Assembly: GCF_014334115.1 (NCBI RefSeq)
Contig: NZ_CP060494.1
Coordinates: 124,001-188,000, forward strand
Origin: Sphingosinithalassobacter sp. CS137
GTDB lineage: Bacteria > Pseudomonadota > Alphaproteobacteria > Sphingomonadales > Sphingomonadaceae
Length of the DNA stretch: 64,000 nt
Direction of reading: 5' to 3'
A program made the position numbers and the translations under genes. The notes beneath the pieces were generated by a model. It was not told the DNA's origin. It did not search any database and saw only the letters and a list, made by a program, of their open reading frames with translations. Below are positions 1 through 64,000 of this stretch, in pieces; the first letter of the stretch is position 1; every line of letters starts with the position of its first letter.

Positions 1-173
1 GGGCATGCGCATCGCCTTCGCCCTTGCCCCGCTCGCTGCCCCGATCGTGCGGTCCCTCGCGCGCGTGGGGGCGCGCGTGCGCGTTGAGGTGCGACTTTTG
101 TGTGACCTTCGGCGGAAAACCGCGGGTTCGGGGGTGGCGGGTGGCCGCCTGCCCCGGTCGGTCTGATCGCGCG

Positions 174-914
174 ATGGATGCTGCTTCCGACACCGCCGAA
201 ACGCTGACGCTCGACATCGACGGGTGGGAAGGTCCGCTCGACGTGCTGCTCGCGCTTGCGCGGACGCAGAAGGTCGATCTCAAGGCGATCTCGATCCTCG
301 AACTGGTCGAGCAATATCTGGCGTTCGTCGAGCAGGCGCGCTCGCTCAAGCTGGAGCTTGCCGCCGACTATCTCGTGATGGCGGCCTGGCTCGCCTATCT
401 GAAATCGGCGCTGCTGCTGCCGCGCGATCCCGAGGAGACGCCGAGCCCCGAGGAGCTGGCGCTGCGGCTTCAGCTGCGGCTCGAACGGCTCAACGCGATG
501 CGCGAGGCAGGCGCGCGGCTGATGGCGCGCGACCGGATGCACCGCGACGTGTTTCCGCGCGGCGCGCCCGCGGGGCTGCGCACGGTGCGCCAGGCGCGCT
601 GGGAAGCCGAGATCTACGATCTGATCGCCGCCTATGGCCGTGTTTCGGCGCGCACCCGGCCGGTGATGCACGTCGTCGCGACGCGGCCGGTGATGACGCT
701 GGAAGTCGCGATCGAGCGAGTCGGGCGGCTGATCGGCACCAGGCTCGACTGGAGCACGATCGAGAGCTTCCTGCCGGGCGACGCGGCGGGCGGCTATCGC
801 AAGTCGGCGCTTGCCTCCAGCTTCGTCGCCGCGCTCGAGCTGGCGCGGCAGGGCCGGCTTGAGATGCGGCAGAAATCGCCGTTCGCGCCGCTCTATCTGC
901 GCGGCACGGCATGA
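174..914 (+). CDS. scpA: Segregation and condensation protein A (ScpA)
   Basis: ScpA is the kleisin subunit that bridges the SMC heads in the Smc-ScpA-ScpB condensin complex acting on the nucleoid. The 246-residue product starts MDAASDTAETLTLDIDGWEG and carries the family's N-terminal block EGPLDVLLALARTQKVDL, the long helical SMC-neck binding region, and a C-terminal winged-helix region ending PFAPLYLRG. The frame stays open upstream to base 24, but that part is arginine-rich and unlike ScpA, so the ATG at 174 was chosen. It overlaps scpB by four bases. Bases 1-173 hold no gene I can assign; a short open stretch ending at 166 may be the tail of an upstream gene. Confidence 0.93.
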   Translation: MDAASDTAETLTLDIDGWEGPLDVLLALARTQKVDLKAISILELVEQYLAFVEQARSLKLELAADYLVMAAWLAYLKSALLLPRDPEETPSPEELALRLQLRLERLNAMREAGARLMARDRMHRDVFPRGAPAGLRTVRQARWEAEIYDLIAAYGRVSARTRPVMHVVATRPVMTLEVAIERVGRLIGTRLDWSTIESFLPGDAAGGYRKSALASSFVAALELARQGRLEMRQKSPFAPLYLRGTA

Positions 915-1489
915 GCGAGACGATCGCGACCGAGCGCGCGGTGGAGGCCGTGCTGTTCGCCGCCGAGGCGCCGTTGAGCCTGGCCGAGCTGCGCGCGCAT
1001 GTGGGCGAAGCGGCGGACGTGCGGGGGGCGCTCGAGGCGCTCGAGCGACACTATGCGGGGCGCGGCGTGCAGCTCGTCCGGCGCGGCGACCGCTGGCACT
1101 TCCAGACCGCCGCCGATCTTGCCCATGTGCTGCGCCGCGACCGCGAGGAGAGCCGCAAGCTCAGCCGCGCGGGGATCGAGACGCTGGCGATCATCGCCTA
1201 TCACGAGCCGGTGACGCGCGCCGAGATCGAGGCGATCCGCGGCGTGCAGATATCGAAGGGAACGCTCGACGTGCTGATGGAGGCGGGCTGGATCCGCCCC
1301 GCGGGCCGGCGCGAAGTCCCCGGGCGGCCGCTCACCTATGTCACCACGGCCGAATTCCTCAGCCATTTCGGGCTCGCCAGCCGGCGTGACCTTCCCGGCA
1401 TCGACGATTTGCGCGCCGCCGGGTTGCTGGACCCGGTCGATCTGGCGATCGAGCAGGGCGAGGTGGAAAATGTCACAGAGGACGACTAG
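911..1489 (+). CDS. scpB: Segregation and condensation protein B (ScpB)
   Basis: ScpB is the dimeric winged-helix (kite) subunit of the Smc-ScpAB condensin. The 192-residue product has the typical openings VEAVLFAAEAPLSLAEL and LARAGIETLAIIAYHEPVTR-like core (here SRAGIETLAIIAYHEPVTR), followed by the RGVQ...LIEAGWIRP-type second winged helix and the GRPLTYVTTAEFLSHFGL segment seen throughout the family. Its ATG overlaps the scpA stop as ATGA, so the two are translationally coupled. tatA follows after 27 bases, which is the usual gene order in sphingomonads. Confidence 0.94.
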   Translation: MSETIATERAVEAVLFAAEAPLSLAELRAHVGEAADVRGALEALERHYAGRGVQLVRRGDRWHFQTAADLAHVLRRDREESRKLSRAGIETLAIIAYHEPVTRAEIEAIRGVQISKGTLDVLMEAGWIRPAGRREVPGRPLTYVTTAEFLSHFGLASRRDLPGIDDLRAAGLLDPVDLAIEQGEVENVTEDD

Positions 1490-1516
1490 ATAGGGCCGGA
1501 ATCAAGGAGACGTTCC

Positions 1517-1753
1517 ATGGGTGGTTTCAGCCTGATGCACTGGCTAGTGCTGGGTGTCGTCGCGATCCTTCTGCTGGGTGGCGGTCGCTTCTCCAGCATG
1601 ATGGGCGACGTCGCCAAGGGCATCAAGAATTTCAAGAAGGGCATGGCCGAGGAAGACGAGCAGCAGACGCCGCCGTCGCAGATCGAGGGCAAGCGCGCTC
1701 CCGAACCTTCGGCGACTCGCGAAGCCGAGCGCACGCGCGAAGAACAGCGCTGA
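1517..1753 (+). CDS. tatA: Sec-independent translocase subunit TatA
   Basis: TatA forms the size-variable pore element of the twin-arginine translocase, which exports folded proteins across the inner membrane. The 78-residue product has one N-terminal membrane segment (HWLVLGVVAILLLGGGRF, about residues 8-25), the Gly-Arg-Phe hinge, an amphipathic helix (MMGDVAKGIKNFKKGMAEED) and a charged tail. Unlike most TatA proteins it lacks the usual Leu-Phe-Gly-x-Lys-Lys-Leu-Pro hinge and has GGGRFSSMM, a variant common in alphaproteobacteria. A GGAG box stands 11 bases before the ATG. tatB and tatC follow on the same strand. Confidence 0.93.
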   Translation: MGGFSLMHWLVLGVVAILLLGGGRFSSMMGDVAKGIKNFKKGMAEEDEQQTPPSQIEGKRAPEPSATREAERTREEQR

Positions 1754-1760
1754 GACGGCA

Positions 1761-1786
1761 GGCGTGCGCGGATCGCCGCGCACGCC
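1761..1786 (+). promoter_or_regulatory. Perfect 11-bp stem-loop between tatA and tatB
   Basis: The arms GGCGTGCGCGG (1761-1771) and CCGCGCACGCC (1776-1786) are exact complements around a four-base ATCG loop. The structure starts eight bases after the tatA stop and about 90 bases before tatB. There is no T tract, so a complete terminator is unlikely. It may block 3' decay of the tatA message or cause partial termination, giving more TatA than TatB. Confidence 0.55.
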
Positions 1787-1879
1787 GCCGCATCTTGCCG
1801 GAACAAGGGCCCAGGCCGGTAGCTTCCGGCAGCGTCGGCGAGCAGCGGACTCGCCGGACCTTCTGCAGAACAGGAATCG

Positions 1880-2302
1880 ATGTTCGACATCGCGCCCACC
1901 GAGCTGATGCTGGTCGCCATCGTGGCGCTCATCATCATCGGCCCAAAGGACTTGCCCAAGGCGATGCGTTTCGTCGGCCACTGGGTCGGCAAGGCACGCA
2001 GCGTGGCGCGTCAGTTCCGCTCGGGATTCGATGCGATGGTGCGCGAAGCCGAGCTTGCCGAGATGGAGAAGAAATGGGCGGAGGAGAATGCGCGGATCAT
2101 GCGCGAGCATCCGCCCACAGGCGCGCTGCCCGCGCCGGTGCCCGCACCGGCCGCGGTCGATACGCCGCCGCCGGCGTCGCCAGCGCCGGAGACGCCCGCC
2201 GAGAATGACGCGCCGCCCGTGATGGTGGAGCAGCCGGTGACGCGGCCGGACGGCGATCCCGCGCCCGGACCGTCGGACAGTGGCGACAAGAGCGCGTCAT
2301 GA
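1880..2302 (+). CDS. tatB: Sec-independent translocase subunit TatB
   Basis: TatB joins TatC to form the receptor that binds twin-arginine signal peptides. The 140-residue product begins MFDIAPTELMLVAIVALIII, followed by the conserved GPKDLPKAMRFVG hinge and amphipathic helix, which separate TatB from TatA. A charged helical region follows (MEKKWAEENARIMREH), then a Pro/Ala-rich tail of about 60 residues typical of alphaproteobacterial TatB. It overlaps tatC by four bases. The 126-base gap from tatA contains a perfect stem-loop. Confidence 0.93.
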   Translation: MFDIAPTELMLVAIVALIIIGPKDLPKAMRFVGHWVGKARSVARQFRSGFDAMVREAELAEMEKKWAEENARIMREHPPTGALPAPVPAPAAVDTPPPASPAPETPAENDAPPVMVEQPVTRPDGDPAPGPSDSGDKSAS

Positions 2303-3078
2303 CCGAGCAGAACGAAATCGACGAGAGCCAGGCGCCGCTGCTCGATCATCTGATCGAGCTGCGCAACCGGCTGCTGTGGTGCGTCGGCGCGCTGCTGGTG
2401 ACGTTTTTCGTCGCTTATTATTTCGCCGAGACGATCTTCGCCTTCCTGGTCCAGCCGCTGATCGCGGCGGGGCAGGGGACGATCATCTTCACCCAGATCT
2501 TCGAGGCTTTTTTCGTTCGCGTGAAAGTGGCGTTCTTCGCCGCGCTGATGCTGTCGTTTCCGGTGATCTCGAACCAGCTGTGGCAGTTCGTCGCGCCGGG
2601 CCTGTACAAGAACGAGAAACGGGCGCTGTTGCCGTTCCTGCTGGCGACACCGGTGCTGTTCCTGTCGGGCGCGGCGCTGGCCTATTATGTCAGCGTGCCG
2701 GTGGCGCTGCATTTCCTGCTGAGCTTCCAGGGCGATATCGGCGGCATCCAGCAGGAAGCGCTGCCCTCGGTGGGCAATTACCTCGATTTCGTCACCCAGT
2801 TCCTGTTCGCGTTTGGCGTGGCATTCCTGCTGCCGGTGCTGCTGATGCTGCTCGAGCGCGCGGGCATCGTCACCTATGAGCAGCTCAAGAGCGCGTGGCG
2901 CTATGCGGTGGTGGGGGCATTCGCGATTTCGGCGGTGCTCACACCGCCCGACGTCGGATCGCAGTTCCTGCTCGCGATCCCGCTGATCGGGCTCTACTTC
3001 CTGTCGATCGGCGGCATCTGGCTTACGCGCCGCCGTCGAGCGCGCCGCGAGGCGAGCGAGGCCGAGGCCGGCGCCTGA
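2299..3078 (+). CDS. tatC: Sec-independent translocase subunit TatC
   Basis: TatC is the six-helix inner-membrane core of the twin-arginine receptor complex. The 259-residue product starts MTEQNEIDESQAPLLDHLIE, matching the family's conserved cytoplasmic N-terminus with its LLDHLIELRNRLL block. Six hydrophobic segments follow, and the conserved loop Pro and Phe residues are visible in FFVRVKVAFFAALMLSFPVI and in QLWQFVAPGLYKNEKR. The C-terminus is a short Arg/Glu-rich cytoplasmic tail. The ATG overlaps the tatB stop, so TatB and TatC are probably made in matched amounts. Confidence 0.96.
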   Translation: MTEQNEIDESQAPLLDHLIELRNRLLWCVGALLVTFFVAYYFAETIFAFLVQPLIAAGQGTIIFTQIFEAFFVRVKVAFFAALMLSFPVISNQLWQFVAPGLYKNEKRALLPFLLATPVLFLSGAALAYYVSVPVALHFLLSFQGDIGGIQQEALPSVGNYLDFVTQFLFAFGVAFLLPVLLMLLERAGIVTYEQLKSAWRYAVVGAFAISAVLTPPDVGSQFLLAIPLIGLYFLSIGGIWLTRRRRARREASEAEAGA

Positions 3079-3114
3079 CGGTCCCGGCCGGCCCGCCAGC
3101 GCGCCGGGTCGGGG

Positions 3115-3249
3115 TCACTTCAGATCGTCGGCCGTTTCGGCTACGGCGTCGCCCGCCGAGGAGACGTCCTGACCGACGCCTTCGACCGTGTTGCACGCCG
3201 AAAGCAGCAGGACGCCGGCAAGTCCGGCCACTCCAAGAAACCTACGCAT
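3115..3249 (-). CDS. Entericidin-like small lipoprotein
   Basis: The 44-residue product begins MRRFLGVAGLAGVLLLSACN, a lipoprotein signal with the lipobox LSAC, followed by a short acidic mature part NTVEGVGQDVSSAGDAVAET. That layout (lipobox, then TVxGxGxDVxxxGxA) is the entericidin EcnA/EcnB family. These are small envelope lipoproteins tied to stress and stationary phase, and their exact role is not settled. The frame is open further upstream to 3354, but the lipoprotein signal and a GGAG box fix the start at 3249. It lies tail to tail with tatC, and a weak stress-sigma-like element is upstream. Confidence 0.8.
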   Translation of the reverse strand: MRRFLGVAGLAGVLLLSACNTVEGVGQDVSSAGDAVAETADDLK

Positions 3250-3294
3250 GGGAATATCTCCAGCTTGAACAGCCGCGACCGCGGCTCGCGCGAC

Positions 3295-3319
3295 AATGCG
3301 GGGCGGCGCATTTCGTTCC
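3295..3319 (-). promoter_or_regulatory. Weak sigma-EcfG-like promoter element before the entericidin gene
   Basis: On the minus strand GGAAC (3319-3315) is followed after 16 bases by CATT (3298-3295), about 45 bases before the entericidin-like start. The -35 matches the EcfG consensus exactly. The -10 differs by one base from CGTT, so this is a weak candidate resting on position and on the neighbouring stress locus. Confidence 0.3.
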
Positions 3320-3372
3320 CCGGCACAGGAAGCCGCGGTCCGGATCGAAAGCAAAGCTCGTGGAAAAGTTTA

Positions 3373-3421
3373 GGCCCGGAAGCGCCACCGGGGGGGGGGA
3401 GGGGGTAGACGCTTCCGGGCC
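3373..3421 (-). terminator. 12-bp stem with a long G-run loop, downstream of phyP
   Basis: GGCCCGGAAGCG (3373-3384) and CGCTTCCGGGCC (3410-3421) are exact complements. The 25-base loop contains ten consecutive G residues, then A, then five more G on the plus strand. Read on the minus strand, the structure lies about 105 bases after the phyP stop and is followed by TAAACTTTTCC, so it could end the nepR-phyP transcript. The G-rich loop could also fold as a quadruplex in DNA. Confidence 0.5.
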
Positions 3422-3527
3422 CATGTCTTGGATAGCGAGAGCGGGGGGGCAAAAGGTCACTATCCGAAGTGCTGAACGAGCATCCCGAGCCCGGGTTCCT
3501 GCCATCGGTGCTTTTTTTTCGAAGAAA

Positions 3528-5105
3528 TCACGATTCGCCCGTGATCGCGATCGCCATTTCATAGGCGCCGACCAGTGGATCATAATGCATCTTCGTCCGA
3601 AGCTGGCGGGTGAGGCCGCCAATTACGCGTCCGTAGCGATTTTCGAGCAACGATTCCATCGCGGCACTTTCGATCAGCGCCGGCGAGCTGACTCGCAGCT
3701 GCGCCCGGTTCGGCTCCTCGCCCAGCCGAACCGAGATCCGGATCTGGGCCGTGGGATTGCAGCTCATCGCGAGCTCGATGATCTCGGTAAGCACGAACGC
3801 GACCGCAACCGCCACGTCCTGAGTCACCAGGAAAGGAGCGACGTCTAGGGTGATTCCGAGCTGCGAGGATTGCGGCGGCGCAGTCGCCCGGATGTTCGCG
3901 GCAAGCTCGCCGATGACGGACCGTAGTTCGACCCCGCGGTTTTCCTCCAGCTCGGCATAATGGTGGCGGTGGACCACCGCGAGCGCGTCCACCCGGCGCT
4001 GGATGGAGGCATAGGCTTCCGCCGCTTCCGGGCCGCGCGCGCTGCGGGCGTGGAAATTGATGAGGCTGGCGATCACCTGAAGATTGTTCTTCACCCGGTG
4101 GTGAACCTCGCGCGTCAGCCGCGTCTGGCGCACGAGCCCCTCGGCAAGATCGGCCTCATGCGCCCGAACCGTCCGGCTGATTTCGCGAAAAGTCTCGCCC
4201 AGCTCGCGAATTTCCTCGGCTGGAAGCGTCCCGAACCGTTCGGCGTCGATCACCTCGCCCGGCTGATAATTGCCGACGCTCGTGTGCAGCCGGCGAAGCG
4301 GACGGATCAGCAGCCGATCGACCACGAACCAGGCGATCCCGGCCGCGGCGATCCACATCAGCAGCGGGAGCAGCATGGCGACGAGCAGCGGCGCCGTAAT
4401 CGGCGCGCCGGGCATCGCCATTTCCAGTGCGACGCGGTCGAGCCCCAGAGTGTGCCGCACGACCTCGCGCCGGTCCCAAGGACCAGGCATCACCAGTTCG
4501 CGCAGCGTGAGCCGGTTGTCGTCCTGCACCAGCGCCGCGCCATAATGCGGCATGAAGCCACTCGGACGGCCGAGCGCGTCGAGCGCGGCGACCGGATAGA
4601 ACGCCGTGGCGGTGCCGCCCGAGCGGCCCGCGATCCGCATCGTCAGACCCTCGCCGGGCACGATCGCTGCCTCGATATCGTTCGGCTGGAGCAGGGCCGC
4701 TCCCGCAACCGTGAACCGCTCGCCGCACAGCACCCGTCCCTGCCGGTTGGCAATGGCGAACCGTACGCCGCTGGCCGAAAGCGAAGCGAAGGTTCCTTCG
4801 AGGCGCGAGCATGCAGGCGCATCGCCGGAGTTCCGCTCCAGCGCCGCCAGCGCGTCCCGGAGCTGAGCGGCATGATTGGCGAAAAAGCCGCGAAGCACCG
4901 CGGCGCTTTCGGTCGCGGCGACATTCACGCGCGCCCGCGCCTCGACATCCGCGAGGCGAGTCGTCTGAAGCGTGGTGAAGAGCGCGATCAGGGCGAGCGG
5001 CAGCAGCGCGCCCGAAAGGATGAGGAAGACCTTTGCCCCGGTGGGCATGCGCCCCAGCGCCGCAGCAGCTCTCGGCCGGCGCGGCTGCTGATCCGATTCG
5101 TCCAT
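3528..5105 (-). CDS. phyP: Membrane HisKA_2-type sensor with decayed ATPase domain (PhyP-like)
   Basis: The 525-residue protein has two membrane segments (about 24-46 and 238-264) around a periplasmic sensor region of about 190 residues, then a HAMP-like linker and a HisKA_2/HWE dimerisation helix REVHHRVKNNLQVIASL with the acceptor His near residue 336. The C-terminal third should be an ATP-binding domain. However, the N-box Asn is absent (VLTEIIELAMSCNP where relatives have a TELVTNALKH-like box), and no DxGxG or second glycine box is seen. It follows nepR by 10 bases. PhyP, a negative regulator and probable PhyR phosphatase in Sphingomonas, has this location and kinase-like form. The name rests on context and the decayed ATPase. 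Confidence 0.75.
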   Translation of the reverse strand: MDESDQQPRRPRAAAALGRMPTGAKVFLILSGALLPLALIALFTTLQTTRLADVEARARVNVAATESAAVLRGFFANHAAQLRDALAALERNSGDAPACSRLEGTFASLSASGVRFAIANRQGRVLCGERFTVAGAALLQPNDIEAAIVPGEGLTMRIAGRSGGTATAFYPVAALDALGRPSGFMPHYGAALVQDDNRLTLRELVMPGPWDRREVVRHTLGLDRVALEMAMPGAPITAPLLVAMLLPLLMWIAAAGIAWFVVDRLLIRPLRRLHTSVGNYQPGEVIDAERFGTLPAEEIRELGETFREISRTVRAHEADLAEGLVRQTRLTREVHHRVKNNLQVIASLINFHARSARGPEAAEAYASIQRRVDALAVVHRHHYAELEENRGVELRSVIGELAANIRATAPPQSSQLGITLDVAPFLVTQDVAVAVAFVLTEIIELAMSCNPTAQIRISVRLGEEPNRAQLRVSSPALIESAAMESLLENRYGRVIGGLTRQLRTKMHYDPLVGAYEMAIAITGES

Positions 5106-5115
5106 GACAGGCTGG

Positions 5116-5286
5116 CTAGTCGAGCTTCTTCAGGAGGTCGAGCATCGAATCGGGCACGGCTTCCGCGACCGTTTCGTCATATGCCTGGCGCAGCGCATCG
5201 CCAACGTTCCGGCCCGCGCGCTCCTTGTCATCTCGGTCTTTCTGGGTCGGCAATTTTTTCGCCTTGTCTTCCTGCGACCGCACCAT
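5116..5286 (-). CDS. nepR: Anti-sigma factor NepR
   Basis: NepR holds sigma-EcfG inactive until phosphorylated PhyR captures it. The product of about 56-60 residues has a charged, flexible N-terminus (SQEDKAKKLPTQKDRDDKER) and the conserved two-helix core VGDALRQAYDETVAEAVPD followed by SMLDLLKKLD, the classic NepR signature. Starts are possible at GTG 5298, ATG 5286 and GTG 5283. A purine block AAGGGGGGA directly abuts the ATG, so 5286 is only a best guess. It is divergent from phyR and leads the phyP-like gene. A GGAAC-N16-GGTT element upstream suggests autoregulation by EcfG. Confidence 0.9.
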   Translation of the reverse strand: MVRSQEDKAKKLPTQKDRDDKERAGRNVGDALRQAYDETVAEAVPDSMLDLLKKLD

Positions 5287-5389
5287 TCCCCCCTTCACGT
5301 CCCGCGCGCGTCGGCAGGACTAAGAACCAAACCAGCCGCAGGCAAGCCCGCGGTTCGAGCGGCCGGAGAAACCGGCGGCCGTTGCGTGA

Positions 5390-5414
5390 AACCAAAAACG
5401 AGCTCGATTGTTCC
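5390..5414 (-). promoter_or_regulatory. Probable sigma-EcfG promoter for nepR-phyP
   Basis: On the minus strand GGAAC (5414-5410) is followed by a 16-base spacer and GGTT (5393-5390). Known EcfG promoters have GGAAC, a 16-17 base spacer and CGTT, so three of the four -10 bases match and the -35 is exact. The element lies about 100 bases before nepR, a gene usually autoregulated by this sigma factor. An element of identical form precedes the glgE operon. Confidence 0.6.
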
Positions 5415-5522
5415 GCATGCAGTGCAATTCCGGGGAGGGGCTTCTTCGGGTGCGCAGAATCATTTGCAAAGTCGGCCCGGGCCAGCAAGGCTGGGGCTTT
5501 CGCGAAGGAGAATGACCCGACC

Positions 5523-6326
5523 ATGTCGCTTGGACAGCAACTCGCGCCGCATCTTCCATTCCTGCGGCGTTATGCCCGTGCGCTGACCGGCAGCCAGAGC
5601 GAGGGCGACCGTTTCGTGCGCGCCGCGCTGGAAACGATCGTCGCCGCCCCGGAGGAATTCCCGCGGGACGTGGAGCCACGCCTGGGCCTGTATCGCACCT
5701 TCCAGGCGATCTGGCAGACGACGAACATCGAAGAGGGCGATGCCGGCGCGACCGGCTCGAACGACAGCGAGGCCATCGCCCGCGCGCGTCTCGCCCGGCT
5801 CGCGCCGCTTTCGCGCCAGGCGCTGCTGCTGACGGCGATGGAAGGATTCACGCCCGAGGATACTGCCTATCTGATCCAGAAGGAGCCCGAAGAAGTGTCC
5901 GAACTCGTGTCCGAAGCGATCGCCGAAATTGAATCGCAGACGCGCACGCGCGTGCTGATCATCGAGGACGAGCCGCTGATCGCGATGGATCTGGAGACGA
6001 TCGTTCGCGACATGGGCCATGATGTGACCGGCGTGGCCGTCACGCGCGACGAGGCAGTGGCGCTGGCGATGGAGGATCGGCCGGGTCTGGTGCTCGCCGA
6101 CATCCAGCTCGCCGACGACAGCTCGGGCATCGACGCGGTGAAGGACATCCTCGCCGAGTTCAACGTGCCCGTGATCTTCATCACTGCCTTCCCCGAGCGG
6201 CTGCTGACCGGCGAGCGGCCGGAACCGACCTTCCTCATCACCAAGCCCTTCCAGCGCGAGACGGTGAAGACGACGATCAGCCAGGCGCTGTTTTTCGACG
6301 ACGCCACTGTGCCGGCGAGCAATTGA
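5523..6326 (+). CDS. phyR: General stress response anti-anti-sigma regulator PhyR
   Basis: PhyR pairs a sigma-factor-like domain with a receiver domain. On phosphorylation the sigma-like part binds NepR and frees EcfG. The 267-residue product opens MSLGQQLAPHLPFLRRYARA, has region-2- and region-4-like helices through about residue 135 (RLAPLSRQALLLTAMEGFTP), and a receiver from RTRVLIIEDEPLIAMDLETI on. The phosphoacceptor is Asp193 in VLADIQLADD, with the Thr/Lys switch residues in FITAFPE and ITKPFQRE. A far longer open frame extends upstream, antisense to nepR and the PhyP-like gene, but homology and a GGAG box fix the start at 5523. It is divergent from nepR. Confidence 0.95.
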   Translation: MSLGQQLAPHLPFLRRYARALTGSQSEGDRFVRAALETIVAAPEEFPRDVEPRLGLYRTFQAIWQTTNIEEGDAGATGSNDSEAIARARLARLAPLSRQALLLTAMEGFTPEDTAYLIQKEPEEVSELVSEAIAEIESQTRTRVLIIEDEPLIAMDLETIVRDMGHDVTGVAVTRDEAVALAMEDRPGLVLADIQLADDSSGIDAVKDILAEFNVPVIFITAFPERLLTGERPEPTFLITKPFQRETVKTTISQALFFDDATVPASN

Positions 6327-6333
6327 CAGGGCG

Positions 6334-6358
6334 CCGCCGCCGCGCCGCGCGGCGGCGG
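6334..6358 (+). terminator. GC-only hairpin after phyR
   Basis: CCGCCGCCGCG (6334-6344) and CGCGGCGGCGG (6348-6358) form an exact 11-bp stem with a three-base loop, eight bases after the phyR stop. Only two T residues follow, so it may be a weak or factor-assisted terminator, or an mRNA-stabilising hairpin before the small membrane gene. Confidence 0.5.
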
Positions 6359-6404
6359 TTCCATATGATACGGACCCAAAACGGTTCTCGGGGGTTGAGG
6401 CACC

Positions 6405-6545
6405 ATGGCTGAAGAAAACGACCACGTCGAAGTGAACACCGACCGAGCTCGCGCCGGCGCGACACCGGGGATGACTCGCTATATCCTTCTATTCTCGATG
6501 ATTTTGATCGTCGCGCTCTTCGCTGCCTTGCTCTGGGTGTGGTAG
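6405..6545 (+). CDS. Small single-pass membrane protein of the stress locus
   Basis: This short frame encodes 46 residues. It has a polar N-terminus (MAEENDHVEVNTDRARAG), then a hydrophobic helix from about residue 25 to the end (YILLFSMILIVALFAALLWV) finishing in Trp. A GGGGTTGAGG purine block lies seven bases before the ATG. It sits between phyR and ecfG on the same strand, after the phyR hairpin. I do not recognise a named family. The sequence predicts an inner-membrane peptide with its N-terminus in the cytoplasm. Being embedded in the locus suggests a stress-related or membrane-partner role, which is inference only. Confidence 0.7.
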   Translation: MAEENDHVEVNTDRARAGATPGMTRYILLFSMILIVALFAALLWVW

Positions 6546-6631
6546 CGGCATCCCGGATGCCCCTGGCATCCGCCGACACATCCACCATCTTGGCCTCTCG
6601 ACAGGGGGCGCGCCACAGCGAACGGAATGGC

Positions 6632-7285
6632 ATGAAACGATCCGAACAGGCCGAGGATATGCGCGCCGAGCAGGACGCGGAGGAGAAGACCGAGCACGTC
6701 GCGCTCTCCGATCCCGAGTTCAAGAAGCAGCTCGCGATGGTGATCCCGCACCTGCGCGCCTTCGGGCGATCGCTGTCGGGCAGCCGCGACCTGGCCGACG
6801 ATCTGGTGCAGGAGACATTGCTGAAGGCCTGGGCGGCGCGCCAGCGGTTCCAGGCAGGCACCAACATGCGCGCCTGGACCTTCATCATCCTGCGCAACCT
6901 GTATCTCAGCCAGATGCGGCGCGCCCGCTTCAAGGGCGAGTGGGACGATCTGGTCGCGGATCGGCTGTTGGCCGCGCCGGCAAGCCAGGATCGGCACGTC
7001 GAACTTTCGGACATGCAGCGCGCGCTGCTCCACCTTCCGCAGCCCCAGCGCGAAGCGCTGATCCTGGTGGGTGCGGGCGGCTTTGCCTATGAAGAGGCGG
7101 CCGAGATCTGCAATGTGGCGGTCGGCACGATCAAGAGCCGTGTGGCCCGCGGCCGCGTCGCGCTCGACGCGCTGCTGACTGACGGCCAGCTCCCTTCGCG
7201 GCGCGATTCAGCCGGAAACGCCGACAATCTCAGCGCGCTCGATTCGATCATGGGCGAAGTGGATGACCTCAGCCGCGACCGTTGA
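6632..7285 (+). CDS. ecfG: General stress ECF sigma factor EcfG
   Basis: This sigma factor directs RNA polymerase to general stress promoters and is controlled by NepR and PhyR. From the ATG at 6632 it has 217 residues. Region 2 is seen at PHLRAFGRSLSGSRDLADDL with LVQETLLKAWAARQRF, and region 4 at LPQPQREALILVGAGGFAYE followed by EAAEICNVAVGTIKSRVARG. The group's GTIKSR helix-turn-helix and the extended acidic N- and C-termini fit EcfG. A second start at 6659 has a GAGG box just before it and would give 208 residues. Here ecfG is separated from nepR and lies downstream of phyR. Confidence 0.93.
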   Translation: MKRSEQAEDMRAEQDAEEKTEHVALSDPEFKKQLAMVIPHLRAFGRSLSGSRDLADDLVQETLLKAWAARQRFQAGTNMRAWTFIILRNLYLSQMRRARFKGEWDDLVADRLLAAPASQDRHVELSDMQRALLHLPQPQREALILVGAGGFAYEEAAEICNVAVGTIKSRVARGRVALDALLTDGQLPSRRDSAGNADNLSALDSIMGEVDDLSRDR

Positions 7286-7339
7286 GGCCGTCCGCCAAAT
7301 CCGTGGGTGCGAACCGGTGCGCTGAGGCGCACTGTTGTG

Positions 7340-7525
7340 TCAGTGCGAGGAGTGGGAGTCGTTCCGGCCGTTCAGCTGCCTGAGCAGCGCGGCCATGTCG
7401 TCCGGGAGGCCATATTCCTGATCATAGGCGTCGCGCAACGCAAAGCCGATCGCGTCACCCGCGCGCGGGGCCCGCACCTGATAGCCGGATGCCTCAGTGG
7501 CCTGTCGGGAGTTTGAACGTGCCAT
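7340..7525 (-). CDS. Second NepR-like anti-sigma protein
   Basis: The 61-residue product starts MARSNSRQATEASGYQVRAP and has a core GFALRDAYDQEYGLPDDMAA followed by LLRQLNG. This aligns with the NepR core (ALRQAYDETVAEAVPDSMLD then LLKKL) in length, in the Tyr-Asp pair and in the closing LLxxL. Upstream codons in the frame are not NepR-like, and an AGGA box precedes the ATG at 7525. It converges on ecfG and is divergent from glnE. A role as an alternative EcfG brake, or as a titrator of PhyR, is inferred from similarity and position only. Confidence 0.72.
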   Translation of the reverse strand: MARSNSRQATEASGYQVRAPRAGDAIGFALRDAYDQEYGLPDDMAALLRQLNGRNDSHSSH

Positions 7526-7600
7526 GTTCCTGAAAACGACTAAATTCGCGATTTGTTGCTTGACTTGTAAGAAAAGCCGAGTCGCAAGCGTAATCAGTAC

Positions 7601-10297
7601 ATGCCGGTGACACTCGTTTCGCCAGCCCTTGCCGATGCCGTACATCGCGCCCGGGAATATGCGCCATTCCTTGCGGCTACGCTGGGCCTCGAATCTCATA
7701 TCACTGAAAATCTATCGGAATTTCTAGATGATCCCTGGGTCGCGATCGAGCGGGCGGTGCCGATCGAGCCGATTTCGGCACGGTTGCGAATCGAGCGGCG
7801 GCGACTGGCGCTTCTGGTCGCGCTCGGCGACCTGTCGGGGCGCCATGACCTGACTCGAGTGACGACGCTGCTCAGCCGGTTCGCCGATCGCGCGCTCGAC
7901 CTGGCGATCCGCACCGCGATTTCCGAGCGGACACCCGATGCGGCATTCGGCGGCTTCGCCGCGATCGCGCTCGGGAAGCTCGGCAGCTGCGAGCTCAACT
8001 ATTCCTCCGACATCGACCTGATCCTGCTCTACGATCCGGCAACGCTTCCCTTGCGGCCGCGTGAAGCGCCCGAGGATGCGGCGGTGCGGATCGCGCGCCG
8101 CGTGCTCGATCTGCTGCAGACCCGCGACGGCAACGGCTATGTCTTTCGCGTCGACCTGCGCTTGCGGCCCTCGCCGGAAGCCACTCCGATCGCGCTGCCC
8201 GTGGATGCGGCGATTTCCTATTATGAATCGCAGGCGCTTCCCTGGGAACGCGCCGCCTTCATCCGCACGCGCGCCGCAGCCGGCGACATCGCGTTGGGCG
8301 AGCGCTTCCTCGATGCGATCCGGCCGTTCGTATGGCGGCGCGCGCTGGACTTCGGGACGATCGGGGAAATCCGCGCAATTTCGCACCGGATCCGGGATCA
8401 CCACGCCCAGGGGCAGGCGTTCGGCCCCGGCTTCGATCTGAAACGCGGGCGCGGCGGCATTCGCGAGATCGAATTCTTCGCCCAGATTCACCAGCTGATC
8501 CACGGCGGGCGCGACCCGGCGCTGCGCGTTCCGGCGACGCGCGACGCACTGGCGGCGCTGGCCGACGCCGGATGGATCGATGGCGATGACGCCGGTGCAC
8601 TGTCAGCCGCCTACACCCAGCTCCGCACGATCGAGCATCGCGCGCAGATGGTGAACGACCTGCAGACGCATCGGATTCCCGAGGACGGGGCAGCGCTGGA
8701 CCGGCTGGCGCATCTCGACGGCCTCGCCGATGGGGACGCGCTGCTGGAGCTGCTGCGCCCGCATGTCGAGCGGGTAGGCCGGATCTATGATTCGCTGGCT
8801 GCCGATGCCGATCCGCGCCTGCCGAACGATCCGCAGCTTCTGGAACTGCGGCTCGGAGAATCGGGCATCGGCGACGTCCCGACGGCGCTGCGGCTGATCC
8901 AGGGATGGCGCGCGGGCACCTATCCAGCGCTGCGCAGCCCCGCGGCGCGCGAGGCGCTCGAAGCCGTGTTGCCCGGGCTGATCGAGGCGCTGGCGGAGGC
9001 ACCGGCGCCGGATCGGGCGCTGGTGCGCCTCGATGCGCTGCTCTCGCGACTGCCCAGCGCAATCAACTTCTTCCGCCTGTTGGAGGCGCAGCAGGATCTG
9101 GCGCGCCTGTTCGGACGCATCCTCAGCCATGCGCCCACGCTGGCCGAGGCGTTGGGGCGGCGCGTGGAGCTGCTCGACGGGCTGATCGACGCCAGCGCGC
9201 TTGAGCCGGTGCCGCCGGTGGAAACGCTGGTGACCGAAATGCGCGGGCAGGATCGCAACGACTATCAATGGCTGCTCGATCATGTCCGCCGTGTGGTGAA
9301 CGAACGGCGGTTCGCGCTGGGCACGCAGATCGTGGCGGGAGTGAGCGATCCGCTGGAGGTCTCGGCGGGTTATGCCCGCGTCGCCGAGGCGGCGATCGAA
9401 GTGCTCGCCGACGCGACGATCGCGGAGTTCCGGGAGGCACATGGTCAGGTGCCCGGTAGCGAGCTGGTCGTGCTGGCGCTCGGCCGGCTCGGCGGACGCG
9501 CGCTCACCCACGCATCGGATCTCGACCTGATCTATCTGTTCACGGGCGATCATATGGCGGAATCCGACGGACCGAAGCCACTCAGCGCCGTCACCTACTA
9601 CAATCGCCTGGGGCAGCGGCTGAGCGGCGCGCTTTCGGTGCCGACCGCCTCCGGTCCGCTCTACGAAGTCGATACGCGGCTGCGTCCTTCGGGGGCGCAG
9701 GGGCCGCTGGTCGTCTCGCTGGAGGGGTTTCGCCACTATCAGGAAGCGGATGCCTGGACCTGGGAGCATATGGCGCTGACGCGCGCCCGTGCGGTATTCG
9801 GATCGCCCGAGGCGCGCGCGGCGGTTTCCGACGTGATCCTTCGCGTGCTCAACGGCGCCCGGCCCGAGCGCGACATCGTGATCGACGCAGCGCGGATGCG
9901 GGCCGAGATGGCGGACCACAAGCCGCCGCAGGGGCCGCTCGACGCCAAGCTGCTGGAGGGCGGGCTCGTCGACCTCGAGTTCGCAGTGCACACGTTGCAG
10001 CTGCTCCACCGGACCGGGTTCGACCCGGAGCTCGGACCGGCGATCGACGCGCTGGTCGCGGCGAAGCTGCTGGCGCCCAAAATACGCGAAGCCCATGATT
10101 TCCTGACCCGGCTGCTGGTGACGCTGCGGCTCGTCGCACCCGACTGTCAGCCGCCCGCGCCGGCAACTCAACGGCTCGTCGCGCGCGCCGTGGGCGCCGA
10201 CGACTGGGATGCAGTGGTTGCCTCGCTCGAAACGACGCGGCAGGAGGTGCGCCAATGCTGGGCGGAAATCCGCCTGGCCAGCGTGCGGAGCGAATGA
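7601..10297 (+). CDS. glnE: Bifunctional glutamine synthetase adenylyltransferase / adenylyl-removing enzyme
   Basis: GlnE switches glutamine synthetase off and on by adding or removing AMP in response to the PII protein. The 898-residue product has two nucleotidyltransferase domains, each with its metal-binding signature: LGKLGSCELNYSSDIDLILL (deadenylylase half) and ALGRLGGRALTHASDLDLIYLF-type (adenylylase half, about residues 625-645). Both GSxxLxYxSDxDL-like motifs and the regulatory helical domain GRGGIREIEFFAQIHQLIHG are intact. It overlaps the peroxiredoxin gene by four bases. Confidence 0.96.
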   Translation: MPVTLVSPALADAVHRAREYAPFLAATLGLESHITENLSEFLDDPWVAIERAVPIEPISARLRIERRRLALLVALGDLSGRHDLTRVTTLLSRFADRALDLAIRTAISERTPDAAFGGFAAIALGKLGSCELNYSSDIDLILLYDPATLPLRPREAPEDAAVRIARRVLDLLQTRDGNGYVFRVDLRLRPSPEATPIALPVDAAISYYESQALPWERAAFIRTRAAAGDIALGERFLDAIRPFVWRRALDFGTIGEIRAISHRIRDHHAQGQAFGPGFDLKRGRGGIREIEFFAQIHQLIHGGRDPALRVPATRDALAALADAGWIDGDDAGALSAAYTQLRTIEHRAQMVNDLQTHRIPEDGAALDRLAHLDGLADGDALLELLRPHVERVGRIYDSLAADADPRLPNDPQLLELRLGESGIGDVPTALRLIQGWRAGTYPALRSPAAREALEAVLPGLIEALAEAPAPDRALVRLDALLSRLPSAINFFRLLEAQQDLARLFGRILSHAPTLAEALGRRVELLDGLIDASALEPVPPVETLVTEMRGQDRNDYQWLLDHVRRVVNERRFALGTQIVAGVSDPLEVSAGYARVAEAAIEVLADATIAEFREAHGQVPGSELVVLALGRLGGRALTHASDLDLIYLFTGDHMAESDGPKPLSAVTYYNRLGQRLSGALSVPTASGPLYEVDTRLRPSGAQGPLVVSLEGFRHYQEADAWTWEHMALTRARAVFGSPEARAAVSDVILRVLNGARPERDIVIDAARMRAEMADHKPPQGPLDAKLLEGGLVDLEFAVHTLQLLHRTGFDPELGPAIDALVAAKLLAPKIREAHDFLTRLLVTLRLVAPDCQPPAPATQRLVARAVGADDWDAVVASLETTRQEVRQCWAEIRLASVRSE

Positions 10298-10773
10298 TGG
10301 CGATCGAAGAAGGCGAGCCGATTCCGGCGATCGAGCTGACGGCGGTGAACGGCGAGGCGCTGGTGCTGAAGGAACTGACCGGCCAGCCGCTGGTGCTGTA
10401 TTTCTATCCCCGTGACGATACCTCGGGCTGCACGCGCGAGGCGCAGGATTTCAGTGCGCTGCTGAGCGAATTCGAGGCGCTGGGGGCAAGGGTGCTCGGC
10501 GTGTCGAAGGACAGCCCGATCAAGCACCAGAAGTTCATTTCCAAATACGACCTCACCGTCCCGCTGGCGACCGATGCCAATGGCCAGGCGATGGAGGCAT
10601 TCGGCGTGTGGGTCCAGAAGTCGATGTATGGCAAGACCTATATGGGCATCGATCGTTCGACCTTCCTGTTCGATTCCGCGGGACGGCTGGTACGCGCCTG
10701 GCGGAAAGTGCGCGTGCCGGGCCATGCCGTCGATGTACTGGAGGCCGTGAAGGACCTGGTCGAGGGGCGGTGA
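10294..10773 (+). CDS. bcp: Thiol peroxidase of the Bcp/PrxQ peroxiredoxin family
   Basis: The enzyme reduces hydrogen and organic peroxides using a reactive cysteine. The 159-residue product has the peroxiredoxin fold with YFYPRDDTSGCTREAQDF, where Cys46 is the peroxidatic residue. The second cysteine found five positions later in two-Cys Bcp proteins is replaced (TREAQ), so this is a one-Cys type needing an external thiol. Two adjacent ATG codons (10294, 10297) are possible starts; the first overlaps the glnE stop by four bases. Its own stop overlaps the next gene's GTG start. Confidence 0.93.
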   Translation: MMAIEEGEPIPAIELTAVNGEALVLKELTGQPLVLYFYPRDDTSGCTREAQDFSALLSEFEALGARVLGVSKDSPIKHQKFISKYDLTVPLATDANGQAMEAFGVWVQKSMYGKTYMGIDRSTFLFDSAGRLVRAWRKVRVPGHAVDVLEAVKDLVEGR

Positions 10774-11579
10774 CGAGCGCGGGAGAAGCTGCGCGCGCGG
10801 TTCTGCTCGCGGGAACGCCTGACGCCAAGGTGAAGGCGGCCCGCAAGGCGGCGCGCGACTGGCGGCTGGGGCGGCTGGGGCACCGTTTCGAGGTGGAAAT
10901 GCCCGAGCAACCCGCGCGCCCTTCGACGCCCGAGCTGCTTCCGCCCAACCGGATGCCCAAGCGCGGCAAGGGCGGCTCCGAGCGGGGCCGGATCGCGCTG
11001 ATCCACGCGCTCGCGCACATCGAATTCGTCGCCATCGACCTGGCGTTCGACCTGGTCGGGCGGTTCGGCGGGCACTTTCCGCGAGGCTTTACCGACGACT
11101 GGATGGCGGTGGGCGGCGACGAGGCGATGCATTTCGCGCTCCTCGAGCGGCGGCTGCGCGCACTTGGCAGCCACTATGGCGCGCTGCCCGCACACGCCGG
11201 CTTGTGGGACGCGGCATCCGAGACGGGGCACGATCCGCTGGCACGGCTTGCCGTGGTGCCGATGGTGCTCGAGGCGCGCGGGCTCGACGTCACGCCGGCG
11301 ACGATCGAGCGCTTCGCCGCAGCCGACGACCAGCCGACGCGGCGCATCCTGGAGCGCATCCTGAAGGACGAGGTTCGCCACGTGCGGGCCGGAACGACCT
11401 GGTTCGAATCGCGGTGCAAGGCCGAGAATCTCGTTCCGCACACGCAATGGCAGTCGCTTGTCACTAGGTATTTTCGCGGAGTGCTTAAGCCTCCGTTCAA
11501 CGACTCAGCGCGCGACTCAGCCGGTCTAACGCGCGACTACTACCAATCGCTTGCCCTACCGGCGGGCTTCGTCCCATGA
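10770..11579 (+). CDS. DUF455 family ferritin-like protein
   Basis: The 269-residue product belongs to the DUF455 group, which has a ferritin-like four-helix fold with carboxylate and histidine metal ligands. These are visible as ALAHIEFVAIDLAFDLVGRF, GGDEAMHFALLERRL and ERILKDEVRHVRAGTTWF. The function of the family is unknown; a di-iron oxidase or metal-storage role is possible. The GTG at 10770 overlaps the peroxiredoxin stop (GTGA) and opens with VTSAGEAARAVLLAGTPDAK, the usual family N-terminus. Coupling to a peroxiredoxin gene suggests an oxidative-stress context. Confidence 0.83.
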   Translation: MTSAGEAARAVLLAGTPDAKVKAARKAARDWRLGRLGHRFEVEMPEQPARPSTPELLPPNRMPKRGKGGSERGRIALIHALAHIEFVAIDLAFDLVGRFGGHFPRGFTDDWMAVGGDEAMHFALLERRLRALGSHYGALPAHAGLWDAASETGHDPLARLAVVPMVLEARGLDVTPATIERFAAADDQPTRRILERILKDEVRHVRAGTTWFESRCKAENLVPHTQWQSLVTRYFRGVLKPPFNDSARDSAGLTRDYYQSLALPAGFVP

Positions 11580-11680
11580 GACTCCCTACGTTCTGACGCG
11601 GAGGGGCTGCTGTCAGGCATTTCGGATTGAGGCACGCGCGAGCGCATCGCCGCGTATGCGTCTATGGTTGCCGGGGAATT

Positions 11681-12856
11681 ATGACCAACGCTTCGACCAC
11701 CAAAAACGCGAACCTCGCTGCACGGTTCCGCAATTTCTTCACTACCCGAGATTTCATCTTCCACGACGGGCGCGATCTGCGCCGGTTCAGCGTCGCGGGG
11801 CGCACTCAGGCACTGCTCGCCGGGATCGCGACGATCACCGTCGCCTTCTCCGCCTATGGCGTGTCGCAGGCGACTGCCGGCGCGATTTCGATCAGCGGCG
11901 TCGCCGGCGTCCAGCTGTCGCCGGAAATGCAGGTCGAGCAGATGCGCGCCGAAGTGGCGCGGATGCAGGCCGATGTCGCCGCCGCCAAGGAAGCGGCGCG
12001 GGCGCATGCCGCACGGGTCGAGCAGCGCCAGGCGCTGATTTCCGCCGTGCTTTCGGGCAAGGGCGATCCCGAGGTTCTGAACCGGCCGCTGCCTCAGGCG
12101 CCGGTGACCGGCGCCGTCACCAGCGAAGTGATCGAGCCGCTGCGCCGCATCGAGCAGCGCCAGCTGGTCTTCGCCGCGCGCGCCCAGGCGGCCGGCGAAG
12201 CGCGCTATCAGGAAACGGCGCGCCACCTGCGTCGCCTTGGCCTGCGCCCCGAGCGCTATGTGAGCGGCGCGATGGGCGGCCCCTATGAGCCCGCCGCCGG
12301 CGGCGGAAGCGATGGCGAGGCGTCGGGCGGCGAAGCCGAGGCGCAGTTCCGTTCGCTGTTCCGCACCTGGAAGAAGCTCGACGTGCTCGAGCAGTCGGTG
12401 ATCTCGGTGCCGTCGATGCAGCCGGTCGAGGATCTGGTGTTCACCTCGCGCTACGGCGTCCGCTCGGATCCGTTCCGCGGCACTGCCGCGATGCACTCGG
12501 GCGTCGATATTCCCGGCCCGGTCGGCACGCCGATCTACGCCACCGCCGATGGAGTGATCTCGCGCGCCGGACGCGCAGGCGGATACGGCAATCTCATCGA
12601 GATCAATCACGGGCGCGGCATCCAGACCCGCTACGGCCATCTTTCGCAGATCCTGGTGCAGGACAATGCGCGCGTGCGCCGTGGCCAGATCATCGGGCTG
12701 ATGGGCTCCACCGGCCGTTCGACCGGCAGCCATCTTCATTATGAGGTGCGCGTCGACGGCAATGCGGTGAATCCGATCCCGTTCATGCAGTCGGGCGAGT
12801 ATTTCGCGGCGATCCAGGATCGCACCCAGAACGCAGTCGGCGGCCCCGCCGACTAA
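11681..12856 (+). CDS. M23 family zinc metallopeptidase, membrane anchored
   Basis: M23 peptidases cut peptidoglycan cross-links or act as envelope regulators. The 391-residue protein has a cytoplasmic N-terminus, one membrane segment (about 43-62), a periplasmic coiled coil (EQMRAEVARMQADVAAAKEA) and a C-terminal M23 domain (about 255-370). Zinc ligands are His272 and Asp276 (MHSGVDIPG) and His353 (SHLHYEV), with catalytic His320 in RYGHLSQ. All residues needed for activity are present, so this is not an EnvC-type inactive form. The start at 11681 has a GGGG box. Confidence 0.9.
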   Translation: MTNASTTKNANLAARFRNFFTTRDFIFHDGRDLRRFSVAGRTQALLAGIATITVAFSAYGVSQATAGAISISGVAGVQLSPEMQVEQMRAEVARMQADVAAAKEAARAHAARVEQRQALISAVLSGKGDPEVLNRPLPQAPVTGAVTSEVIEPLRRIEQRQLVFAARAQAAGEARYQETARHLRRLGLRPERYVSGAMGGPYEPAAGGGSDGEASGGEAEAQFRSLFRTWKKLDVLEQSVISVPSMQPVEDLVFTSRYGVRSDPFRGTAAMHSGVDIPGPVGTPIYATADGVISRAGRAGGYGNLIEINHGRGIQTRYGHLSQILVQDNARVRRGQIIGLMGSTGRSTGSHLHYEVRVDGNAVNPIPFMQSGEYFAAIQDRTQNAVGGPAD

Positions 12857-12963
12857 ATCCGGCGAAACGTGCCAGGAGAGGAGAGGGGCCGCCCAGGCAG
12901 GCGGTCCCCTCAACCGTCGCCGGCGCGGTTGCCGAGAGCGATCGTTCCTCCTATCTCCGCCTT

Positions 12964-13305
12964 ATGGCGACGCAGACCCATTCCGACATCGCGTTGACGG
13001 ACGCTGCCGCGGCCCGCGTCGCGGCGATCGCCCAGAAGCAGGGCAAGCCCGCCATCCTCCGGCTATCGGTGGAAGGCGGCGGTTGTTCGGGCTTTCAGTA
13101 CAGGTTCGGCTTCGCCGACGCGGTGGAGCCCGACGATATCGTCGCCGAGACCGATGGTGTGCGGCTCGTGGTCGACTCGGTCAGCCTCGACCTCGTGCGC
13201 GGGTCGCACGTTGATTATGTCGAGTCGCTGGGCGGTGCGGCGTTTCGCGTCGAGAACCCCAACGCCGCCGCAGGCTGCGGCTGTGGCTCCAGCTTCTCCG
13301 TCTGA
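12964..13305 (+). CDS. erpA: Iron-sulfur cluster insertion protein ErpA (HesB/IscA family)
   Basis: A-type carriers deliver Fe-S clusters to apo-enzymes. The 113-residue product has the three conserved cysteines Cys41 (VEGGGCSGFQY) and Cys105/Cys107 (AAGCGCGSSF) and the family pattern LVVDSVSLDLVRGSHVDYVE. It sits 11 bases before xthA. The close spacing to other single genes gives no strong operon clue. ErpA is preferred over IscA or SufA because there are no isc or suf genes around it and the C-terminus is short. Confidence 0.9.
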   Translation: MATQTHSDIALTDAAAARVAAIAQKQGKPAILRLSVEGGGCSGFQYRFGFADAVEPDDIVAETDGVRLVVDSVSLDLVRGSHVDYVESLGGAAFRVENPNAAAGCGCGSSFSV

Positions 13306-13316
13306 CGCGCACCAAG

Positions 13317-14087
13317 TTGCGGATCGTCACCTACAACGTCAACGGCATCAAGGCGCGGCTGCCGCGCCTGCTCGAATATCTTGCCGAGCAGAAGCCCGAT
13401 ATCGTGTGCCTGCAGGAATTGAAGGCGTCCGACGAGACCTTCCCCGAGGCCGATATCCGGGAAGCGGGCTATGGCGCCGTGTGGCACGGCCAAAAGAGCT
13501 GGAATGGGGTGGCGGTGCTCGCGCGCGACGCCGATCCGGTCGAGCGGCAGCGCGGGCTGGCGGGCGAGGATGAGGACGAGCACAGCCGCTATCTCGAGGC
13601 GGAGGTGAACGGGCTGGTCGTCGCGTCGATCTATCTCCCCAACGGCAATCCGAATCCGGGACCGAAATTCGACTATAAGCTGCGCTGGATCGAACGGCTT
13701 TCAGCGCGCGCGCGCGACCTGCTTGCCGAGGAGCGGCCGGTGGTGCTGGCCGGCGACTATAATGTGATCCCGAACGACGACGACGTCTATTCGGTGCGCG
13801 CGATGGCGAGCGACGCGCTGATGCAGCCCGAGAGCCGCCAGGGATACCGCCGGCTGCTCGCCCAGGGCTGGACCGATGCGCTGCGCACGCGCTTTCCGGG
13901 CGGCGGCGTCTGGACCTTCTGGGATTATCAGGCGGGTGCCTGGCAGCGCGACGCCGGGTTTCGCATCGATCATCTGCTGATGAGCCCGCAGGCCGCGGAC
14001 CGTTTCGTCGATGCGGGCGTCGACAAGGAGTATCGCGGCCGCGAAAAGGCAAGCGACCACGCCCCCACCTGGGTCACGCTGCGCTAG
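13317..14087 (+). CDS. xthA: Exodeoxyribonuclease III
   Basis: The enzyme is an AP endonuclease and 3'-5' exonuclease in base excision repair. The 256-residue product shows the full catalytic set: VTYNVNGIKARL (Asn7), CLQELKASDE (Glu34), AGDYNVIP (Asp/Asn pair) and the terminal SDHAPTWV His. The start is a TTG at 13317, since MRIVTYNVNGIKAR is the invariant family N-terminus and no ATG fits. Eleven bases separate it from erpA. Confidence 0.94.
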   Translation: MRIVTYNVNGIKARLPRLLEYLAEQKPDIVCLQELKASDETFPEADIREAGYGAVWHGQKSWNGVAVLARDADPVERQRGLAGEDEDEHSRYLEAEVNGLVVASIYLPNGNPNPGPKFDYKLRWIERLSARARDLLAEERPVVLAGDYNVIPNDDDVYSVRAMASDALMQPESRQGYRRLLAQGWTDALRTRFPGGGVWTFWDYQAGAWQRDAGFRIDHLLMSPQAADRFVDAGVDKEYRGREKASDHAPTWVTLR

Positions 14088-14254
14088 GCGCCAATATCTG
14101 GCGCGTTTTACCGTGCTAGATTAGCAATACACATCGTGCGGTGCGCTGAACCATTGAGATTGCGTGCTTCCAGTGTATGGCACGCATAATGCACCTCTGT
14201 CGTCGCAGGCGAGACAAGCGCTCGCCTGCGTCAAGGAAAGCAGAGGAGGATCGC

Positions 14255-14581
14255 ATGAACATTGTCGTACGTAGCGTCGGAGCCGCCGCAGCATTCGCTC
14301 TCGCGCTGGGAACCAGTCTGCCGGCCGCCGCCGGTCCGCACGATCCGACGGGCAGCGAACGCGGTACCGCCGCCGCGCCGCGCGCGGCCGCGACGCCCGC
14401 CGCCGCCCGATCGCTCGAGCCGCAATTCTGCGTCGTCAATCGCAAGGTGAATGGCGTGACGCGCGAATGCCACAGCCAGCGTGACTGGCGCTTCCTGAAG
14501 GGCTGGGATCCCGTGCGTCACTGCAACGCCGAGCCCGCCGGCACCTGCACGCGCTCGGACGGTTCGGACTGGCGCGACTGA
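14255..14581 (+). CDS. Small secreted cysteine-containing protein, unrecognised
   Basis: The 108-residue product begins MNIVVRSVGAAAAFALALGT and has a clear Sec signal peptide, with cleavage likely after PAAAG near residue 27. An Ala/Pro-rich linker leads to a small domain with four cysteines (FCVVNRKVNG, RECHSQRDW, HCNAEPAGTCTRSDG), which could form two disulfides in the periplasm. A strong GAGGAGGA box stands six bases upstream. I do not recognise the family. It is preceded by a long untranslated stretch from 14088. Confidence 0.7.
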   Translation: MNIVVRSVGAAAAFALALGTSLPAAAGPHDPTGSERGTAAAPRAAATPAAARSLEPQFCVVNRKVNGVTRECHSQRDWRFLKGWDPVRHCNAEPAGTCTRSDGSDWRD

Positions 14582-14629
14582 CAAGCCATGCCGGGGCCGC
14601 TCCGGTGCGGCCCCGGCAGCTTCCCCGCG

Positions 14630-15808
14630 TTACATATGATTGAGTGTGCCTGCGGCGATCGGTTTGGCGTAGATCAGATACTCGCGGTTGACCCGGCTGC
14701 GGATCGCGTCGGCAATCGCGACCATCCCCTGATTGTCGTCAAGGATCCAGCCGATCTCGCCACGCGTCGCACCATATTCGGAGACGGCGGCGCGACGGAT
14801 ATATTCGATCATCATGAAGGCCAGCTGGCTCGCCATGCGCGAGCTTTGCAGGTGCTTGACCACTCCCATCAGCGGCACGCGCATACTGCGCACCTTCGGC
14901 CGCCGCAGCCACAGCAGCAGCTTCGCCCAGCCGAATGGGAGCAGGTTTCCGTTCAGCGGCGCGATCGCCTCGTTGAGATCGGGCAGGGTAATCATGAACG
15001 CCACCGGCTCGCCGTCGAGTTCGGCGATCATGATCAGATCCTCGAACACCAGCGGCTTCAGCTTCTTGCCGACGTCGGCGACCTCGGCATCGGTGAGCGG
15101 CACGAAGCCCCAGTTGTCCGACCAGGCATCGTTGAGGATGCCGAGGATGATCGCCGCTTCCTCGGCGAAGCGCGACTTGTCGACCCTGCGGACGTTGATC
15201 CGCGAATTCTTTTCGCCGGAGGCGATGATCCGCTGAATGATCGGCGGAAACTGCTGCCTGACGTCTAGTTCGTAGGTGAGCAGCTTCTTGGCCGGGGCAT
15301 AGCCCATGGCTTCGATCCAGCCGGCATATTCGGGCCGGTGATGCCCCATCATCACGACCGGGGCATGATCGTGGCCGCGCACGAGCAGCCCCGGCTCTTC
15401 CCACACGGAAAGGCTGACCGGCCCGAGCACGCGTGTCATGCCGCGCGCGGCGAGCCAGGCTTCGGCTTCGTTGAGCACCGCGAAGGCCGCGTCCCAGTCT
15501 TCGGCCTCGAACAAGCCGAAGAATCCGGTGCCCGGCCCGAATCCCTGCTCCGGCGGCTGTTCGAGCGCGAGACGATCGATGTGCGCGGAGATGCGCGCGA
15601 CCGGGCGCCCGTCGCGCTCGGCAAGGAAAAGCTGGGCCTCGGCATGGCTGAACCAGCCGTTCTTCTTGGAATCGATCGTGCCGGCGACTTCGCTTCTGAG
15701 TGGCGGCACCCAGTTGGGATCGTCCTGATTGAGGCGATAGGCGAGGTCGATGAACGCCTTGATGTCGCGCTTTCCTGAGATGGGGCGCACGCGCGTCTGA
15801 GTGGTCAA
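14630..15808 (-). CDS. GNAT-fold N-acyltransferase, candidate bacterial ceramide synthase
   Basis: The product is about 392 residues if the TTG at 15808 (GAGG box six bases upstream) is used, giving LTTQTRVRPISGKRDIKAFI; the frame is open to 15967. It matches the YghO-like group of long GNAT proteins, with blocks DDPNWVPPLRSEV, FSHAEAQLFLAERDGRPVAR, GFFGLFEAEDWDAA, GPVSLSVWEEPGLLVRGHD and a C-terminal acyl-CoA binding half. My recollection is that the Caulobacter ceramide synthase bCerS is a GNAT-type protein like this. With spt, acp and cerR 6-9 kb away, an N-acyl transfer step in sphingolipid synthesis is plausible but unproven. It is divergent from a desaturase gene. Confidence 0.6.
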   Translation of the reverse strand: MTTQTRVRPISGKRDIKAFIDLAYRLNQDDPNWVPPLRSEVAGTIDSKKNGWFSHAEAQLFLAERDGRPVARISAHIDRLALEQPPEQGFGPGTGFFGLFEAEDWDAAFAVLNEAEAWLAARGMTRVLGPVSLSVWEEPGLLVRGHDHAPVVMMGHHRPEYAGWIEAMGYAPAKKLLTYELDVRQQFPPIIQRIIASGEKNSRINVRRVDKSRFAEEAAIILGILNDAWSDNWGFVPLTDAEVADVGKKLKPLVFEDLIMIAELDGEPVAFMITLPDLNEAIAPLNGNLLPFGWAKLLLWLRRPKVRSMRVPLMGVVKHLQSSRMASQLAFMMIEYIRRAAVSEYGATRGEIGWILDDNQGMVAIADAIRSRVNREYLIYAKPIAAGTLNHM

Positions 15809-15948
15809 GCTGGCCTCGCGTTGATGGAGCGCAATGCAGTTCCGTTTCGCCACTGCATTGTCAAGCGAACGGCTTTTCCGATCACTGTGAACGGCGCAAG
15901 CCCCTGCAAATGCCACCATCGTGCCACTATCTGGTGGGAAAAGAGGTG

Positions 15949-17076
15949 ATGATGAAATCGGTAGCACTCGATCTGCGCGAGACGGCGGATCTACCCGAAG
16001 CCGTCACGCCGACGGCAAAGCAGCCGCGAATCACGCTTTCGGGTGTGCCGGACGACCGCGCCATGCTGCGCGCGGCCGCCGAGATGACGCGCGACCTGCA
16101 GAAGCCGAAGCCCTGGATCTACTGGACCGACTGTTTCATCTCGGCCGCGGTCGGCTATGCGGCGCTGATCGGCGCGATCCTGGCACCCTCGCTCGGCTGG
16201 GGGCTGCTCGCCGGGCTCGTCTCGGTGCTGGCGCTCTATCGCGCGACGCTGTTCATCCACGAGATCACGCATCTCAAGCATTCGTTGCTGCCGGGCTTTC
16301 GCGTCGCGTGGAACGTGCTGGTCGGCTTTCCGATGATGCTCCCGTCGTTCATGTACGAGGGAATCCATGCAATCCACCATTCGCGCACGCGCTATGGCAC
16401 GGCGGAAGACCCCGAATATCTGCCGCTGGCGCATATGAAGCCGCATACGCTGCCGGTGTTTCTGCTGGTTTCGGTGCTGATGCCGGTCGGGTTGCTGCTG
16501 CGCTTCGGCATTCTCGCCCCGCTCTCGATGCTGTCGCCCAAGCTGCGCCGCGTGCTCGTCGCCAAATATTCGGGGCTGCAGATCAACCCCAGCTATGAGC
16601 GCCGCGCCCCCGAAGGCGAATTCCGGCGGCAATGGGCCTGGCAGGAGGCGGGGACAAGTGTGTGGGCGATCGGCGTGATCCTCGCCGTCGCGACCGGGCT
16701 GATGCCGCTCCACGCCTTCGCCATCTATATGGGCGTGATCAGCGCCGTGGCGGTGATCAACCAGGTGCGCACGCTGGTCGCGCATCTCTGGGAGAACGAG
16801 GGCGAGCCGCTGACGGTCACCGCGCAGTTCCTCGACAGCGTGAACGTGCCGCCGCCGTCGGTGCTGCCCTATCTCTGGGCGCCGGTGGGGCTGCGCTATC
16901 ACGCGCTGCACCATCTGCTGCCGAGCCTGCCCTATCATGCGCTCGGCGAAGCGCACCGCCGGCTCACCGCCGCGCTGGAAGGCGAGTCGGCCTACCATCG
17001 GGCGAACTATCCGCATCTGCCGGGGCTGGTCGGCCGCCTCGCGGCGAGCACGATGGGCGGCGCGCGGCGGGGGTGA
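15949..17076 (+). CDS. Membrane fatty acid desaturase / hydroxylase family protein
   Basis: The 375-residue protein has the three histidine clusters of di-iron membrane desaturases: HEITHLKH, HAIHHSRTRYG and RYHALHHLLPSLPYH, separated by paired membrane segments. These enzymes act on lipid acyl chains in the inner membrane using O2 and reduced ferredoxin or cytochrome. Starts at 15949 and 15952 both follow an AGAGG box. It is divergent from the GNAT acyltransferase, and the two may share the 140-base promoter region. Proximity to sphingolipid genes suggests a sphingolipid or fatty acyl substrate; specificity cannot be read from sequence. Confidence 0.88.
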   Translation: MMKSVALDLRETADLPEAVTPTAKQPRITLSGVPDDRAMLRAAAEMTRDLQKPKPWIYWTDCFISAAVGYAALIGAILAPSLGWGLLAGLVSVLALYRATLFIHEITHLKHSLLPGFRVAWNVLVGFPMMLPSFMYEGIHAIHHSRTRYGTAEDPEYLPLAHMKPHTLPVFLLVSVLMPVGLLLRFGILAPLSMLSPKLRRVLVAKYSGLQINPSYERRAPEGEFRRQWAWQEAGTSVWAIGVILAVATGLMPLHAFAIYMGVISAVAVINQVRTLVAHLWENEGEPLTVTAQFLDSVNVPPPSVLPYLWAPVGLRYHALHHLLPSLPYHALGEAHRRLTAALEGESAYHRANYPHLPGLVGRLAASTMGGARRG

Positions 17077-17077
17077 G

Positions 17078-17095
17078 CCGGGCGGCGGCGCCCGG
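17078..17095 (+). terminator. Hairpin directly after the desaturase gene
   Basis: CCGGGC (17078-17083) and GCCCGG (17090-17095) pair around a GGCGGC loop, two bases after the stop codon. There is no T tract, so termination is uncertain. The rest of the 213-base gap to lptG shows only a C-rich stretch near 17260. Confidence 0.35.
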
Positions 17096-17289
17096 CGGAT
17101 CGAGCCGTGTAGCGCCTGTCGCTTGAAGCCGATCGTCTGGATCGGTGCCGAACCACCTTCCCGAGACTGGGGAACTGCGCCACAGGCTGAGGGTCGGGCT
17201 TCAGAGCGCGGGCCTGTCGGTTGAGGCGACTGCCCCTCCACTGCCTTCCGCGGTCTCCCCCTCCCCTCGGGAGAGAGTCGGGCTTGGCG

Positions 17290-18387
17290 CTATTCCTCGG
17301 AGCGGAGCAGCACCGCTTCGCCGATCATCAGGAACAGGAAGAAGGGCGCCCAGGCGGCGAGGAGCGGGGGATAGGCGCCAAGATTGCCCATCGCCAGCGC
17401 GAAATTGTCCGCGACGAAATAGAGGAAGCCGAGTGCCATCCCGATGACGGCGCGCAGGAAGAGCTTGCCCGAACGGGCGATGCCGAACGCCGCCACTGCG
17501 CCGAGCAGCGGCATCAGCACCGAGGAGAGCGGCCCCGAGAGCTTGTGCCACAGGGCGCCCTCCAGCGCCTTGGTGGGCCGTCCGGCCTCCTTCAGCTCGG
17601 AAATGGCGGCGGAAAGCGCGCCGAACGACAAGCCTTCCGCATTTACCGAAGCCAGGGTGAATCGATCCGGGCTCACGCCTTCGGCGACGCGGGCGGTGCC
17701 GACCTGCGCGGTTTCGCCCGAAGCCACGTCGAAGCGCTGCGCACCCTGCACCTGCCATGCGTTCCCGACGAATTCACCCCTCTCTGCCGTGAGGATGGAG
17801 CGGAGCTGGTTGTCGCCGCGCTCGTAGATTCGGATGCCGTTCAACTGCGCCGCTTCGCCGCGGCCGCGGATCTGCTGCACCTGGATGAGATCGCCTGCGC
17901 TGCGCACCCACACGTTCGAGCGATCGCCGCGATCGATGGGAATCTGGCCGAAATCGACATTCTCCCAGGCCTCGAGCGTGGCCGTGGCGCGCGCGACGAT
18001 CCGATCGTTGAACGCGAAGGAGATGATGGCGACGCCGAAGCCGGCGAGGATGAGCGGTGCGAGCACCTGATGCGCCGAAAGACCGGACGCCTTGAGCGCG
18101 ATCACTTCGCTGTTCTGATTGAGCGTGCTGAGCGTGATGATCGTGCCCAGCAGCACGGAAAAGGGAAGAAACCGGGAGATGATCTGCGGCACGCGCAGGC
18201 TCACATAGCGCCAGATCTCGGCCTGGCCGTTCTCCGGGTTGGCGAGGATGCGCCCCGATTCGCTCAGCAGGTCGAGCGCCTGGAGCACCAGCACCAACGC
18301 CAGCAGAATGGCGAAGCTGCGGATGAGGAACATCTTCGCCAGATAGACCGAGACGGTCCGCGAGGGGAACAACTCGGCCCCGATCAT
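17290..18387 (-). CDS. lptG: Lipopolysaccharide-export ABC permease LptG
   Basis: LptG pairs with LptF and the LptB ATPase to pull lipid from the inner membrane into the Lpt bridge. The 365-residue protein has the YjgP/YjgQ layout: an N-terminal membrane pair (SVYLAKMFLIRSFAILLALV), a coupling region QNSEVIALKASGLSAHQVL, a periplasmic beta-jellyroll in the middle, and three C-terminal membrane helices. The ATG at 18387 overlaps the lptF stop by four bases. In a sphingolipid-bearing sphingomonad the cargo may not be classical LPS. Confidence 0.92.
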   Translation of the reverse strand: MIGAELFPSRTVSVYLAKMFLIRSFAILLALVLVLQALDLLSESGRILANPENGQAEIWRYVSLRVPQIISRFLPFSVLLGTIITLSTLNQNSEVIALKASGLSAHQVLAPLILAGFGVAIISFAFNDRIVARATATLEAWENVDFGQIPIDRGDRSNVWVRSAGDLIQVQQIRGRGEAAQLNGIRIYERGDNQLRSILTAERGEFVGNAWQVQGAQRFDVASGETAQVGTARVAEGVSPDRFTLASVNAEGLSFGALSAAISELKEAGRPTKALEGALWHKLSGPLSSVLMPLLGAVAAFGIARSGKLFLRAVIGMALGFLYFVADNFALAMGNLGAYPPLLAAWAPFFLFLMIGEAVLLRSEE

Positions 18388-19577
18388 GCCTTCTTCCTCG
18401 ACAGGCCTGGAATGCGGGAAACGATTGCCTTCACTCCCTTGGCAAAGACCCGTTCGAGCGCGCCGATCGGCTGGCCGCCGGGGACATAGGCCACGGTGTA
18501 GTACATCCACACGATCAGCGCGCCGAACAGCGCGAACGGCACCCACAGCGCCACAGCGGGATTGATCAGCCCCAGACTGCCGACCGATTCGCCATATTCA
18601 CAGACCTTGTGAAAGGTCACGACGATGACGACCGAGAGGAACACGCCCAGCGCCGAAGTCGATCGCTTCGGCGGGATGCCCAGCGCCGCGGCCAGCAACG
18701 GAAGCAGGAACATCATGGCGACTTCGGCGAGGCGGAAGTGGAGCTGCGCGCGGCTGGTGGCGCGAAGCTCGTCGTTCGCAGCCGGATCGCCGCCGATCTG
18801 CGCCAGTTCGGGCAGCGTTCGCTCGAGATTGTCGTCACCACGCTGCCGGAAATTCTCGAACTGCGGCAGATTGATCGGAAGGTCGTGCGCCGTGAAGGTC
18901 AGCACGCGCGGCACGGGGGATTGGCTGCTGTGATGCGCCAGCGTTCCATTGGTGAGACGGAAGATGATGACGTCAGGATCGTCGGTACGCAGGAACGTGC
19001 CTGTCTCAGCAGTTACCGCCAGCCATTCGCCATCGCCCCTCGTGGCATGAACGAAGATGCCGGAAAGATCGCGCCCCTCGTTCTGGCTGTCCTCGATGCG
19101 CAAGGTCATCTGGTCGCCGAACTGCGTGAACTCCCCGACCTTGATCGATGCGCCCAGTGCGCCCGAGCGCAGCTCGTAGCGCAGCTCCTCGTAGTTGTAG
19201 CGGGCGTAGGGCTGGACGAAGCCGACGATCACGAGCGTGAGCGCGGCGAGCGCGACCGTGTACATGTACGGCACGCGCAGCAGCCGCCCATAGCCCATGC
19301 CGACCGCGCGCATCACGTCGAGCTCCGACGAAGTGGCGAGCCGGCGGAAGGCGAGCAGCACGCCGAGCAGCAGGCCGATCGGAATGCCGAGGCCGAGATA
19401 CTCGGGCAGCAGATTGGCGAGCATCCGCCAGACCACGCTCACCGGACCGCCCTCGGTCGCGACGAATTCGAACAGGCGCAGCATCCGATCGAGCACCAGC
19501 AGCATCGCCGTGATCAGCAATGTCGAGATCAGCGGAATCGCGATCAGCCGCGCCATATAGCGATCGATCGATTTCAT
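18384..19577 (-). CDS. lptF: Lipopolysaccharide-export ABC permease LptF
   Basis: The 397-residue partner of LptG starts MKSIDRYMARLIAIPLISTL, the standard family opening, and shows the coupling block SSELDVMRAVGMGYGRLLRV, a periplasmic domain from about 135 to 290, and C-terminal helices (FRLAEVAMMFLLPLLAAALG). The upstream codons to 19628 are not LptF-like. It heads the lptF-lptG pair and lies about 140 bases after the CHASE3 hybrid kinase gene on the same strand. Confidence 0.93.
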   Translation of the reverse strand: MKSIDRYMARLIAIPLISTLLITAMLLVLDRMLRLFEFVATEGGPVSVVWRMLANLLPEYLGLGIPIGLLLGVLLAFRRLATSSELDVMRAVGMGYGRLLRVPYMYTVALAALTLVIVGFVQPYARYNYEELRYELRSGALGASIKVGEFTQFGDQMTLRIEDSQNEGRDLSGIFVHATRGDGEWLAVTAETGTFLRTDDPDVIIFRLTNGTLAHHSSQSPVPRVLTFTAHDLPINLPQFENFRQRGDDNLERTLPELAQIGGDPAANDELRATSRAQLHFRLAEVAMMFLLPLLAAALGIPPKRSTSALGVFLSVVIVVTFHKVCEYGESVGSLGLINPAVALWVPFALFGALIVWMYYTVAYVPGGQPIGALERVFAKGVKAIVSRIPGLSRKKA

Positions 19578-19715
19578 GCGCTGCCCAGGGCACCTTTTGC
19601 AGGGGAACGGAACGCACGCCGCGCGCATCGCGGCGCGTGCAGAAGTGGCAAGCCTATAGCCGGGGCAGGCGAGGGCGTCAGCCGGAAAATGGCCGTTGCG
19701 GTGCGGGGCCGCGGC

Positions 19716-21674
19716 TCAGCCATGGGCAAAGCGCCGGCGTGAACCGCGCGTGGAGGGGACAGCCTCTTCGACCGCGCGCGCGAGCGTGGCCATCGTATAG
19801 GGCTTGCGCAGCACGGGGCGCCCGCCGAACACCGCGGGATCGGTTTCGCCGGCATAGCCGGTGACGAACAGCACGGCCGCTCCGTCGAGCCGCCCCTCGG
19901 CTTCCAGCGCGGCGATCATCTCCGGACCGGTGCGATCCGGCATCAGCACGTCGGATACGATCAGGTCGAGCGCTGCCATTTCCGCGAGCCGCGCCGGAGC
20001 TTCGATCGGATTGTCGCAGCCGATGGCGCGATGGCCGAGCTCGGAGAGCGCCTCGACCGTGGCGGCAAGCACGCGCGGGTCATCTTCCACGACCAGAATG
20101 TCGAGCGGCCGCGCCGCCGCGACCGGGTCGACAACGGATTCGGGAGTCGCCGGCGTCGCGGTGCCGAAGTAGCGCGGCAGATACAGCGTGACCGTCGTAC
20201 CTCTGCCGGGCTTCGTTTCGATGCCGATCTCGCCGCCGGACCGGCGCGCAAAGCCGAAGATCTGGCTCAGCCCAAGGCCCGTTCCCTGGCCGACCGGCTT
20301 GGTGGTGAAAAAGGGTTCGAACACGCGCTCGAGCACTTCCGGGGTCATGCCGCATCCGGTGTCGCTGACGGCGATGCTTGCGTAATCGCCGGCCGCGCAG
20401 CTGCCGATTGCGCCCGCGGCAAGCGTCGCGCCCGCAGTAGCGATCGTCAGCGTGCCGCGCCCCTCCATGGCATCGCGCGCGTTCACGGCGAGGTTGAGCA
20501 CGGCATTTTCGAGCTGGTGGCGATCGACCCAGACGCACCAGCCGGAGCCGGCATCGTGCGTCTCGACCGAAACGGCATCGCCGAGCGTACGGTCGAGAAG
20601 ATCGGCCATGCCGCGGATGAGCGCGCCCGGCTCCACCGCTTCGGGCAGCAGCGGCTCGGACCGGGAGAAGGTGAGCAGACGTCGGGTGAGCGCCGCAGCC
20701 CGATTGGCGCCTTCCATCGCATTCTCGATGTGGCGCTTCGCGGGGGATTCGTCGCGATCGAGTTGGCGCCGCGCGAGTTCGAGGCCGCCGACAACAACTG
20801 CCAGCATATTGTTGAAATCATGCGCGATCCCGCCTGTGAGCTGCCCCACCGCTTCCATCTTCTGCACCTGGCGCAGCCGCGCCTCGGTCTCCTCGCGCTC
20901 GCGCGCCTCGGCGCGCAGCTGCGCAGTGGCGGCGGCGACGGCCTCCTCCAGTTCGGCCGAACGGACCCGCTCGGCGACGGCTTCCGCATCGGCTTCGCCA
21001 CGCTCGCCGAGCACTTCGACCATGAACCATCCGAGCAGCACCGCGCCCAGCGCCAGCAGCAGGCCGAAGGCGGCGAGCGCCCGAGTGGCGGTGCTCGCCT
21101 CGTCCACGGCGGCCGCGGATTCGCGGTTGCTCTGCGCGAGCGTGGCGCGCTGCCGCTCGAGAAGGCGATCGAGACCGTCGTTCAGTCGCGTGAGCGCGGG
21201 GCTGGAGCGGATCGCGTAATAGCTCCCCAGCGCATCGCTTCCGCGCCGGTGCGCCAGATAGCTCGCGGTTTCGGAAAGTTCGGTGCCGCGTTCGTGAAAG
21301 GCTTCGCGGACCTGCGCGATCCGCGCGGCCTCGGCCGGATCGCCGCGCGAAAGCGTCGCCAGCCGGTCGAGCTGATCCCGTGCCTGGTTCCAGGCGTCGC
21401 CGAAGCGTTGCCCCATCGCTCGGTCGTCGCTGATCACATAGCGGCCGAGCGTCGCCTCTGCCTGGGCGATGCTGGCCGACAGCGCGGCGGCCCGGATCAC
21501 CCGCTCATAGCTCTGCGCCTGGGCGGCGATCGCTGCGTCGCGCCGGATTTCGCTGCGCACCTGAAGCACGAACAGCGCCACCAGCAACGCCGTGCCCGCA
21601 AGCGCGATCACCGCGAGCGTGGCAATGCGCCGGTTCCGATTGCGAACCGCGCCGGCTTCCGATCCGTGGCTCAT
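19716..21674 (-). CDS. CHASE3-type hybrid sensor histidine kinase
   Basis: The 652-residue protein has membrane segments at about 18-38 and 200-221 enclosing a helical periplasmic sensor of the CHASE3 type (QAEATLGRYVISDDRAMGQR). A coiled coil, a HisKA helix with His285 in GGIAHDFNNML, and an intact ATPase domain follow (NLAVNARDAM, SDTGCGM, GTGLGLS). A C-terminal receiver carries Asp575 (LIVSDVLMPDR). Signal and target are unknown. It follows spt by 53 bases and may belong to its transcript. Its kinase core closely resembles that of the other hybrid kinase at 53.7 kb. Confidence 0.87.
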   Translation of the reverse strand: MSHGSEAGAVRNRNRRIATLAVIALAGTALLVALFVLQVRSEIRRDAAIAAQAQSYERVIRAAALSASIAQAEATLGRYVISDDRAMGQRFGDAWNQARDQLDRLATLSRGDPAEAARIAQVREAFHERGTELSETASYLAHRRGSDALGSYYAIRSSPALTRLNDGLDRLLERQRATLAQSNRESAAAVDEASTATRALAAFGLLLALGAVLLGWFMVEVLGERGEADAEAVAERVRSAELEEAVAAATAQLRAEAREREETEARLRQVQKMEAVGQLTGGIAHDFNNMLAVVVGGLELARRQLDRDESPAKRHIENAMEGANRAAALTRRLLTFSRSEPLLPEAVEPGALIRGMADLLDRTLGDAVSVETHDAGSGWCVWVDRHQLENAVLNLAVNARDAMEGRGTLTIATAGATLAAGAIGSCAAGDYASIAVSDTGCGMTPEVLERVFEPFFTTKPVGQGTGLGLSQIFGFARRSGGEIGIETKPGRGTTVTLYLPRYFGTATPATPESVVDPVAAARPLDILVVEDDPRVLAATVEALSELGHRAIGCDNPIEAPARLAEMAALDLIVSDVLMPDRTGPEMIAALEAEGRLDGAAVLFVTGYAGETDPAVFGGRPVLRKPYTMATLARAVEEAVPSTRGSRRRFAHG

Positions 21675-21727
21675 CGCTGCAGCAATCTAGATGCTCGCAC
21701 GACTCCTGAAAAGCCGCGCGCCCCGGT

Positions 21728-22990
21728 TCAGCCGATCACACCCACGGCATGGCCCGCCGCCTGGAACATGCCGAGGATCTGCTCGACCTGTTCGGCGCTG
21801 TGCTCGGCGCAGAGCGAGCAACGCAGCAGATAGGTGCCGGCAGGGGTCGCCGGCGGGCGTGCCATGTTGACGTAGAGCCCCGCTTCCAGCAGCGCCTGCC
21901 ACATCATCACTGCCTGAGTCTGGTCCTTGAGAATCACCGCGATGATCGCCGACTGCGGCGTTTCGGTACCCAGCGTGAAGCCCATCTCGCGCAGCCCGGT
22001 GTGCAGCCGTCGGCTGTTCTCCCACAGATGCGCGCGCTTCTCGCCCGCGTGCATCAGCTTGCGGATCGAGGTGGCGGCGGTGGCGACGACGCTGGGCGGC
22101 AGCGACGCGGTGAACACATAAGGGCGGCAGACGAGCCGCATCACGTCGAACTTGGGATGGTTCGACACGCAGAAGCCGCCGACGGTTCCGACCGACTTGG
22201 AAAAGGTGCCGACGACGAAGTCGATATCGTCCTCGCAGCCCATCTCCTCATAGACGCCGCGGCCGTTGGGGCCGAAGAAGCCCATGCCATGCGCTTCGTC
22301 GCACAGGATCATGGCGCCGTGCTTCTTGGCCACCGCCACCATCTCGGGCAGCGGTGCGACGTCGCCGAGCATCGAATAGACGCCTTCTAGCACGACGAGC
22401 TTGCCGGCGTCGGCGGGCAGGCGGCCGAGGCGCTTGTCGAGATCCTCGACCGAATTGTGGCGGAACCGCACCACTTCCGCATTGCCCATCGCGCAGCCGT
22501 CATAGATCGAGGCATGGCTGTCGGCGTCGAGGATGATGTACTCGCCCTTGCCGGCGAGGGTGGAGATCATGCCCAGATTGGCCTGATAGCCGGTCGAGAA
22601 GACCATCGCGTGCTTGGTGCCGTAGAACTCCTTGAGCGCGTCCTCGCAGTCCTTGTGCCCGCCATAGGTGCCGTTGAGCACGCGGCTGCCGGTCGTGCCC
22701 GAGCCGAATTCGTCGAGCGCGCGCTTGCCGGCGGCGATCACGTCCGGATCGAAGGTCATGCCCATGTAATTGTAGGTGCCGAGGAGTATCGTCTCCCTGC
22801 CCTTGATGATCGCGAGAGTGGGCGACTTCACTTCGTCCATCACGATCGCGAACGGATCGCGAACGCCGCTGTCGAGCAGCGCCTGGCGCTCGGCGATCAA
22901 CGGATCGAATTTGGAGAAGAGATCCCGCTCGGGAGCGACGTCCCGCGGTTCGCGAGGAAGTTGATGCGCGGTCTGGGCGGCTTCGGTCAT
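21728..22990 (-). CDS. spt: Serine palmitoyltransferase
   Basis: The PLP enzyme condenses serine with an acyl thioester to 3-ketosphinganine, the first sphingolipid step, in the cytoplasm. From the ATG at 22990 it is 420 residues, the length of the soluble Sphingomonas enzyme. His159 (DADSHASIYDG), Asp231 and His234 (DEAHGMGFFG) and the PLP lysine Lys265 (GTFSKSVGTVGGF) fall at the published positions. Position 100, Asn in the S. paucimobilis enzyme as I recall it, is Thr here (FGSGTTGSRVLNG). An in-frame ATG at 23014 exists but has no ribosome-binding site. It follows acp and cerR in one block. Confidence 0.95.
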   Translation of the reverse strand: MTEAAQTAHQLPREPRDVAPERDLFSKFDPLIAERQALLDSGVRDPFAIVMDEVKSPTLAIIKGRETILLGTYNYMGMTFDPDVIAAGKRALDEFGSGTTGSRVLNGTYGGHKDCEDALKEFYGTKHAMVFSTGYQANLGMISTLAGKGEYIILDADSHASIYDGCAMGNAEVVRFRHNSVEDLDKRLGRLPADAGKLVVLEGVYSMLGDVAPLPEMVAVAKKHGAMILCDEAHGMGFFGPNGRGVYEEMGCEDDIDFVVGTFSKSVGTVGGFCVSNHPKFDVMRLVCRPYVFTASLPPSVVATAATSIRKLMHAGEKRAHLWENSRRLHTGLREMGFTLGTETPQSAIIAVILKDQTQAVMMWQALLEAGLYVNMARPPATPAGTYLLRCSLCAEHSAEQVEQILGMFQAAGHAVGVIG

Positions 22991-23086
22991 GTCATATGTC
23001 CCCGATCCGTTCATGTGGAGCGAAGTCAGGACACGCTGGCGTCGCGCCGGCGGCCGTCCCGCGACTTCGCTCGGGACGAACGGTGG

Positions 23087-23335
23087 CTATGCGTTGTGCT
23101 TGAGCTTCTGAACTGCATCGACGAGCTGACCGACGGTCTCGATCTCGGCCTGCATGTTCATCGTTATCAGAATGTCGAACTCGTCCTCGATCGCGGCGAC
23201 GAAATCCATCACCGTCAGACTGTCCCATTCGAGATCGCCCGCAAAGGTCGTGCTTTCGCTCAGCGCGACGCCCTTCTTGTTGAAGGGCTCGATCAGCCGC
23301 GCAACGGTATCGAAGATTTCCTGACGATCGCTCAC
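23087..23335 (-). CDS. Sphingolipid-dedicated acyl carrier protein
   Basis: The 82-residue product starts at a GTG (23335) with an AAGGA box and has the phosphopantetheine site LEWDSLTVMDFVAAIEDEF, in which the Ser of DSL is the attachment residue. It is acidic and helical as expected for an ACP. The location between cerR and spt matches sphingolipid clusters elsewhere, where a special ACP supplies the acyl thioester to serine palmitoyltransferase. It is too divergent (WDSLT instead of DSLD) to be the fatty-acid AcpP. Confidence 0.88.
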   Translation of the reverse strand: MSDRQEIFDTVARLIEPFNKKGVALSESTTFAGDLEWDSLTVMDFVAAIEDEFDILITMNMQAEIETVGQLVDAVQKLKHNA

Positions 23336-23411
23336 ATCGGTTCCTTGAGACAGCGAAGCGCCGCACGTGCCAAGCAAATGCGGCCTCTTTTCGGCGCTAA
23401 CGAAAGGCTGC

Positions 23412-24323
23412 CTATAGCAGCCCCTGCGCGCGATACCATGCCGCAGTCGCTGCCAGCCCGTCCGGCGTGGCGACCCGGGGCTGCCACAGCTGCATCGGCG
23501 GGCGACGCGCGGCATCGGCGACCCAGTCCCGATGGCAGAAATAGGCGACACGATCCGGAGTGAGTTTGGCGTCGCGACCGCGCACCAGCCGGTCGAGATG
23601 CGCGCCCGCCATCATCAATGGACGGGGGAGGGCGATCGCCGCGACTCGCTTGCCGATCGCAGTGCCGATAGCCTGGGCGAAGTCGCGGTGGCTCCAGCCG
23701 CTTTCGGTGCCGTCGTCGGCATCAAGGATGATGCGGCCGGGATCGGAGTCGGTGAGCGTGAGCAGAAGCCGTGCGAGATCGCTCACTTCGATGACCGAGA
23801 GGCGGCCGCCGGGCGGCAGCAGGGCGAGGCCGCGCCGGGCGAGCTTGAACAAGTCGAGCATTTCGAGATCGCCCGGACCATAAACGGCGGGCGGGCGAAC
23901 GATCGTCCAGGCAAGCGGCGAATCCTGCACCAGCGCATCAGCCTCGGCCTTCGAGAATCCATAGGCCGACATGCCCGGCTCGCGCGCGGCGAGCGACGAG
24001 ACATGGACGAAGCGCTCGACGCCGGCCTTGCGCGCGGCAGCCAGCATGTTGCGCGTGCCATCGATGTTGCCGCGCACGAAGCCGGATTTGTCCGGCGCAT
24101 TCACCACGCCCGCGACATGGATCACGGCGTCGGCGCCCTCGGCGAGCGTGGTCAGCGCCTCGACATTGTCGAGCGCGCCGCGAATCCAGGTGATGCCTTC
24201 GCGCTCGGCCTGTTTCCGCCGAGTGAGTGCCCGCACCGCATGCCCTTCGGCGAGCGCCAGTTCGATCAGCTTGGTGCCGACGAAACCGGTGCCGCCGGTG
24301 ATGGCGAGCGTGAGCGGCTGCAT
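23412..24323 (-). CDS. NAD-dependent epimerase/dehydratase family reductase (CerR-like)
   Basis: This is a 303-residue extended short-chain dehydrogenase with the Rossmann motif LAITGGTGFVGTKLIELALA, the HVSSLAAREPG strand, and the catalytic YGFSK (Tyr-x-x-x-Lys). In Caulobacter the equivalent gene beside spt and its ACP, cerR, reduces the keto group of the ketosphinganine/oxo-ceramide intermediate, and I assign this gene by the same arrangement. The first base of its ATG is the last base of the proB stop region (one-base overlap), so it probably shares the proB transcript. Confidence 0.75.
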   Translation of the reverse strand: MQPLTLAITGGTGFVGTKLIELALAEGHAVRALTRRKQAEREGITWIRGALDNVEALTTLAEGADAVIHVAGVVNAPDKSGFVRGNIDGTRNMLAAARKAGVERFVHVSSLAAREPGMSAYGFSKAEADALVQDSPLAWTIVRPPAVYGPGDLEMLDLFKLARRGLALLPPGGRLSVIEVSDLARLLLTLTDSDPGRIILDADDGTESGWSHRDFAQAIGTAIGKRVAAIALPRPLMMAGAHLDRLVRGRDAKLTPDRVAYFCHRDWVADAARRPPMQLWQPRVATPDGLAATAAWYRAQGLL

Positions 24324-25450
24324 CAGAGCAGCGCCATATGGTTGCGGTGGACGAGCGCCGAGCGCGGCGAATAGCCGAGGATTGCCGGCACTTCCTCGCT
24401 GCGGCAGCCGACGATGCGGCAGGCGTCGCTGGCGTCATATTCAGAGAGCCCGCGTGCGATGCGGGTTCCCTTGGTATCGACGATCAGGACCAGATCGCCG
24501 CGCGCGAAATTCCCTTCGATCCGCAGCGTGCCCGCCGGGAGAAGGCTGTTGCCGTTCTGCAGCGCCTGGACCGCGCCCTTGTCGATCCAGATCGTCCCTT
24601 CTTCGGTGAGGCCGCCCGACAGCCACGCCTTGCGCGCGCCATGGGTGCCTTCGCCATAGAAGACAGTGCCGTGCCCGGTATCGAAGAAATGCCGGAGCGC
24701 ATGTTCCTTGTGGCCCGAGATGATCGCGAGATCGATGCCCGCGCTCGCTGCGATCCGCGCCGCCTCGATCTTCGAGACCATGCCGCCCGAGCCCATGCCG
24801 GAGGAGGACTTGCTGTCGGCCATGCCCATGATCTTCTCGTCGATCTCGCGGACGACGGGGATCAGCCTGGCATCGGGATTGGTGTGCGGATTGGAATCAT
24901 AGAGGCCATCGATGTCTGAGAGCAGAATCACGCCATCGGCTTCGGAGGCCTGCGCCACACGCGCTGCCAGCCGGTCGTTGTCGCCGAAGCGGATGCGCTC
25001 GGTTGCGACGGTGTCATTTTCGTTGACGATCGGAACCACGCCGAGCGACATCAGCCGCCCCAGCGTGGCCGATGCATTGAGATAGCGGCGGCGGTCCTCG
25101 AAATCGCCGAGCGTCACCAGCACCTGCGCCGCCTGGAGCTCTTCATGGTCGAGCACGTCGGCCCACACCTGGGCAAGCGCGATCTGGCCGCGCGCGGCGG
25201 ACGCCTGAGCGTCCTCCAGCGTGTTGCGGCCGCCGCCGGAGAGGCCCAGCCGCCGCGCGCCGAGCGCGATCGCGCCCGAGCTGACGATCGCGACCTGCTG
25301 ACCCGCGCGGAACCGCGCGCCGATATCGGCAGCCAGGGTTTTCAGCCATTCCTTGCGAACCTCGCCATCGGGTCCGACCAGCAGTGCCGAGCCGACCTTG
25401 ACGATCAGCCGCGGGCACCGTTCGGGGGAGAAGCGATCCGCTTCGCTCAC
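24323..25450 (-). CDS. proB: Glutamate 5-kinase
   Basis: ProB phosphorylates glutamate in the first step of proline synthesis. The 375-residue product has the amino-acid-kinase domain (LIVKVGSALLVGPDGEVRKE, VSSGAIALGARRLGL, NENDTVATERIRFGDNDRLA, GSGGMVSKIEAARIA) and a C-terminal PUA domain of about 80 residues ending in YSPRSALVHRNHMALL. The GTG at 25450 with a GGAGG box was chosen; codons upstream to 25654 are shadow. obgE lies 37 bases upstream, the usual alphaproteobacterial order obg-proB. No proA is visible here. Confidence 0.94.
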   Translation of the reverse strand: MSEADRFSPERCPRLIVKVGSALLVGPDGEVRKEWLKTLAADIGARFRAGQQVAIVSSGAIALGARRLGLSGGGRNTLEDAQASAARGQIALAQVWADVLDHEELQAAQVLVTLGDFEDRRRYLNASATLGRLMSLGVVPIVNENDTVATERIRFGDNDRLAARVAQASEADGVILLSDIDGLYDSNPHTNPDARLIPVVREIDEKIMGMADSKSSSGMGSGGMVSKIEAARIAASAGIDLAIISGHKEHALRHFFDTGHGTVFYGEGTHGARKAWLSGGLTEEGTIWIDKGAVQALQNGNSLLPAGTLRIEGNFARGDLVLIVDTKGTRIARGLSEYDASDACRIVGCRSEEVPAILGYSPRSALVHRNHMALL

Positions 25451-25487
25451 AATACCTCCAATATCTCTGTTCTGGCGTCTTTCTGAA

Positions 25488-26570
<1,083 letters not shown>

Positions 26571-26659
26571 TCACCCCGTGGCGGCATCGCAGCAGGGGCC
26601 GCGACAGCGAAGCGAGGCTCCGCCGCCGTGTCGACTCTCGGCCGGTGGAAGCCGCGGCG

Positions 26660-27277
26660 CTAAGGATCGTTGGCGCCGCCAAGGCATTCGAGGCCCTTCT
26701 CACGCAGCAGCGATTCCCGGAGCTGACGCGCCGCGATCTCCCGCGCCGCGGTGCGCGGAAGCGACAGGGCGCTCGCCATCGGGCCTCCCAACAGCGCGTC
26801 GCCGAGAGCGGTCAGCACCAGCGCGAGCGTATCTTCGTGGAACGTGCGATCCTGATGGCCTTCGAGCGCCAGTTCATCGACCAGCCGGTGAATCGCGCCG
26901 AGAATCGGGTCGAGCGCGTCTTCGTTGCCGGACAGGATCATCCAGCTCGCCAGCGCGCCTGCGCCTTCCTTGCCGAACGCATCGAAGGCGAGATCGACGA
27001 CTTCGCTCGGATCCTGATTCTCGTCCTGGCGCGCCCGGATCACCGCTTCGCCGATCTTGGCGCAGACCGACTCCGCGATCAGCGCCGCCAGCGCCTTCTG
27101 CAGCCCGGCCGCAGAGCCGAAATGGTGCAGCAGATTGGCATGCGTCCTTCCGATGCGCGCGGCGACCGCCTTCAGCGTAACGGCTTGTGGGCCAGCCTCG
27201 ATCAGCAGCGTTCGTGCAGCCTCGAGCGCGATATCGCGCGACTCTTCCGGGCTGAGGCGTTTGCGAGATATTGACAT
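26660..27277 (-). CDS. TetR family transcriptional regulator
   Basis: The 205-residue product has the N-terminal TetR helix-turn-helix (SRDIALEAARTLLIEAGPQA, AVAARIGRTHANLLHHFGSA) and an all-helical ligand-binding half. TTG (27280) and ATG (27277) are adjacent; ATG was chosen. It is divergent from a metal-dependent hydrolase. A palindrome overlapping its own start codon and the intergenic region is probably its operator, which implies autoregulation and control of the hydrolase. The ligand is unknown. Confidence 0.88.
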   Translation of the reverse strand: MSISRKRLSPEESRDIALEAARTLLIEAGPQAVTLKAVAARIGRTHANLLHHFGSAAGLQKALAALIAESVCAKIGEAVIRARQDENQDPSEVVDLAFDAFGKEGAGALASWMILSGNEDALDPILGAIHRLVDELALEGHQDRTFHEDTLALVLTALGDALLGGPMASALSLPRTAAREIAARQLRESLLREKGLECLGGANDP

Positions 27278-27287
27278 CAATGTCAGT
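27271..27287. promoter_or_regulatory. Probable TetR operator palindrome
   Basis: TTGACATCAATGTCAGT contains the exact inverted repeat GACAT-CA-ATGTC (27273-27284). It overlaps the start codon of the TetR gene and lies about 50 bases before the hydrolase ATG. Its first six bases (TTGACA) could also be the hydrolase's -35 element, with TACTTC 17 bases further as a poor -10. Confidence 0.6.
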
Positions 27288-27333
27288 ATTGACTACTTCG
27301 AGGAATGCGAACTCTGCGTAGTGGAGGAAACTC

Positions 27334-28185
27334 ATGGCGAAAGCAAAGACTCCCGCCGATCTGACGATCACGCCGCGCGATCGGCGCTTCGGCCGTACCG
27401 CACGCCGCGAGCGCTGGTGGATGAACGGAGATCCGATCGCGACGGCATTCTTCAATGCGCTGTCGGTCACCTTTCCGAAGGGGGAGGCCTTCTTCATCGA
27501 ATCGGTGAAGGCGCACCGCGACGGTGTGGAGCCCAAGCTGGCGCAGGAAATCCGCGCGTTCACGCAACAGGAAGTGATGCACAGCCGCGAGCATATCGTG
27601 TTCAACAAGGCGGTGGTCGACGCCGGCTACGACATTTCCTCGCTCGACGCGCGGGTCGACGAGATGCTGGCGATCGCCAATGCGCGGCCGGCGGTGGTCC
27701 GCCTCGCCGCGACGATGGCGCTCGAGCATTACACGGCCATTCTGGCGTCGCTGATCCTCGAGCACCCCGAACTGTTCGAGCAGACCGACGCCGAACAGGC
27801 GGACATGTGGCGCTGGCATGCGATCGAGGAAGTCGAGCACAAGGGAGTCGCCTACGACACCTGGGCGCATGCGACCAGGGACTGGAGCGGCTGGAAACGC
27901 TGGAAGACGCGGTCGCTGGTGATGTTCCTGGTGACCGTCAACTTCTGGCGTCACCGGATCGAAGGCACGCTCGAGCTGCTGCGCCAGGACGGGATCACCG
28001 GCTGGTCGGCGAAGCGGCGGCTGGCGCGCTATCTGCTCTGGTCACCCGGGATCGTGCGCAAGATCGTGCCGAGCTGGCTCACCTATTTCCGCCCGGGATT
28101 CCATCCTTGGGATCACGACGACCGCGCGCTGATCGGCAAGGCCGAAAGCGATTATGCGGCGGCGGCGATGCCGGCGACCGCCTGA
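27334..28185 (+). CDS. Predicted metal-dependent hydrolase (PF10118 family)
   Basis: The 283-residue product matches the COG3687/PF10118 group of ferritin-like metal proteins, with ligand motifs FTQQEVMHSREHIVFNKAVV, MALEHYTAILASLI and WHAIEEVEHKGVAYDTW. The family has no established substrate. A membrane-proximal, basic aromatic C-terminal region (NFWRHRIEGTLELLRQDGIT) is present. It is divergent from the TetR gene, whose operator lies in its promoter region, suggesting expression in response to an unknown small molecule, possibly a lipid. Confidence 0.85.
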   Translation: MAKAKTPADLTITPRDRRFGRTARRERWWMNGDPIATAFFNALSVTFPKGEAFFIESVKAHRDGVEPKLAQEIRAFTQQEVMHSREHIVFNKAVVDAGYDISSLDARVDEMLAIANARPAVVRLAATMALEHYTAILASLILEHPELFEQTDAEQADMWRWHAIEEVEHKGVAYDTWAHATRDWSGWKRWKTRSLVMFLVTVNFWRHRIEGTLELLRQDGITGWSAKRRLARYLLWSPGIVRKIVPSWLTYFRPGFHPWDHDDRALIGKAESDYAAAAMPATA

Positions 28186-28206
28186 GCGCCGCCGCCGGCA
28201 AATGCC

Positions 28207-28767
28207 TCACGCCGCCATTCGCGTTCGCGCAGGATCGTCGTCGCATGCCGGCTGATCGGCCAGTTCGCGCGTGAAGCGGACCGTCTCGACTTCGCCGCCA
28301 CGGCCGCGCGAGTGCGTCATGCGCAGCTCGCCGGTCGGCACGAAGCCGAGCTTGCGCAGCACGCGGCCGGAGGCGGGATTGTCGACGAAATGGCCTGCCT
28401 CGACTCGGCGAATGCCCAGTGCATGTGCTGCGGCGAGCGCGCCGCGCGCCGCCTCGGTCGCATAGCCGCGGCCCTGGGCGTCGGGGGTGATCCAATAGCC
28501 GAGCTCGTGCGCGGCGCTCGCGAGCGGCTCCACGCCGACCATGCCGATAATGCGGACCGAACCGGCGGCATGCGCGCAGATCACGAACCTGGGCATCTCG
28601 GGACCGCCGAAATCGGCGAGGAACGCCTCGGCGTCCGCCAGCGCATAGGGCCAGGGCGCGCGTGCCAGATTGCGCACGACGCCTTCTTGGCCGATCGCCT
28701 GCGCCAGTTCGGGAGCATCCTCCGGCCAGCCGGGCCGCAGGGTCAGTCTTGGGGTACGCACGAACAT
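28207..28767 (-). CDS. GNAT family acetyltransferase (RimJ/RimL-like)
   Basis: The 186-residue product starts MFVRTPRLTLRPGWPEDAPE, with the opening TxRLxLRP typical of RimJ/RimL-type enzymes. The acetyl-CoA binding region ELGYWITPDAQGRGYATEAA and the final FVDNPASGRVLRKLGF block are intact. These enzymes acetylate N-termini or small amines; the substrate here is unknown. It converges on the hydrolase gene and lies downstream of the rplU-rpmA terminator on the same strand, so it probably has its own promoter. Confidence 0.87.
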   Translation of the reverse strand: MFVRTPRLTLRPGWPEDAPELAQAIGQEGVVRNLARAPWPYALADAEAFLADFGGPEMPRFVICAHAAGSVRIIGMVGVEPLASAAHELGYWITPDAQGRGYATEAARGALAAAHALGIRRVEAGHFVDNPASGRVLRKLGFVPTGELRMTHSRGRGGEVETVRFTRELADQPACDDDPARTRMAA

Positions 28768-28848
28768 GCCCGACTCTCCTCGGTCGTTGCGGCGTGCGTT
28801 GGACGAGCGATGTGTCGTCCAGATTGCAGCCGCAGGTGAGGGAGCATG

Positions 28849-28883
28849 AAAAAAGGGAGACCGGGGCGACCCGTCTCCCTTTT
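28849..28883 (-). terminator. Rho-independent terminator for rplU-rpmA
   Basis: AAAAGGGAGAC (28851-28861) and GTCTCCCTTTT (28873-28883) form an 11-bp stem. Read on the minus strand the stem ends in six consecutive T residues (complement of 28849-28854). It lies about 60 bases after rpmA, in the direction of its transcription. Confidence 0.85.
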
Positions 28884-28918
28884 GCGCTGGTCCGAATGCG
28901 GACCCGGGTCGCCCTGGT

Positions 28919-28939
28919 GGGCAACCCGGCCGGTTGCCC
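28919..28939 (-). terminator. Second hairpin right after rpmA
   Basis: GGGCAACC (28919-28926) and GGTTGCCC (28932-28939) pair exactly around CGGCC, four bases after the rpmA stop. It lacks a T tract and stands just before the full terminator. It probably protects the 3' end or assists termination. Confidence 0.5.
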
Positions 28940-28943
28940 GATG

Positions 28944-29213
28944 TTACTCGGCTGCCTCCGCAATCATGTCTACCGAGCAGAATTTGCGGCCGAGGCGGCC
29001 TTCCTTGAACGACACGCGGCCGTCGGTAAGCGCGAAGAGGGTGTGGTCCTTGCCCATGCCCACGTTCGTGCCCGGATAGAATTTGGTGCCGCGCTGGCGC
29101 ACGATGATGTTGCCGGCGACGACTTCCTGTCCGCCGAACTTCTTCACGCCGAGACGCTTGCCTGCCGAATCGCGACCGTTGCGCGACGAGCCGCCTGCTT
29201 TCTTATGTGCCAT
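28944..29213 (-). CDS. rpmA: 50S ribosomal protein L27
   Basis: L27 reaches into the peptidyl transferase centre of the ribosome. The 89-residue product starts [20 protein letters not shown], the standard N-terminus, followed by [20 protein letters not shown] and [20 protein letters not shown]. No cleavable N-terminal extension is present. It lies 24 bases after rplU, with two hairpins after its stop. Confidence 0.98.
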
Positions 29214-29237
29214 TGCCCGTTACTCCTCGTGTCTCGA

Positions 29238-29612
29238 TCAGGCTTCCGCGGCCGGCGCTTCGGCTTCCGCCGGAGCTGCCTCTGCCTTGGCGGCCTTCTT
29301 CGCCTTCTTCGCTTCGCCGCCGATCGCAGTGATCTTCAGGATCGTGTGCTGCTGACGGTGGCCGTTCTTGCGGCGATAATTGTGACGGCGACGCTTCTTG
29401 AAGACGATGACCTTCTCGCCCTTCGCCTGCGCCACGATCTCGGCCGAGACGGTCAGGCCGTCGGTCGACTTCAGATCGCTGCCTTCGCCGGCGAGCAGAA
29501 CGTCGTCCAGCGTGATCGAATCACCGGCTTCGCCGCCGAGCTTCTCGACGACGATTTTGTCTCCTGCGGCGACGCGATACTGCTTGCCGCCCGTGCGCAC
29601 GATAGCGAACAT
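29238..29612 (-). CDS. rplU: 50S ribosomal protein L21
   Basis: The 124-residue product starts at the ATG of [18 protein letters not shown] and has the L21 core up to [19 protein letters not shown]. About 27 residues rich in Ala, Lys and Glu extend the C-terminus ([20 protein letters not shown]), a common alphaproteobacterial extension. The frame is open nine codons upstream, but the family start is unambiguous. It heads the rplU-rpmA operon. Confidence 0.97.
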
Positions 29613-29743
29613 GGGTCTAGTCTCGTTTTCTAAATGCATGTGCCCCGCGCACGGCGAACCGGCTCGGGAAGAACGGCGCAGCTAGGGGAAAGGGCGGGTC
29701 AAGTCAACCGCGACTTGCCGTTTTCGCGGCCGATCGCCTGTCC

Positions 29744-30124
29744 TCAGTGCCGATGTTCACGCTTGAGCCGGTACCGGCCCTTGGAAAAGGCATCGAACAG
29801 GCCGCCGATCGCGGGATGATCGACCGGCTCCTCGCTTTCGTCGACCACCAGATTCTGCTGGCTGACATAGGCGATGTAGCTGGATTCCGTGTTCTCGGCG
29901 AGGATGTGATAGAAAGGCTGGTCCTTGCGGGGCCGCACGTCCTGCGGAATCGCCTCGTACCACTCGTCGGAATTGGCGAAGACCGGATCGACATCGAAGA
30001 TCACGCCGCGGAAATCGAACAGCCGGTGTCGCACGACATCGCCGATCGTGAAGCGGGCATGGCTGACGGGGGGCATCGGCACTCCCGCGTCGAACGGATC
30101 GGGCGAGGTGGTGAGGCTGGACAT
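29744..30124 (-). CDS. hspQ: Heat shock protein HspQ
   Basis: HspQ is a small specificity factor for Lon protease and a hemimethylated-DNA-binding protein in enterics. The 126-residue product has ARFTIGDVVRHRLFDFRGVI, VFANSDEWYEAIP and QPFYHILAENTESSYIAYVS, followed by QQNLVVDESEEPVDHP, all standard for the family. The ATG at 30124 has a GGAG box; a second Met at codon 17 is also possible. A strong inverted repeat lies just upstream in its leader region. Confidence 0.9.
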   Translation of the reverse strand: MSSLTTSPDPFDAGVPMPPVSHARFTIGDVVRHRLFDFRGVIFDVDPVFANSDEWYEAIPQDVRPRKDQPFYHILAENTESSYIAYVSQQNLVVDESEEPVDHPAIGGLFDAFSKGRYRLKREHRH

Positions 30125-30133
30125 GTCTCCAAT

Positions 30134-31147
<1,014 letters not shown>

Positions 31148-31151
31148 GATC

Positions 31152-31910
31152 CTATCCGATCGGGAAAATGCCGAGCAACGTCCCGGAAAGCCTGTACAGG
31201 CCGCCGTTGTCGGCAATCTCTCCCTGGGTGATCGTCACGGTATATTGAGTGGAGCCGAGCGCGGCGTATTGGACCGTGATCCCCTTCATCCAGACGGTCG
31301 TTCCGATCGCGATGTCGTTCCCGAGCGTCACCGAGGGCTGTGCCTGGGAGACGACCGGCGTCCAGACCGGAATGCGTCCCTGATATTGAAACGAGAGGAA
31401 GGTCGTGTTGTTCGTGTCTCCGCTCGGCGTGGTGACGACGTTGCTGTTCGGGCTGGTCGGCGTATTGACCGACGAGATCGCCTTGAAAGTCGCCACCTCC
31501 AGTCCCGAAGTGTCGATCGCCGGAGCCTCGAAGCTCGCTTGCTTCTCGCTGCTCGATCCGATCGGGAAGATGCCGAGCGTGAGGCCGCTGAGCGTATAGA
31601 GGCCGCGGTCGTCGACGATCTCGCCCGAGGTGATCGTCACCGTATATTGGGAGGCGCCGAGCGCGCTGTACTGGACCGTGATCCCCTTCTTCCACGTCGT
31701 CGATCCGATCGTGATGTCTTCGCCCAGGGTGACCGTCTGCTGCGCTTGGGAGACGGCAGGGGTCCACACCGGAATCCTTCCCTGATACTCGAACGTAAGT
31801 TGCGTGGTGTTGTTGGTGTCTCCGGACGGAGTTGCCACGACATCGGTGTTCGGGCTCGTCGGGGTGGTTGTTTTCGACGGAACGGCGAAAATGAACTTTT
31901 CTTTACCCAA
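31152..31910 (-). CDS. Protein made of two near-identical unknown domains
   Basis: The 252-residue product starts MGKEKFIFAVPSKTTTPTSP. Residues 16-118 and 150-252 are two copies of one 103-residue unit, identical at about 79 positions. Each runs from TPTSPN, through GRIPVWTP and GITVQY, to LLGIFPIG or LTLGIFPIG. The unit looks beta-rich, with a Thr/Asn-rich linker (PSGDTNNTT), and there is no signal peptide or membrane segment. A diverged third copy is in the gene upstream (32082-32540). I do not recognise the fold. The gene is followed after four bases by the frame that enters tRNA-Ser. Confidence 0.75.
   Translation of the reverse strand: MGKEKFIFAVPSKTTTPTSPNTDVVATPSGDTNNTTQLTFEYQGRIPVWTPAVSQAQQTVTLGEDITIGSTTWKKGITVQYSALGASQYTVTITSGEIVDDRGLYTLSGLTLGIFPIGSSSEKQASFEAPAIDTSGLEVATFKAISSVNTPTSPNSNVVTTPSGDTNNTTFLSFQYQGRIPVWTPVVSQAQPSVTLGNDIAIGTTVWMKGITVQYAALGSTQYTVTITQGEIADNGGLYRLSGTLLGIFPIG
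31155..31463 (-). repeat. Second copy of the 103-residue domain (DNA span)
   Basis: This span encodes residues 150-252 of the two-domain protein. At the protein level it matches the copy at 31557-31865 at about three residues in four, and the shared motifs are GRIPVWTP, SQAQ and QYTVTIT. It is in the same orientation. Confidence 0.8.
31557..31865 (-). repeat. First copy of the 103-residue domain (DNA span)
   Basis: This span encodes residues 16-118 of the two-domain protein. The copies are separated by a 31-residue linker. The degree of divergence indicates an old internal duplication rather than a recent one. Confidence 0.8.
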
Positions 31911-32007
31911 GGCGCATCTCCAATGATTTCAGCAGAAACACGAAGCTCCACTGGATGAAACACAACCGATCTGTGAAAACATTGATCGTTGATTTGGAGA
32001 GTTTGCG

Positions 32008-32051
32008 TCAATCTACATTTGATTGAATGTGGACCTTTATAAATGGGTCCA
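32008..32051. promoter_or_regulatory. Two adjacent inverted repeats in an AT-rich gap
   Basis: TCAATC-N7-GATTGA (32008-32026) and TGGACC-N10-GGTCCA (32030-32051, loop TTTATAAATG) lie side by side between the two repeat-domain genes. The 171-base gap is far more AT-rich than its surroundings. They could be operators for the downstream gene, or a terminator for the upstream one. Confidence 0.45.
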
Positions 32052-32081
32052 TTCAGGTTCAATATTTACACCATTACAGCG

Positions 32082-32540
32082 CTATGCTTGCGCCGGCGCC
32101 GCGGAGCCAGGGCGTCTCAAATACTCGACCGCCCGTTTCGCGACGGGATTCCTCGAGAAGACGCCCAGACTTGCTCCTTCGAAGACATGAGGCGTGCCGC
32201 TGTCGATGATCGTGCCGTAGAGGAGCACCGTATAGGTGCCGGTCGGGCCGCCGAGCGGATTGAAGGTGATCGTCAGCCCTTCCGAAAGCGTGACGCCGAG
32301 GGCAGTGATCGCCTCTTCGAGGATTACATGCTGGTTGGCGATCGAAAGCAGAGCCTTCCAAAGCGGCAGAGTGCCGGCGCTGAGCGTGATCCAGGTCGAA
32401 TCGTTGAGATCGAAAGTAGCGCGGGTCTGGGCGCTGCAGTTCACCGTCAACTGCGTGTCGACGATCTGTCCCGATGTCAGGAAGGTTGCGACAGGCAAGA
32501 TGGTTTCGCCCTCCTCGCTGACGCTGGTGCGTCCCCGCAT
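32082..32540 (-). CDS. Unrecognised protein with a diverged third copy of the repeat domain
   Basis: The 152-residue product starts MRGRTSVSEEGETILPVATF (GGA box in AAGGAAGAC before the ATG). From residue 56 it aligns end to end with the repeat unit downstream: GTLPLWKALLSIANQHVILE against GRIPVWTPAVSQAQQTVTLG, then GLTITFNPLGG against GITVQYSALG, then ASLGVFS against TLGIFP, with one gap. The first 50 residues differ. There is no signal peptide. Function is unknown. It is divergent from the DUF2934 gene. Confidence 0.65.
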   Translation of the reverse strand: MRGRTSVSEEGETILPVATFLTSGQIVDTQLTVNCSAQTRATFDLNDSTWITLSAGTLPLWKALLSIANQHVILEEAITALGVTLSEGLTITFNPLGGPTGTYTVLLYGTIIDSGTPHVFEGASLGVFSRNPVAKRAVEYLRRPGSAAPAQA

Positions 32541-32756
32541 GTCTTCCTTGAGCGTGTCGCGATGCGATTTCAACCGTCGCAGGGCAGGGGCGGAGTCCGC
32601 GCCCACAATCGGCCGTCCCGCCGTTCCTCCGTTGGGGATGCATGCCCCGGCTGGCCGCCCCGACGCATCATTTGCGGCGTTGGTGCATTGTCGCCATGCC
32701 CGGGGGCCGGAGCATTCCGTCCGTCCTCCGCATGCTGACCAGTAGAGGAGATGAAG

Positions 32757-33062
32757 ATGGAGCGCGATCTCGAGCAGCGAATCCGCGAGCGGGCGTATGA
32801 GATATGGCAGGAGGAAGGTCGGCCCGAAGGTCGTGAAGAGGAGCATTGGCAGAAGGCGGCTTCCGAGTTCGGCGAGGCGCGCGAGACCCCCAGCAAGCCC
32901 TCCGCCAAAGCTGCGGGCTCTGCAAAGCACACAACCACGAAAAAGCCGGTCGCGGCCGCAGCCGAGGCGACGCCTGCCGAAGAACCCAAGGCGAAGCCCG
33001 CGGCGCGCAGTCCGCGGGGCGCCACCTCCGGCAAGGGCAAGGGCAAGACCAAAACGGATTGA
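32757..33062 (+). CDS. DUF2934 domain protein with basic tail
   Basis: The product of about 101 residues has the short DUF2934 helix pair (RIRERAYEIWQEEGRPEGRE, EEHWQKA) followed by an Ala/Lys/Pro-rich, disordered tail ending KGKGKTKTD. The family is common in alphaproteobacteria beside glycogen and trehalose genes, and its function is unknown; the basic tail suggests nucleic-acid or polyanion binding. An AGAGGAG box lies six bases before the ATG at 32757, so the ATG at 32751 is less likely. It precedes the glgE operon by about 90 bases. Confidence 0.8.
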   Translation: MERDLEQRIRERAYEIWQEEGRPEGREEEHWQKAASEFGEARETPSKPSAKAAGSAKHTTTKKPVAAAAEATPAEEPKAKPAARSPRGATSGKGKGKTKTD

Positions 33063-33094
33063 TCCGGCTCGGCAATTCGCTGCCTTGGCGAGAG

Positions 33095-33119
33095 GGAACG
33101 ATTGCCCCGCTGTGCGGTT
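33095..33119 (+). promoter_or_regulatory. Probable sigma-EcfG promoter for the glgE operon
   Basis: GGAAC (33095-33099), a 16-base spacer and GGTT (33116-33119) stand about 35 bases before the glgE start. The arrangement and both hexamer cores are identical to the element before nepR. It implies that trehalose/glucan metabolism is induced by the general stress response. Confidence 0.6.
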
Positions 33120-33154
33120 GGTCTGGAAGTGTTCACCGGCCCAGGGAGCCTGCC

Positions 33155-36100
33155 TTGCCATCCGCAACCATCGTCCTTTCGGTACCACAACACCGGGATC
33201 GTGAAGCAGGAGAGGCAGAAGAGGCATTGCGCTGGGGCGAACTCGCCCGCGAGATCGGCTGCGACGCGCTGCTCGTCGAAGGGCGTGTGCCGCTGTTCGG
33301 CCCGAACGGCACCGAGGCCGACGAGCGCTTCGCGATTCCCGAGGGGGTCGCCGTCTATCGCGAAGTCGATCTGGCGCGGTTCCCGCTCGATCATCCGCTG
33401 GTTGCGTCACATCCCGAAGCATTCACGATCCGCCGCGAAAGCGCCGAGGCAGTCATCGACCCGCGCCGGCCGATGCCCGCCGCCGGCGAGGCGCTGGCGC
33501 GGCTGCGCAATGCCGAAACCGCTGAGATCGTGATTGCGCCGATCGCCGAGTCGCTGGCGCGGCTTGTCGATCGGGGCGTAACCGGCTTCCGCTTGCTCGA
33601 GCCGCAGCGGCTCGCGCCCGAGCTGATTGCTGCGTTGCGGGCGCGGTTGCCGGGCATTCGGCTGATCGCGGGGCCGCTTGCCGGCGATCGCAGTCGCGCG
33701 CGAGCCTTGGCGGAGGCGCTCGACCATCTCGTCTCCTCCTTCGCTTGGTGGGACTATCGCGCCAGTTGGCTGGTCGAGGAGCGCGAGGCGCTTTGCGGCG
33801 CCGCGCCGCTGCTTGCCGAACTGCGCCCGGATGCGTCGATTCCCGAGCGTGCGTTGGGTGCTGCGGCTGCGACCGCCGACGGGCTGATCCTGCCCGCCGA
33901 GCTGCTGCACACGCCGCACCTGCGCGCAGCAGCGGCCAGAGCGGTTCGCCAGGCGAGAGCGCTTGCCGAGTTCAGCGGCGGGATGCGGCAGCTCACCGGG
34001 CCTGCCGCGCCGGTAACCGCACTGCTGCGCGCCGATGCGCCCGATCTGCGGGAGGCTGGGCAGGCCGCCGTGATCCTCATCAATTCAAGTGCCGAGACCG
34101 CCGATGTCCCCTCGCTTCCCGCAGTGCTGCAGCCCGCCGGAATTGCCCTGTGCGACTTCGAGAGTCTCGACGGCGACGGAGCGCCGGACGCGCCGCTCGG
34201 CCCGGGTGAGGTGCGGGTGCTGAAGGGAAGCCGAGCAGCGAGCGTCATTCTGCCGCGCAATACTGCCGGCGATGCCGCCAAGGCGCGCGACTGGCCGCGG
34301 CTCGTGATCGAGGAAGTGAGCCCCGGCGTCGATGGGGGCGATTTCGCCGTAAAGCGCGTGGTCGGCGATACGCTCACGGTTCGCGCGACGATCTACACCG
34401 ATGGGCATGAGCAGCTTGCAGCCGAACTCCGTTGGCGGGCAGCGGATGCGAAGGGCTGGAGCACGGCGCGGATGGCTCCGCTGGCCAATGATGTGTGGCA
34501 GGCCGAATTCCCGCTCGACCGGCTCGGGCGCCACGAATTTTCGGTCGAAGCGTGGCTCGATCGCTACGGTGGCTTTCGCCGGGATCTGGCGAAGAAGCGT
34601 GCTGCCGAAGTCGACCAACCCGTCGACCATGCCGAGGGCAGGGCGATGATCGAGGAGGCGATGCAGCGCGCGAAGGGCCGACAGGCCACGGCGCTCAAGA
34701 GCGCCTTGCGCCGTGCGGAAGCGGCCCCCGATCTGGACGCCAGCGCCGAGGCGCTGCTCGACGAGGATCTCGCCGCGCTGATGGGCGTAGTCGACGATCG
34801 GCCGCACGCGCTTCGTTCGCCAGTGCAGCGAGTGGATGCCGAGCGAATCGCGGCCCGCTTTTCCAGCTGGTACGAGCTGTTTCCGCGGTCGCAGACCGAC
34901 GAGAAGGCCCGCCACGGCACCTTCGCCGATGTGATCGGCCAACTGCCGCGCGTGCGCGAAATGGGATTTGACACGCTCTATTTCCCGCCGATCCATCCGA
35001 TCGGCAAGACCAATCGCAAGGGCCCCAACAACACGCTGACTCCGGGGCCCGACGATCCGGGCAGCCCCTATGCCATCGGCAGCGCCGAAGGCGGGCACGA
35101 CGCGATCCATCCCGAACTCGGCAGCTTCGAGGATTTCGATCGGCTGGTGGCCGCGGCGCACGAACATGGGCTGGAGATCGCCCTTGATTTCGCGATCCAG
35201 GCATCGCCCGATCATCCGTGGCTCGGCGAGCATCCCGGCTGGTTCGCGTGGCGGCCCGACGGCAGCATGAAATATGCCGAGAACCCGCCGAAGAAATATC
35301 AGGACATCGTCAACGTCGATTTTTATGGCCCCGACGCCGTGCCCGGCCTGTGGACCGCGCTGCGCGACGTGATCCTGCTGTGGGTCGAGCATGGCGTGAA
35401 GACGTTCCGCGTCGACAATCCGCACACGAAGCCGCTGCCGTTCTGGGAGTGGATGATCGCCGACGTGCGCGCCCGGCATCCCGAAGTGATCTTCCTGTCC
35501 GAAGCCTTCACGCGGCCGACGATGATGTACCGGCTGGCGAAGGTCGGATTCTCGCAGAGCTACACCTATTTCACCTGGCGCGATCGCAAGCACGAGCTGA
35601 TCGACTATGTCACCGAGCTGGCCACTACCGCGCCGAAGGAGTTCTATCGCCCGCACTTCTTCGTCAACACGCCCGACATCAATCCCTTCTTCCTCCAGAC
35701 ATCGGGACGGCCAGGCTTCCAGATCCGCGCGGTTCTTGCCGCGACGCTCTCCGGCCTGTGGGGCGTCTATTCGGGGTTCGAGCTGTGCGAATCCGATCCG
35801 CTAGGTCCGGGCAAGGAAGAGTATCTCGACAGCGAGAAGTTCGAGGTTCGGCCGCGCGACTGGAATACTCCGGGCAACATCGTCGAGGATGTGACGCTGC
35901 TCAACCGGCTGCGGCGCGCCCATCCCGCGCTGCAGACGCATCTCAACACGCGCTTCTACGAAGCGCACAACGACAACATCCTCTGGTATGGAAAGCCGGC
36001 GCCCGACGGCAGCGAGATGATCGCGGTGATGGTCAACCTCGATCCGCATCACGCTCAGGAATGCGATTTTGCGGTGCCGCTGTGGGAGTTCGGCCTGCCC

Positions 36101-36235
36101 GATGACGGGACAATCCAGGTCGAAGATCTGCACCAGGGGCATCGCTTCGCCTGGCACGGCAAGTATCAGCACACCCGGATCGCGCCCGATCTGCCCTATC
36201 GGATCTGGCGGCTCTTTCCGGAGGATCGGGCATGA
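33155..36235 (+). CDS. glgE: Alpha-1,4-glucan:maltose-1-phosphate maltosyltransferase with long N-terminal extension
   Basis: GlgE transfers maltosyl units from maltose-1-phosphate to growing alpha-1,4-glucan. The TTG at 33155 (GGGAG box eight bases upstream) gives 1026 residues, versus roughly 660-700 for actinobacterial GlgE. Residues from about 385 on are the canonical enzyme: DUF3416-type N domain (RLVIEEVSPGVDGGDFAVKR), GH13 barrel with nucleophile Asp754 (FRVDNPHTKPLPFWEW) and acid Glu783 (FLSEAFTRP). The first 370 residues resemble a decayed amylase-like barrel (GVTGFRLLEPQRL, SSFAWWDYRASWLVEE) without obvious catalytic residues. It is first in a seven-gene operon and overlaps the next gene by four bases. 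Confidence 0.93.
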   Translation: MPSATIVLSVPQHRDREAGEAEEALRWGELAREIGCDALLVEGRVPLFGPNGTEADERFAIPEGVAVYREVDLARFPLDHPLVASHPEAFTIRRESAEAVIDPRRPMPAAGEALARLRNAETAEIVIAPIAESLARLVDRGVTGFRLLEPQRLAPELIAALRARLPGIRLIAGPLAGDRSRARALAEALDHLVSSFAWWDYRASWLVEEREALCGAAPLLAELRPDASIPERALGAAAATADGLILPAELLHTPHLRAAAARAVRQARALAEFSGGMRQLTGPAAPVTALLRADAPDLREAGQAAVILINSSAETADVPSLPAVLQPAGIALCDFESLDGDGAPDAPLGPGEVRVLKGSRAASVILPRNTAGDAAKARDWPRLVIEEVSPGVDGGDFAVKRVVGDTLTVRATIYTDGHEQLAAELRWRAADAKGWSTARMAPLANDVWQAEFPLDRLGRHEFSVEAWLDRYGGFRRDLAKKRAAEVDQPVDHAEGRAMIEEAMQRAKGRQATALKSALRRAEAAPDLDASAEALLDEDLAALMGVVDDRPHALRSPVQRVDAERIAARFSSWYELFPRSQTDEKARHGTFADVIGQLPRVREMGFDTLYFPPIHPIGKTNRKGPNNTLTPGPDDPGSPYAIGSAEGGHDAIHPELGSFEDFDRLVAAAHEHGLEIALDFAIQASPDHPWLGEHPGWFAWRPDGSMKYAENPPKKYQDIVNVDFYGPDAVPGLWTALRDVILLWVEHGVKTFRVDNPHTKPLPFWEWMIADVRARHPEVIFLSEAFTRPTMMYRLAKVGFSQSYTYFTWRDRKHELIDYVTELATTAPKEFYRPHFFVNTPDINPFFLQTSGRPGFQIRAVLAATLSGLWGVYSGFELCESDPLGPGKEEYLDSEKFEVRPRDWNTPGNIVEDVTLLNRLRRAHPALQTHLNTRFYEAHNDNILWYGKPAPDGSEMIAVMVNLDPHHAQECDFAVPLWEFGLPDDGTIQVEDLHQGHRFAWHGKYQHTRIAPDLPYRIWRLFPEDRA

Positions 36236-39200
36236 ACGCGCCCGCGCAAACCGCCACCGGGGCTGCGGCGATCACCGCTGCCGACGACCCCTTGTGGTAC
36301 AAGGACGCCGTCATCTACCAGCTCCACGTCAAATCCTTCTTCGATTCCAACAACGACGGAATCGGTGACTTCGCGGGGTTGATGGCGAAGCTCGACTATG
36401 TCGCCGATCTGGGCGTGACGGCGATCTGGCTGCTGCCCTTCTACCCCAGTCCGCGCCGCGACGACGGCTACGACATCGCCGAGTATCGCGACGTCAGCCC
36501 CGATTATGGCACGATCGAGGATGCGCGCCGCTTCATCGATGCGGCGCACGAGCGCGGTATCCGCGTCATCACCGAGCTGGTCATCAATCACACCAGCGAT
36601 CAGCACCCCTGGTTCCAGGCGGCGCGCAAGGCGCCTCCGGGCAGCCCGGAGCGCGACTTTTACGTCTGGTCGGACGATGACAAGCTCTATTCGGGCACGC
36701 GGATCATCTTCCTCGATACCGAAAAGTCGAACTGGACCTGGGACGACGAGGCCCAGGCCTATTTCTGGCACCGCTTCTATAGCCATCAGCCCGATCTCAA
36801 CTTCGACAATCCCAAGGTGCTCGAGGAAGTGCTGTCGGTGATGCACTTCTGGCTCGACGCCGGGATCGACGGGCTGCGGCTCGACGCGATTCCCTACCTC
36901 ATCGAGCGGGATGGCACGTCGAACGAAAATCTGGCCGAGACGCACGACGTCCTGAAGAAGATCCGCGCCGATCTCGACGCGCATTATCCGGATCGCATGC
37001 TGCTCGCCGAAGCGAATATGTGGCCGGAGGATACGCAGCAATATTTCGGCGGTACGCCCGATGGCGCCAGCGACGAATGCCACATGGCGTTCCACTTCCC
37101 GCTGATGCCGCGGATGTACATGGCGGTGGCGCAGGAGGACCGTTTCCCGATCACCGACATCATGCGCCAGACGCCCGACATCCCCAGCGATGCGCAATGG
37201 GCGATCTTCCTCCGCAACCACGACGAGCTGACGCTCGAAATGGTAACCGATGCCGAGCGCGACTATCTGTGGAACACCTATGCCGCCGACCGGCGTGCGC
37301 GAATCAATCTCGGCATCCGGCGCCGCCTCGCGCCGCTGATGGAACGCGACCGGCGTCGCGTCGAGCTGATGAACGCGATGCTGCTCACCATGCCGGGGAC
37401 GCCCGTACTCTATTACGGCGACGAGATCGGCATGGGGGACAATATCTTCCTCGGCGATCGCGACGGGGTGCGCACGCCGATGCAATGGTCGCCCGATCGC
37501 AACGGCGGGTTCAGCCGCGCCGATCCCGCTTCGCTCACGCTGCCCGCGATCCAGGATCCGCTCTACGGCTATGAGGCAGTGAACGTCGAAGCACAGGAGC
37601 GCGACCGTCACTCGCTGCTCAACTGGGTGAAGCGGATGCTGGCCGTGCGCCGCGAGCATCAGGCGTTCGGCCGCGGCAGCCAGACTTTCCTGCGGCCGGC
37701 GAACCGCCGCATCCTCGCCTATCTGCGCCAGCACGAGGACGAGACGATCCTGTGCGTCGCGAATCTCTCGCGCACCGCCCAGGCAGTCGAGCTCGACTTG
37801 AAGCAATTCGAAGGGCGCACTCCGATCGAGCTTTCGGGCGGGGCGGCATTTCCCAAGGTGGGGCAATTGCCCTATCTTCTCACGCTTCCGCCCTATGGCT
37901 TCCTCTGGTTCGAACTGACCGACAGCGAGGCGCCCGAATGGGCCTCGGCCGCGCCGGGAAGCGAAGTGGAGCGGCACACGTTCGTCCTGCGCCGGTCGCT
38001 GGGCGAGATTGCGAGCGGCACGAACAAGGGCGTCCTCGAACGCGACGTACTGTGCGATTATGTGCGCCAGCGCCGCTGGTTCGGCGCCAAGGACGAGCAG
38101 ATCGCAAACGTGCGGCTGTTGAGCGCCACGCCGATGCCCGCCGCCGATGATCTTCTGCTCGGCGAAATCGCAGTCGATACGGACAGCGGCGAGGCGACCT
38201 ATATGCTGCCGCTCGGCATCGCCTGGGAAGGCGAGGGGCAGGGCCCCTATGCCTCGAACCTGGCAATCGCGCGGGTGCGGCGTGGCCGTACTGTCGGCCT
38301 GCTGACCGACGGATTCGCCCTGGGGGACTTCGCGCGTTCGGTGCTGACCGGCATGCGGCATGGAACGACACTGCCGGTGCACAGCGGGGAAATCCGGTTC
38401 GCCGCCACGCCGGAATTCGATCTGTCGCCCGATGACGAGGCCGAATGGATCGCTGCCGAGCAATCGAACAGCACAATGATCGTCGGGCGCAAGGCCGTGC
38501 TCAAGCTGCTGCGGAAGGTGGCGCCGGGCGTCCATCCGGACGTCGAGATGGTCCGCTATCTGACGCGCAACGGCTATGCCAATGTGCCGGCGATCCTGGG
38601 AACAGTGACTCGGACCGAGGGCGACGCCGAGACGCTGATGATGCTGGCCCAGGCCTTCGTCTACAACCAGGGCGACGGCTGGGAGTGGACGCTGGGGACG
38701 CTTGGAAGGCTCCATACCGATACCGACTGGAGCTTCTCCAACTATGTGAACTTTGCCGAGAATCTTGGGCAGCGGCTCGCGGAAATGCATGGCGTGCTCG
38801 CGCGGGAGAGTGACGATCCCGCTTTTGCGCCCGAGCCGATGTCACTCGAGGATGCCGACAAGCTGGGCGGGCGGATCAAGGGCGAAGTCGACAAGGCTCT
38901 GGGACGCCTGCGCGGAGCGACGCTCGACGATAGCGCACGCGGCCATGCCGAACGCCTGTTCGAGCAGCGCGATGCGTTGATCGACCGGATCGGCGAAGCT
39001 GCGCGGCTGGCTGTCGGCCGATCACGCACGCGCATTCACGGCGACCTGCACCTCGGGCAGGTGCTGGTCACCGGCAACGACGTGATGCTGATCGATTTCG
39101 AGGGCGAGCCGACGCGGCCGCTCGGCGAACGCCGGGCGAAGGACCTGCCCGAGCGCGATGTGGCCGGGATTCTTCGCTCGTTCGATTATGCGGCCGCGGT

Positions 39201-39480
39201 GGCCGAGCGCGATCGGCCCGCGGGCGCGGAGACCTGGGAGGTTCGCGCCGAAGAGGGTGCGGCGATGTTCCGGGTGCGCGCGAACGACGCTTTCCTCGCA
39301 GGGTATCGCTCGGCGGCGGCCGAGGGCGCGACCACGGACGCGTTGCTCGACCTCTTTCTGCTCGAAAAGGCGGCGTATGAAGTCGCCTATGAAGCCGCGA
39401 ACCGGCCGGACTGGATCGGCGTGCCCGTTGCCGGCCTTGCCGCCGCGGCCGCCAATTTGCTCGACAAGGAGACCGCATGA
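36232..39480 (+). CDS. treS: Trehalose synthase - maltokinase fusion
   Basis: The 1082-residue protein joins two enzymes. Residues 20 to about 560 are GH13 trehalose synthase, which interconverts trehalose and maltose ([20 protein letters not shown], nucleophile Asp218 in [10 protein letters not shown], acid Glu260 in [11 protein letters not shown]). Residues from about 575 to the end are maltokinase, which makes maltose-1-phosphate for GlgE; its aminoglycoside-phosphotransferase-like motifs are [12 protein letters not shown] (His936-Asp938) and LIDFEGEP (Asp955). Fusion lets maltose pass directly between active sites. The ATG overlaps the glgE stop, and the stop overlaps glgB. Confidence 0.96.
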
Positions 39481-41675
39481 CCGCATTCGACGAGATGCTT
39501 GGATCGGCGGCGTCCGCACTGCTCGAGGGCAGGCTGCACGATCCCTTTTCGCTCCTGGGCCCGCATCGCAGCGGCGACACGCTGGTGGTCCGCACCTTTC
39601 AGCCGGGCGCCGAGGCGGTGTCGCTTCTAGCGCGCGACACGGGCGAACCGATCGGCGCGCTCGACGAAGTGGCGCCGGGTGTGTTCACCGGCTCGCCGTC
39701 GCGCGACACGGCCTATCTGCTCCGTATCTCCTGGCCCGGCGGAGTCGAGCAGGAGACCGAGGATCCCTATGCCTTTGGCACGGTGCTCGGCGACCTCGAT
39801 CTGCACCTGTTCGCCGAAGGAAGGCATCTGGAGCTTGCGCGCGTGTTCGGCGCGCAGCCGCGCGTGCTTGACGATGTTCCGGGGGTGGCGTTCTCCGTCT
39901 GGGCGCCGAACGCCCGGCGCGTGTCGGTGGTCGGCGATTTCAACAATTGGGACGGGCGACGCCACCCGATGCGGCTGCGCCATTCAGCCGGCGTCTGGGA
40001 GCTGTTCGTGCCGCGGCTGGGGCCGGGCACGCGCTACAAATTCGAAGTCGCCGGTGCCGACGGCAGCATCGTCCAGAAGGCGGATCCCTGTGCGCGCCAG
40101 ACCGAGCCGCCGCCCGCGACCGGATCGGTCGTGGCGCCGCCGCCCGACTATCGCTGGACCGACGAGGACTGGATGGAGGAGCGCGCGCGCCGCCACGCTC
40201 CGGACGCGCCGATCAGCGTCTATGAGGTTCATGCCGGATCCTGGATGCTGGCCGACGGCGAGGGACAGCGCACGCTCGACTGGGCCGGGCTGACCGACAA
40301 GCTGATTCCCTATGTCGCGGACATGGGCTTCACGCATGTCGAGTTGTTGCCGATCATGGAGCATCCGTTCGGCGGTTCCTGGGGCTATCAGCCGCTGTCG
40401 CAATTCGCGCCCTCGGCACGGTTCGGCCGGCCCGAGGACTTCGCCGGGTTCGTCGATGCGTGTCACCGCGCGGGCATCGGCGTGATCCTCGATTGGGTGC
40501 CGGCGCATTTCCCCACCGACGCGCACGGTCTCGCCCGCTTCGACGGGACACACCTCTACGAACATGCCGATCCGCGCGAGGGCTTTCACCAGGACTGGAA
40601 CACGCTGATCTACAATCTGGGGCGGCGCGAAGTCTCGGGCTTCCTGCTCGCTTCGGCGGTGTGGTGGCTGGAGACGTTCCATGTCGACGGGCTGCGCGTC
40701 GATGCCGTCGCGTCGATGCTCTACCGCGACTACAGCCGCAATGCCGGCGAATGGGTGCCGAACGTCCATGGCGGGCGCGAGAATCTGGAGTCGGTCGACT
40801 TCCTGAAGGCGATGAACGGCATCGTCGCCGATCGCTGCCCCGGTGCCGTCACCATCGCGGAGGAATCGACTGCCTGGCCCGGCGTCACCGCCCCGCTCGC
40901 CGACGGCGGACTCGGTTTCGGCTACAAGTGGAACATGGGCTGGATGCACGACACGCTCACCTACATCGAGCGCGACCCGGTCCATCGCCGCTGGCACCAT
41001 GGCGAGCTCAGCTTCCCGATGGTCTATGCCTATTCGGAGAAATATCTCCTGCCGATCAGCCATGACGAAGTGGTGCACGGCAAGGGGTCGCTATGGAACA
41101 AGATGCCGGGCGACCGCTGGCGGAAGTTCGCCAACCTGCGCGCCTATCTGGCGTTCATGTGGACGCATCCCGGCAAGAAGCTGCTGTTCATGGGCTGCGA
41201 GCTCGCGATGGAGCAGGAGTGGAACCACGATGAATCGTTGCCCTGGGGCCTGCTCGATTCCCCGGAGCATGCGGCAGTCCAGCGGCTGGTACGCGACCTC
41301 AATCGGCTCTACGCCGCCGAGCCGGCGCTGCACGCGCGCGACTGCGAGCCCGGCGGATTCCGATGGCTGACTGCGGACGACGCCGAGAACAGCGTCTATG
41401 CGTTCGTCCGCAGCGGCGGCGATGGCGCTCCACTCGCCGTCGCCCTGAACCTGACGCCCGAGCCGCAGCGCGACTATCGTATCGGCCTTCCGCACGGCGG
41501 GGCCTGGCGCGAGGTGCTGAATTCGGATGCGGCGCATTATGGTGGCGCGAACATCGGTAACGGCGGAGTGGTCACCGCCGACGGCGGAGGGATGCATGAC
41601 CAGCCGCATTCGGCCGCGATAACCTTGCCCCCCCTCGGCGCGATCCTGCTGCGCCATGAAGGAGCCACTGCTTGA
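39477..41675 (+). CDS. glgB: 1,4-alpha-glucan branching enzyme
   Basis: GlgB adds alpha-1,6 branches to the linear glucan made by GlgE. The 732-residue product has the N1 and CBM48 domains ([31 protein letters not shown]) and a GH13 barrel with nucleophile Asp409 ([20 protein letters not shown]) and acid Glu462 ([12 protein letters not shown]). The [20 protein letters not shown] signature is intact. It overlaps its neighbours by four bases on both sides. Confidence 0.97.
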
Positions 41676-43771
41676 CTCTGCTGCCGCGCCGGCTGGAACC
41701 CGGTATGCCCTATCCGCTCGGAGCGACCTTCGACGGGCTGGGCGTCAATTTCGCCGTCTTCTCCGCCAATGCCGACCGGATCGAGTTGTGCCTGTTCGAA
41801 CCGAGCGGTCGCCGCGAGATCGCGCGCTATGAGCTGCCGGAATGGACCGATGAGGTGTGGCACGGCTATCTGCCGGATGCGCGGCCCGGGCTGCTCTACG
41901 GCTTTCGCGCGCACGGCCGCTACGACCCCGAGGCGGGCCACCGGTTCAATCCGAACAAGCTGCTGCTTGATCCCTATGCCAAGAAGCTGGCGGGCGAGTT
42001 GCGCTGGACCGATGCGCTGCACGGCTATCGCGTCCGTTCGTCGCGCAAGGACCTGAGCTTCGACCGACGCGATAGCGCGGCGGCGATGCCCAAGGCCGTG
42101 GTTGCCAGCACGAGTTTCGATTGGACGGGCGACACGCTGCCGAACACGCCATGGTCCGACACAGTGATCTATGAAGCGCATGCCAAGGGGCTGACGAAGC
42201 TGCTGGAGGATGTGCCGGCGCGCGAACGCGGCACATTCGCCGCGCTGTCGCATCCGAAGGTGATCGCGCATCTGCAGCGGATCGGCGCGACCGCGATCGA
42301 GCTGCTGCCGATCCATTCCTTCGTGCAGGACCGGCGGCTGCAGGAAGCCGGCCTCACCAACTATTGGGGCTACAACACCCTGAGCTTTTTTGCGCCCGAG
42401 CGGCGCTACATGGCCAGCGACGACGCGGACGAACTGCGCATCGCGATCCGGCGGCTGCATGCGGCGGGGATCGAAGTGATCCTCGACGTGGTCTACAATC
42501 ACACGGCGGAAGGAAGCGAGCTTGGCCCCACCTTCAACTTCCGCGGGCTCGACAATGCCACTTACTATCGGCTGATGCCGGACGAGCCTCGCTATTGCGT
42601 AAACGATACGGGCACCGGCAACACGCTCGACCTCAGCCATCCGCGCGTGCTGCAGATGGTGGCGGATTCGCTGCGCCATTGGGCGCAGAGCTTTCACGTC
42701 GACGGGTTTCGGTTTGATCTGGGAGTGACGCTGGGCCGCGACGGACACAATGGCTTCGATCCGCGGTCCGGCTTTTTCGACGTGCTGCGCCAGGATCCGG
42801 TGCTGAACGGCCTGAAGCTGATCTCCGAACCTTGGGACATCGGCCCGGGTGGCTATCAGCTCGGCAACCATCCGCCCGGGTTTGGCGAATGGAACGACAA
42901 GTTCCGCGATTCCACCCGCCGCTTCTGGCGCGGCGACAGCGGTATGCGACCCGAATTCGCCAACCGCATCTCCGGATCGGCCGATCTGTTCGATATGCGC
43001 GCGCGGCGACCGTGGGCGAGCATCAACTTCGTGACCGCACATGACGGCCAGCCGCTCGAGGACGTGGTCAGTTACGAAGAGAAGCACAACGAAGCCAATC
43101 TGGAAGACAACCGCGACGGCCATTCGGAGAATTACTCGTGCAACTGGGGCATCGAGGGGCCGACCGACGATCCCCGGGTCCGCGAGCTGCGCGATCGCGT
43201 GAAGCGTTCGATGCTGGTGACGCTGTTTGCGTCGCTGGGCACGCCGATGCTGCTCGGCGGCGACGAGTTCGGCCGGACCCAGCATGGCAACAACAATGCC
43301 TATTGCCAGGATAACGAGATCAGCTGGTTCGACTGGTCGCTTCTGGAGAGCGATTATGGCCATGCGATGAGCGATTTCGTGCGGCGGCTGACGGCGGTCC
43401 GCCGCCATTACCCGCTGGTCCGCGCCAACCGCTTCCTCCACGGCGAAGTGGAAGTGGCGCCGGGCATTCTCGACATCGACTGGTTCGACGAGCGCGGCGA
43501 GCATCTTTCAGAGGACGACTGGCACAATCCCGAGGGGCGGGCGCTGGTGGTGCGGCGAACGCGGCGCAAGAAGAACGGCGACCTGGAGGCCGTGACGATG
43601 CTGATGAACGGCTCGCACGAGCCGCTCGTTTTCCACCTCCCGCCGCCGCTGCTGAGCCGGTTCCTGGTGATCGACAGCGCCGACCCACAGGCGCCCGAAC
43701 GGGCGGTCGGCGAGACCATCGAAGTTCTCGATCGTGCCGCGATGCTGATCGTGGGGACGGATCCGCCGTGA
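41672..43771 (+). CDS. glgX: Glycogen debranching enzyme GlgX
   Basis: GlgX removes alpha-1,6 branches from partly degraded glucan. The 699-residue product uses a TTG start that overlaps the glgB stop (TTGA). It shows the isoamylase-type CBM48 opening [20 protein letters not shown], barrel nucleophile Asp349 ([19 protein letters not shown]), acid Glu386 ([15 protein letters not shown]) and the [20 protein letters not shown] block typical of GlgX/TreX. It could equally be called an isoamylase (TreX), given the treY-treZ context. Confidence 0.94.
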
Positions 43772-45480
43772 TGCAGCGCTGGGGTCCTGAATGGCTCGAG
43801 GACGGCAGAGCATGTTTCCGGCTGTGGGCACCTGACCGCACCGCCGTGACACTGGAGCTCGCCGGAGGCGAGCGCGTGCCGATGGAGCCGGCCGGTGACG
43901 GCTGGTTCGAGGCGGTCGCTGTTGCATCCGCCGGTGCGCGCTATCGCTTCTCGCTGGAGCCGGGCCTTGCTGTCGCCGATCCCGCGTCGCGGGTGCAATC
44001 GGGCGGCGTCCACGGCTGGAGTGTTCTCGTTGACCCGAAACGCTATTCGTGGCGCTGCACCGAATGGCGCGGCCGACCCTGGGAAGAAGCAGTAATCCAG
44101 GAAATTCACGCCGGCGTGGCGGGCGGCTTCACGGGCGTGTCGGAGATGCTGCCGGGACTGGCGGATCTCGGCGTAACTGCGATCGAGCTGATGCCGGTGG
44201 CGGCGTTCAGCGGTACGCGCAACTGGGGTTATGACGGTGTGCTGCCCTATGCCGTCGCCGAAAGCTACGGCAGCCCGGACGCGCTCAAGGCACTGATAGA
44301 CCGGGCCCACGAACTGGGCCTGATGGTGCTGCTCGACGTGGTGTACAATCACTTCGGCCCCGACGGGAATTACCTCGGGGCCTATGCCTCCCGCTTTTTC
44401 GACTCCCGCACCGAAACGCCCTGGGGCGGAGCGGTCGCCGTGTCCGAGCCGGCGGTGCGGCGGTTTTTCATCGACAATGCAAGGATGTGGCTGGAGGAAT
44501 ACCGCTTCGACGGGCTGCGCTTCGATGCCGTTCACGCGATCGGTGACACGGGCTTTCTGGACGAGATGGCAGCCGAGCTTCGCGCGGCTGTGCCAGAACG
44601 ACATATCCATCTGGTGCTCGAAAACGAGCATAACGACTCCGATCGGCTGAAGCCCGGCGGCTATGACGCGCAGTGGAACGATGATTTCCACAATGTTCTG
44701 CATGTGCTGCTGACCGGCGAGAGCGAAGGCTATTACGCAGGGTTTGCGGACGAGCCGACGGCGAAGCTCGCCCGCTGCCTGGGCGAAGGATTCATCTATC
44801 AGGGCGAAACGCCCCCGGGCAGCGACCAAGCCCGTGGCAAGCCGAGCTCCGCGCTGCCGACCACGGCCTTCGTAGCCTTCCTCCAGAACCACGATCAGAT
44901 CGGCAATCGCGCGTTGGGTGAACGACTGACGCTGCTCGCCGACGCCGGCAAGCTGCGCGCGGCGACTGCATTGCTGCTTCTCTGTCCGCAGATCCCTCTG
45001 CTGTTCATGGGTGACGAAAGCGGCAGCCGGTCTCCCTTCCTGTTCTTCACCGATTTTCACGACGCGCTTGCCGATGCCGTCCGCGAGGGCCGACGGCGCG
45101 AGTTTGCCAAATTCGCTGCCTTTGCCGGTGCGGAGGCACGGGCGCGCATTCCCGATCCGAACGATGAGGACACGTTCCTGCAATCGGCACCGCGGCCCGG
45201 ACCGGACGCGGGCGAGTGGCAGGCGCTGTACCGCGAATTGCTCGCCCTGCGGCGGCAGGCAATCGTTCCAAGGCTAAAGGGTGCGCACGGGCTCGGGGCC
45301 GAGGTGCTCGGCACGGGAGCAGTGGCGGCGCGCTGGCGAATGGCCGATGGCGCGGAGTTGGCGCTGGCGGTGAACCTCGGCGAGGCGGACGCCCGCTTTC
45401 CTCGGCTGCCAAGCGAACCGCTGTTCGCGCTGGGCGAGCCCGGTGCACCGAGAAGCTTCGCGGCATGGCTGACCCCGTGA
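43768..45480 (+). CDS. treZ: Maltooligosyltrehalose trehalohydrolase
   Basis: TreZ releases trehalose from maltooligosyltrehalose made by TreY. The 570-residue product (GTG 43768, or the adjacent ATG 43771) has an N-terminal CBM48-like domain, a GH13 barrel with nucleophile Asp253 (GLRFDAVHAIGDTGFLDE) and acid Glu285 (LVLENEHND), and the TreZ marker QWNDDFHNVLHVLLTGES. FLQNHDQIGNRALGERL gives the transition-state Asp. It overlaps glgX by four bases. Confidence 0.95.
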   Translation: MMQRWGPEWLEDGRACFRLWAPDRTAVTLELAGGERVPMEPAGDGWFEAVAVASAGARYRFSLEPGLAVADPASRVQSGGVHGWSVLVDPKRYSWRCTEWRGRPWEEAVIQEIHAGVAGGFTGVSEMLPGLADLGVTAIELMPVAAFSGTRNWGYDGVLPYAVAESYGSPDALKALIDRAHELGLMVLLDVVYNHFGPDGNYLGAYASRFFDSRTETPWGGAVAVSEPAVRRFFIDNARMWLEEYRFDGLRFDAVHAIGDTGFLDEMAAELRAAVPERHIHLVLENEHNDSDRLKPGGYDAQWNDDFHNVLHVLLTGESEGYYAGFADEPTAKLARCLGEGFIYQGETPPGSDQARGKPSSALPTTAFVAFLQNHDQIGNRALGERLTLLADAGKLRAATALLLLCPQIPLLFMGDESGSRSPFLFFTDFHDALADAVREGRRREFAKFAAFAGAEARARIPDPNDEDTFLQSAPRPGPDAGEWQALYRELLALRRQAIVPRLKGAHGLGAEVLGTGAVAARWRMADGAELALAVNLGEADARFPRLPSEPLFALGEPGAPRSFAAWLTP

Positions 45481-47480
45481 GCGAGCTCGATCGGCTCGCC
45501 GCCGCCGTGGGGCTCCAGCGCGACTGGGAGGACGCGAGCGGAAAGCCGCAGCGCGTTTCGGACGAGGCGCTGCGGCGCGTGCTGACCGCCCTGGGGCGCC
45601 CCGCGGAAACCGCTGCCGATATCTCCCGCAGCCTCGAAGAACAGGCGCAGGAGGAAGACGACTCCCGTTTCCTCTCCGCCGACGCCGGATCGCCGGTGCC
45701 GCTGCCCGGCGGATGCGCGGCCTCCGGTGAAGCCGAACTCCTGCTGGAGGATGGCGGCAGCCGGCGCCTGGCGATCCGCTCCGGCCGGGCCGGCGCAATG
45801 CTGCCTCCGATCACCGAGACCGGCTATCACCTGCTGCGGATCGGCGATCGCGAGCTGCGAATTGCTGTGGCGCCGGTGCGCTGCTTCGGCGTCGGCGATG
45901 TGGCGCAGGGCCGACGACTCTGGGGACCGGCCGTGCAAGTGCCGGCATTGCGCGACGGGCGCGACACCGGATTCGGCGATTTCGGTACGCTCGCTGCGTC
46001 CGCCGAGGCGTTTGCCCGGCGCGGAGCCGATGCTTTGGCGATCAGCCCGACTCACGCGCTATTTCCGGCGGATGCAAGGCGCTTCAGCCCCTATGCACCT
46101 TCGAGTCGCTTGTTTCACAACATCCTGTTCGGCGATCCCGCGCTTGCCGGGCATGCCGCACCGACTGCCGCCCCGCGCGATCTGATCGGCTGGGAGGAAG
46201 CGATTCCCGAGCGGATAGAGGCACTCCGCGCAGCGTTCGCGGGTGCATCGGAGCCGGTTCTGGCTGCGGTCGCCGAGTGGCGCCGCTCGAAAGGCAGGGA
46301 ACTGGAGCGGCATGCGACCTTCGACGCGCTCCATGCGCACTTCCACGCCTCGGGCGCGCACGGCTGGCAGGATTGGCCCACCGGCTATCGGGATCCCGAG
46401 AGCGAGGCGGTCGCGGCCTTTGCTGCGGAGCATCGCGACGAAGTCGACTTCTACGTCTTCGCGCAGTGGCTTGCCGCGCAGAGCCTGACCGCGGCGCAGG
46501 AGCGGGCGACGGGCGCAGGCATGGCGCTGGGGCTGATCGCCGATCTCGCGGTCGGGATGGATGCAGGCGGCAGCCACGCCTGGAGCCGGCGTGACGAGCT
46601 GCTTACCGGGCTCTCCATCGGAGCGCCGCCCGACCCGCTGGGGCCGGACGGGCAGGACTGGGGGATCACCGGCTTTTCGCCGAGCGGACTGCGGCGGACC
46701 GGCTTCGACGCCTTTATCGCTACCCTCCGCGCGGCGCTCGATCATGCCGGGGGCTTGCGGATCGATCATGCGCTGGGGCTGCGGCGGCTGTGGGTCGTGC
46801 CGCATGGTGCCAGCTCGGCCGAGGGGGCATATCTCCGCTACCCGCTCGACGACATGCTCCGCATCCTGGCACTCGAATCCCAGCGCGCGCGCGCGATCGT
46901 GATCGGCGAGGATCTCGGCACCGTTCCCGAAGGGCTGCGGCCGAAGCTGGAGGCGCGGGAGATTCTCGGCATGCGCGTACTTTGGTTCGAACGGACGCGC
47001 AGCGGCGGCTTCGTGGCGCCCGAGCGCTGGCGGCCGCAGGCGGTGGCGATGACGGGCACCCACGACCTGCCCACCGTGGCCGGATGGTGGAGCGGGCGCG
47101 ACATCGAATGGGCGTGGGAACTCGGCCGACGGTCCGAAGCCGCCGATGAGGCGACCGCGCGCTCCGACCGCGCGAAGGAGCGAACCCGGCTTTGGGACGC
47201 GTTTTGTGCTTCGGGCGCCGCCGAGGGGCCGGAGCCGCCCGCCGCTTCCCCCGAGCCGGCCGTCGACGCCGCGCTGGCGCATGTCGGTGCAACTCCCTGC
47301 ACGCTCGCGCTGGTGCCGATGGAGGATGTGGTCGGCGCCGTCGAACAGCCGAACTTGCCCGGCACCATCGACGAGCATCCGAACTGGCGCCGGCGCATGC
47401 CGGGGACGACCGAGGCCTTGCTCGCCGAACCTGCCGTCGATGCGCGGCTGGAGCGGCTGAACTTGGAGCGCCGGCGATGA
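45477..47480 (+). CDS. malQ: 4-alpha-glucanotransferase (amylomaltase)
   Basis: MalQ (GH77) shuffles alpha-1,4-glucan segments and recycles short maltodextrins. The product of about 667 residues has GH77 motifs LRIDHALGLRRLWVVP (nucleophile Asp), VIGEDLGTVPEGLRPKLEAR (acid Glu) and MTGTHDLPTVAGWWSGRDIE. The GTG at 45477 overlaps the treZ stop by four bases (GTGA), repeating the pattern of every other junction, and gives VSELDRLAAAVGLQRDWEDA, the family's usual opening. An ATG four codons earlier (45465) is the alternative. Confidence 0.94.
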   Translation: MSELDRLAAAVGLQRDWEDASGKPQRVSDEALRRVLTALGRPAETAADISRSLEEQAQEEDDSRFLSADAGSPVPLPGGCAASGEAELLLEDGGSRRLAIRSGRAGAMLPPITETGYHLLRIGDRELRIAVAPVRCFGVGDVAQGRRLWGPAVQVPALRDGRDTGFGDFGTLAASAEAFARRGADALAISPTHALFPADARRFSPYAPSSRLFHNILFGDPALAGHAAPTAAPRDLIGWEEAIPERIEALRAAFAGASEPVLAAVAEWRRSKGRELERHATFDALHAHFHASGAHGWQDWPTGYRDPESEAVAAFAAEHRDEVDFYVFAQWLAAQSLTAAQERATGAGMALGLIADLAVGMDAGGSHAWSRRDELLTGLSIGAPPDPLGPDGQDWGITGFSPSGLRRTGFDAFIATLRAALDHAGGLRIDHALGLRRLWVVPHGASSAEGAYLRYPLDDMLRILALESQRARAIVIGEDLGTVPEGLRPKLEAREILGMRVLWFERTRSGGFVAPERWRPQAVAMTGTHDLPTVAGWWSGRDIEWAWELGRRSEAADEATARSDRAKERTRLWDAFCASGAAEGPEPPAASPEPAVDAALAHVGATPCTLALVPMEDVVGAVEQPNLPGTIDEHPNWRRRMPGTTEALLAEPAVDARLERLNLERRR

Positions 47481-49933
47481 CACCGCGCGCGACCTATCGG
47501 CTTCAGCTCCATCGCGATTTCGGTTTTGCCGATGCCGAGGCGCTGGTTCCCTATCTCGACGCACTCGGCATCAGCCACATCTATGCCTCGCCGATCACCA
47601 TGGCGGCACCGGGATCGATGCATGGCTATGACGTCGCCGACCCGACGCGGATCAGCGCGGAGCTGGGCGGCGAGGCGGGCTTCCGCAGCCTGGTCGCCGC
47701 GCTGCGTGCGCGCAACATGGGTATCGTGATCGACATCGTGCCCAATCACATGGGCGTCGCGGGCGGCAACAATCCCTGGTGGAACGATGTGCTGCGAAAC
47801 GGCCGCAACAGCCGCCACGCATCATTTTTCGATATCGACTGGCGCGAGAAGCTGTTGCTTCCGATCCTCGGCGCACCGCTCGACACGGTGCTGGCGGAGG
47901 GGCAGATCGGCGTCGTCGAGGAGGGGGGCGAGCCGGTGCTGCGCGTCTACGACAGCCACCGCGTACCCATCCGGCCGGAGGACCATGCGGCGGCGCGCGT
48001 CGGCGCATCGTTGCGCGAGCTGCTCGATCGCCAGCATTATCGCTTCGGCTGGTGGCGGCAGGCGAACGATGACCTCAACTGGCGGCGCTTCTTCACGATC
48101 AACGATCTCGCCGGGCTGCGCATCGAGGATTCGGAAGTGTTCGAGGCGGCGCATGCACTCTACTTCCGCCTCTGGGGCGAGGGTCTGATCGACGGGCTGC
48201 GGATCGATCATGTCGACGGACTGACCGACCCCGCAGGCTATTGCCGGCAGCTGCGCGCGAGGATCGACTCCATTCCGCGGCCGGCCGATGCGCCACAGGG
48301 TTCCGCCTGGATCGTGATCGAGAAGATCCTTGCGCCGGGCGAGCCGCTAGCAGGCGACTGGGGCGTGGACGGGACCAGCGGCTATGACTTCATGGCCGAT
48401 GTCGGCGCACTCTTGCACGATCCGGCAGGAGAGGCGCCGCTCACGCGCCTGTGGGAATCCATCAGCGGCGAAAGCGGCAGCTTCGAGGATGCCGAGCTGC
48501 GTGCGCGGCAGGAAATGCTGTCCTGGTCGTTCGAGGGGCAGTTGCGCGCCTGCGTCGAGGGCTTCCTAGCGCTCGCGAAGACGGCTCCGGAGACGCAAGG
48601 CCTCACCGGTGGCATGCTGCGTCGGGCGATCGAACGGGCGCTGTGGGTGTTTCCGGTCTATCGAACCTATGGCACCGGAAAGGCGGCGCCCGCCGCCGAT
48701 GCTTCGGTGCGCGACGCCGTGCGCCGAGGCGCGGCGCGCTTCACCCCGCCGGGCGAGGCCGAAGTGCTCGAGCGGCTGCTCGGCTGGCTTGCGGGCGAGG
48801 GACCCGGCGATCTTGCGCGCGCGTCCGAAGCCGTTCGTCGGTTCCAGCAACTCTCCGCGCCTGTCGCGGCGAAGTCGGTCGAGGACACTGCCTTCTATCG
48901 CTACGGCCGGCTGCTGTCGTCGAACGAAGTTGGCTCCGATCCGGCGCGGTTCGCCATGGCGCCCTCAGCGTTTGCCGACGCGATGGCAGAGCGCGCGTCC
49001 AGCTTTCCGCATGCGATGCTCACCACGGCTACGCATGACCACAAGCGCGGCGAGGACGTGCGCGCGCGGCAGGCCGTGCTGAGCGAGCTGCCGGAGGAAT
49101 GGGGCGCCCGCGTCTCCGTCTGGGACGAAGCGAGTGGCGGAGCGCAGAGCGGCATCGCGGGAGCCGACCGGTATATGCTGTATCAGACGCTCTACGGCGC
49201 CTGGCCCAGCGATCTTGCTCCCGACGACCGCGCCGGTTGCGCCGCCTTTGCAGCGCGGGTGAACGGCTGGCAGGAAAAGGCGCTGCGTGAAGCGAAGCTC
49301 CGCTCCTCATGGGAGGCGCCGGATGCGGCCTATGAGGCCCTATGCCGAGAGTGGATCCGGACGCTGCTCGACCCGAGTCGTTCGGCGGGCTTTCTGAGTG
49401 ACCTAACCCGATTCGTCCGCCACATGATGGCGCCGGCACGCGCGAACGCCCTGGTGCAGGCCGCACTGCGCTGCATGCTTCCCGGCGTGCCCGATCTGTA
49501 CCAGGGTGCCGAGCTCGACGATCTCAGCCTCGTCGACCCCGATAATCGGCGGCCGGTCGATTACGCGCTGCGCCGTGCCGTGCTCGCTTCGCCGCAGCAC
49601 GCAGCGTGCGGCGACCGGAAGCTGCGGATCATCGCGCAGCTGCTGGACCTGCGCCGACGCCATCCCGAGCTGTTCGCGACGGGCGACTTCGTGCGCCTCG
49701 AAGCGGAAGGCGAGCGCGCGGCCCACCTCTTCGCATTCGCACGGACGCACGAAGGAGTGACGCTTACGGGTGCGGTTGCGCTCCACTGTGCGCGGGAGAC
49801 GGGGGGCGGCACGGCGTTGGTGCCTGCGGCCGCCTGGTGGAGCAACACGCATCTGGTGACTCGCGCCGGCGAACGATTGGCTGCCGCCGAGCTTTTCTGG
49901 GATGCACCGGTATTCGTGTCGGTGGAGAGCTGA
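47477..49933 (+). CDS. treY: Maltooligosyl trehalose synthase
   Basis: TreY isomerises the reducing end of an alpha-glucan chain into a trehalose unit for TreZ to release. The 818-residue product begins MTPRATYRLQLHRDFGFADA, the conserved family start, with nucleophile Asp244 (GLRIDHVDGLTDPAGYCRQL), acid Glu282 (WIVIEKILAPGEPLAGDW) and GVPDLYQGAELDDLSLVDPD near the end. It overlaps malQ by four bases and is the last gene of the operon, 23 bases from a convergent oxidoreductase gene. Confidence 0.96.
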   Translation: MTPRATYRLQLHRDFGFADAEALVPYLDALGISHIYASPITMAAPGSMHGYDVADPTRISAELGGEAGFRSLVAALRARNMGIVIDIVPNHMGVAGGNNPWWNDVLRNGRNSRHASFFDIDWREKLLLPILGAPLDTVLAEGQIGVVEEGGEPVLRVYDSHRVPIRPEDHAAARVGASLRELLDRQHYRFGWWRQANDDLNWRRFFTINDLAGLRIEDSEVFEAAHALYFRLWGEGLIDGLRIDHVDGLTDPAGYCRQLRARIDSIPRPADAPQGSAWIVIEKILAPGEPLAGDWGVDGTSGYDFMADVGALLHDPAGEAPLTRLWESISGESGSFEDAELRARQEMLSWSFEGQLRACVEGFLALAKTAPETQGLTGGMLRRAIERALWVFPVYRTYGTGKAAPAADASVRDAVRRGAARFTPPGEAEVLERLLGWLAGEGPGDLARASEAVRRFQQLSAPVAAKSVEDTAFYRYGRLLSSNEVGSDPARFAMAPSAFADAMAERASSFPHAMLTTATHDHKRGEDVRARQAVLSELPEEWGARVSVWDEASGGAQSGIAGADRYMLYQTLYGAWPSDLAPDDRAGCAAFAARVNGWQEKALREAKLRSSWEAPDAAYEALCREWIRTLLDPSRSAGFLSDLTRFVRHMMAPARANALVQAALRCMLPGVPDLYQGAELDDLSLVDPDNRRPVDYALRRAVLASPQHAACGDRKLRIIAQLLDLRRRHPELFATGDFVRLEAEGERAAHLFAFARTHEGVTLTGAVALHCARETGGGTALVPAAAWWSNTHLVTRAGERLAAAELFWDAPVFVSVES

Positions 49934-49956
49934 CGCGGACCTGGGCCGCTCGCGCG

Positions 49957-52233
49957 TCAGATCCGGATCCGGACGGGCACCGATTTGGCGGCCGGCGTCT
50001 TGGATGCATGGTCGTGATGCGCCAGCGGGATCAGCGGGTTCAATTCGGGATAATAGCCCGCGACGCATCCGTCGGGCAGGCGGTAGGGCGTCACTGCCAG
50101 CCCGTCGACTTCGCGCGCTACGCCGTCGCCGGCATCGCTCACCAGCGTCACGCGCTGACCTTCGGAGAGGCCGGCGCGGCGCATCTCCTCGGGGTTCATC
50201 AACAGCACTTGGCGCGTCCCCTCGATTCCGCGCAGCCGGTCCGAATAGCCATAGATGGTCGTGTTGAACTGATCGTTCGAGCGCAGCGTGATGAGGCGCC
50301 AGCGACCGCTTTCATCCGCATATCCGGTGGCGTTGAGCACGTCGGGCACGGTAAACTCGGCCTTTCCGCTTTCGGTCTTCCAGATCCGCTCGCGCGCCGA
50401 ATTGCCGCGATAGAAACCGCCGGGGGTGAACAGCCGATCGTTGAAATCGACGAACATGTCCGGATAGGTCGCTTCGATCGCGTCGCGCACCTTGGCATAG
50501 TCGCCGACCCACGCGTCCCAGGGGACGTTCGGATTCGGCTCCAGCGTGGCCTTGGCGATTCCGGCGACGATGGCGAGTTCCGAGCGCAGGTCCGGGCTGG
50601 GCGGCTTGCGCTTGCCGATCGAGCCATGAATGCAGCTGAGGCTGTCTTCCATCGTAACGACCTGGGGGCCGCTCGCCTGAATGTCCTCTTCACTGCGGCC
50701 GAGGCAAGGGAGCAGATAGGCAACCCGCCCATTGATCAGATGGCTGCGATTGAGCCGCGTGGCGATGTTGACGGTGAGCCGCATCCGCTGCCACGCCTCT
50801 TCCATCCGCCGCGTTTCTGGAATGGCGCGGACGAAATTGCCGCCAAGACTGAGGAACGCCTTGATCGAGCCATCGAGGATGCCTTCGCACGCTTCGACCG
50901 TATTCACGCCATCCTCGCGCGGCGGATCGAAGCCGAACTGTTCGGCGAGGCGATCGAGCGGCACCAGCTTCGTCTTTTCGGCGATGCCGACGGTGCGCTG
51001 CCCCTGCACGTTCGAATGGCCGCGAACCGGCGAAACACCCGTGCCCTGGCGGCCGATGTTGCCCTTGAGCAGCAACAGATTGACGACGCTGGCGACATTC
51101 TCAAACCCGCGAACGTGCTGAGTAAGCCCCATGCCGTAGATGCCGATCGTCCGCTCGGAATCGACGTATATCTGGGCTGCTGACTCAAGGTCGGCGCGGG
51201 CGAGGCCGGACTCGCGTTCGATCTCCTCCCATCCGGTGCCGCGCACCTTCGCGACGAACTCGCGGAAGCCGTGGGTGTGCTGTTCGAGAAAATCCCAGTC
51301 GAGCACATGTTTGCCGTCCGCGGCCAGGCGCCGGTCGTCCTCGGCCAGCACATGTTTGCAGAGCCCGAGAATCGCGGCGATGTCGCCGCCGGCCTTCACT
51401 TGATGATAGTCGGAGGAAATCTCGGTCTTGCCGCCGGTCACCATCTCCGTACTCTGCGGATTGCGGAATTCGAGCAGCCCCTTTTCGCGAAGCGGATTGA
51501 AGGTCACGATCCGGCAGCCGCGTTTCGAGGCCTCCGCAAGCGTGTGGAGGAACCGCGGGCTGTTGGTCCCGGTGTTCTGCCCGAAGAAGAAGATCGCGTC
51601 GCAATGATTGAAGTCGTCGAGCACCGAGGTGCCGATGGGCGAACCGATCGTCTTCGAGAGTGCTACCGACGTTGTTTCGTGGCACATGTTCGAACTGTCG
51701 GGCAGATTGTTGTGCCCGTAGAGCCGCGCGAACAACGCCCAGGCGTAGCTGGTTTCCAGGCTTGCGCGCCCCGAGGTGTAAAAGACGGTGGATTTCGGTT
51801 CCAGGGCGCGCAATTCGGCTCCGATCGCCGCACAGGCTTCTTCCCAGCTACAGGGAACGTAATGGCCGCTCGCCTCGTCGAACCGCATCGGGTGCGTCAG
51901 CCGGCCGGCTTCTTCGAGATCATGGTCGCTCCAGCGCTGCAGCTCGGCGACGCTGTGGCGCGCGAAGAAGTCGGGGGTGCAGCGCCGGCGCGTGGCCTCC
52001 CACAAAGTGGCCTTGGCGCCGTTTTCGCAGAATTCGAACGGGTGGGGATGCGCGGGCTTGGTCCAGGCGCAGGAAACGCACATGAATCCGCCTGGTTTGT
52101 TCTGCCGCGCCAGCGTGCGAAACGCAGCGGGATCGCTCCCTTCCGTGCGTGCGATACGCGCCATCCCGCGTACCGATCCCCAGCCGCCGCTCGGGCTCGA
52201 ATAACCGACAGTCCCGTCCTTCGCCTTCTTCAT
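49957..52233 (-). CDS. FdhF/YdeP-family molybdopterin oxidoreductase
   Basis: The 758-residue protein belongs to the formate-dehydrogenase-like molybdenum enzymes of the YdeP type. Cys52, Cys55 and Cys69 (FMCVSCAWTKP, FEFCENGAK) may hold an Fe-S cluster, Cys184 (SSNMCHETTSVA) sits where the molybdenum ligand is expected, and cofactor-binding blocks include GQNTGTNSPRFLHTL and ITLRSNDQFNTTIYGYSDRL. The substrate is unknown; YdeP is linked to acid resistance in enterics. No partner subunits or Tat signal are seen, so it is probably cytoplasmic. It starts with a GGGAGG box and is divergent from fdhD-mobA. Confidence 0.88.
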   Translation of the reverse strand: MKKAKDGTVGYSSPSGGWGSVRGMARIARTEGSDPAAFRTLARQNKPGGFMCVSCAWTKPAHPHPFEFCENGAKATLWEATRRRCTPDFFARHSVAELQRWSDHDLEEAGRLTHPMRFDEASGHYVPCSWEEACAAIGAELRALEPKSTVFYTSGRASLETSYAWALFARLYGHNNLPDSSNMCHETTSVALSKTIGSPIGTSVLDDFNHCDAIFFFGQNTGTNSPRFLHTLAEASKRGCRIVTFNPLREKGLLEFRNPQSTEMVTGGKTEISSDYHQVKAGGDIAAILGLCKHVLAEDDRRLAADGKHVLDWDFLEQHTHGFREFVAKVRGTGWEEIERESGLARADLESAAQIYVDSERTIGIYGMGLTQHVRGFENVASVVNLLLLKGNIGRQGTGVSPVRGHSNVQGQRTVGIAEKTKLVPLDRLAEQFGFDPPREDGVNTVEACEGILDGSIKAFLSLGGNFVRAIPETRRMEEAWQRMRLTVNIATRLNRSHLINGRVAYLLPCLGRSEEDIQASGPQVVTMEDSLSCIHGSIGKRKPPSPDLRSELAIVAGIAKATLEPNPNVPWDAWVGDYAKVRDAIEATYPDMFVDFNDRLFTPGGFYRGNSARERIWKTESGKAEFTVPDVLNATGYADESGRWRLITLRSNDQFNTTIYGYSDRLRGIEGTRQVLLMNPEEMRRAGLSEGQRVTLVSDAGDGVAREVDGLAVTPYRLPDGCVAGYYPELNPLIPLAHHDHASKTPAAKSVPVRIRI

Positions 52234-52299
52234 CGCTGCCTCCCGCCACCGGAGAAGTAGAGGCTATTCGCTTGCGCGGGGGAAGCCTAACCTCGGTGA

Positions 52300-53097
52300 A
52301 TGCCCGAATGGTCCGAAAGTGCCGCTGTTTCCTTCGCCTGCATTCGCCGCGACGGATCGAGCGCGACGATCAGCCGCACGCTTGCCGGCGAAGTGCCCGT
52401 CGCGATCGAAGTGAACGGCATCGGCTATGCGGTTATGATGGCGACGCCGGCGGCGCTCGAGGACTTCGCGACGGGCTTCGTGCTTGCCGAGCGGCTCGTG
52501 CGGGACGGCCGGCAGATCGTGGATATCGAGCCGCATCCAGTTGATGCCGGGGTGCTGCTGCGGGTGACTCTAGCGCCTGATTGCACGGAAGCGCTGCACA
52601 TGCGCGTCCGCCATCGCACCAGCGACTCCTCGTGCGGCATCTGTGGCATCGACAGCCTCGAGGCTGCCCTGCGGCCGCTGCCCCGCGTCGCCGCGGCAAG
52701 CGAGGCGGGAGCGGGCGCCGTGTTCGACGCGCTGAATGCGCTGCACCAGCACCAGCCGCTGAACGCGGAGACCGGCGCGATGCATGCCGCCGCTCTCTGC
52801 GCAGCCGATGGTTCGATCCGAATGGTGCGCGAGGACGTTGGCCGTCACAACGCATTCGACAAGCTGATCGGAGCCATGGCGCGCGGCGCGATGGGCTGGA
52901 ATGGCGGCTTCGCGCTGCTGAGTTCGCGCTGTTCGTTCGAGCTGGTGGAGAAGGCCGTCCTTGCCGGCTGTCCGCTGCTCGCGACGATCTCCGCGCCGAC
53001 CGCGCTGGCGGTCGAGCGGGCGCGGTCGGCGGGACTGGCGCTGGCGGTTGTGGCGCGCAGCGATTCGCTGCTGTGGCTGGGTCGCGAGGCGGCATGA
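52300..53097 (+). CDS. fdhD: FdhD sulfurtransferase for formate dehydrogenase maturation
   Basis: FdhD passes sulfur from a cysteine desulfurase to the molybdenum cofactor of formate-dehydrogenase-type enzymes. The 265-residue product has the CxxC motif Cys112/Cys115 (SSCGICGIDSLEAAL) and the conserved VREDVGRHNAFDKLIGAM and ALLSSRCSFELVEKAVLAGC blocks. It is divergent from the FdhF/YdeP oxidoreductase, its likely client, and overlaps mobA by four bases. Confidence 0.94.
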   Translation: MPEWSESAAVSFACIRRDGSSATISRTLAGEVPVAIEVNGIGYAVMMATPAALEDFATGFVLAERLVRDGRQIVDIEPHPVDAGVLLRVTLAPDCTEALHMRVRHRTSDSSCGICGIDSLEAALRPLPRVAAASEAGAGAVFDALNALHQHQPLNAETGAMHAAALCAADGSIRMVREDVGRHNAFDKLIGAMARGAMGWNGGFALLSSRCSFELVEKAVLAGCPLLATISAPTALAVERARSAGLALAVVARSDSLLWLGREAA

Positions 53098-53630
53098 CTC
53101 GGATCTTGGGCGCAGTGCTCGCCGGCGGCCGCGCGACGCGATTCGGCTCCGACAAGGCGCTGGCGATGCTCGACGGGCGCACGCTGCTCGATCATGCGCT
53201 GGCAACGCTTGCCCCGCACGTCGAGCGTCTGCTGGTCTGCGGGCGGGCATGGCGGGATGTCGACTGGGTCGCGGATCGCCCGGCTCCCGATCTCGGACCG
53301 CTCGGCGGACTGAACGCAGCGCTGCACAGCGCCGCCGCACGCGGGTTCGATGCCGTCCTCAGCACGGCGTGCGACGTTCCGTCACTGCCGCAGCCGCTTG
53401 TGCGACAGCTGGTGAGCCGCGGCAGCGCCGCATTCGTCGCACAACTCCCCGTCGTCGGCTTCTGGCCGGTCGAGCTGGCACCGCGCCTCGATGCACATCT
53501 GGCGGGTGGTGGGGATCGCTCGCTGCGCGGGTGGGGGCGTGCCGCGAACGCGCAGCGAATCGCGGCGGAGAGGGCGCTGACGAATGTCAACACCGAGGCT
53601 GATCTGAGCGCGCTGATAGCGAATAGTTAA
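53094..53630 (+). CDS. mobA: Molybdenum cofactor guanylyltransferase
   Basis: MobA attaches GMP to molybdopterin to make the MGD cofactor required by formate-dehydrogenase-type enzymes. The 178-residue product starts MTRILGAVLAGGRATRFGSD with the nucleotide-binding GGRATRFGSDKAL, plus DLGPLGGLNAAL and STACDVPSLP (metal-binding Asp). It overlaps fdhD, so cofactor sulfuration and nucleotide attachment are made together next to the molybdoenzyme gene. Confidence 0.92.
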   Translation: MTRILGAVLAGGRATRFGSDKALAMLDGRTLLDHALATLAPHVERLLVCGRAWRDVDWVADRPAPDLGPLGGLNAALHSAAARGFDAVLSTACDVPSLPQPLVRQLVSRGSAAFVAQLPVVGFWPVELAPRLDAHLAGGGDRSLRGWGRAANAQRIAAERALTNVNTEADLSALIANS

Positions 53631-53719
53631 ACAGACATCAGTATATTTCTCATGTCGGCCGGTTTCGAGTAAAGCCCACAGATTCGCGGCAAAAACCGTT
53701 TGCTCACGAGGGGATTGCT

Positions 53720-55324
53720 ATGGGCGGCCTGTTCGCGCCCTTCTGGAACGGGAGTTACGCGCCACACGGCTATTGTCTGCTCTGGCAGCGCGAACTGGTG
53801 TGGACGCACGTCATCGCCGACGGCCTGACGGCAGCGGCCTATTTCTCGATTCCGCTCGCGATCATTGCGCTGGTGCGGCAGCGCCGGGACCTCGTCTTCG
53901 GCTGGGCCTTCTGGTGCTTTGCGATCTTCATTCTCGCGTGCGGCGTCACCCATCTGATGAGCATCTGGACGCTCTGGCAACCGGTCTATGGCCTTCAGGC
54001 GCTCGTCAAGGTGATCACCGCCGGGGCATCGGTCGCGACCGCAGCGCTGCTGTGGCCACTGCTTCCCCGAGCAGTCGCATTGCCGTCGCCAGACCGATTG
54101 CAAGCCGCCAATGCCGAGCTGGCGACGATGATCCGCGAGCGCGACACGGCGCTGGAGGAACTGCGCGCACAGATCGCCCAGCGCGAGCGCGTCGAGGCCG
54201 CATTGCTTCAGTCGCAGAAGCTGGAGGCCGTGGGCCAACTGACCGGCGGGATCGCGCATGATTTCAACAATCTGCTGCAGGCGGTCGCGGGCAATCTCGA
54301 ACTGATCGCGCGCAAGCCGGATGATTCCGATCGCGTCGTCCGCTGGGCCGGCGCCGCACTCGACGCCGTCGAGCGCGGGCGCGCGCTGAGCGGACAGCTG
54401 CTCGCATTCTCGCGCAAGCAGCGGCTCGAACTCGCGCCGGTACCGGTGCAGGAGCTGATCGGCGGGATGCGCGAGCTCGTCGCGCGTGCAGTGGCGCCGC
54501 TGTCGCAGGTCGAGATCGCGCCGATCGACCCGCTGCTTCGGGTGGAGGCCGATCCGTTGCAACTCGAGCTGGCGATCCTCAACCTGGCGTTCAACGCGCG
54601 CGATGCCATGGGCGACGGCGGTACATTGCGGATTTCCGCTACGAGCGAACGCGGTGTCGCGCCGGCGGGCCTTCCTTTGGGCGACTGGGCGGCGATCACG
54701 GTGAGCGACAGCGGGCACGGCATGACGCCTGACGTGCTCGCGCGCGCCACCGAGCCTTTCTTCACCACCAAGGAAGTCGGGCGGGGGACCGGCATGGGAC
54801 TCGCCATGGTGTTCGGCGTCGTGACTCAGTCCGGCGGGACGGTCCATATCGAATCGGCACCCGGCGAGGGAACGGCGGTGACGCTGTACCTGCGCCAAAG
54901 CACGAAGGCGCGCGGCCGGACGCGCACGCCGAAGGATGCCGAGGCGGTGCCGGTGAGCCTGACGGGTGCGACCATCGCGCTGGTCGATGATGATGCGCAG
55001 GTTCGCGCGACGCTCGCCGACATGCTGGAGACGGCGGGAGCGACCGTCGCGCAGGCGGGCGATGGGGCGAGCGCGCTCGAGATGGTCGCGGCGCGCCGGC
55101 CCGATGTGCTGATCGTCGACTTCGCCATGCCGGGCATGAGCGGAGCCGAGGTGGTACGGCGGATCCGCGAGCAGGATCGGACGCTGCCGATCGTGCTGGT
55201 GACCGGCTTCGCCGAGACCGCGGCAATCGATTCGCTCGACAACGGCCAACTGACCATCTTGCGCAAGCCATTCGAAACGCGTGACTTGCTGCGTCGCGTG
55301 CAGAGCCTGCTCGGAGACGACTGA
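53720..55324 (+). CDS. Hybrid histidine kinase with ethylene-receptor-like membrane domain
   Basis: The 534-residue protein has three membrane helices (about 33-52, 62-83 and 91-117), a coiled coil, a HisKA helix with His180 (GGIAHDFNNLL), an intact ATPase domain (NLAFNARDAM, SDSGHGM, GTGMGLAMVF) and a receiver with Asp467 (LIVDFAMPGMSG). The membrane domain carries Asp34, Tyr41, Pro45, Cys74 and His78 (IADGLTAAAYFSIP, LACGVTHLM). These match plant ETR1 Asp25, Tyr32, Pro36, Cys65 and His69 with identical spacing, and in ETR1 Cys65 and His69 hold the copper ion. Binding of ethylene or another small ligand through Cu(I) is inferred. There is no GAF domain. Confidence 0.88.
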   Translation: MGGLFAPFWNGSYAPHGYCLLWQRELVWTHVIADGLTAAAYFSIPLAIIALVRQRRDLVFGWAFWCFAIFILACGVTHLMSIWTLWQPVYGLQALVKVITAGASVATAALLWPLLPRAVALPSPDRLQAANAELATMIRERDTALEELRAQIAQRERVEAALLQSQKLEAVGQLTGGIAHDFNNLLQAVAGNLELIARKPDDSDRVVRWAGAALDAVERGRALSGQLLAFSRKQRLELAPVPVQELIGGMRELVARAVAPLSQVEIAPIDPLLRVEADPLQLELAILNLAFNARDAMGDGGTLRISATSERGVAPAGLPLGDWAAITVSDSGHGMTPDVLARATEPFFTTKEVGRGTGMGLAMVFGVVTQSGGTVHIESAPGEGTAVTLYLRQSTKARGRTRTPKDAEAVPVSLTGATIALVDDDAQVRATLADMLETAGATVAQAGDGASALEMVAARRPDVLIVDFAMPGMSGAEVVRRIREQDRTLPIVLVTGFAETAAIDSLDNGQLTILRKPFETRDLLRRVQSLLGDD

Positions 55325-55406
55325 CGCGGGCTCCGCTGCAAGGCGCGACAGCCGCGGCTTCCATGCTATGCAAGCCGCGAACGTCACAGCAGGAGCCTGG
55401 TGCAGC

Positions 55407-56540
55407 ATGATCGATTCGAAGCGGCCGCGCATGATCCCGTTCGCATCGCTCCTCCGCGTCGCTCTGGCGCTCCTGTTTCTCGTTGCTCCTCCGGCGCTTG
55501 CCCAGCAGCAGCAGCAGCCGCCGCGTGCCAGCCCGGCCGATGCGAACGGGATCAGCGTCGCGACGCGCCATGCGCCTCCCTTCGTGATCCGCGAAGCGGA
55601 CGGAAGCTACAGCGGCCTCGCGATCGATCTGTGGAGCGACGTCGCGGCCGATCTCGGCGTGCGCTACACGCTGGAGGAGACCGATCTCGACGGCATGGTC
55701 GATGGCGTTGCCGAGGGCCGCTACGCGCTCAGCGTCGGCGCCCTGACCGTGACGCCCAGCCGCGAGGAACAGGTGGATTTCAGCCACCCCTATCACACCA
55801 CCGGCTTCGGCATCGCCGTGGCGCAGGCGCCGCCCAGCTGGCTGCTGCTGCTGCGCAATTTCTTCAGCTGGGGATTTCTCCAGGCGGTGCTGGCGCTGAG
55901 CGCGCTGCTGCTGCTGGTGGGCGTGTGCTTCTGGCTTGCCGAGCGGCGCGACAATTCCGAGGAGTTCGGCGGCGGCCCGGCGAAGGGGATCGGCGCGGGC
56001 TTCTGGTTTTCCGCAGTGACGATGACCACCGTCGGCTATGGCGACAAGGCGCCGCGCACCCGGGCGGGCAAGGCCGTCGCGCTCGTCTGGATGTTCGCGG
56101 CGATCCTGATCATCTCGACCTTCACCGGGATGATCGCCTCCTCCCTGACCGAGGGGCGGCTGGCGGGCGGGATCCAGGGCCCCGAAGGGCTGACCAGCGC
56201 CGCGGTGGGATCGATCGAGGGATCGGCGGCGGACGAGTGGCTGCGCGAGAGCGGCATCGGCTTCTCGAGCTTTCCGAGCGTCGAGGCGGGGCTGGAGGCA
56301 GTGGCGGCGGGCGAGATCGACGCCTTCGTCTATGACCGGCCGCTGCTCACCTATCTGCTGAAAGGCGAGGCGGGCGACGCGCTGCGGCTGGTGCCGGGCA
56401 GCTTCGGCCGGCAGGATTATGGCTTCGCGCTGCCGCCGGAAAGCCCGATGCGCGAGCGGCTCAATCGCGCATTGCTCGAACGGATCGAAAGCCGCGCCTG
56501 GTCGAATCGGCTGACGCAGGTGCTGGGTCGCGACGACTGA
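55407..56540 (+). CDS. Glutamate-receptor-like (GluR0-type) ligand-gated potassium channel
   Basis: The 377-residue protein has a signal peptide ending near ALAQ (residue 32), then a ligand-binding S1 lobe (about 48-140, with the amino-acid-binding motif TPSREEQVDFSHPYH, Arg119). Membrane helices lie at about 155-177 and 221-245, enclosing a pore loop with the potassium filter TVGYGD (208-213), and the S2 lobe runs from 252 to 370. The S1-M1-P-M2-S2 order is that of cyanobacterial GluR0. The ligand is unknown, probably a periplasmic amino acid. The ATG at 55407 follows AGGAG at 11 bases; ATG 55431 is an alternative. Confidence 0.9.
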   Translation: MIDSKRPRMIPFASLLRVALALLFLVAPPALAQQQQQPPRASPADANGISVATRHAPPFVIREADGSYSGLAIDLWSDVAADLGVRYTLEETDLDGMVDGVAEGRYALSVGALTVTPSREEQVDFSHPYHTTGFGIAVAQAPPSWLLLLRNFFSWGFLQAVLALSALLLLVGVCFWLAERRDNSEEFGGGPAKGIGAGFWFSAVTMTTVGYGDKAPRTRAGKAVALVWMFAAILIISTFTGMIASSLTEGRLAGGIQGPEGLTSAAVGSIEGSAADEWLRESGIGFSSFPSVEAGLEAVAAGEIDAFVYDRPLLTYLLKGEAGDALRLVPGSFGRQDYGFALPPESPMRERLNRALLERIESRAWSNRLTQVLGRDD

Positions 56541-56937
56541 CGCTTGGCTTCGCAGTTTTCGCGCCTATTCATTCCGAACGTTGCGCACGCCCGAAACATC
56601 CTTGCGTCGGCGCGCGGCGATCAGCTCGACAGTTCAAAGAGCGTCCGCAAGCGGAGCAGCTGAAATCCTAATTTGCAAGGGTGCGGGGGAGTGAGGCGGA
56701 GGGATATGGGCCGAATGCGGACAGGCAGGTTTCGGGCAGCGAACCACAGGTGGCTGCCCTTCCTCGCTCCGCCGCCGCTAAGGCGGCTGCCGACCCGACC
56801 TCGTTCCGAGCTCGGCGCTTACACATCCGCTCACGCCAAGAACCGGTCATTCACATACAATCCAGAAGCCAGACGGCAGTGTGCTCCATTCCAGCCGTTC
56901 AGTATCGACCCCGGTCACTCCACAAGCTGCCGTACGT
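56541..56937. other. Gap of about 400 bases with no gene seen
   Basis: No convincing coding frame is visible on either strand. A small hairpin, GCCGCC-GCTAA-GGCGGC (56771-56787), stands about 150 bases beyond the end of the ATPase gene in its direction of transcription, without a T tract. Composition falls from GC-rich to mixed across the gap, marking the edge of the low-GC module. Confidence 0.6.
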
Positions 56938-59697
56938 TCAACGGCCCCTGCCGACGGCCTGCCGCATCAGCGTGACAACCTTCCGACGAGCGCCTCCTGA
57001 GTAGAACAGATTAAGTCCACTGCGATACAGCTCTGGAACGAAGAAGTCGTCACCATACCTAAAAAGAACGCCATTGTCCTCCAAAATTCTGACATCATCG
57101 CTGCCCAGCAATTCGTGCGCACGCTCGTATGACCAAGGTAGTTCTCGCTGATTGCCGACTAGACTCCCAATAGTTCGAAATATTCTCTTAAGATCTACAT
57201 TTTCTTCACCAGTTTCGAAAACACGCTCTTTGCTGCACGGCCCAATTGCATCGCGCATCGCCCGTGGACTTAAGAGCCTTTGATCGTGGTAGGCATCACT
57301 CGCCGTAGAAAGCGACGCGGACTCGGCGAGAAAGCGAACGAGATCTCGGGCTTTGATGCTTCGATTGAAATCCGACAGCGATGACATGGTCCATTCGAGC
57401 GACCTCGCCTCACGAGACGTGTTAGGCCCCATCTTCCAGCCCCATAATTCGACAAGGGCTTGACTACGCTGCTCTTCGTCCAGCGTTGTTAAGCTCTCGG
57501 GAGATACTGTCGGGGGTAAGCTGCCAGCTTGTTGTGCAACCCATAGCGCTAATGCCGACGCCTCGGCCCAGTTCCATCGGAGAGCAAAAGCTGAATACCG
57601 ATCAGCGAATTGCTTGAAGTTGTTGACCAGCGCGTATCGCGCCAAGTCCTCTCTAATAAATACGACACAGCCCACGTTCTTTGTTGGAAGCTGCGAAAGC
57701 CAATCAGGAACAAGTCGTAGCAGCGCCTCTACCGCTGCCTGCTCATGTTCACTGGTTCGTAACCTTGAGAACAGGGTCTCAATTCCGTCGAAAATACCGA
57801 CGGCCGCGTGACCCGGTTTGAGCGCTTCGGCAAATGGCTCGAATGCATTAGGTGTACCCGGCGTAAATCCAGCGCGCCACGCAATCATATCTAGCCAGAA
57901 TTGCCGCCAAGACACGGCACTGCTTGCATCTGGCCTTTGCAACTGCTGCTGAACAGCATCCGCGATTAGCTGATCGTTGAGGGGCTCTCCGCCCGTCAAC
58001 GCCTTTGCCGCTTCAGTTGTTACCCTACGTTCTGCCTCACGAGCATCGTGGTCCAGGTCCTGCGATGGAGTTACGGGTAGCACCAAGGCTTCTGTGGATT
58101 GTGTCTGCGTCGGATTCGCTACACCCAGCCTTTCAGAGAAGGTTCCCCACGTCTTAGATAGAGCTAGGGACATGAAGGTATATGACTTGCCCGACCCCTT
58201 TTCACCGATGACAGTAACCGTTGGAGGAGCGCTTTGATGGCGCTCGGCTAGGTTAACCAGGGAAGCTGTGGGATAGATGTCCACTTGCGGCTGGCTTTCG
58301 GCGAAAATGCTCTTTCGCGCGTATGCTGCAAGTCTCTCACGCCGCTGCTGCGCCTCTGTGTGAACCTCGTTCCGCTCAGGGTCAGACGGCGCGGAAAGCG
58401 GGACGAGTGATCCAAAAATTGAGTACATTTGATCGGGGAGGCTCGTTCGGGTCAACGCGCGCTGCGTTTCTCTCAAGTCTCGGGGTAGAATTGCCACCGC
58501 CGGCTCTGCATCCACAATAGAGGTCGTGATCGACGCCTCCTGGAACGGGTTCTCGGTTACGTCGGCGGGCTGTTCAGACGACTTTAATTGCTCCAAAAAT
58601 AGGCGGATCTCCTCCTCAAATACCGCCATCGCGTCCAACGCGCCCTCTTGTCCAAACCCACCATCCTTAAGTCCAGGAGGGCTTTGATTGATGATGACTG
58701 TCGGAAGACTCGCATCAAATTCTGCGGTCGACGCGGCTCGCCATCTGGAAGCCATCTCACGCATTCGATCCAGCAGCATGATGGTTCCATCAATGGCTTG
58801 GCCGTTCAATGTCGTTACGAGAGCGTGCTGAAGACGGGGATCAAGGAATAGGGATGCGACTAACTCAGAAAGACCGGCGCGAAGGTCGATGATGACGAGA
58901 TCGGCTCCAATTCTCTTCCCAAGGCGTGCAACAAGCGAGCCTACAAAGAAGGGAGATCGCTTTTCGGATAGGGTAAGAGCCTCTGGTGAGACGCTGGGAA
59001 GACCAAGATCGCGTGTGCAAGGTAGAACGACTAGGCCATCTATCTCTTGATCCGCGAGCCTACCAGCCACCGTTTCGATTGCGTCGTCGGCGTCGATCTC
59101 AGAAGATGTGAATGCGATTGCGAGTAAATCCGCAAATGCGATGCGTGGGCTCGGCATTGAATGTCTGAGGAGACTGGAAATTCCAGGAGCTTCGAAATCT
59201 GCGTCGATGAAAAGAACGCGACGGCGAACTTTTTGCACCGCCGCCGCCAAGGCGAGTGCAAGCGTGGTCCGCCCCATGCCACCTTTGAACGAATGAAAAG
59301 TAAGGACGGGCGGACAATCGCTAATCTCATCAGTCTCGGCGACTTCATACGGCGTGTTGTAAACAACTACGGACCCCGACGTGAGGGTTGGCCGGAGACG
59401 CAGGCGCAGCCCCGATATCCAATCCTCGCCAACCCTCTCGAACTCTATCGGAAGAAGGCGCGGCGAGGCGGAGCTTGCCGTCTCAAGCGCGATCGCAAGC
59501 TCATCCTCCAGAAAGCGTGGGCCGAACGTTTGCCGAAGCCACACCTTGACCGGCTCCATCGCCGCTTGAGGAAGTAGGGAGAGCGCTAGGCGAGATGGTA
59601 GCGGCTGTGCTCTGAGCACCTCCTTCGGAGCGGAGCGAACCGCGTCATTATCGCGCAGGCGATCGAGCACGTCGAGATAGGTGTAAAACTCTGCCAT
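56938..59697 (-). CDS. Double P-loop ATPase: ParA-like KGGMGR domain plus AAA domain
   Basis: The 919-residue protein has an N-terminal domain of about 125 residues, then a SIMIBI/ParA-like ATPase with deviant Walker A FHSFKGGMGRTT (residues 138-145), switch motif VLFIDADFEAPG and DLVIIDLRAGLSEL. After a linker comes a second ATPase with classical Walker A GEKGSGKSY (498-505), Walker B AVGIFDGIETLF (about 633-643) and a sensor strand CVVFIREDLARYAL. About 200 further residues have no known motif. The ParA part resembles the KGGVGR-variant ATPases found in bacterial conflict systems. The ATG at 59697 stands one base after the upstream gene's stop. GC content is clearly lower than the neighbourhood. 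Confidence 0.82.
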   Translation of the reverse strand: MAEFYTYLDVLDRLRDNDAVRSAPKEVLRAQPLPSRLALSLLPQAAMEPVKVWLRQTFGPRFLEDELAIALETASSASPRLLPIEFERVGEDWISGLRLRLRPTLTSGSVVVYNTPYEVAETDEISDCPPVLTFHSFKGGMGRTTLALALAAAVQKVRRRVLFIDADFEAPGISSLLRHSMPSPRIAFADLLAIAFTSSEIDADDAIETVAGRLADQEIDGLVVLPCTRDLGLPSVSPEALTLSEKRSPFFVGSLVARLGKRIGADLVIIDLRAGLSELVASLFLDPRLQHALVTTLNGQAIDGTIMLLDRMREMASRWRAASTAEFDASLPTVIINQSPPGLKDGGFGQEGALDAMAVFEEEIRLFLEQLKSSEQPADVTENPFQEASITTSIVDAEPAVAILPRDLRETQRALTRTSLPDQMYSIFGSLVPLSAPSDPERNEVHTEAQQRRERLAAYARKSIFAESQPQVDIYPTASLVNLAERHQSAPPTVTVIGEKGSGKSYTFMSLALSKTWGTFSERLGVANPTQTQSTEALVLPVTPSQDLDHDAREAERRVTTEAAKALTGGEPLNDQLIADAVQQQLQRPDASSAVSWRQFWLDMIAWRAGFTPGTPNAFEPFAEALKPGHAAVGIFDGIETLFSRLRTSEHEQAAVEALLRLVPDWLSQLPTKNVGCVVFIREDLARYALVNNFKQFADRYSAFALRWNWAEASALALWVAQQAGSLPPTVSPESLTTLDEEQRSQALVELWGWKMGPNTSREARSLEWTMSSLSDFNRSIKARDLVRFLAESASLSTASDAYHDQRLLSPRAMRDAIGPCSKERVFETGEENVDLKRIFRTIGSLVGNQRELPWSYERAHELLGSDDVRILEDNGVLFRYGDDFFVPELYRSGLNLFYSGGARRKVVTLMRQAVGRGR

Positions 59698-59698
59698 C

Positions 59699-60154
59699 TC
59701 AAATTCCCTGTGTCGCCATTCGCGTGTCAACCGCCTGCAATATGCGCTCCAGCCATTGCTCTACACTGCCCAAGTAGCCGTCAGCTACCTTGACACCATA
59801 GCGAGCAGCCTCGTGTAATTTATACGGTGGGAATGTGTCTCCATTAACTACGAACGAAGTAGGTGTGCTTCCAACATCAACGGGGAGGAGGCTGGCGGCA
59901 AGACAAAGTTGCTCAATGTCGTGCAGATCAATCTGACTCTTTGGCAGGCCCAAGCTGGCCACCAAGGCATTCTTCAGATCGCCGGTGCTTGGAAGCGACC
60001 CGGACATCATCACCAAATACTTCAAGCCGCACTCCGCGGCGTAGAAAAGCGAAACGAACCGGGAGCGTCTCGGCATGCCTGCGACGCTCGACGCGGAGCG
60101 ATGGCGCTGGAAGGCTCGCCTGATATCAACAGGATCAGAGGAGACTTGAGCCAT
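59699..60154 (-). CDS. Small HEPN-like helical protein paired with the double ATPase
   Basis: The 151-residue product (ATG 60154, GGAGG box six bases upstream; ATG 60160 is less likely) contains RRSRFVSLFYAAECGLKYLV near residues 30-50, typical of the first long helix of HEPN-fold proteins. A second helical part holds LHEAARYGVKVADGYLGSVE followed by QWLERILQAV. A clean RNase R-x4-6-H motif is not obvious, so it may be a non-catalytic HEPN-type partner or sensor. The stop lies one base before the ATPase start, so the two are translationally coupled. Homology is by eye and tentative. Confidence 0.62.
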   Translation of the reverse strand: MAQVSSDPVDIRRAFQRHRSASSVAGMPRRSRFVSLFYAAECGLKYLVMMSGSLPSTGDLKNALVASLGLPKSQIDLHDIEQLCLAASLLPVDVGSTPTSFVVNGDTFPPYKLHEAARYGVKVADGYLGSVEQWLERILQAVDTRMATQGI

Positions 60155-60582
60155 TCGCATCCTCCTCCGCCTTCGGCTCTCCGTTCGTCACCGCTTTGCC
60201 TCCTTCGTTAGTGCCGCGTTTTAGCAGGACTCATAGGCCAAGGCATTACGGCCGCGGAATGTTGAAGCAAGGCATAGATGGAGAGGGATTTGCCGCCCCC
60301 TGCGAGAGGCAGCTATGCAGGAGGCGCTTGCCGGAACCGGTCAAGTCGTTAATGGTCATTTGCTCATCTCTCGCCCCGGGTGCGATCAACCAGAATCATC
60401 CGGTTCTGGAGGAAGCCGTCGTTGGCGACTGCCGCCGAGAATGACGGGACTGTCCCAGATCCGGTCGCCCAAGCCGATCGGCAACGCCGTCCGCTCTCAG
60501 GCGATCGGCTAGCGACCTACAATGACCGATATTAGGGCGCAAAGCAGACGTCGCCGCCCGCGCACCCCGCACCCCCACCTCC
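60155..60582. other. Gap of about 430 bases with probable gene debris
   Basis: No intact gene is seen. On the minus strand a 34-codon fragment (about 60209-60312) reads LPLAGGGKSLSIYALLQHS between stops; it has a Walker-like GGGKS but is too short to name. The stretch near 60535-60575 looks like the decayed intergenic sequence often found in alphaproteobacteria. The gap would carry the promoter of the HEPN-ATPase pair. Confidence 0.5.
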
Positions 60583-62643
60583 CTATACCTCCGGCAGCGC
60601 GCTCCGCAGTTCGTCGATCCACGGCCTTGCCGTCCCGTCGGAAGGCGCGCGCCAGTCGCCGCGGGGGCTTAGTGCGCCGCCGGCCGAGACCTTTGGGCCG
60701 TTGGGGATGGCGGAGCGCTTGAACTGGCTCGTCTGGAAGAAGCGGATCAGGAAGATCTCGAGCCATTTGGCGATGGTGGCGAGATCATATTCGTTGCGGC
60801 CCGCCTCGGGGAAGTCGATCGGCCACAGCCCTTCCTTCGCGTCCCGCCACGCATGCCAGGCAAGGAAGGCGATCTTCGACGGGCGCATGCCGCGGCGCAC
60901 GACATAGTGGAGGAAGAAGTCGTGCAGCTCATAGGGGCCGATGCGATCCTGGGTGCTCTGCATGCCGCCCTCGGCATCGGCGGGGACGAGCTCGGGCGAA
61001 ATCTCGGTATCGAGGATCGCAGTGAGCACCGCATCGGTCTGTTCGTCAAACTGGTTTGTACTCACGCTCCAGCGGATCAGATACTGGATCAGCGTCTTGG
61101 GAACGCCGGTGTTGACCGCATAATGGCTCATCTGATCGCCGACGCCATAGGTGCACCAGCCGAGCGCCATTTCGGAAAGATCGCCGGTGCCGACGACGAA
61201 GCCCTGCCGCTGATTGGCGAGGCGGAAGAGATAATCGGTGCGCAGCCCCGCCTGCACATTTTCGAAAGTGATGTCGTACACCGGCTCGCCCTGCGCGAAG
61301 GGATGGCCCATGTCGGTCAGCATCTGCCGCGCGGCGGGGGTGATGTCGATTTCCTCGCCGGTGACGCCGAGCGTCTTCATCAGCGTCCAGGCGTTCGACC
61401 TGGTGGTGTCGCCGGTGGCGAAGCCGGGCAGGGTGAAGCCGAGAATGTCCGAGCGGGGGCGGCCGAGCCGGTCCATCGCCTTGGCGGCGACGATCAGCGC
61501 ATGCGTCGAATCGAGCCCGCCCGAGACGCCGATGACGAGATGCTTCGCGCCGACCGAGACGATGCGCTTGCGCAGCCCCTCGACCTGGATGTTGAAGGCT
61601 TCGTAGCAATCCTCCTCGAGCTTCGCCGGCGTGTTCGGGACGAAGGGAAAGCGGCGCACGGGGCGGCGCAGGCCGACATCGTCGAAGGCGGGCTCGTGGC
61701 GGAAGCCGATGCGCCGGAAGCGGGTTTCGGGATGGCCCGCGGCGACGGCGGCGTCGTTGAAAGTGGGAAAGCGCATCCGCTCGAGCCGCAGCCGCTCGAG
61801 ATCGATGTCGGCATAGACCGCCTCGGGCGCGAGATCGAAGCGCTGCGACCCGGCGAGGAATTCGCCGAGCTCGTAGATCAGCCCCTGACCGTCCCAGGCG
61901 AGATCGGTGGTGCTTTCGCCCGGCCCGGCGGCCGAATAGAGATAGGCCGAGACGGTGCGCGCCGATTGCGAGGCGCAGAGCAGCTGGCGCTCGCGGCTCT
62001 TGCCGATCACGATGTTCGAGGCGGAGAGATTGCACAGCACCAGCGCACCGGCGAGCGCGGCGAGCGAGGAGGGCGGCGTGGGCGCCCAGAAATCCTCGCA
62101 GATCTCCATATGGAAGACGAAATCCTCCAGATCCTGCGCGGCGAAGACCAGATCGGTGCCGAAGGGAGCGGTCTGCCCCGCGACCTCGATCTCGAGACCG
62201 GCGAGGCCGATGCCCGAGGCGAACCAGCGCTTTTCGTAATATTCGCGGTAATTGGGCAGGAACTGCTTGGGGACGACGCCGAGGATGCGGCCGCGGTGGA
62301 TCGCGAGCGCGCAATTGTAGAGCCGCCCGTTGCGGCGCAGCGCCGCGCCGACGCAGAGCACGGGGCGCAGATCGGCGCTCGCCTCGACCAGCCGGGCGAT
62401 GCCGGCCTCGGTCGCGTCGATCAGCGCGTCCTGGAGATGGAGATCGTCGATCGCATAGGCGCTGATGTTGAGCTCGGGAAAGAGCAGCAGGTCGGCGCCA
62501 TGGGCATCGCCGTGGCGGGCGGCCTCGATCGCGGCATCGGTGTTGGCGGCGGGATCGCCGACGGTCGCCAGCGGCGTGCACACGCCGGTGCGGATCATCC
62601 CCTGGCGGTGAAGCGAATGGAAGGAGTGGGGTGGTTTAGTCAC
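60583..62643 (-). CDS. nadE: Glutamine-dependent NAD+ synthetase
   Basis: NadE amidates nicotinate adenine dinucleotide to NAD+. The 686-residue form joins an N-terminal nitrilase-type glutaminase (LLLFPELNISAYAI, VVPKQFLPNYREYYEKRW, FHMEICEDFWAPTPP) to a C-terminal synthetase with the ATP loop VIGVSGGLDSTHALIV and GTGDLSEMALGWCTYGVGDQ. This long layout is shared with actinobacterial enzymes. The GTG at 62643 overlaps the stop of the upstream PncC/CinA gene by four bases. Confidence 0.95.
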   Translation of the reverse strand: MTKPPHSFHSLHRQGMIRTGVCTPLATVGDPAANTDAAIEAARHGDAHGADLLLFPELNISAYAIDDLHLQDALIDATEAGIARLVEASADLRPVLCVGAALRRNGRLYNCALAIHRGRILGVVPKQFLPNYREYYEKRWFASGIGLAGLEIEVAGQTAPFGTDLVFAAQDLEDFVFHMEICEDFWAPTPPSSLAALAGALVLCNLSASNIVIGKSRERQLLCASQSARTVSAYLYSAAGPGESTTDLAWDGQGLIYELGEFLAGSQRFDLAPEAVYADIDLERLRLERMRFPTFNDAAVAAGHPETRFRRIGFRHEPAFDDVGLRRPVRRFPFVPNTPAKLEEDCYEAFNIQVEGLRKRIVSVGAKHLVIGVSGGLDSTHALIVAAKAMDRLGRPRSDILGFTLPGFATGDTTRSNAWTLMKTLGVTGEEIDITPAARQMLTDMGHPFAQGEPVYDITFENVQAGLRTDYLFRLANQRQGFVVGTGDLSEMALGWCTYGVGDQMSHYAVNTGVPKTLIQYLIRWSVSTNQFDEQTDAVLTAILDTEISPELVPADAEGGMQSTQDRIGPYELHDFFLHYVVRRGMRPSKIAFLAWHAWRDAKEGLWPIDFPEAGRNEYDLATIAKWLEIFLIRFFQTSQFKRSAIPNGPKVSAGGALSPRGDWRAPSDGTARPWIDELRSALPEV

Positions 62644-63143
62644 AGTGCCTCCGAGAACATCTCAAGGGCAACGCGCAAACACTCGATTCGTACCGCGCCG
62701 CGGCCGATGTCGCCGAAATGCGCCTCGCGGTGGCGGGTTTCGCGGCCGATCGCGGCGCAGCCGAAATGGACGAGGCCGGGCTCGTCGTCGGGTCCGCCCG
62801 CGCCCGCGAAGCCGGTGATCGAAACGGCGACGTCGGCGCGGCTGGCCTTCAGCGCGCCATCGGCCATGGCGAGCGCGACTTCGCGGCTGACCGCGCCGCA
62901 GCCCTTCACCGTATCGCGCGCGATGTGGAGCAGCTCGCACTTGGCTTCGTCCGAATAGACGATGAAGCCGCGCTCGAACGCGTGGCTCGCGCCGACCACG
63001 TCGGTGAGCAGCGAGGCGAGCATGCCGCCGGTGCAGCTTTCCGCCGTCGCGAGCTTCTTGCGAAGGTCGCAGGCGGCGGAAAGGACCGCGCGCGCGGCGG
63101 TGTCGATTTCTGGGGGAAGGGCGGGGGAGAGGGTTTCGCTCAT
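62640..63143 (-). CDS. CinA C-terminal family nicotinamide-nucleotide amidohydrolase (PncC-like)
   Basis: The 167-residue product is a stand-alone CinA C-terminal domain, with KLATAESCTGGMLASLLTDV, FIVYSDEAKCELL and ADVAVSITGFAGAGGPDDEP. Such PncC enzymes convert nicotinamide mononucleotide to nicotinate mononucleotide, feeding the pathway that NadE finishes. Its stop overlaps the nadE start, so the pair forms a small NAD recycling unit. Confidence 0.88.
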   Translation of the reverse strand: MSETLSPALPPEIDTAARAVLSAACDLRKKLATAESCTGGMLASLLTDVVGASHAFERGFIVYSDEAKCELLHIARDTVKGCGAVSREVALAMADGALKASRADVAVSITGFAGAGGPDDEPGLVHFGCAAIGRETRHREAHFGDIGRGAVRIECLRVALEMFSEAL

Positions 63144-63195
63144 GCCGCCGGTGGTACGCCCGGCGGCGCGGCGCTGCCAATCCCCCGCGAGACGA

Positions 63196-63933
63196 TCAGG
63201 CGAGCCTGGACGAATAGATCATCCGGCCCTGGCCGAGCATCGCGAATACATCGTCGCGCTGCGCCTCGGGCAGGGCGAAGCAGCCCTGGCTGCGGCCGAG
63301 CTTACCGTGGCGGGCGATCATCTCCGGATTGGCATACCACGCGCCGTGGATCACGATCGCGCGGTCGCGCGCCAGATCGTTGGTCGGATCAAGCCCGTCG
63401 AGCCGCTGCGAGCGATCATGCTGGCCGACATAATATTCGGACAGGAGATAGGCGCCCTCGCTGGTCGCGTTCGATCCCGGCACGTTCGAGAAACGCTGAA
63501 GGAAGCCGGTGTGCCCCGGGTCCGACCCGCTGCCGTGCGAGACGAGCACCGAATGCGATTCGCCGCTGCCCAGATTGATGACGTGGAACCGCGGCCGGTG
63601 CGACGGCGCAGTGAAATCGGCGATCGCGATCTTGTCGTGATTGGGGATGCGCATCGAATGCCGGTCGAGCGCGGCGATCGCTTCCTTGAAGATATTCGGA
63701 TCGACGCCGCGCGGCGCCTGCGGACGCGTGGCGACGGCGGCCGGAATCGGATCGGGCCGCACCGGCGGCTGCGGCACCGGTACCGCCGGCGCGCTGACGA
63801 TGCGCGCGGCACGCGGCGTGCACGAGGCGGCAAGCGCGCCCCCGCCGACCACCAGCGCCGATCGAAGAAGTGCGCGCCGACTGCGCGCGATGTCCAATGC
63901 GTTACTCACGTTACTAATTGCCCTTGGTATCAT
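63196..63933 (-). CDS. L,D-transpeptidase-like lipoprotein (YkuD_2 / PF13645 family)
   Basis: The 245-residue protein begins with an Arg-rich leader (ARSRRALLRS) and a hydrophobic stretch ending LAASC, a plausible lipobox or Tat-like export signal. It then has a Pro-rich linker and a catalytic domain with VIHGAWYANPEMIARHGKLG followed by RSQGCFALPEAQRDD, where the Cys and His of the murein L,D-transpeptidase YkuD_2 family are present. It probably modifies or cross-links peptidoglycan. A GTG at codon 9 (63909) is an alternative start. It is 52 bases upstream of the PncC gene. Confidence 0.85.
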   Translation of the reverse strand: MIPRAISNVSNALDIARSRRALLRSALVVGGGALAASCTPRAARIVSAPAVPVPQPPVRPDPIPAAVATRPQAPRGVDPNIFKEAIAALDRHSMRIPNHDKIAIADFTAPSHRPRFHVINLGSGESHSVLVSHGSGSDPGHTGFLQRFSNVPGSNATSEGAYLLSEYYVGQHDRSQRLDGLDPTNDLARDRAIVIHGAWYANPEMIARHGKLGRSQGCFALPEAQRDDVFAMLGQGRMIYSSRLA

Positions 63934-64000
63934 TCCCGCTTGCTTCTCTTATACCAGAAGGACAGGTGAAATTGGGCTGAACCTGTGTCCCAATCGCAAC

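Follow-up and report, generated by a model that had tools for sequence, protein, structure and literature searches.

A two-gene module of Sphingosinithalassobacter sp. CS137, which encodes a HEPN-fold protein and a double ATPase, is, at the level of sequence, most likely a fused variant of PDC-M28, a phage-defence candidate of three genes (A, B and C) in PADLOC-DB 2.0.0. We regard it as somewhat probable that the module is a defence switch active in biological conflict, probably against phages. The argument draws on the folds and motifs of the two proteins, their pairing and correlated divergence, the sporadic spread of the module and the similarity between the ATPase and PDC-M28B and PDC-M28C. 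The sequence-only reading of this DNA had called the module undescribed, which is overstated since PADLOC-DB already holds its parts as PDC-M28A, B and C. PDC-M28 is thus catalogued and, as far as we found, uncharacterised: our literature search found no paper on it and no published phage challenge of the module or of PDC-M28.

Gene organization and genomic setting

The window analysed is a stretch of 64,000 nucleotides (NZ_CP060494.1, positions 124,001 to 188,000), and the features of the module within it are listed in Table 1. The two frames are separated by a single base (TGA-G-ATG). Upstream of the small gene a purine-rich GGAGGAGG at 60161-60168 fits the ATG at 60154; a second in-frame ATG is present at 60160. 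The GC content over 56938-60154 is 0.555 versus 0.666 for the remaining window, and the six segments of lowest GC (3217 bases, moved in 100-base steps) all start at approximately 56700-57200. The description of two genes, one base apart and of lower GC than their surroundings, is therefore confirmed.

Table 1. Features of the module, its neighbours and related loci (positions refer to the window unless a locus is named)
Feature	Position	Strand	Remarks
Small gene	59699..60154	-	151 aa, HEPN fold, PDC-M28A-like
Large gene	56938..59697	-	919 aa from ATG, double ATPase, PDC-M28B- and PDC-M28C-like halves fused
SIMIBI (MinD/ParA/Soj-fold) domain	58396..59322	-	residues 126-434
Variant P-loop KGGMGRT	59266..59286	-	residues 138-144
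AAA half resembling STAND/NACHT	56941..58359	-	residues 447-919
Walker A GEKGSGKS	58183..58206	-	residues 498-505
Walker B FDGIE	57778..57792	-	residues 636-640
FIREDL motif	57643..57660	-	residues 680-685
Channel gene, neighbour	55281-56540		named from the sequence-only reading and the look of the sequence
nadE, neighbour	60583-62643		named from the sequence-only reading and the look of the sequence
Channel-to-nadE interval containing the module	56541..60582	.	G011 has a different spacer of ~590 bases here
Extended PDC-M28C proteins	L167 6606-11978; L168 2477-7801; L169 6156-10142; L170 6515-11590		

The module is set between a channel gene and nadE rather than in a defence island. That it was inserted at this position, as had been proposed, is backed by one genome, G011, which is assigned to the same genus and carries a kinase gene, the channel gene and nadE in the same order, with ~590 bases between the latter two and without the module. 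Its kinase, channel and NadE proteins share 63%, 74% and 85% identity, respectively, with those of the window over the parts compared. This module-free site is known from a single genome, since among 40 relatives only G011 strongly matches the channel gene, and loss of the module in G011 is a possible alternative to insertion here. No evident gene lies in the ~400 bases 5' of the HEPN gene (60180-60580), which could contain a remnant of the module's carrier.

The large protein

The predicted model of the 919 amino acid protein (P0001; pLDDT 85.2, pTM 0.61) possesses a SIMIBI domain of the MinD/ParA fold and, as the sequence-only reading had stated, a separate AAA domain; the four motifs cited in that reading (KGGMGRTT, GEKGSGKS, FDGIETLF and FIREDL) are all present. 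Conservation was assessed in an alignment of 50 of the 58 proteins obtained by protein search, a search without a P-loop pattern. A KGGxGK P-loop with both lysines is absent: Arg143 occupies the place of the second lysine, and this position is arginine in all 50 proteins. Residues G498, K500, G501, G503 and K504 of Walker A, E640 of Walker B, and F680, R682 and D684 of the FIREDL motif are likewise invariant (50/50), with D637 and G638 of Walker B found in at least 90% of the aligned proteins.

By sequence, the AAA half resembles STAND/NACHT NTPases in some of its relatives. Pfam models matched in the 50 proteins were AAA_16 (19 proteins), NACHT (11), nSTAND1 (6), nSTAND5 (3) and nSTAND3 (1); P0001 matched none of these five at E 0.001. 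Among NCBIfam models, AAA_KGGVGR (NF047398) matched the large protein with 136.3 bits (cut-off 90), this being a domain model alone, the name of which gives no function. Residues 635-843 are similar to ATPase_Sll1717 (NF047389), with a score (42.4 bits) under the 75-bit cut-off.

The small protein

The 151 amino acid protein (P0002) has a HEPN fold, as had been suspected, and its structural neighbours include Csm6 and MNT-HEPN toxin chains. The only Pfam HEPN model to match was PF05168, in 2 of 73 HEPN proteins; no match to the MAE_18760 family was found among these 73 in the same scan, and Pfam may hold no such model. An alignment of P0002 with 72 of the 75 HEPN frames (L014, L031 and L059 were left out) revealed conserved residues E41, K45, H78, H114, R118 and Y119. 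An R-X4-6-H pair occurs at some position in 52 of 76 sequences. No such pair is common to the family, the best being in helix 1, where R12 or R13 stands with H18 in 19 and 11 of the 76 sequences.

Relationship to PDC-M28

The PDC-M28B model (PDLC04559) matched P0001 with an E-value of 4.7e-16 and a best stretch of 66 residues, model positions 126-191 of 438 falling on residues 127-192, in register. The match to the PDC-M28C model (PDLC04561) was weak (30.7 bits, E-value 3.6e-08, no single stretch at 0.001), with positions 289-386 of 480 falling on residues 735-834, an offset of ~446. From these offsets B and C placed end to end would equal the length of the 919 amino acid protein, the matched stretches being short. 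PDC-M28B was recognised in 50/50 ATPase relatives and PDC-M28C in 46/50; the large protein thus carries both components, C weakly in the case of P0001.

When genomes were searched with the C model, 23 of 299 from the phylum and none of 14 controls gave a match; at E 0.001 the window's own genome (G000) was not matched. The 16 regions around the better matches comprised 15 loci with split B and C genes and one fused locus (L174, 915 aa). B directly precedes C in 14 of the 15 split loci (the exception is L162), and an A-like gene lies ahead of B/C in eight of them and in L174. The A models matched the small proteins weakly (P0002, E-value 0.047; 4/73 and 3/73 proteins at E 0.01). Comparison of the HEPN profile with that of nine A proteins from the split loci gave 86.6% over 47 columns, and the two sets have the same gene order and common E-C-x-x-K, H and R-Y residues.

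PDC-M28 and the window pair agree in a KGGVGR ATPase (B) and an AAA component (C), preceded in both by a HEPN-like gene that is a possible A. They differ in that B and C form one protein in the window and that the A models scarcely detect its HEPN protein.

Four split loci (L167-L170), from three genomes of one genus, encode extended C proteins with more than 800 extra residues. In the three that were scanned (L168, L169 and L170) the extension consists of Metallophos (calcineurin-like phosphoesterase) and NACHT domains. A long run of repeated ARYWARDLAR-like units is a further feature of L168. NACHT proteins (bNACHT and bacterial NLR-related proteins) are a published defence class (PMC12169576). 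The likeness to these proteins lies in the AAA half, which in some relatives resembles STAND/NACHT NTPases, and in the Metallophos-NACHT combination of the split relatives in one genus; in contrast, the window protein possesses neither Metallophos nor a second NACHT domain.

Pairing and distribution

The module is not a chance arrangement: protein searches yielded 58 proteins for the large protein (a count that includes the query) and 24 for the small protein, and a scan of species genomes located relatives of the large protein in at least 528 genome stretches, the best 80 of which were kept. The scan used, among others, the pattern S[FS]KGG[VM]GRT, so that P-loop counts in these 80 loci are partly due to selection. 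The taxa, as labelled, include Proteobacteria, Cyanobacteria, Actinomycetota, Acidobacteria, Chloroflexi, Bacteroidota, a Tumebacillus, methanogenic archaea and others. Two loci from MAGs named Devosia (L011) and Opitutus (L014) have nearly identical coordinates of their flanking frames, so one of these bins is probably contaminated; we infer that L009, named Arthrobacter, may be misnamed too.

The HEPN gene lies directly upstream of the ATPase gene, counted by coordinates, in 75 of the 80 loci (the best 80 of at least 528). The other five are two with remnants as judged by eye (L016, L026), one with a stop (L071), one on a cut contig (L044) and one without a HEPN gene (L029). The reverse search covered 398 genomes of the phylum and gave HEPN matches in 14, of which 12, the window's included, were strong; an ATPase gene was adjacent in 12/12 strong matches and in 0/2 weak ones, a count which leans to linked genes because the HEPN profile derives from proteins linked to an ATPase and no more than 10 candidates were scored per genome. 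Conserved co-occurrence, which the sequence-only reading had named as a check, is thus seen from both sides. Both frames are intact in 71 loci, and 28 of these show a 4-base overlap when the in-frame start nearest the HEPN stop is taken, a choice that favours small gaps. The two proteins have diverged together, the HEPN and ATPase distance matrices being correlated with r=0.908 (n=70; best of 999 permutations, 0.163), with L019 left out as a likely duplicate. In a 1029 amino acid protein of S. fredii (P0003) the HEPN frame continues into the ATPase frame, and in L008 the genes are separate; the joined frame is either a natural fusion or a sequencing error.

The module is sporadic. Not one of the 60 relatives compared, of which 36 belong to the same genus, carries a full-length copy, and 24 of the 60 match over at most ~150 residues around the ParA-type P-loop; we take the module to be a sporadic, horizontal acquisition. 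Searches of 72,556 plasmid records (E up to 1e-20) and of 50,697 phage records (E up to 1e-10) gave no match. Among viral contigs, L098 (7181-10376, IMG/VR) is the one clear relative, and it has both genes side by side.

A different HEPN-like protein, followed by an overlapping frame of ~135-145 amino acids, was noted in two genomes of different genera (L187 1459-1905 and L188 1345-1767, both on the minus strand). It has the same E..LK, H and RY residues, and this is possibly another small two-gene module.

Defence-family matches beside related loci

Four flanking proteins at each of 26 loci (104) were compared with 104 control proteins from elsewhere on the same contigs. The 26 of 80 loci used were a selection from those with contigs long enough for a control, the control positions were chosen by hand, and the comparison leaves out L014, a likely duplicate, together with its control L103. 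Among the PADLOC families listed for the flanks (25 of 30) were PglW, PglX, type IIG, DRT UG5 and type IV restriction, and among those listed for the controls (25 of 29) were PD-T4-6, mad6, C3a189 and MkoA; within these lists the former five occurred in the case set only. The case set also contained PD-T4-6, mad6 and MkoA matches, of the kind that the PglW protein next to L056 gives, and two GlgB-like ones. Twenty of the 104 flanking proteins were scanned singly, which placed PglW beside L056 and DRT UG5 beside L053; a mad3/AriA match beside L067 was weak, its best stretch covering only ~90 residues. The PglX, IIG and type IV matches come from the pooled flanking set, without a locus, and a single protein may account for both PglX and IIG. 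Given this, the small sample and the partial family lists, the defence-gene flanks of the module's relatives are suggestive.

Proposed function and alternatives

The reading of the pair as a conflict system is upheld as probable. The SIMIBI domain would bind ATP and dimerise, and it may hydrolyse poorly owing to the replacement of the P-loop lysine by an invariant arginine; the STAND/NACHT-like half would be the active switch. If it works as NLR-like switches do, the ATPase would rest until an infection signal, the presumed trigger, led to ATP binding and assembly, with a putative change of state or oligomerisation. The switched ATPase would then act through its near-constant HEPN partner, either an adaptor or an effector working through another site formed by the conserved residues listed above. 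The sequence-only reading had allowed for either role. Some members do have an RX4-6H pair, and the classical RNase effector is weakened because this pair is not common to the family; for the same reason an adaptor or non-classical effector is more likely than a classical RNase.

It is unlikely, in our estimate, that the HEPN protein is an RNase effector freed by the ATPase upon infection. The fold, its Csm6 and MNT-HEPN toxin neighbours, the close pairing of the genes and the scattered arginine-histidine pairs speak for it, as does an R24-X5-H30 pair, read from the alignment, in 6/9 of the split A proteins. H30 is, however, Gln in the other 3/9, and the RNase motif of HEPN RNases sits elsewhere than in the helix 1 and R24-H30 pairs, which counts against this explanation. 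An unusual HEPN active site is possible, since E41, K45, H78, H114, R118 and Y119 are conserved. A toxin-antitoxin pair, in which the ATPase restrains a HEPN toxin, appears less likely again. A dyad of the same kind, a HEPN (MAE_18760) gene adjoining that of a ParA/Soj-like ATPase, was predicted to be such a pair by Anantharaman et al. 2013 (PMC3710099); the excerpt of that paper cited here proposes a HEPN RNase toxin and does not mention a fused AAA half. The small gene coming first and often overlapping the large one would also suit a toxin and its antitoxin. The missing common RNase motif argues against this, as do HEPN frames kept beside broken ATPase frames (L015, L020, L027 and L014, the latter a likely duplicate of L011) and intact ATPases without a HEPN frame (L016, L029 and L071; L044 is truncated where its contig ends), although assembly errors could lie behind some of these. 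An ATPase of the MinD/ParA kind that serves partition, positioning or housekeeping is very improbable in view of the sporadic presence, the low GC content, the relative with the site and without the module, the P-loop arginine, the STAND-like half and the HEPN partner.

Beyond the favoured defence switch, we tentatively raise a broader possibility, that of a widespread class of NLR-like immune systems built on the fusion of a hydrolysis-impaired MinD/ParA-type clamp to a STAND-like ATPase, which would signal through an RNase-dead HEPN adaptor and, in some variants, carry an added phosphoesterase-NACHT effector. We know of no characterised defence system with such a two-NTPase switch. If defensive, the module would be a widely spread immune switch which joins two unlike NTPases to a HEPN fold lacking a common RNase motif, and it would connect bacterial NLR-like proteins with the candidate PDC-M28. 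It would also open to testing the reason for the P-loop arginine in all aligned relatives and the role of motif-less HEPN folds.
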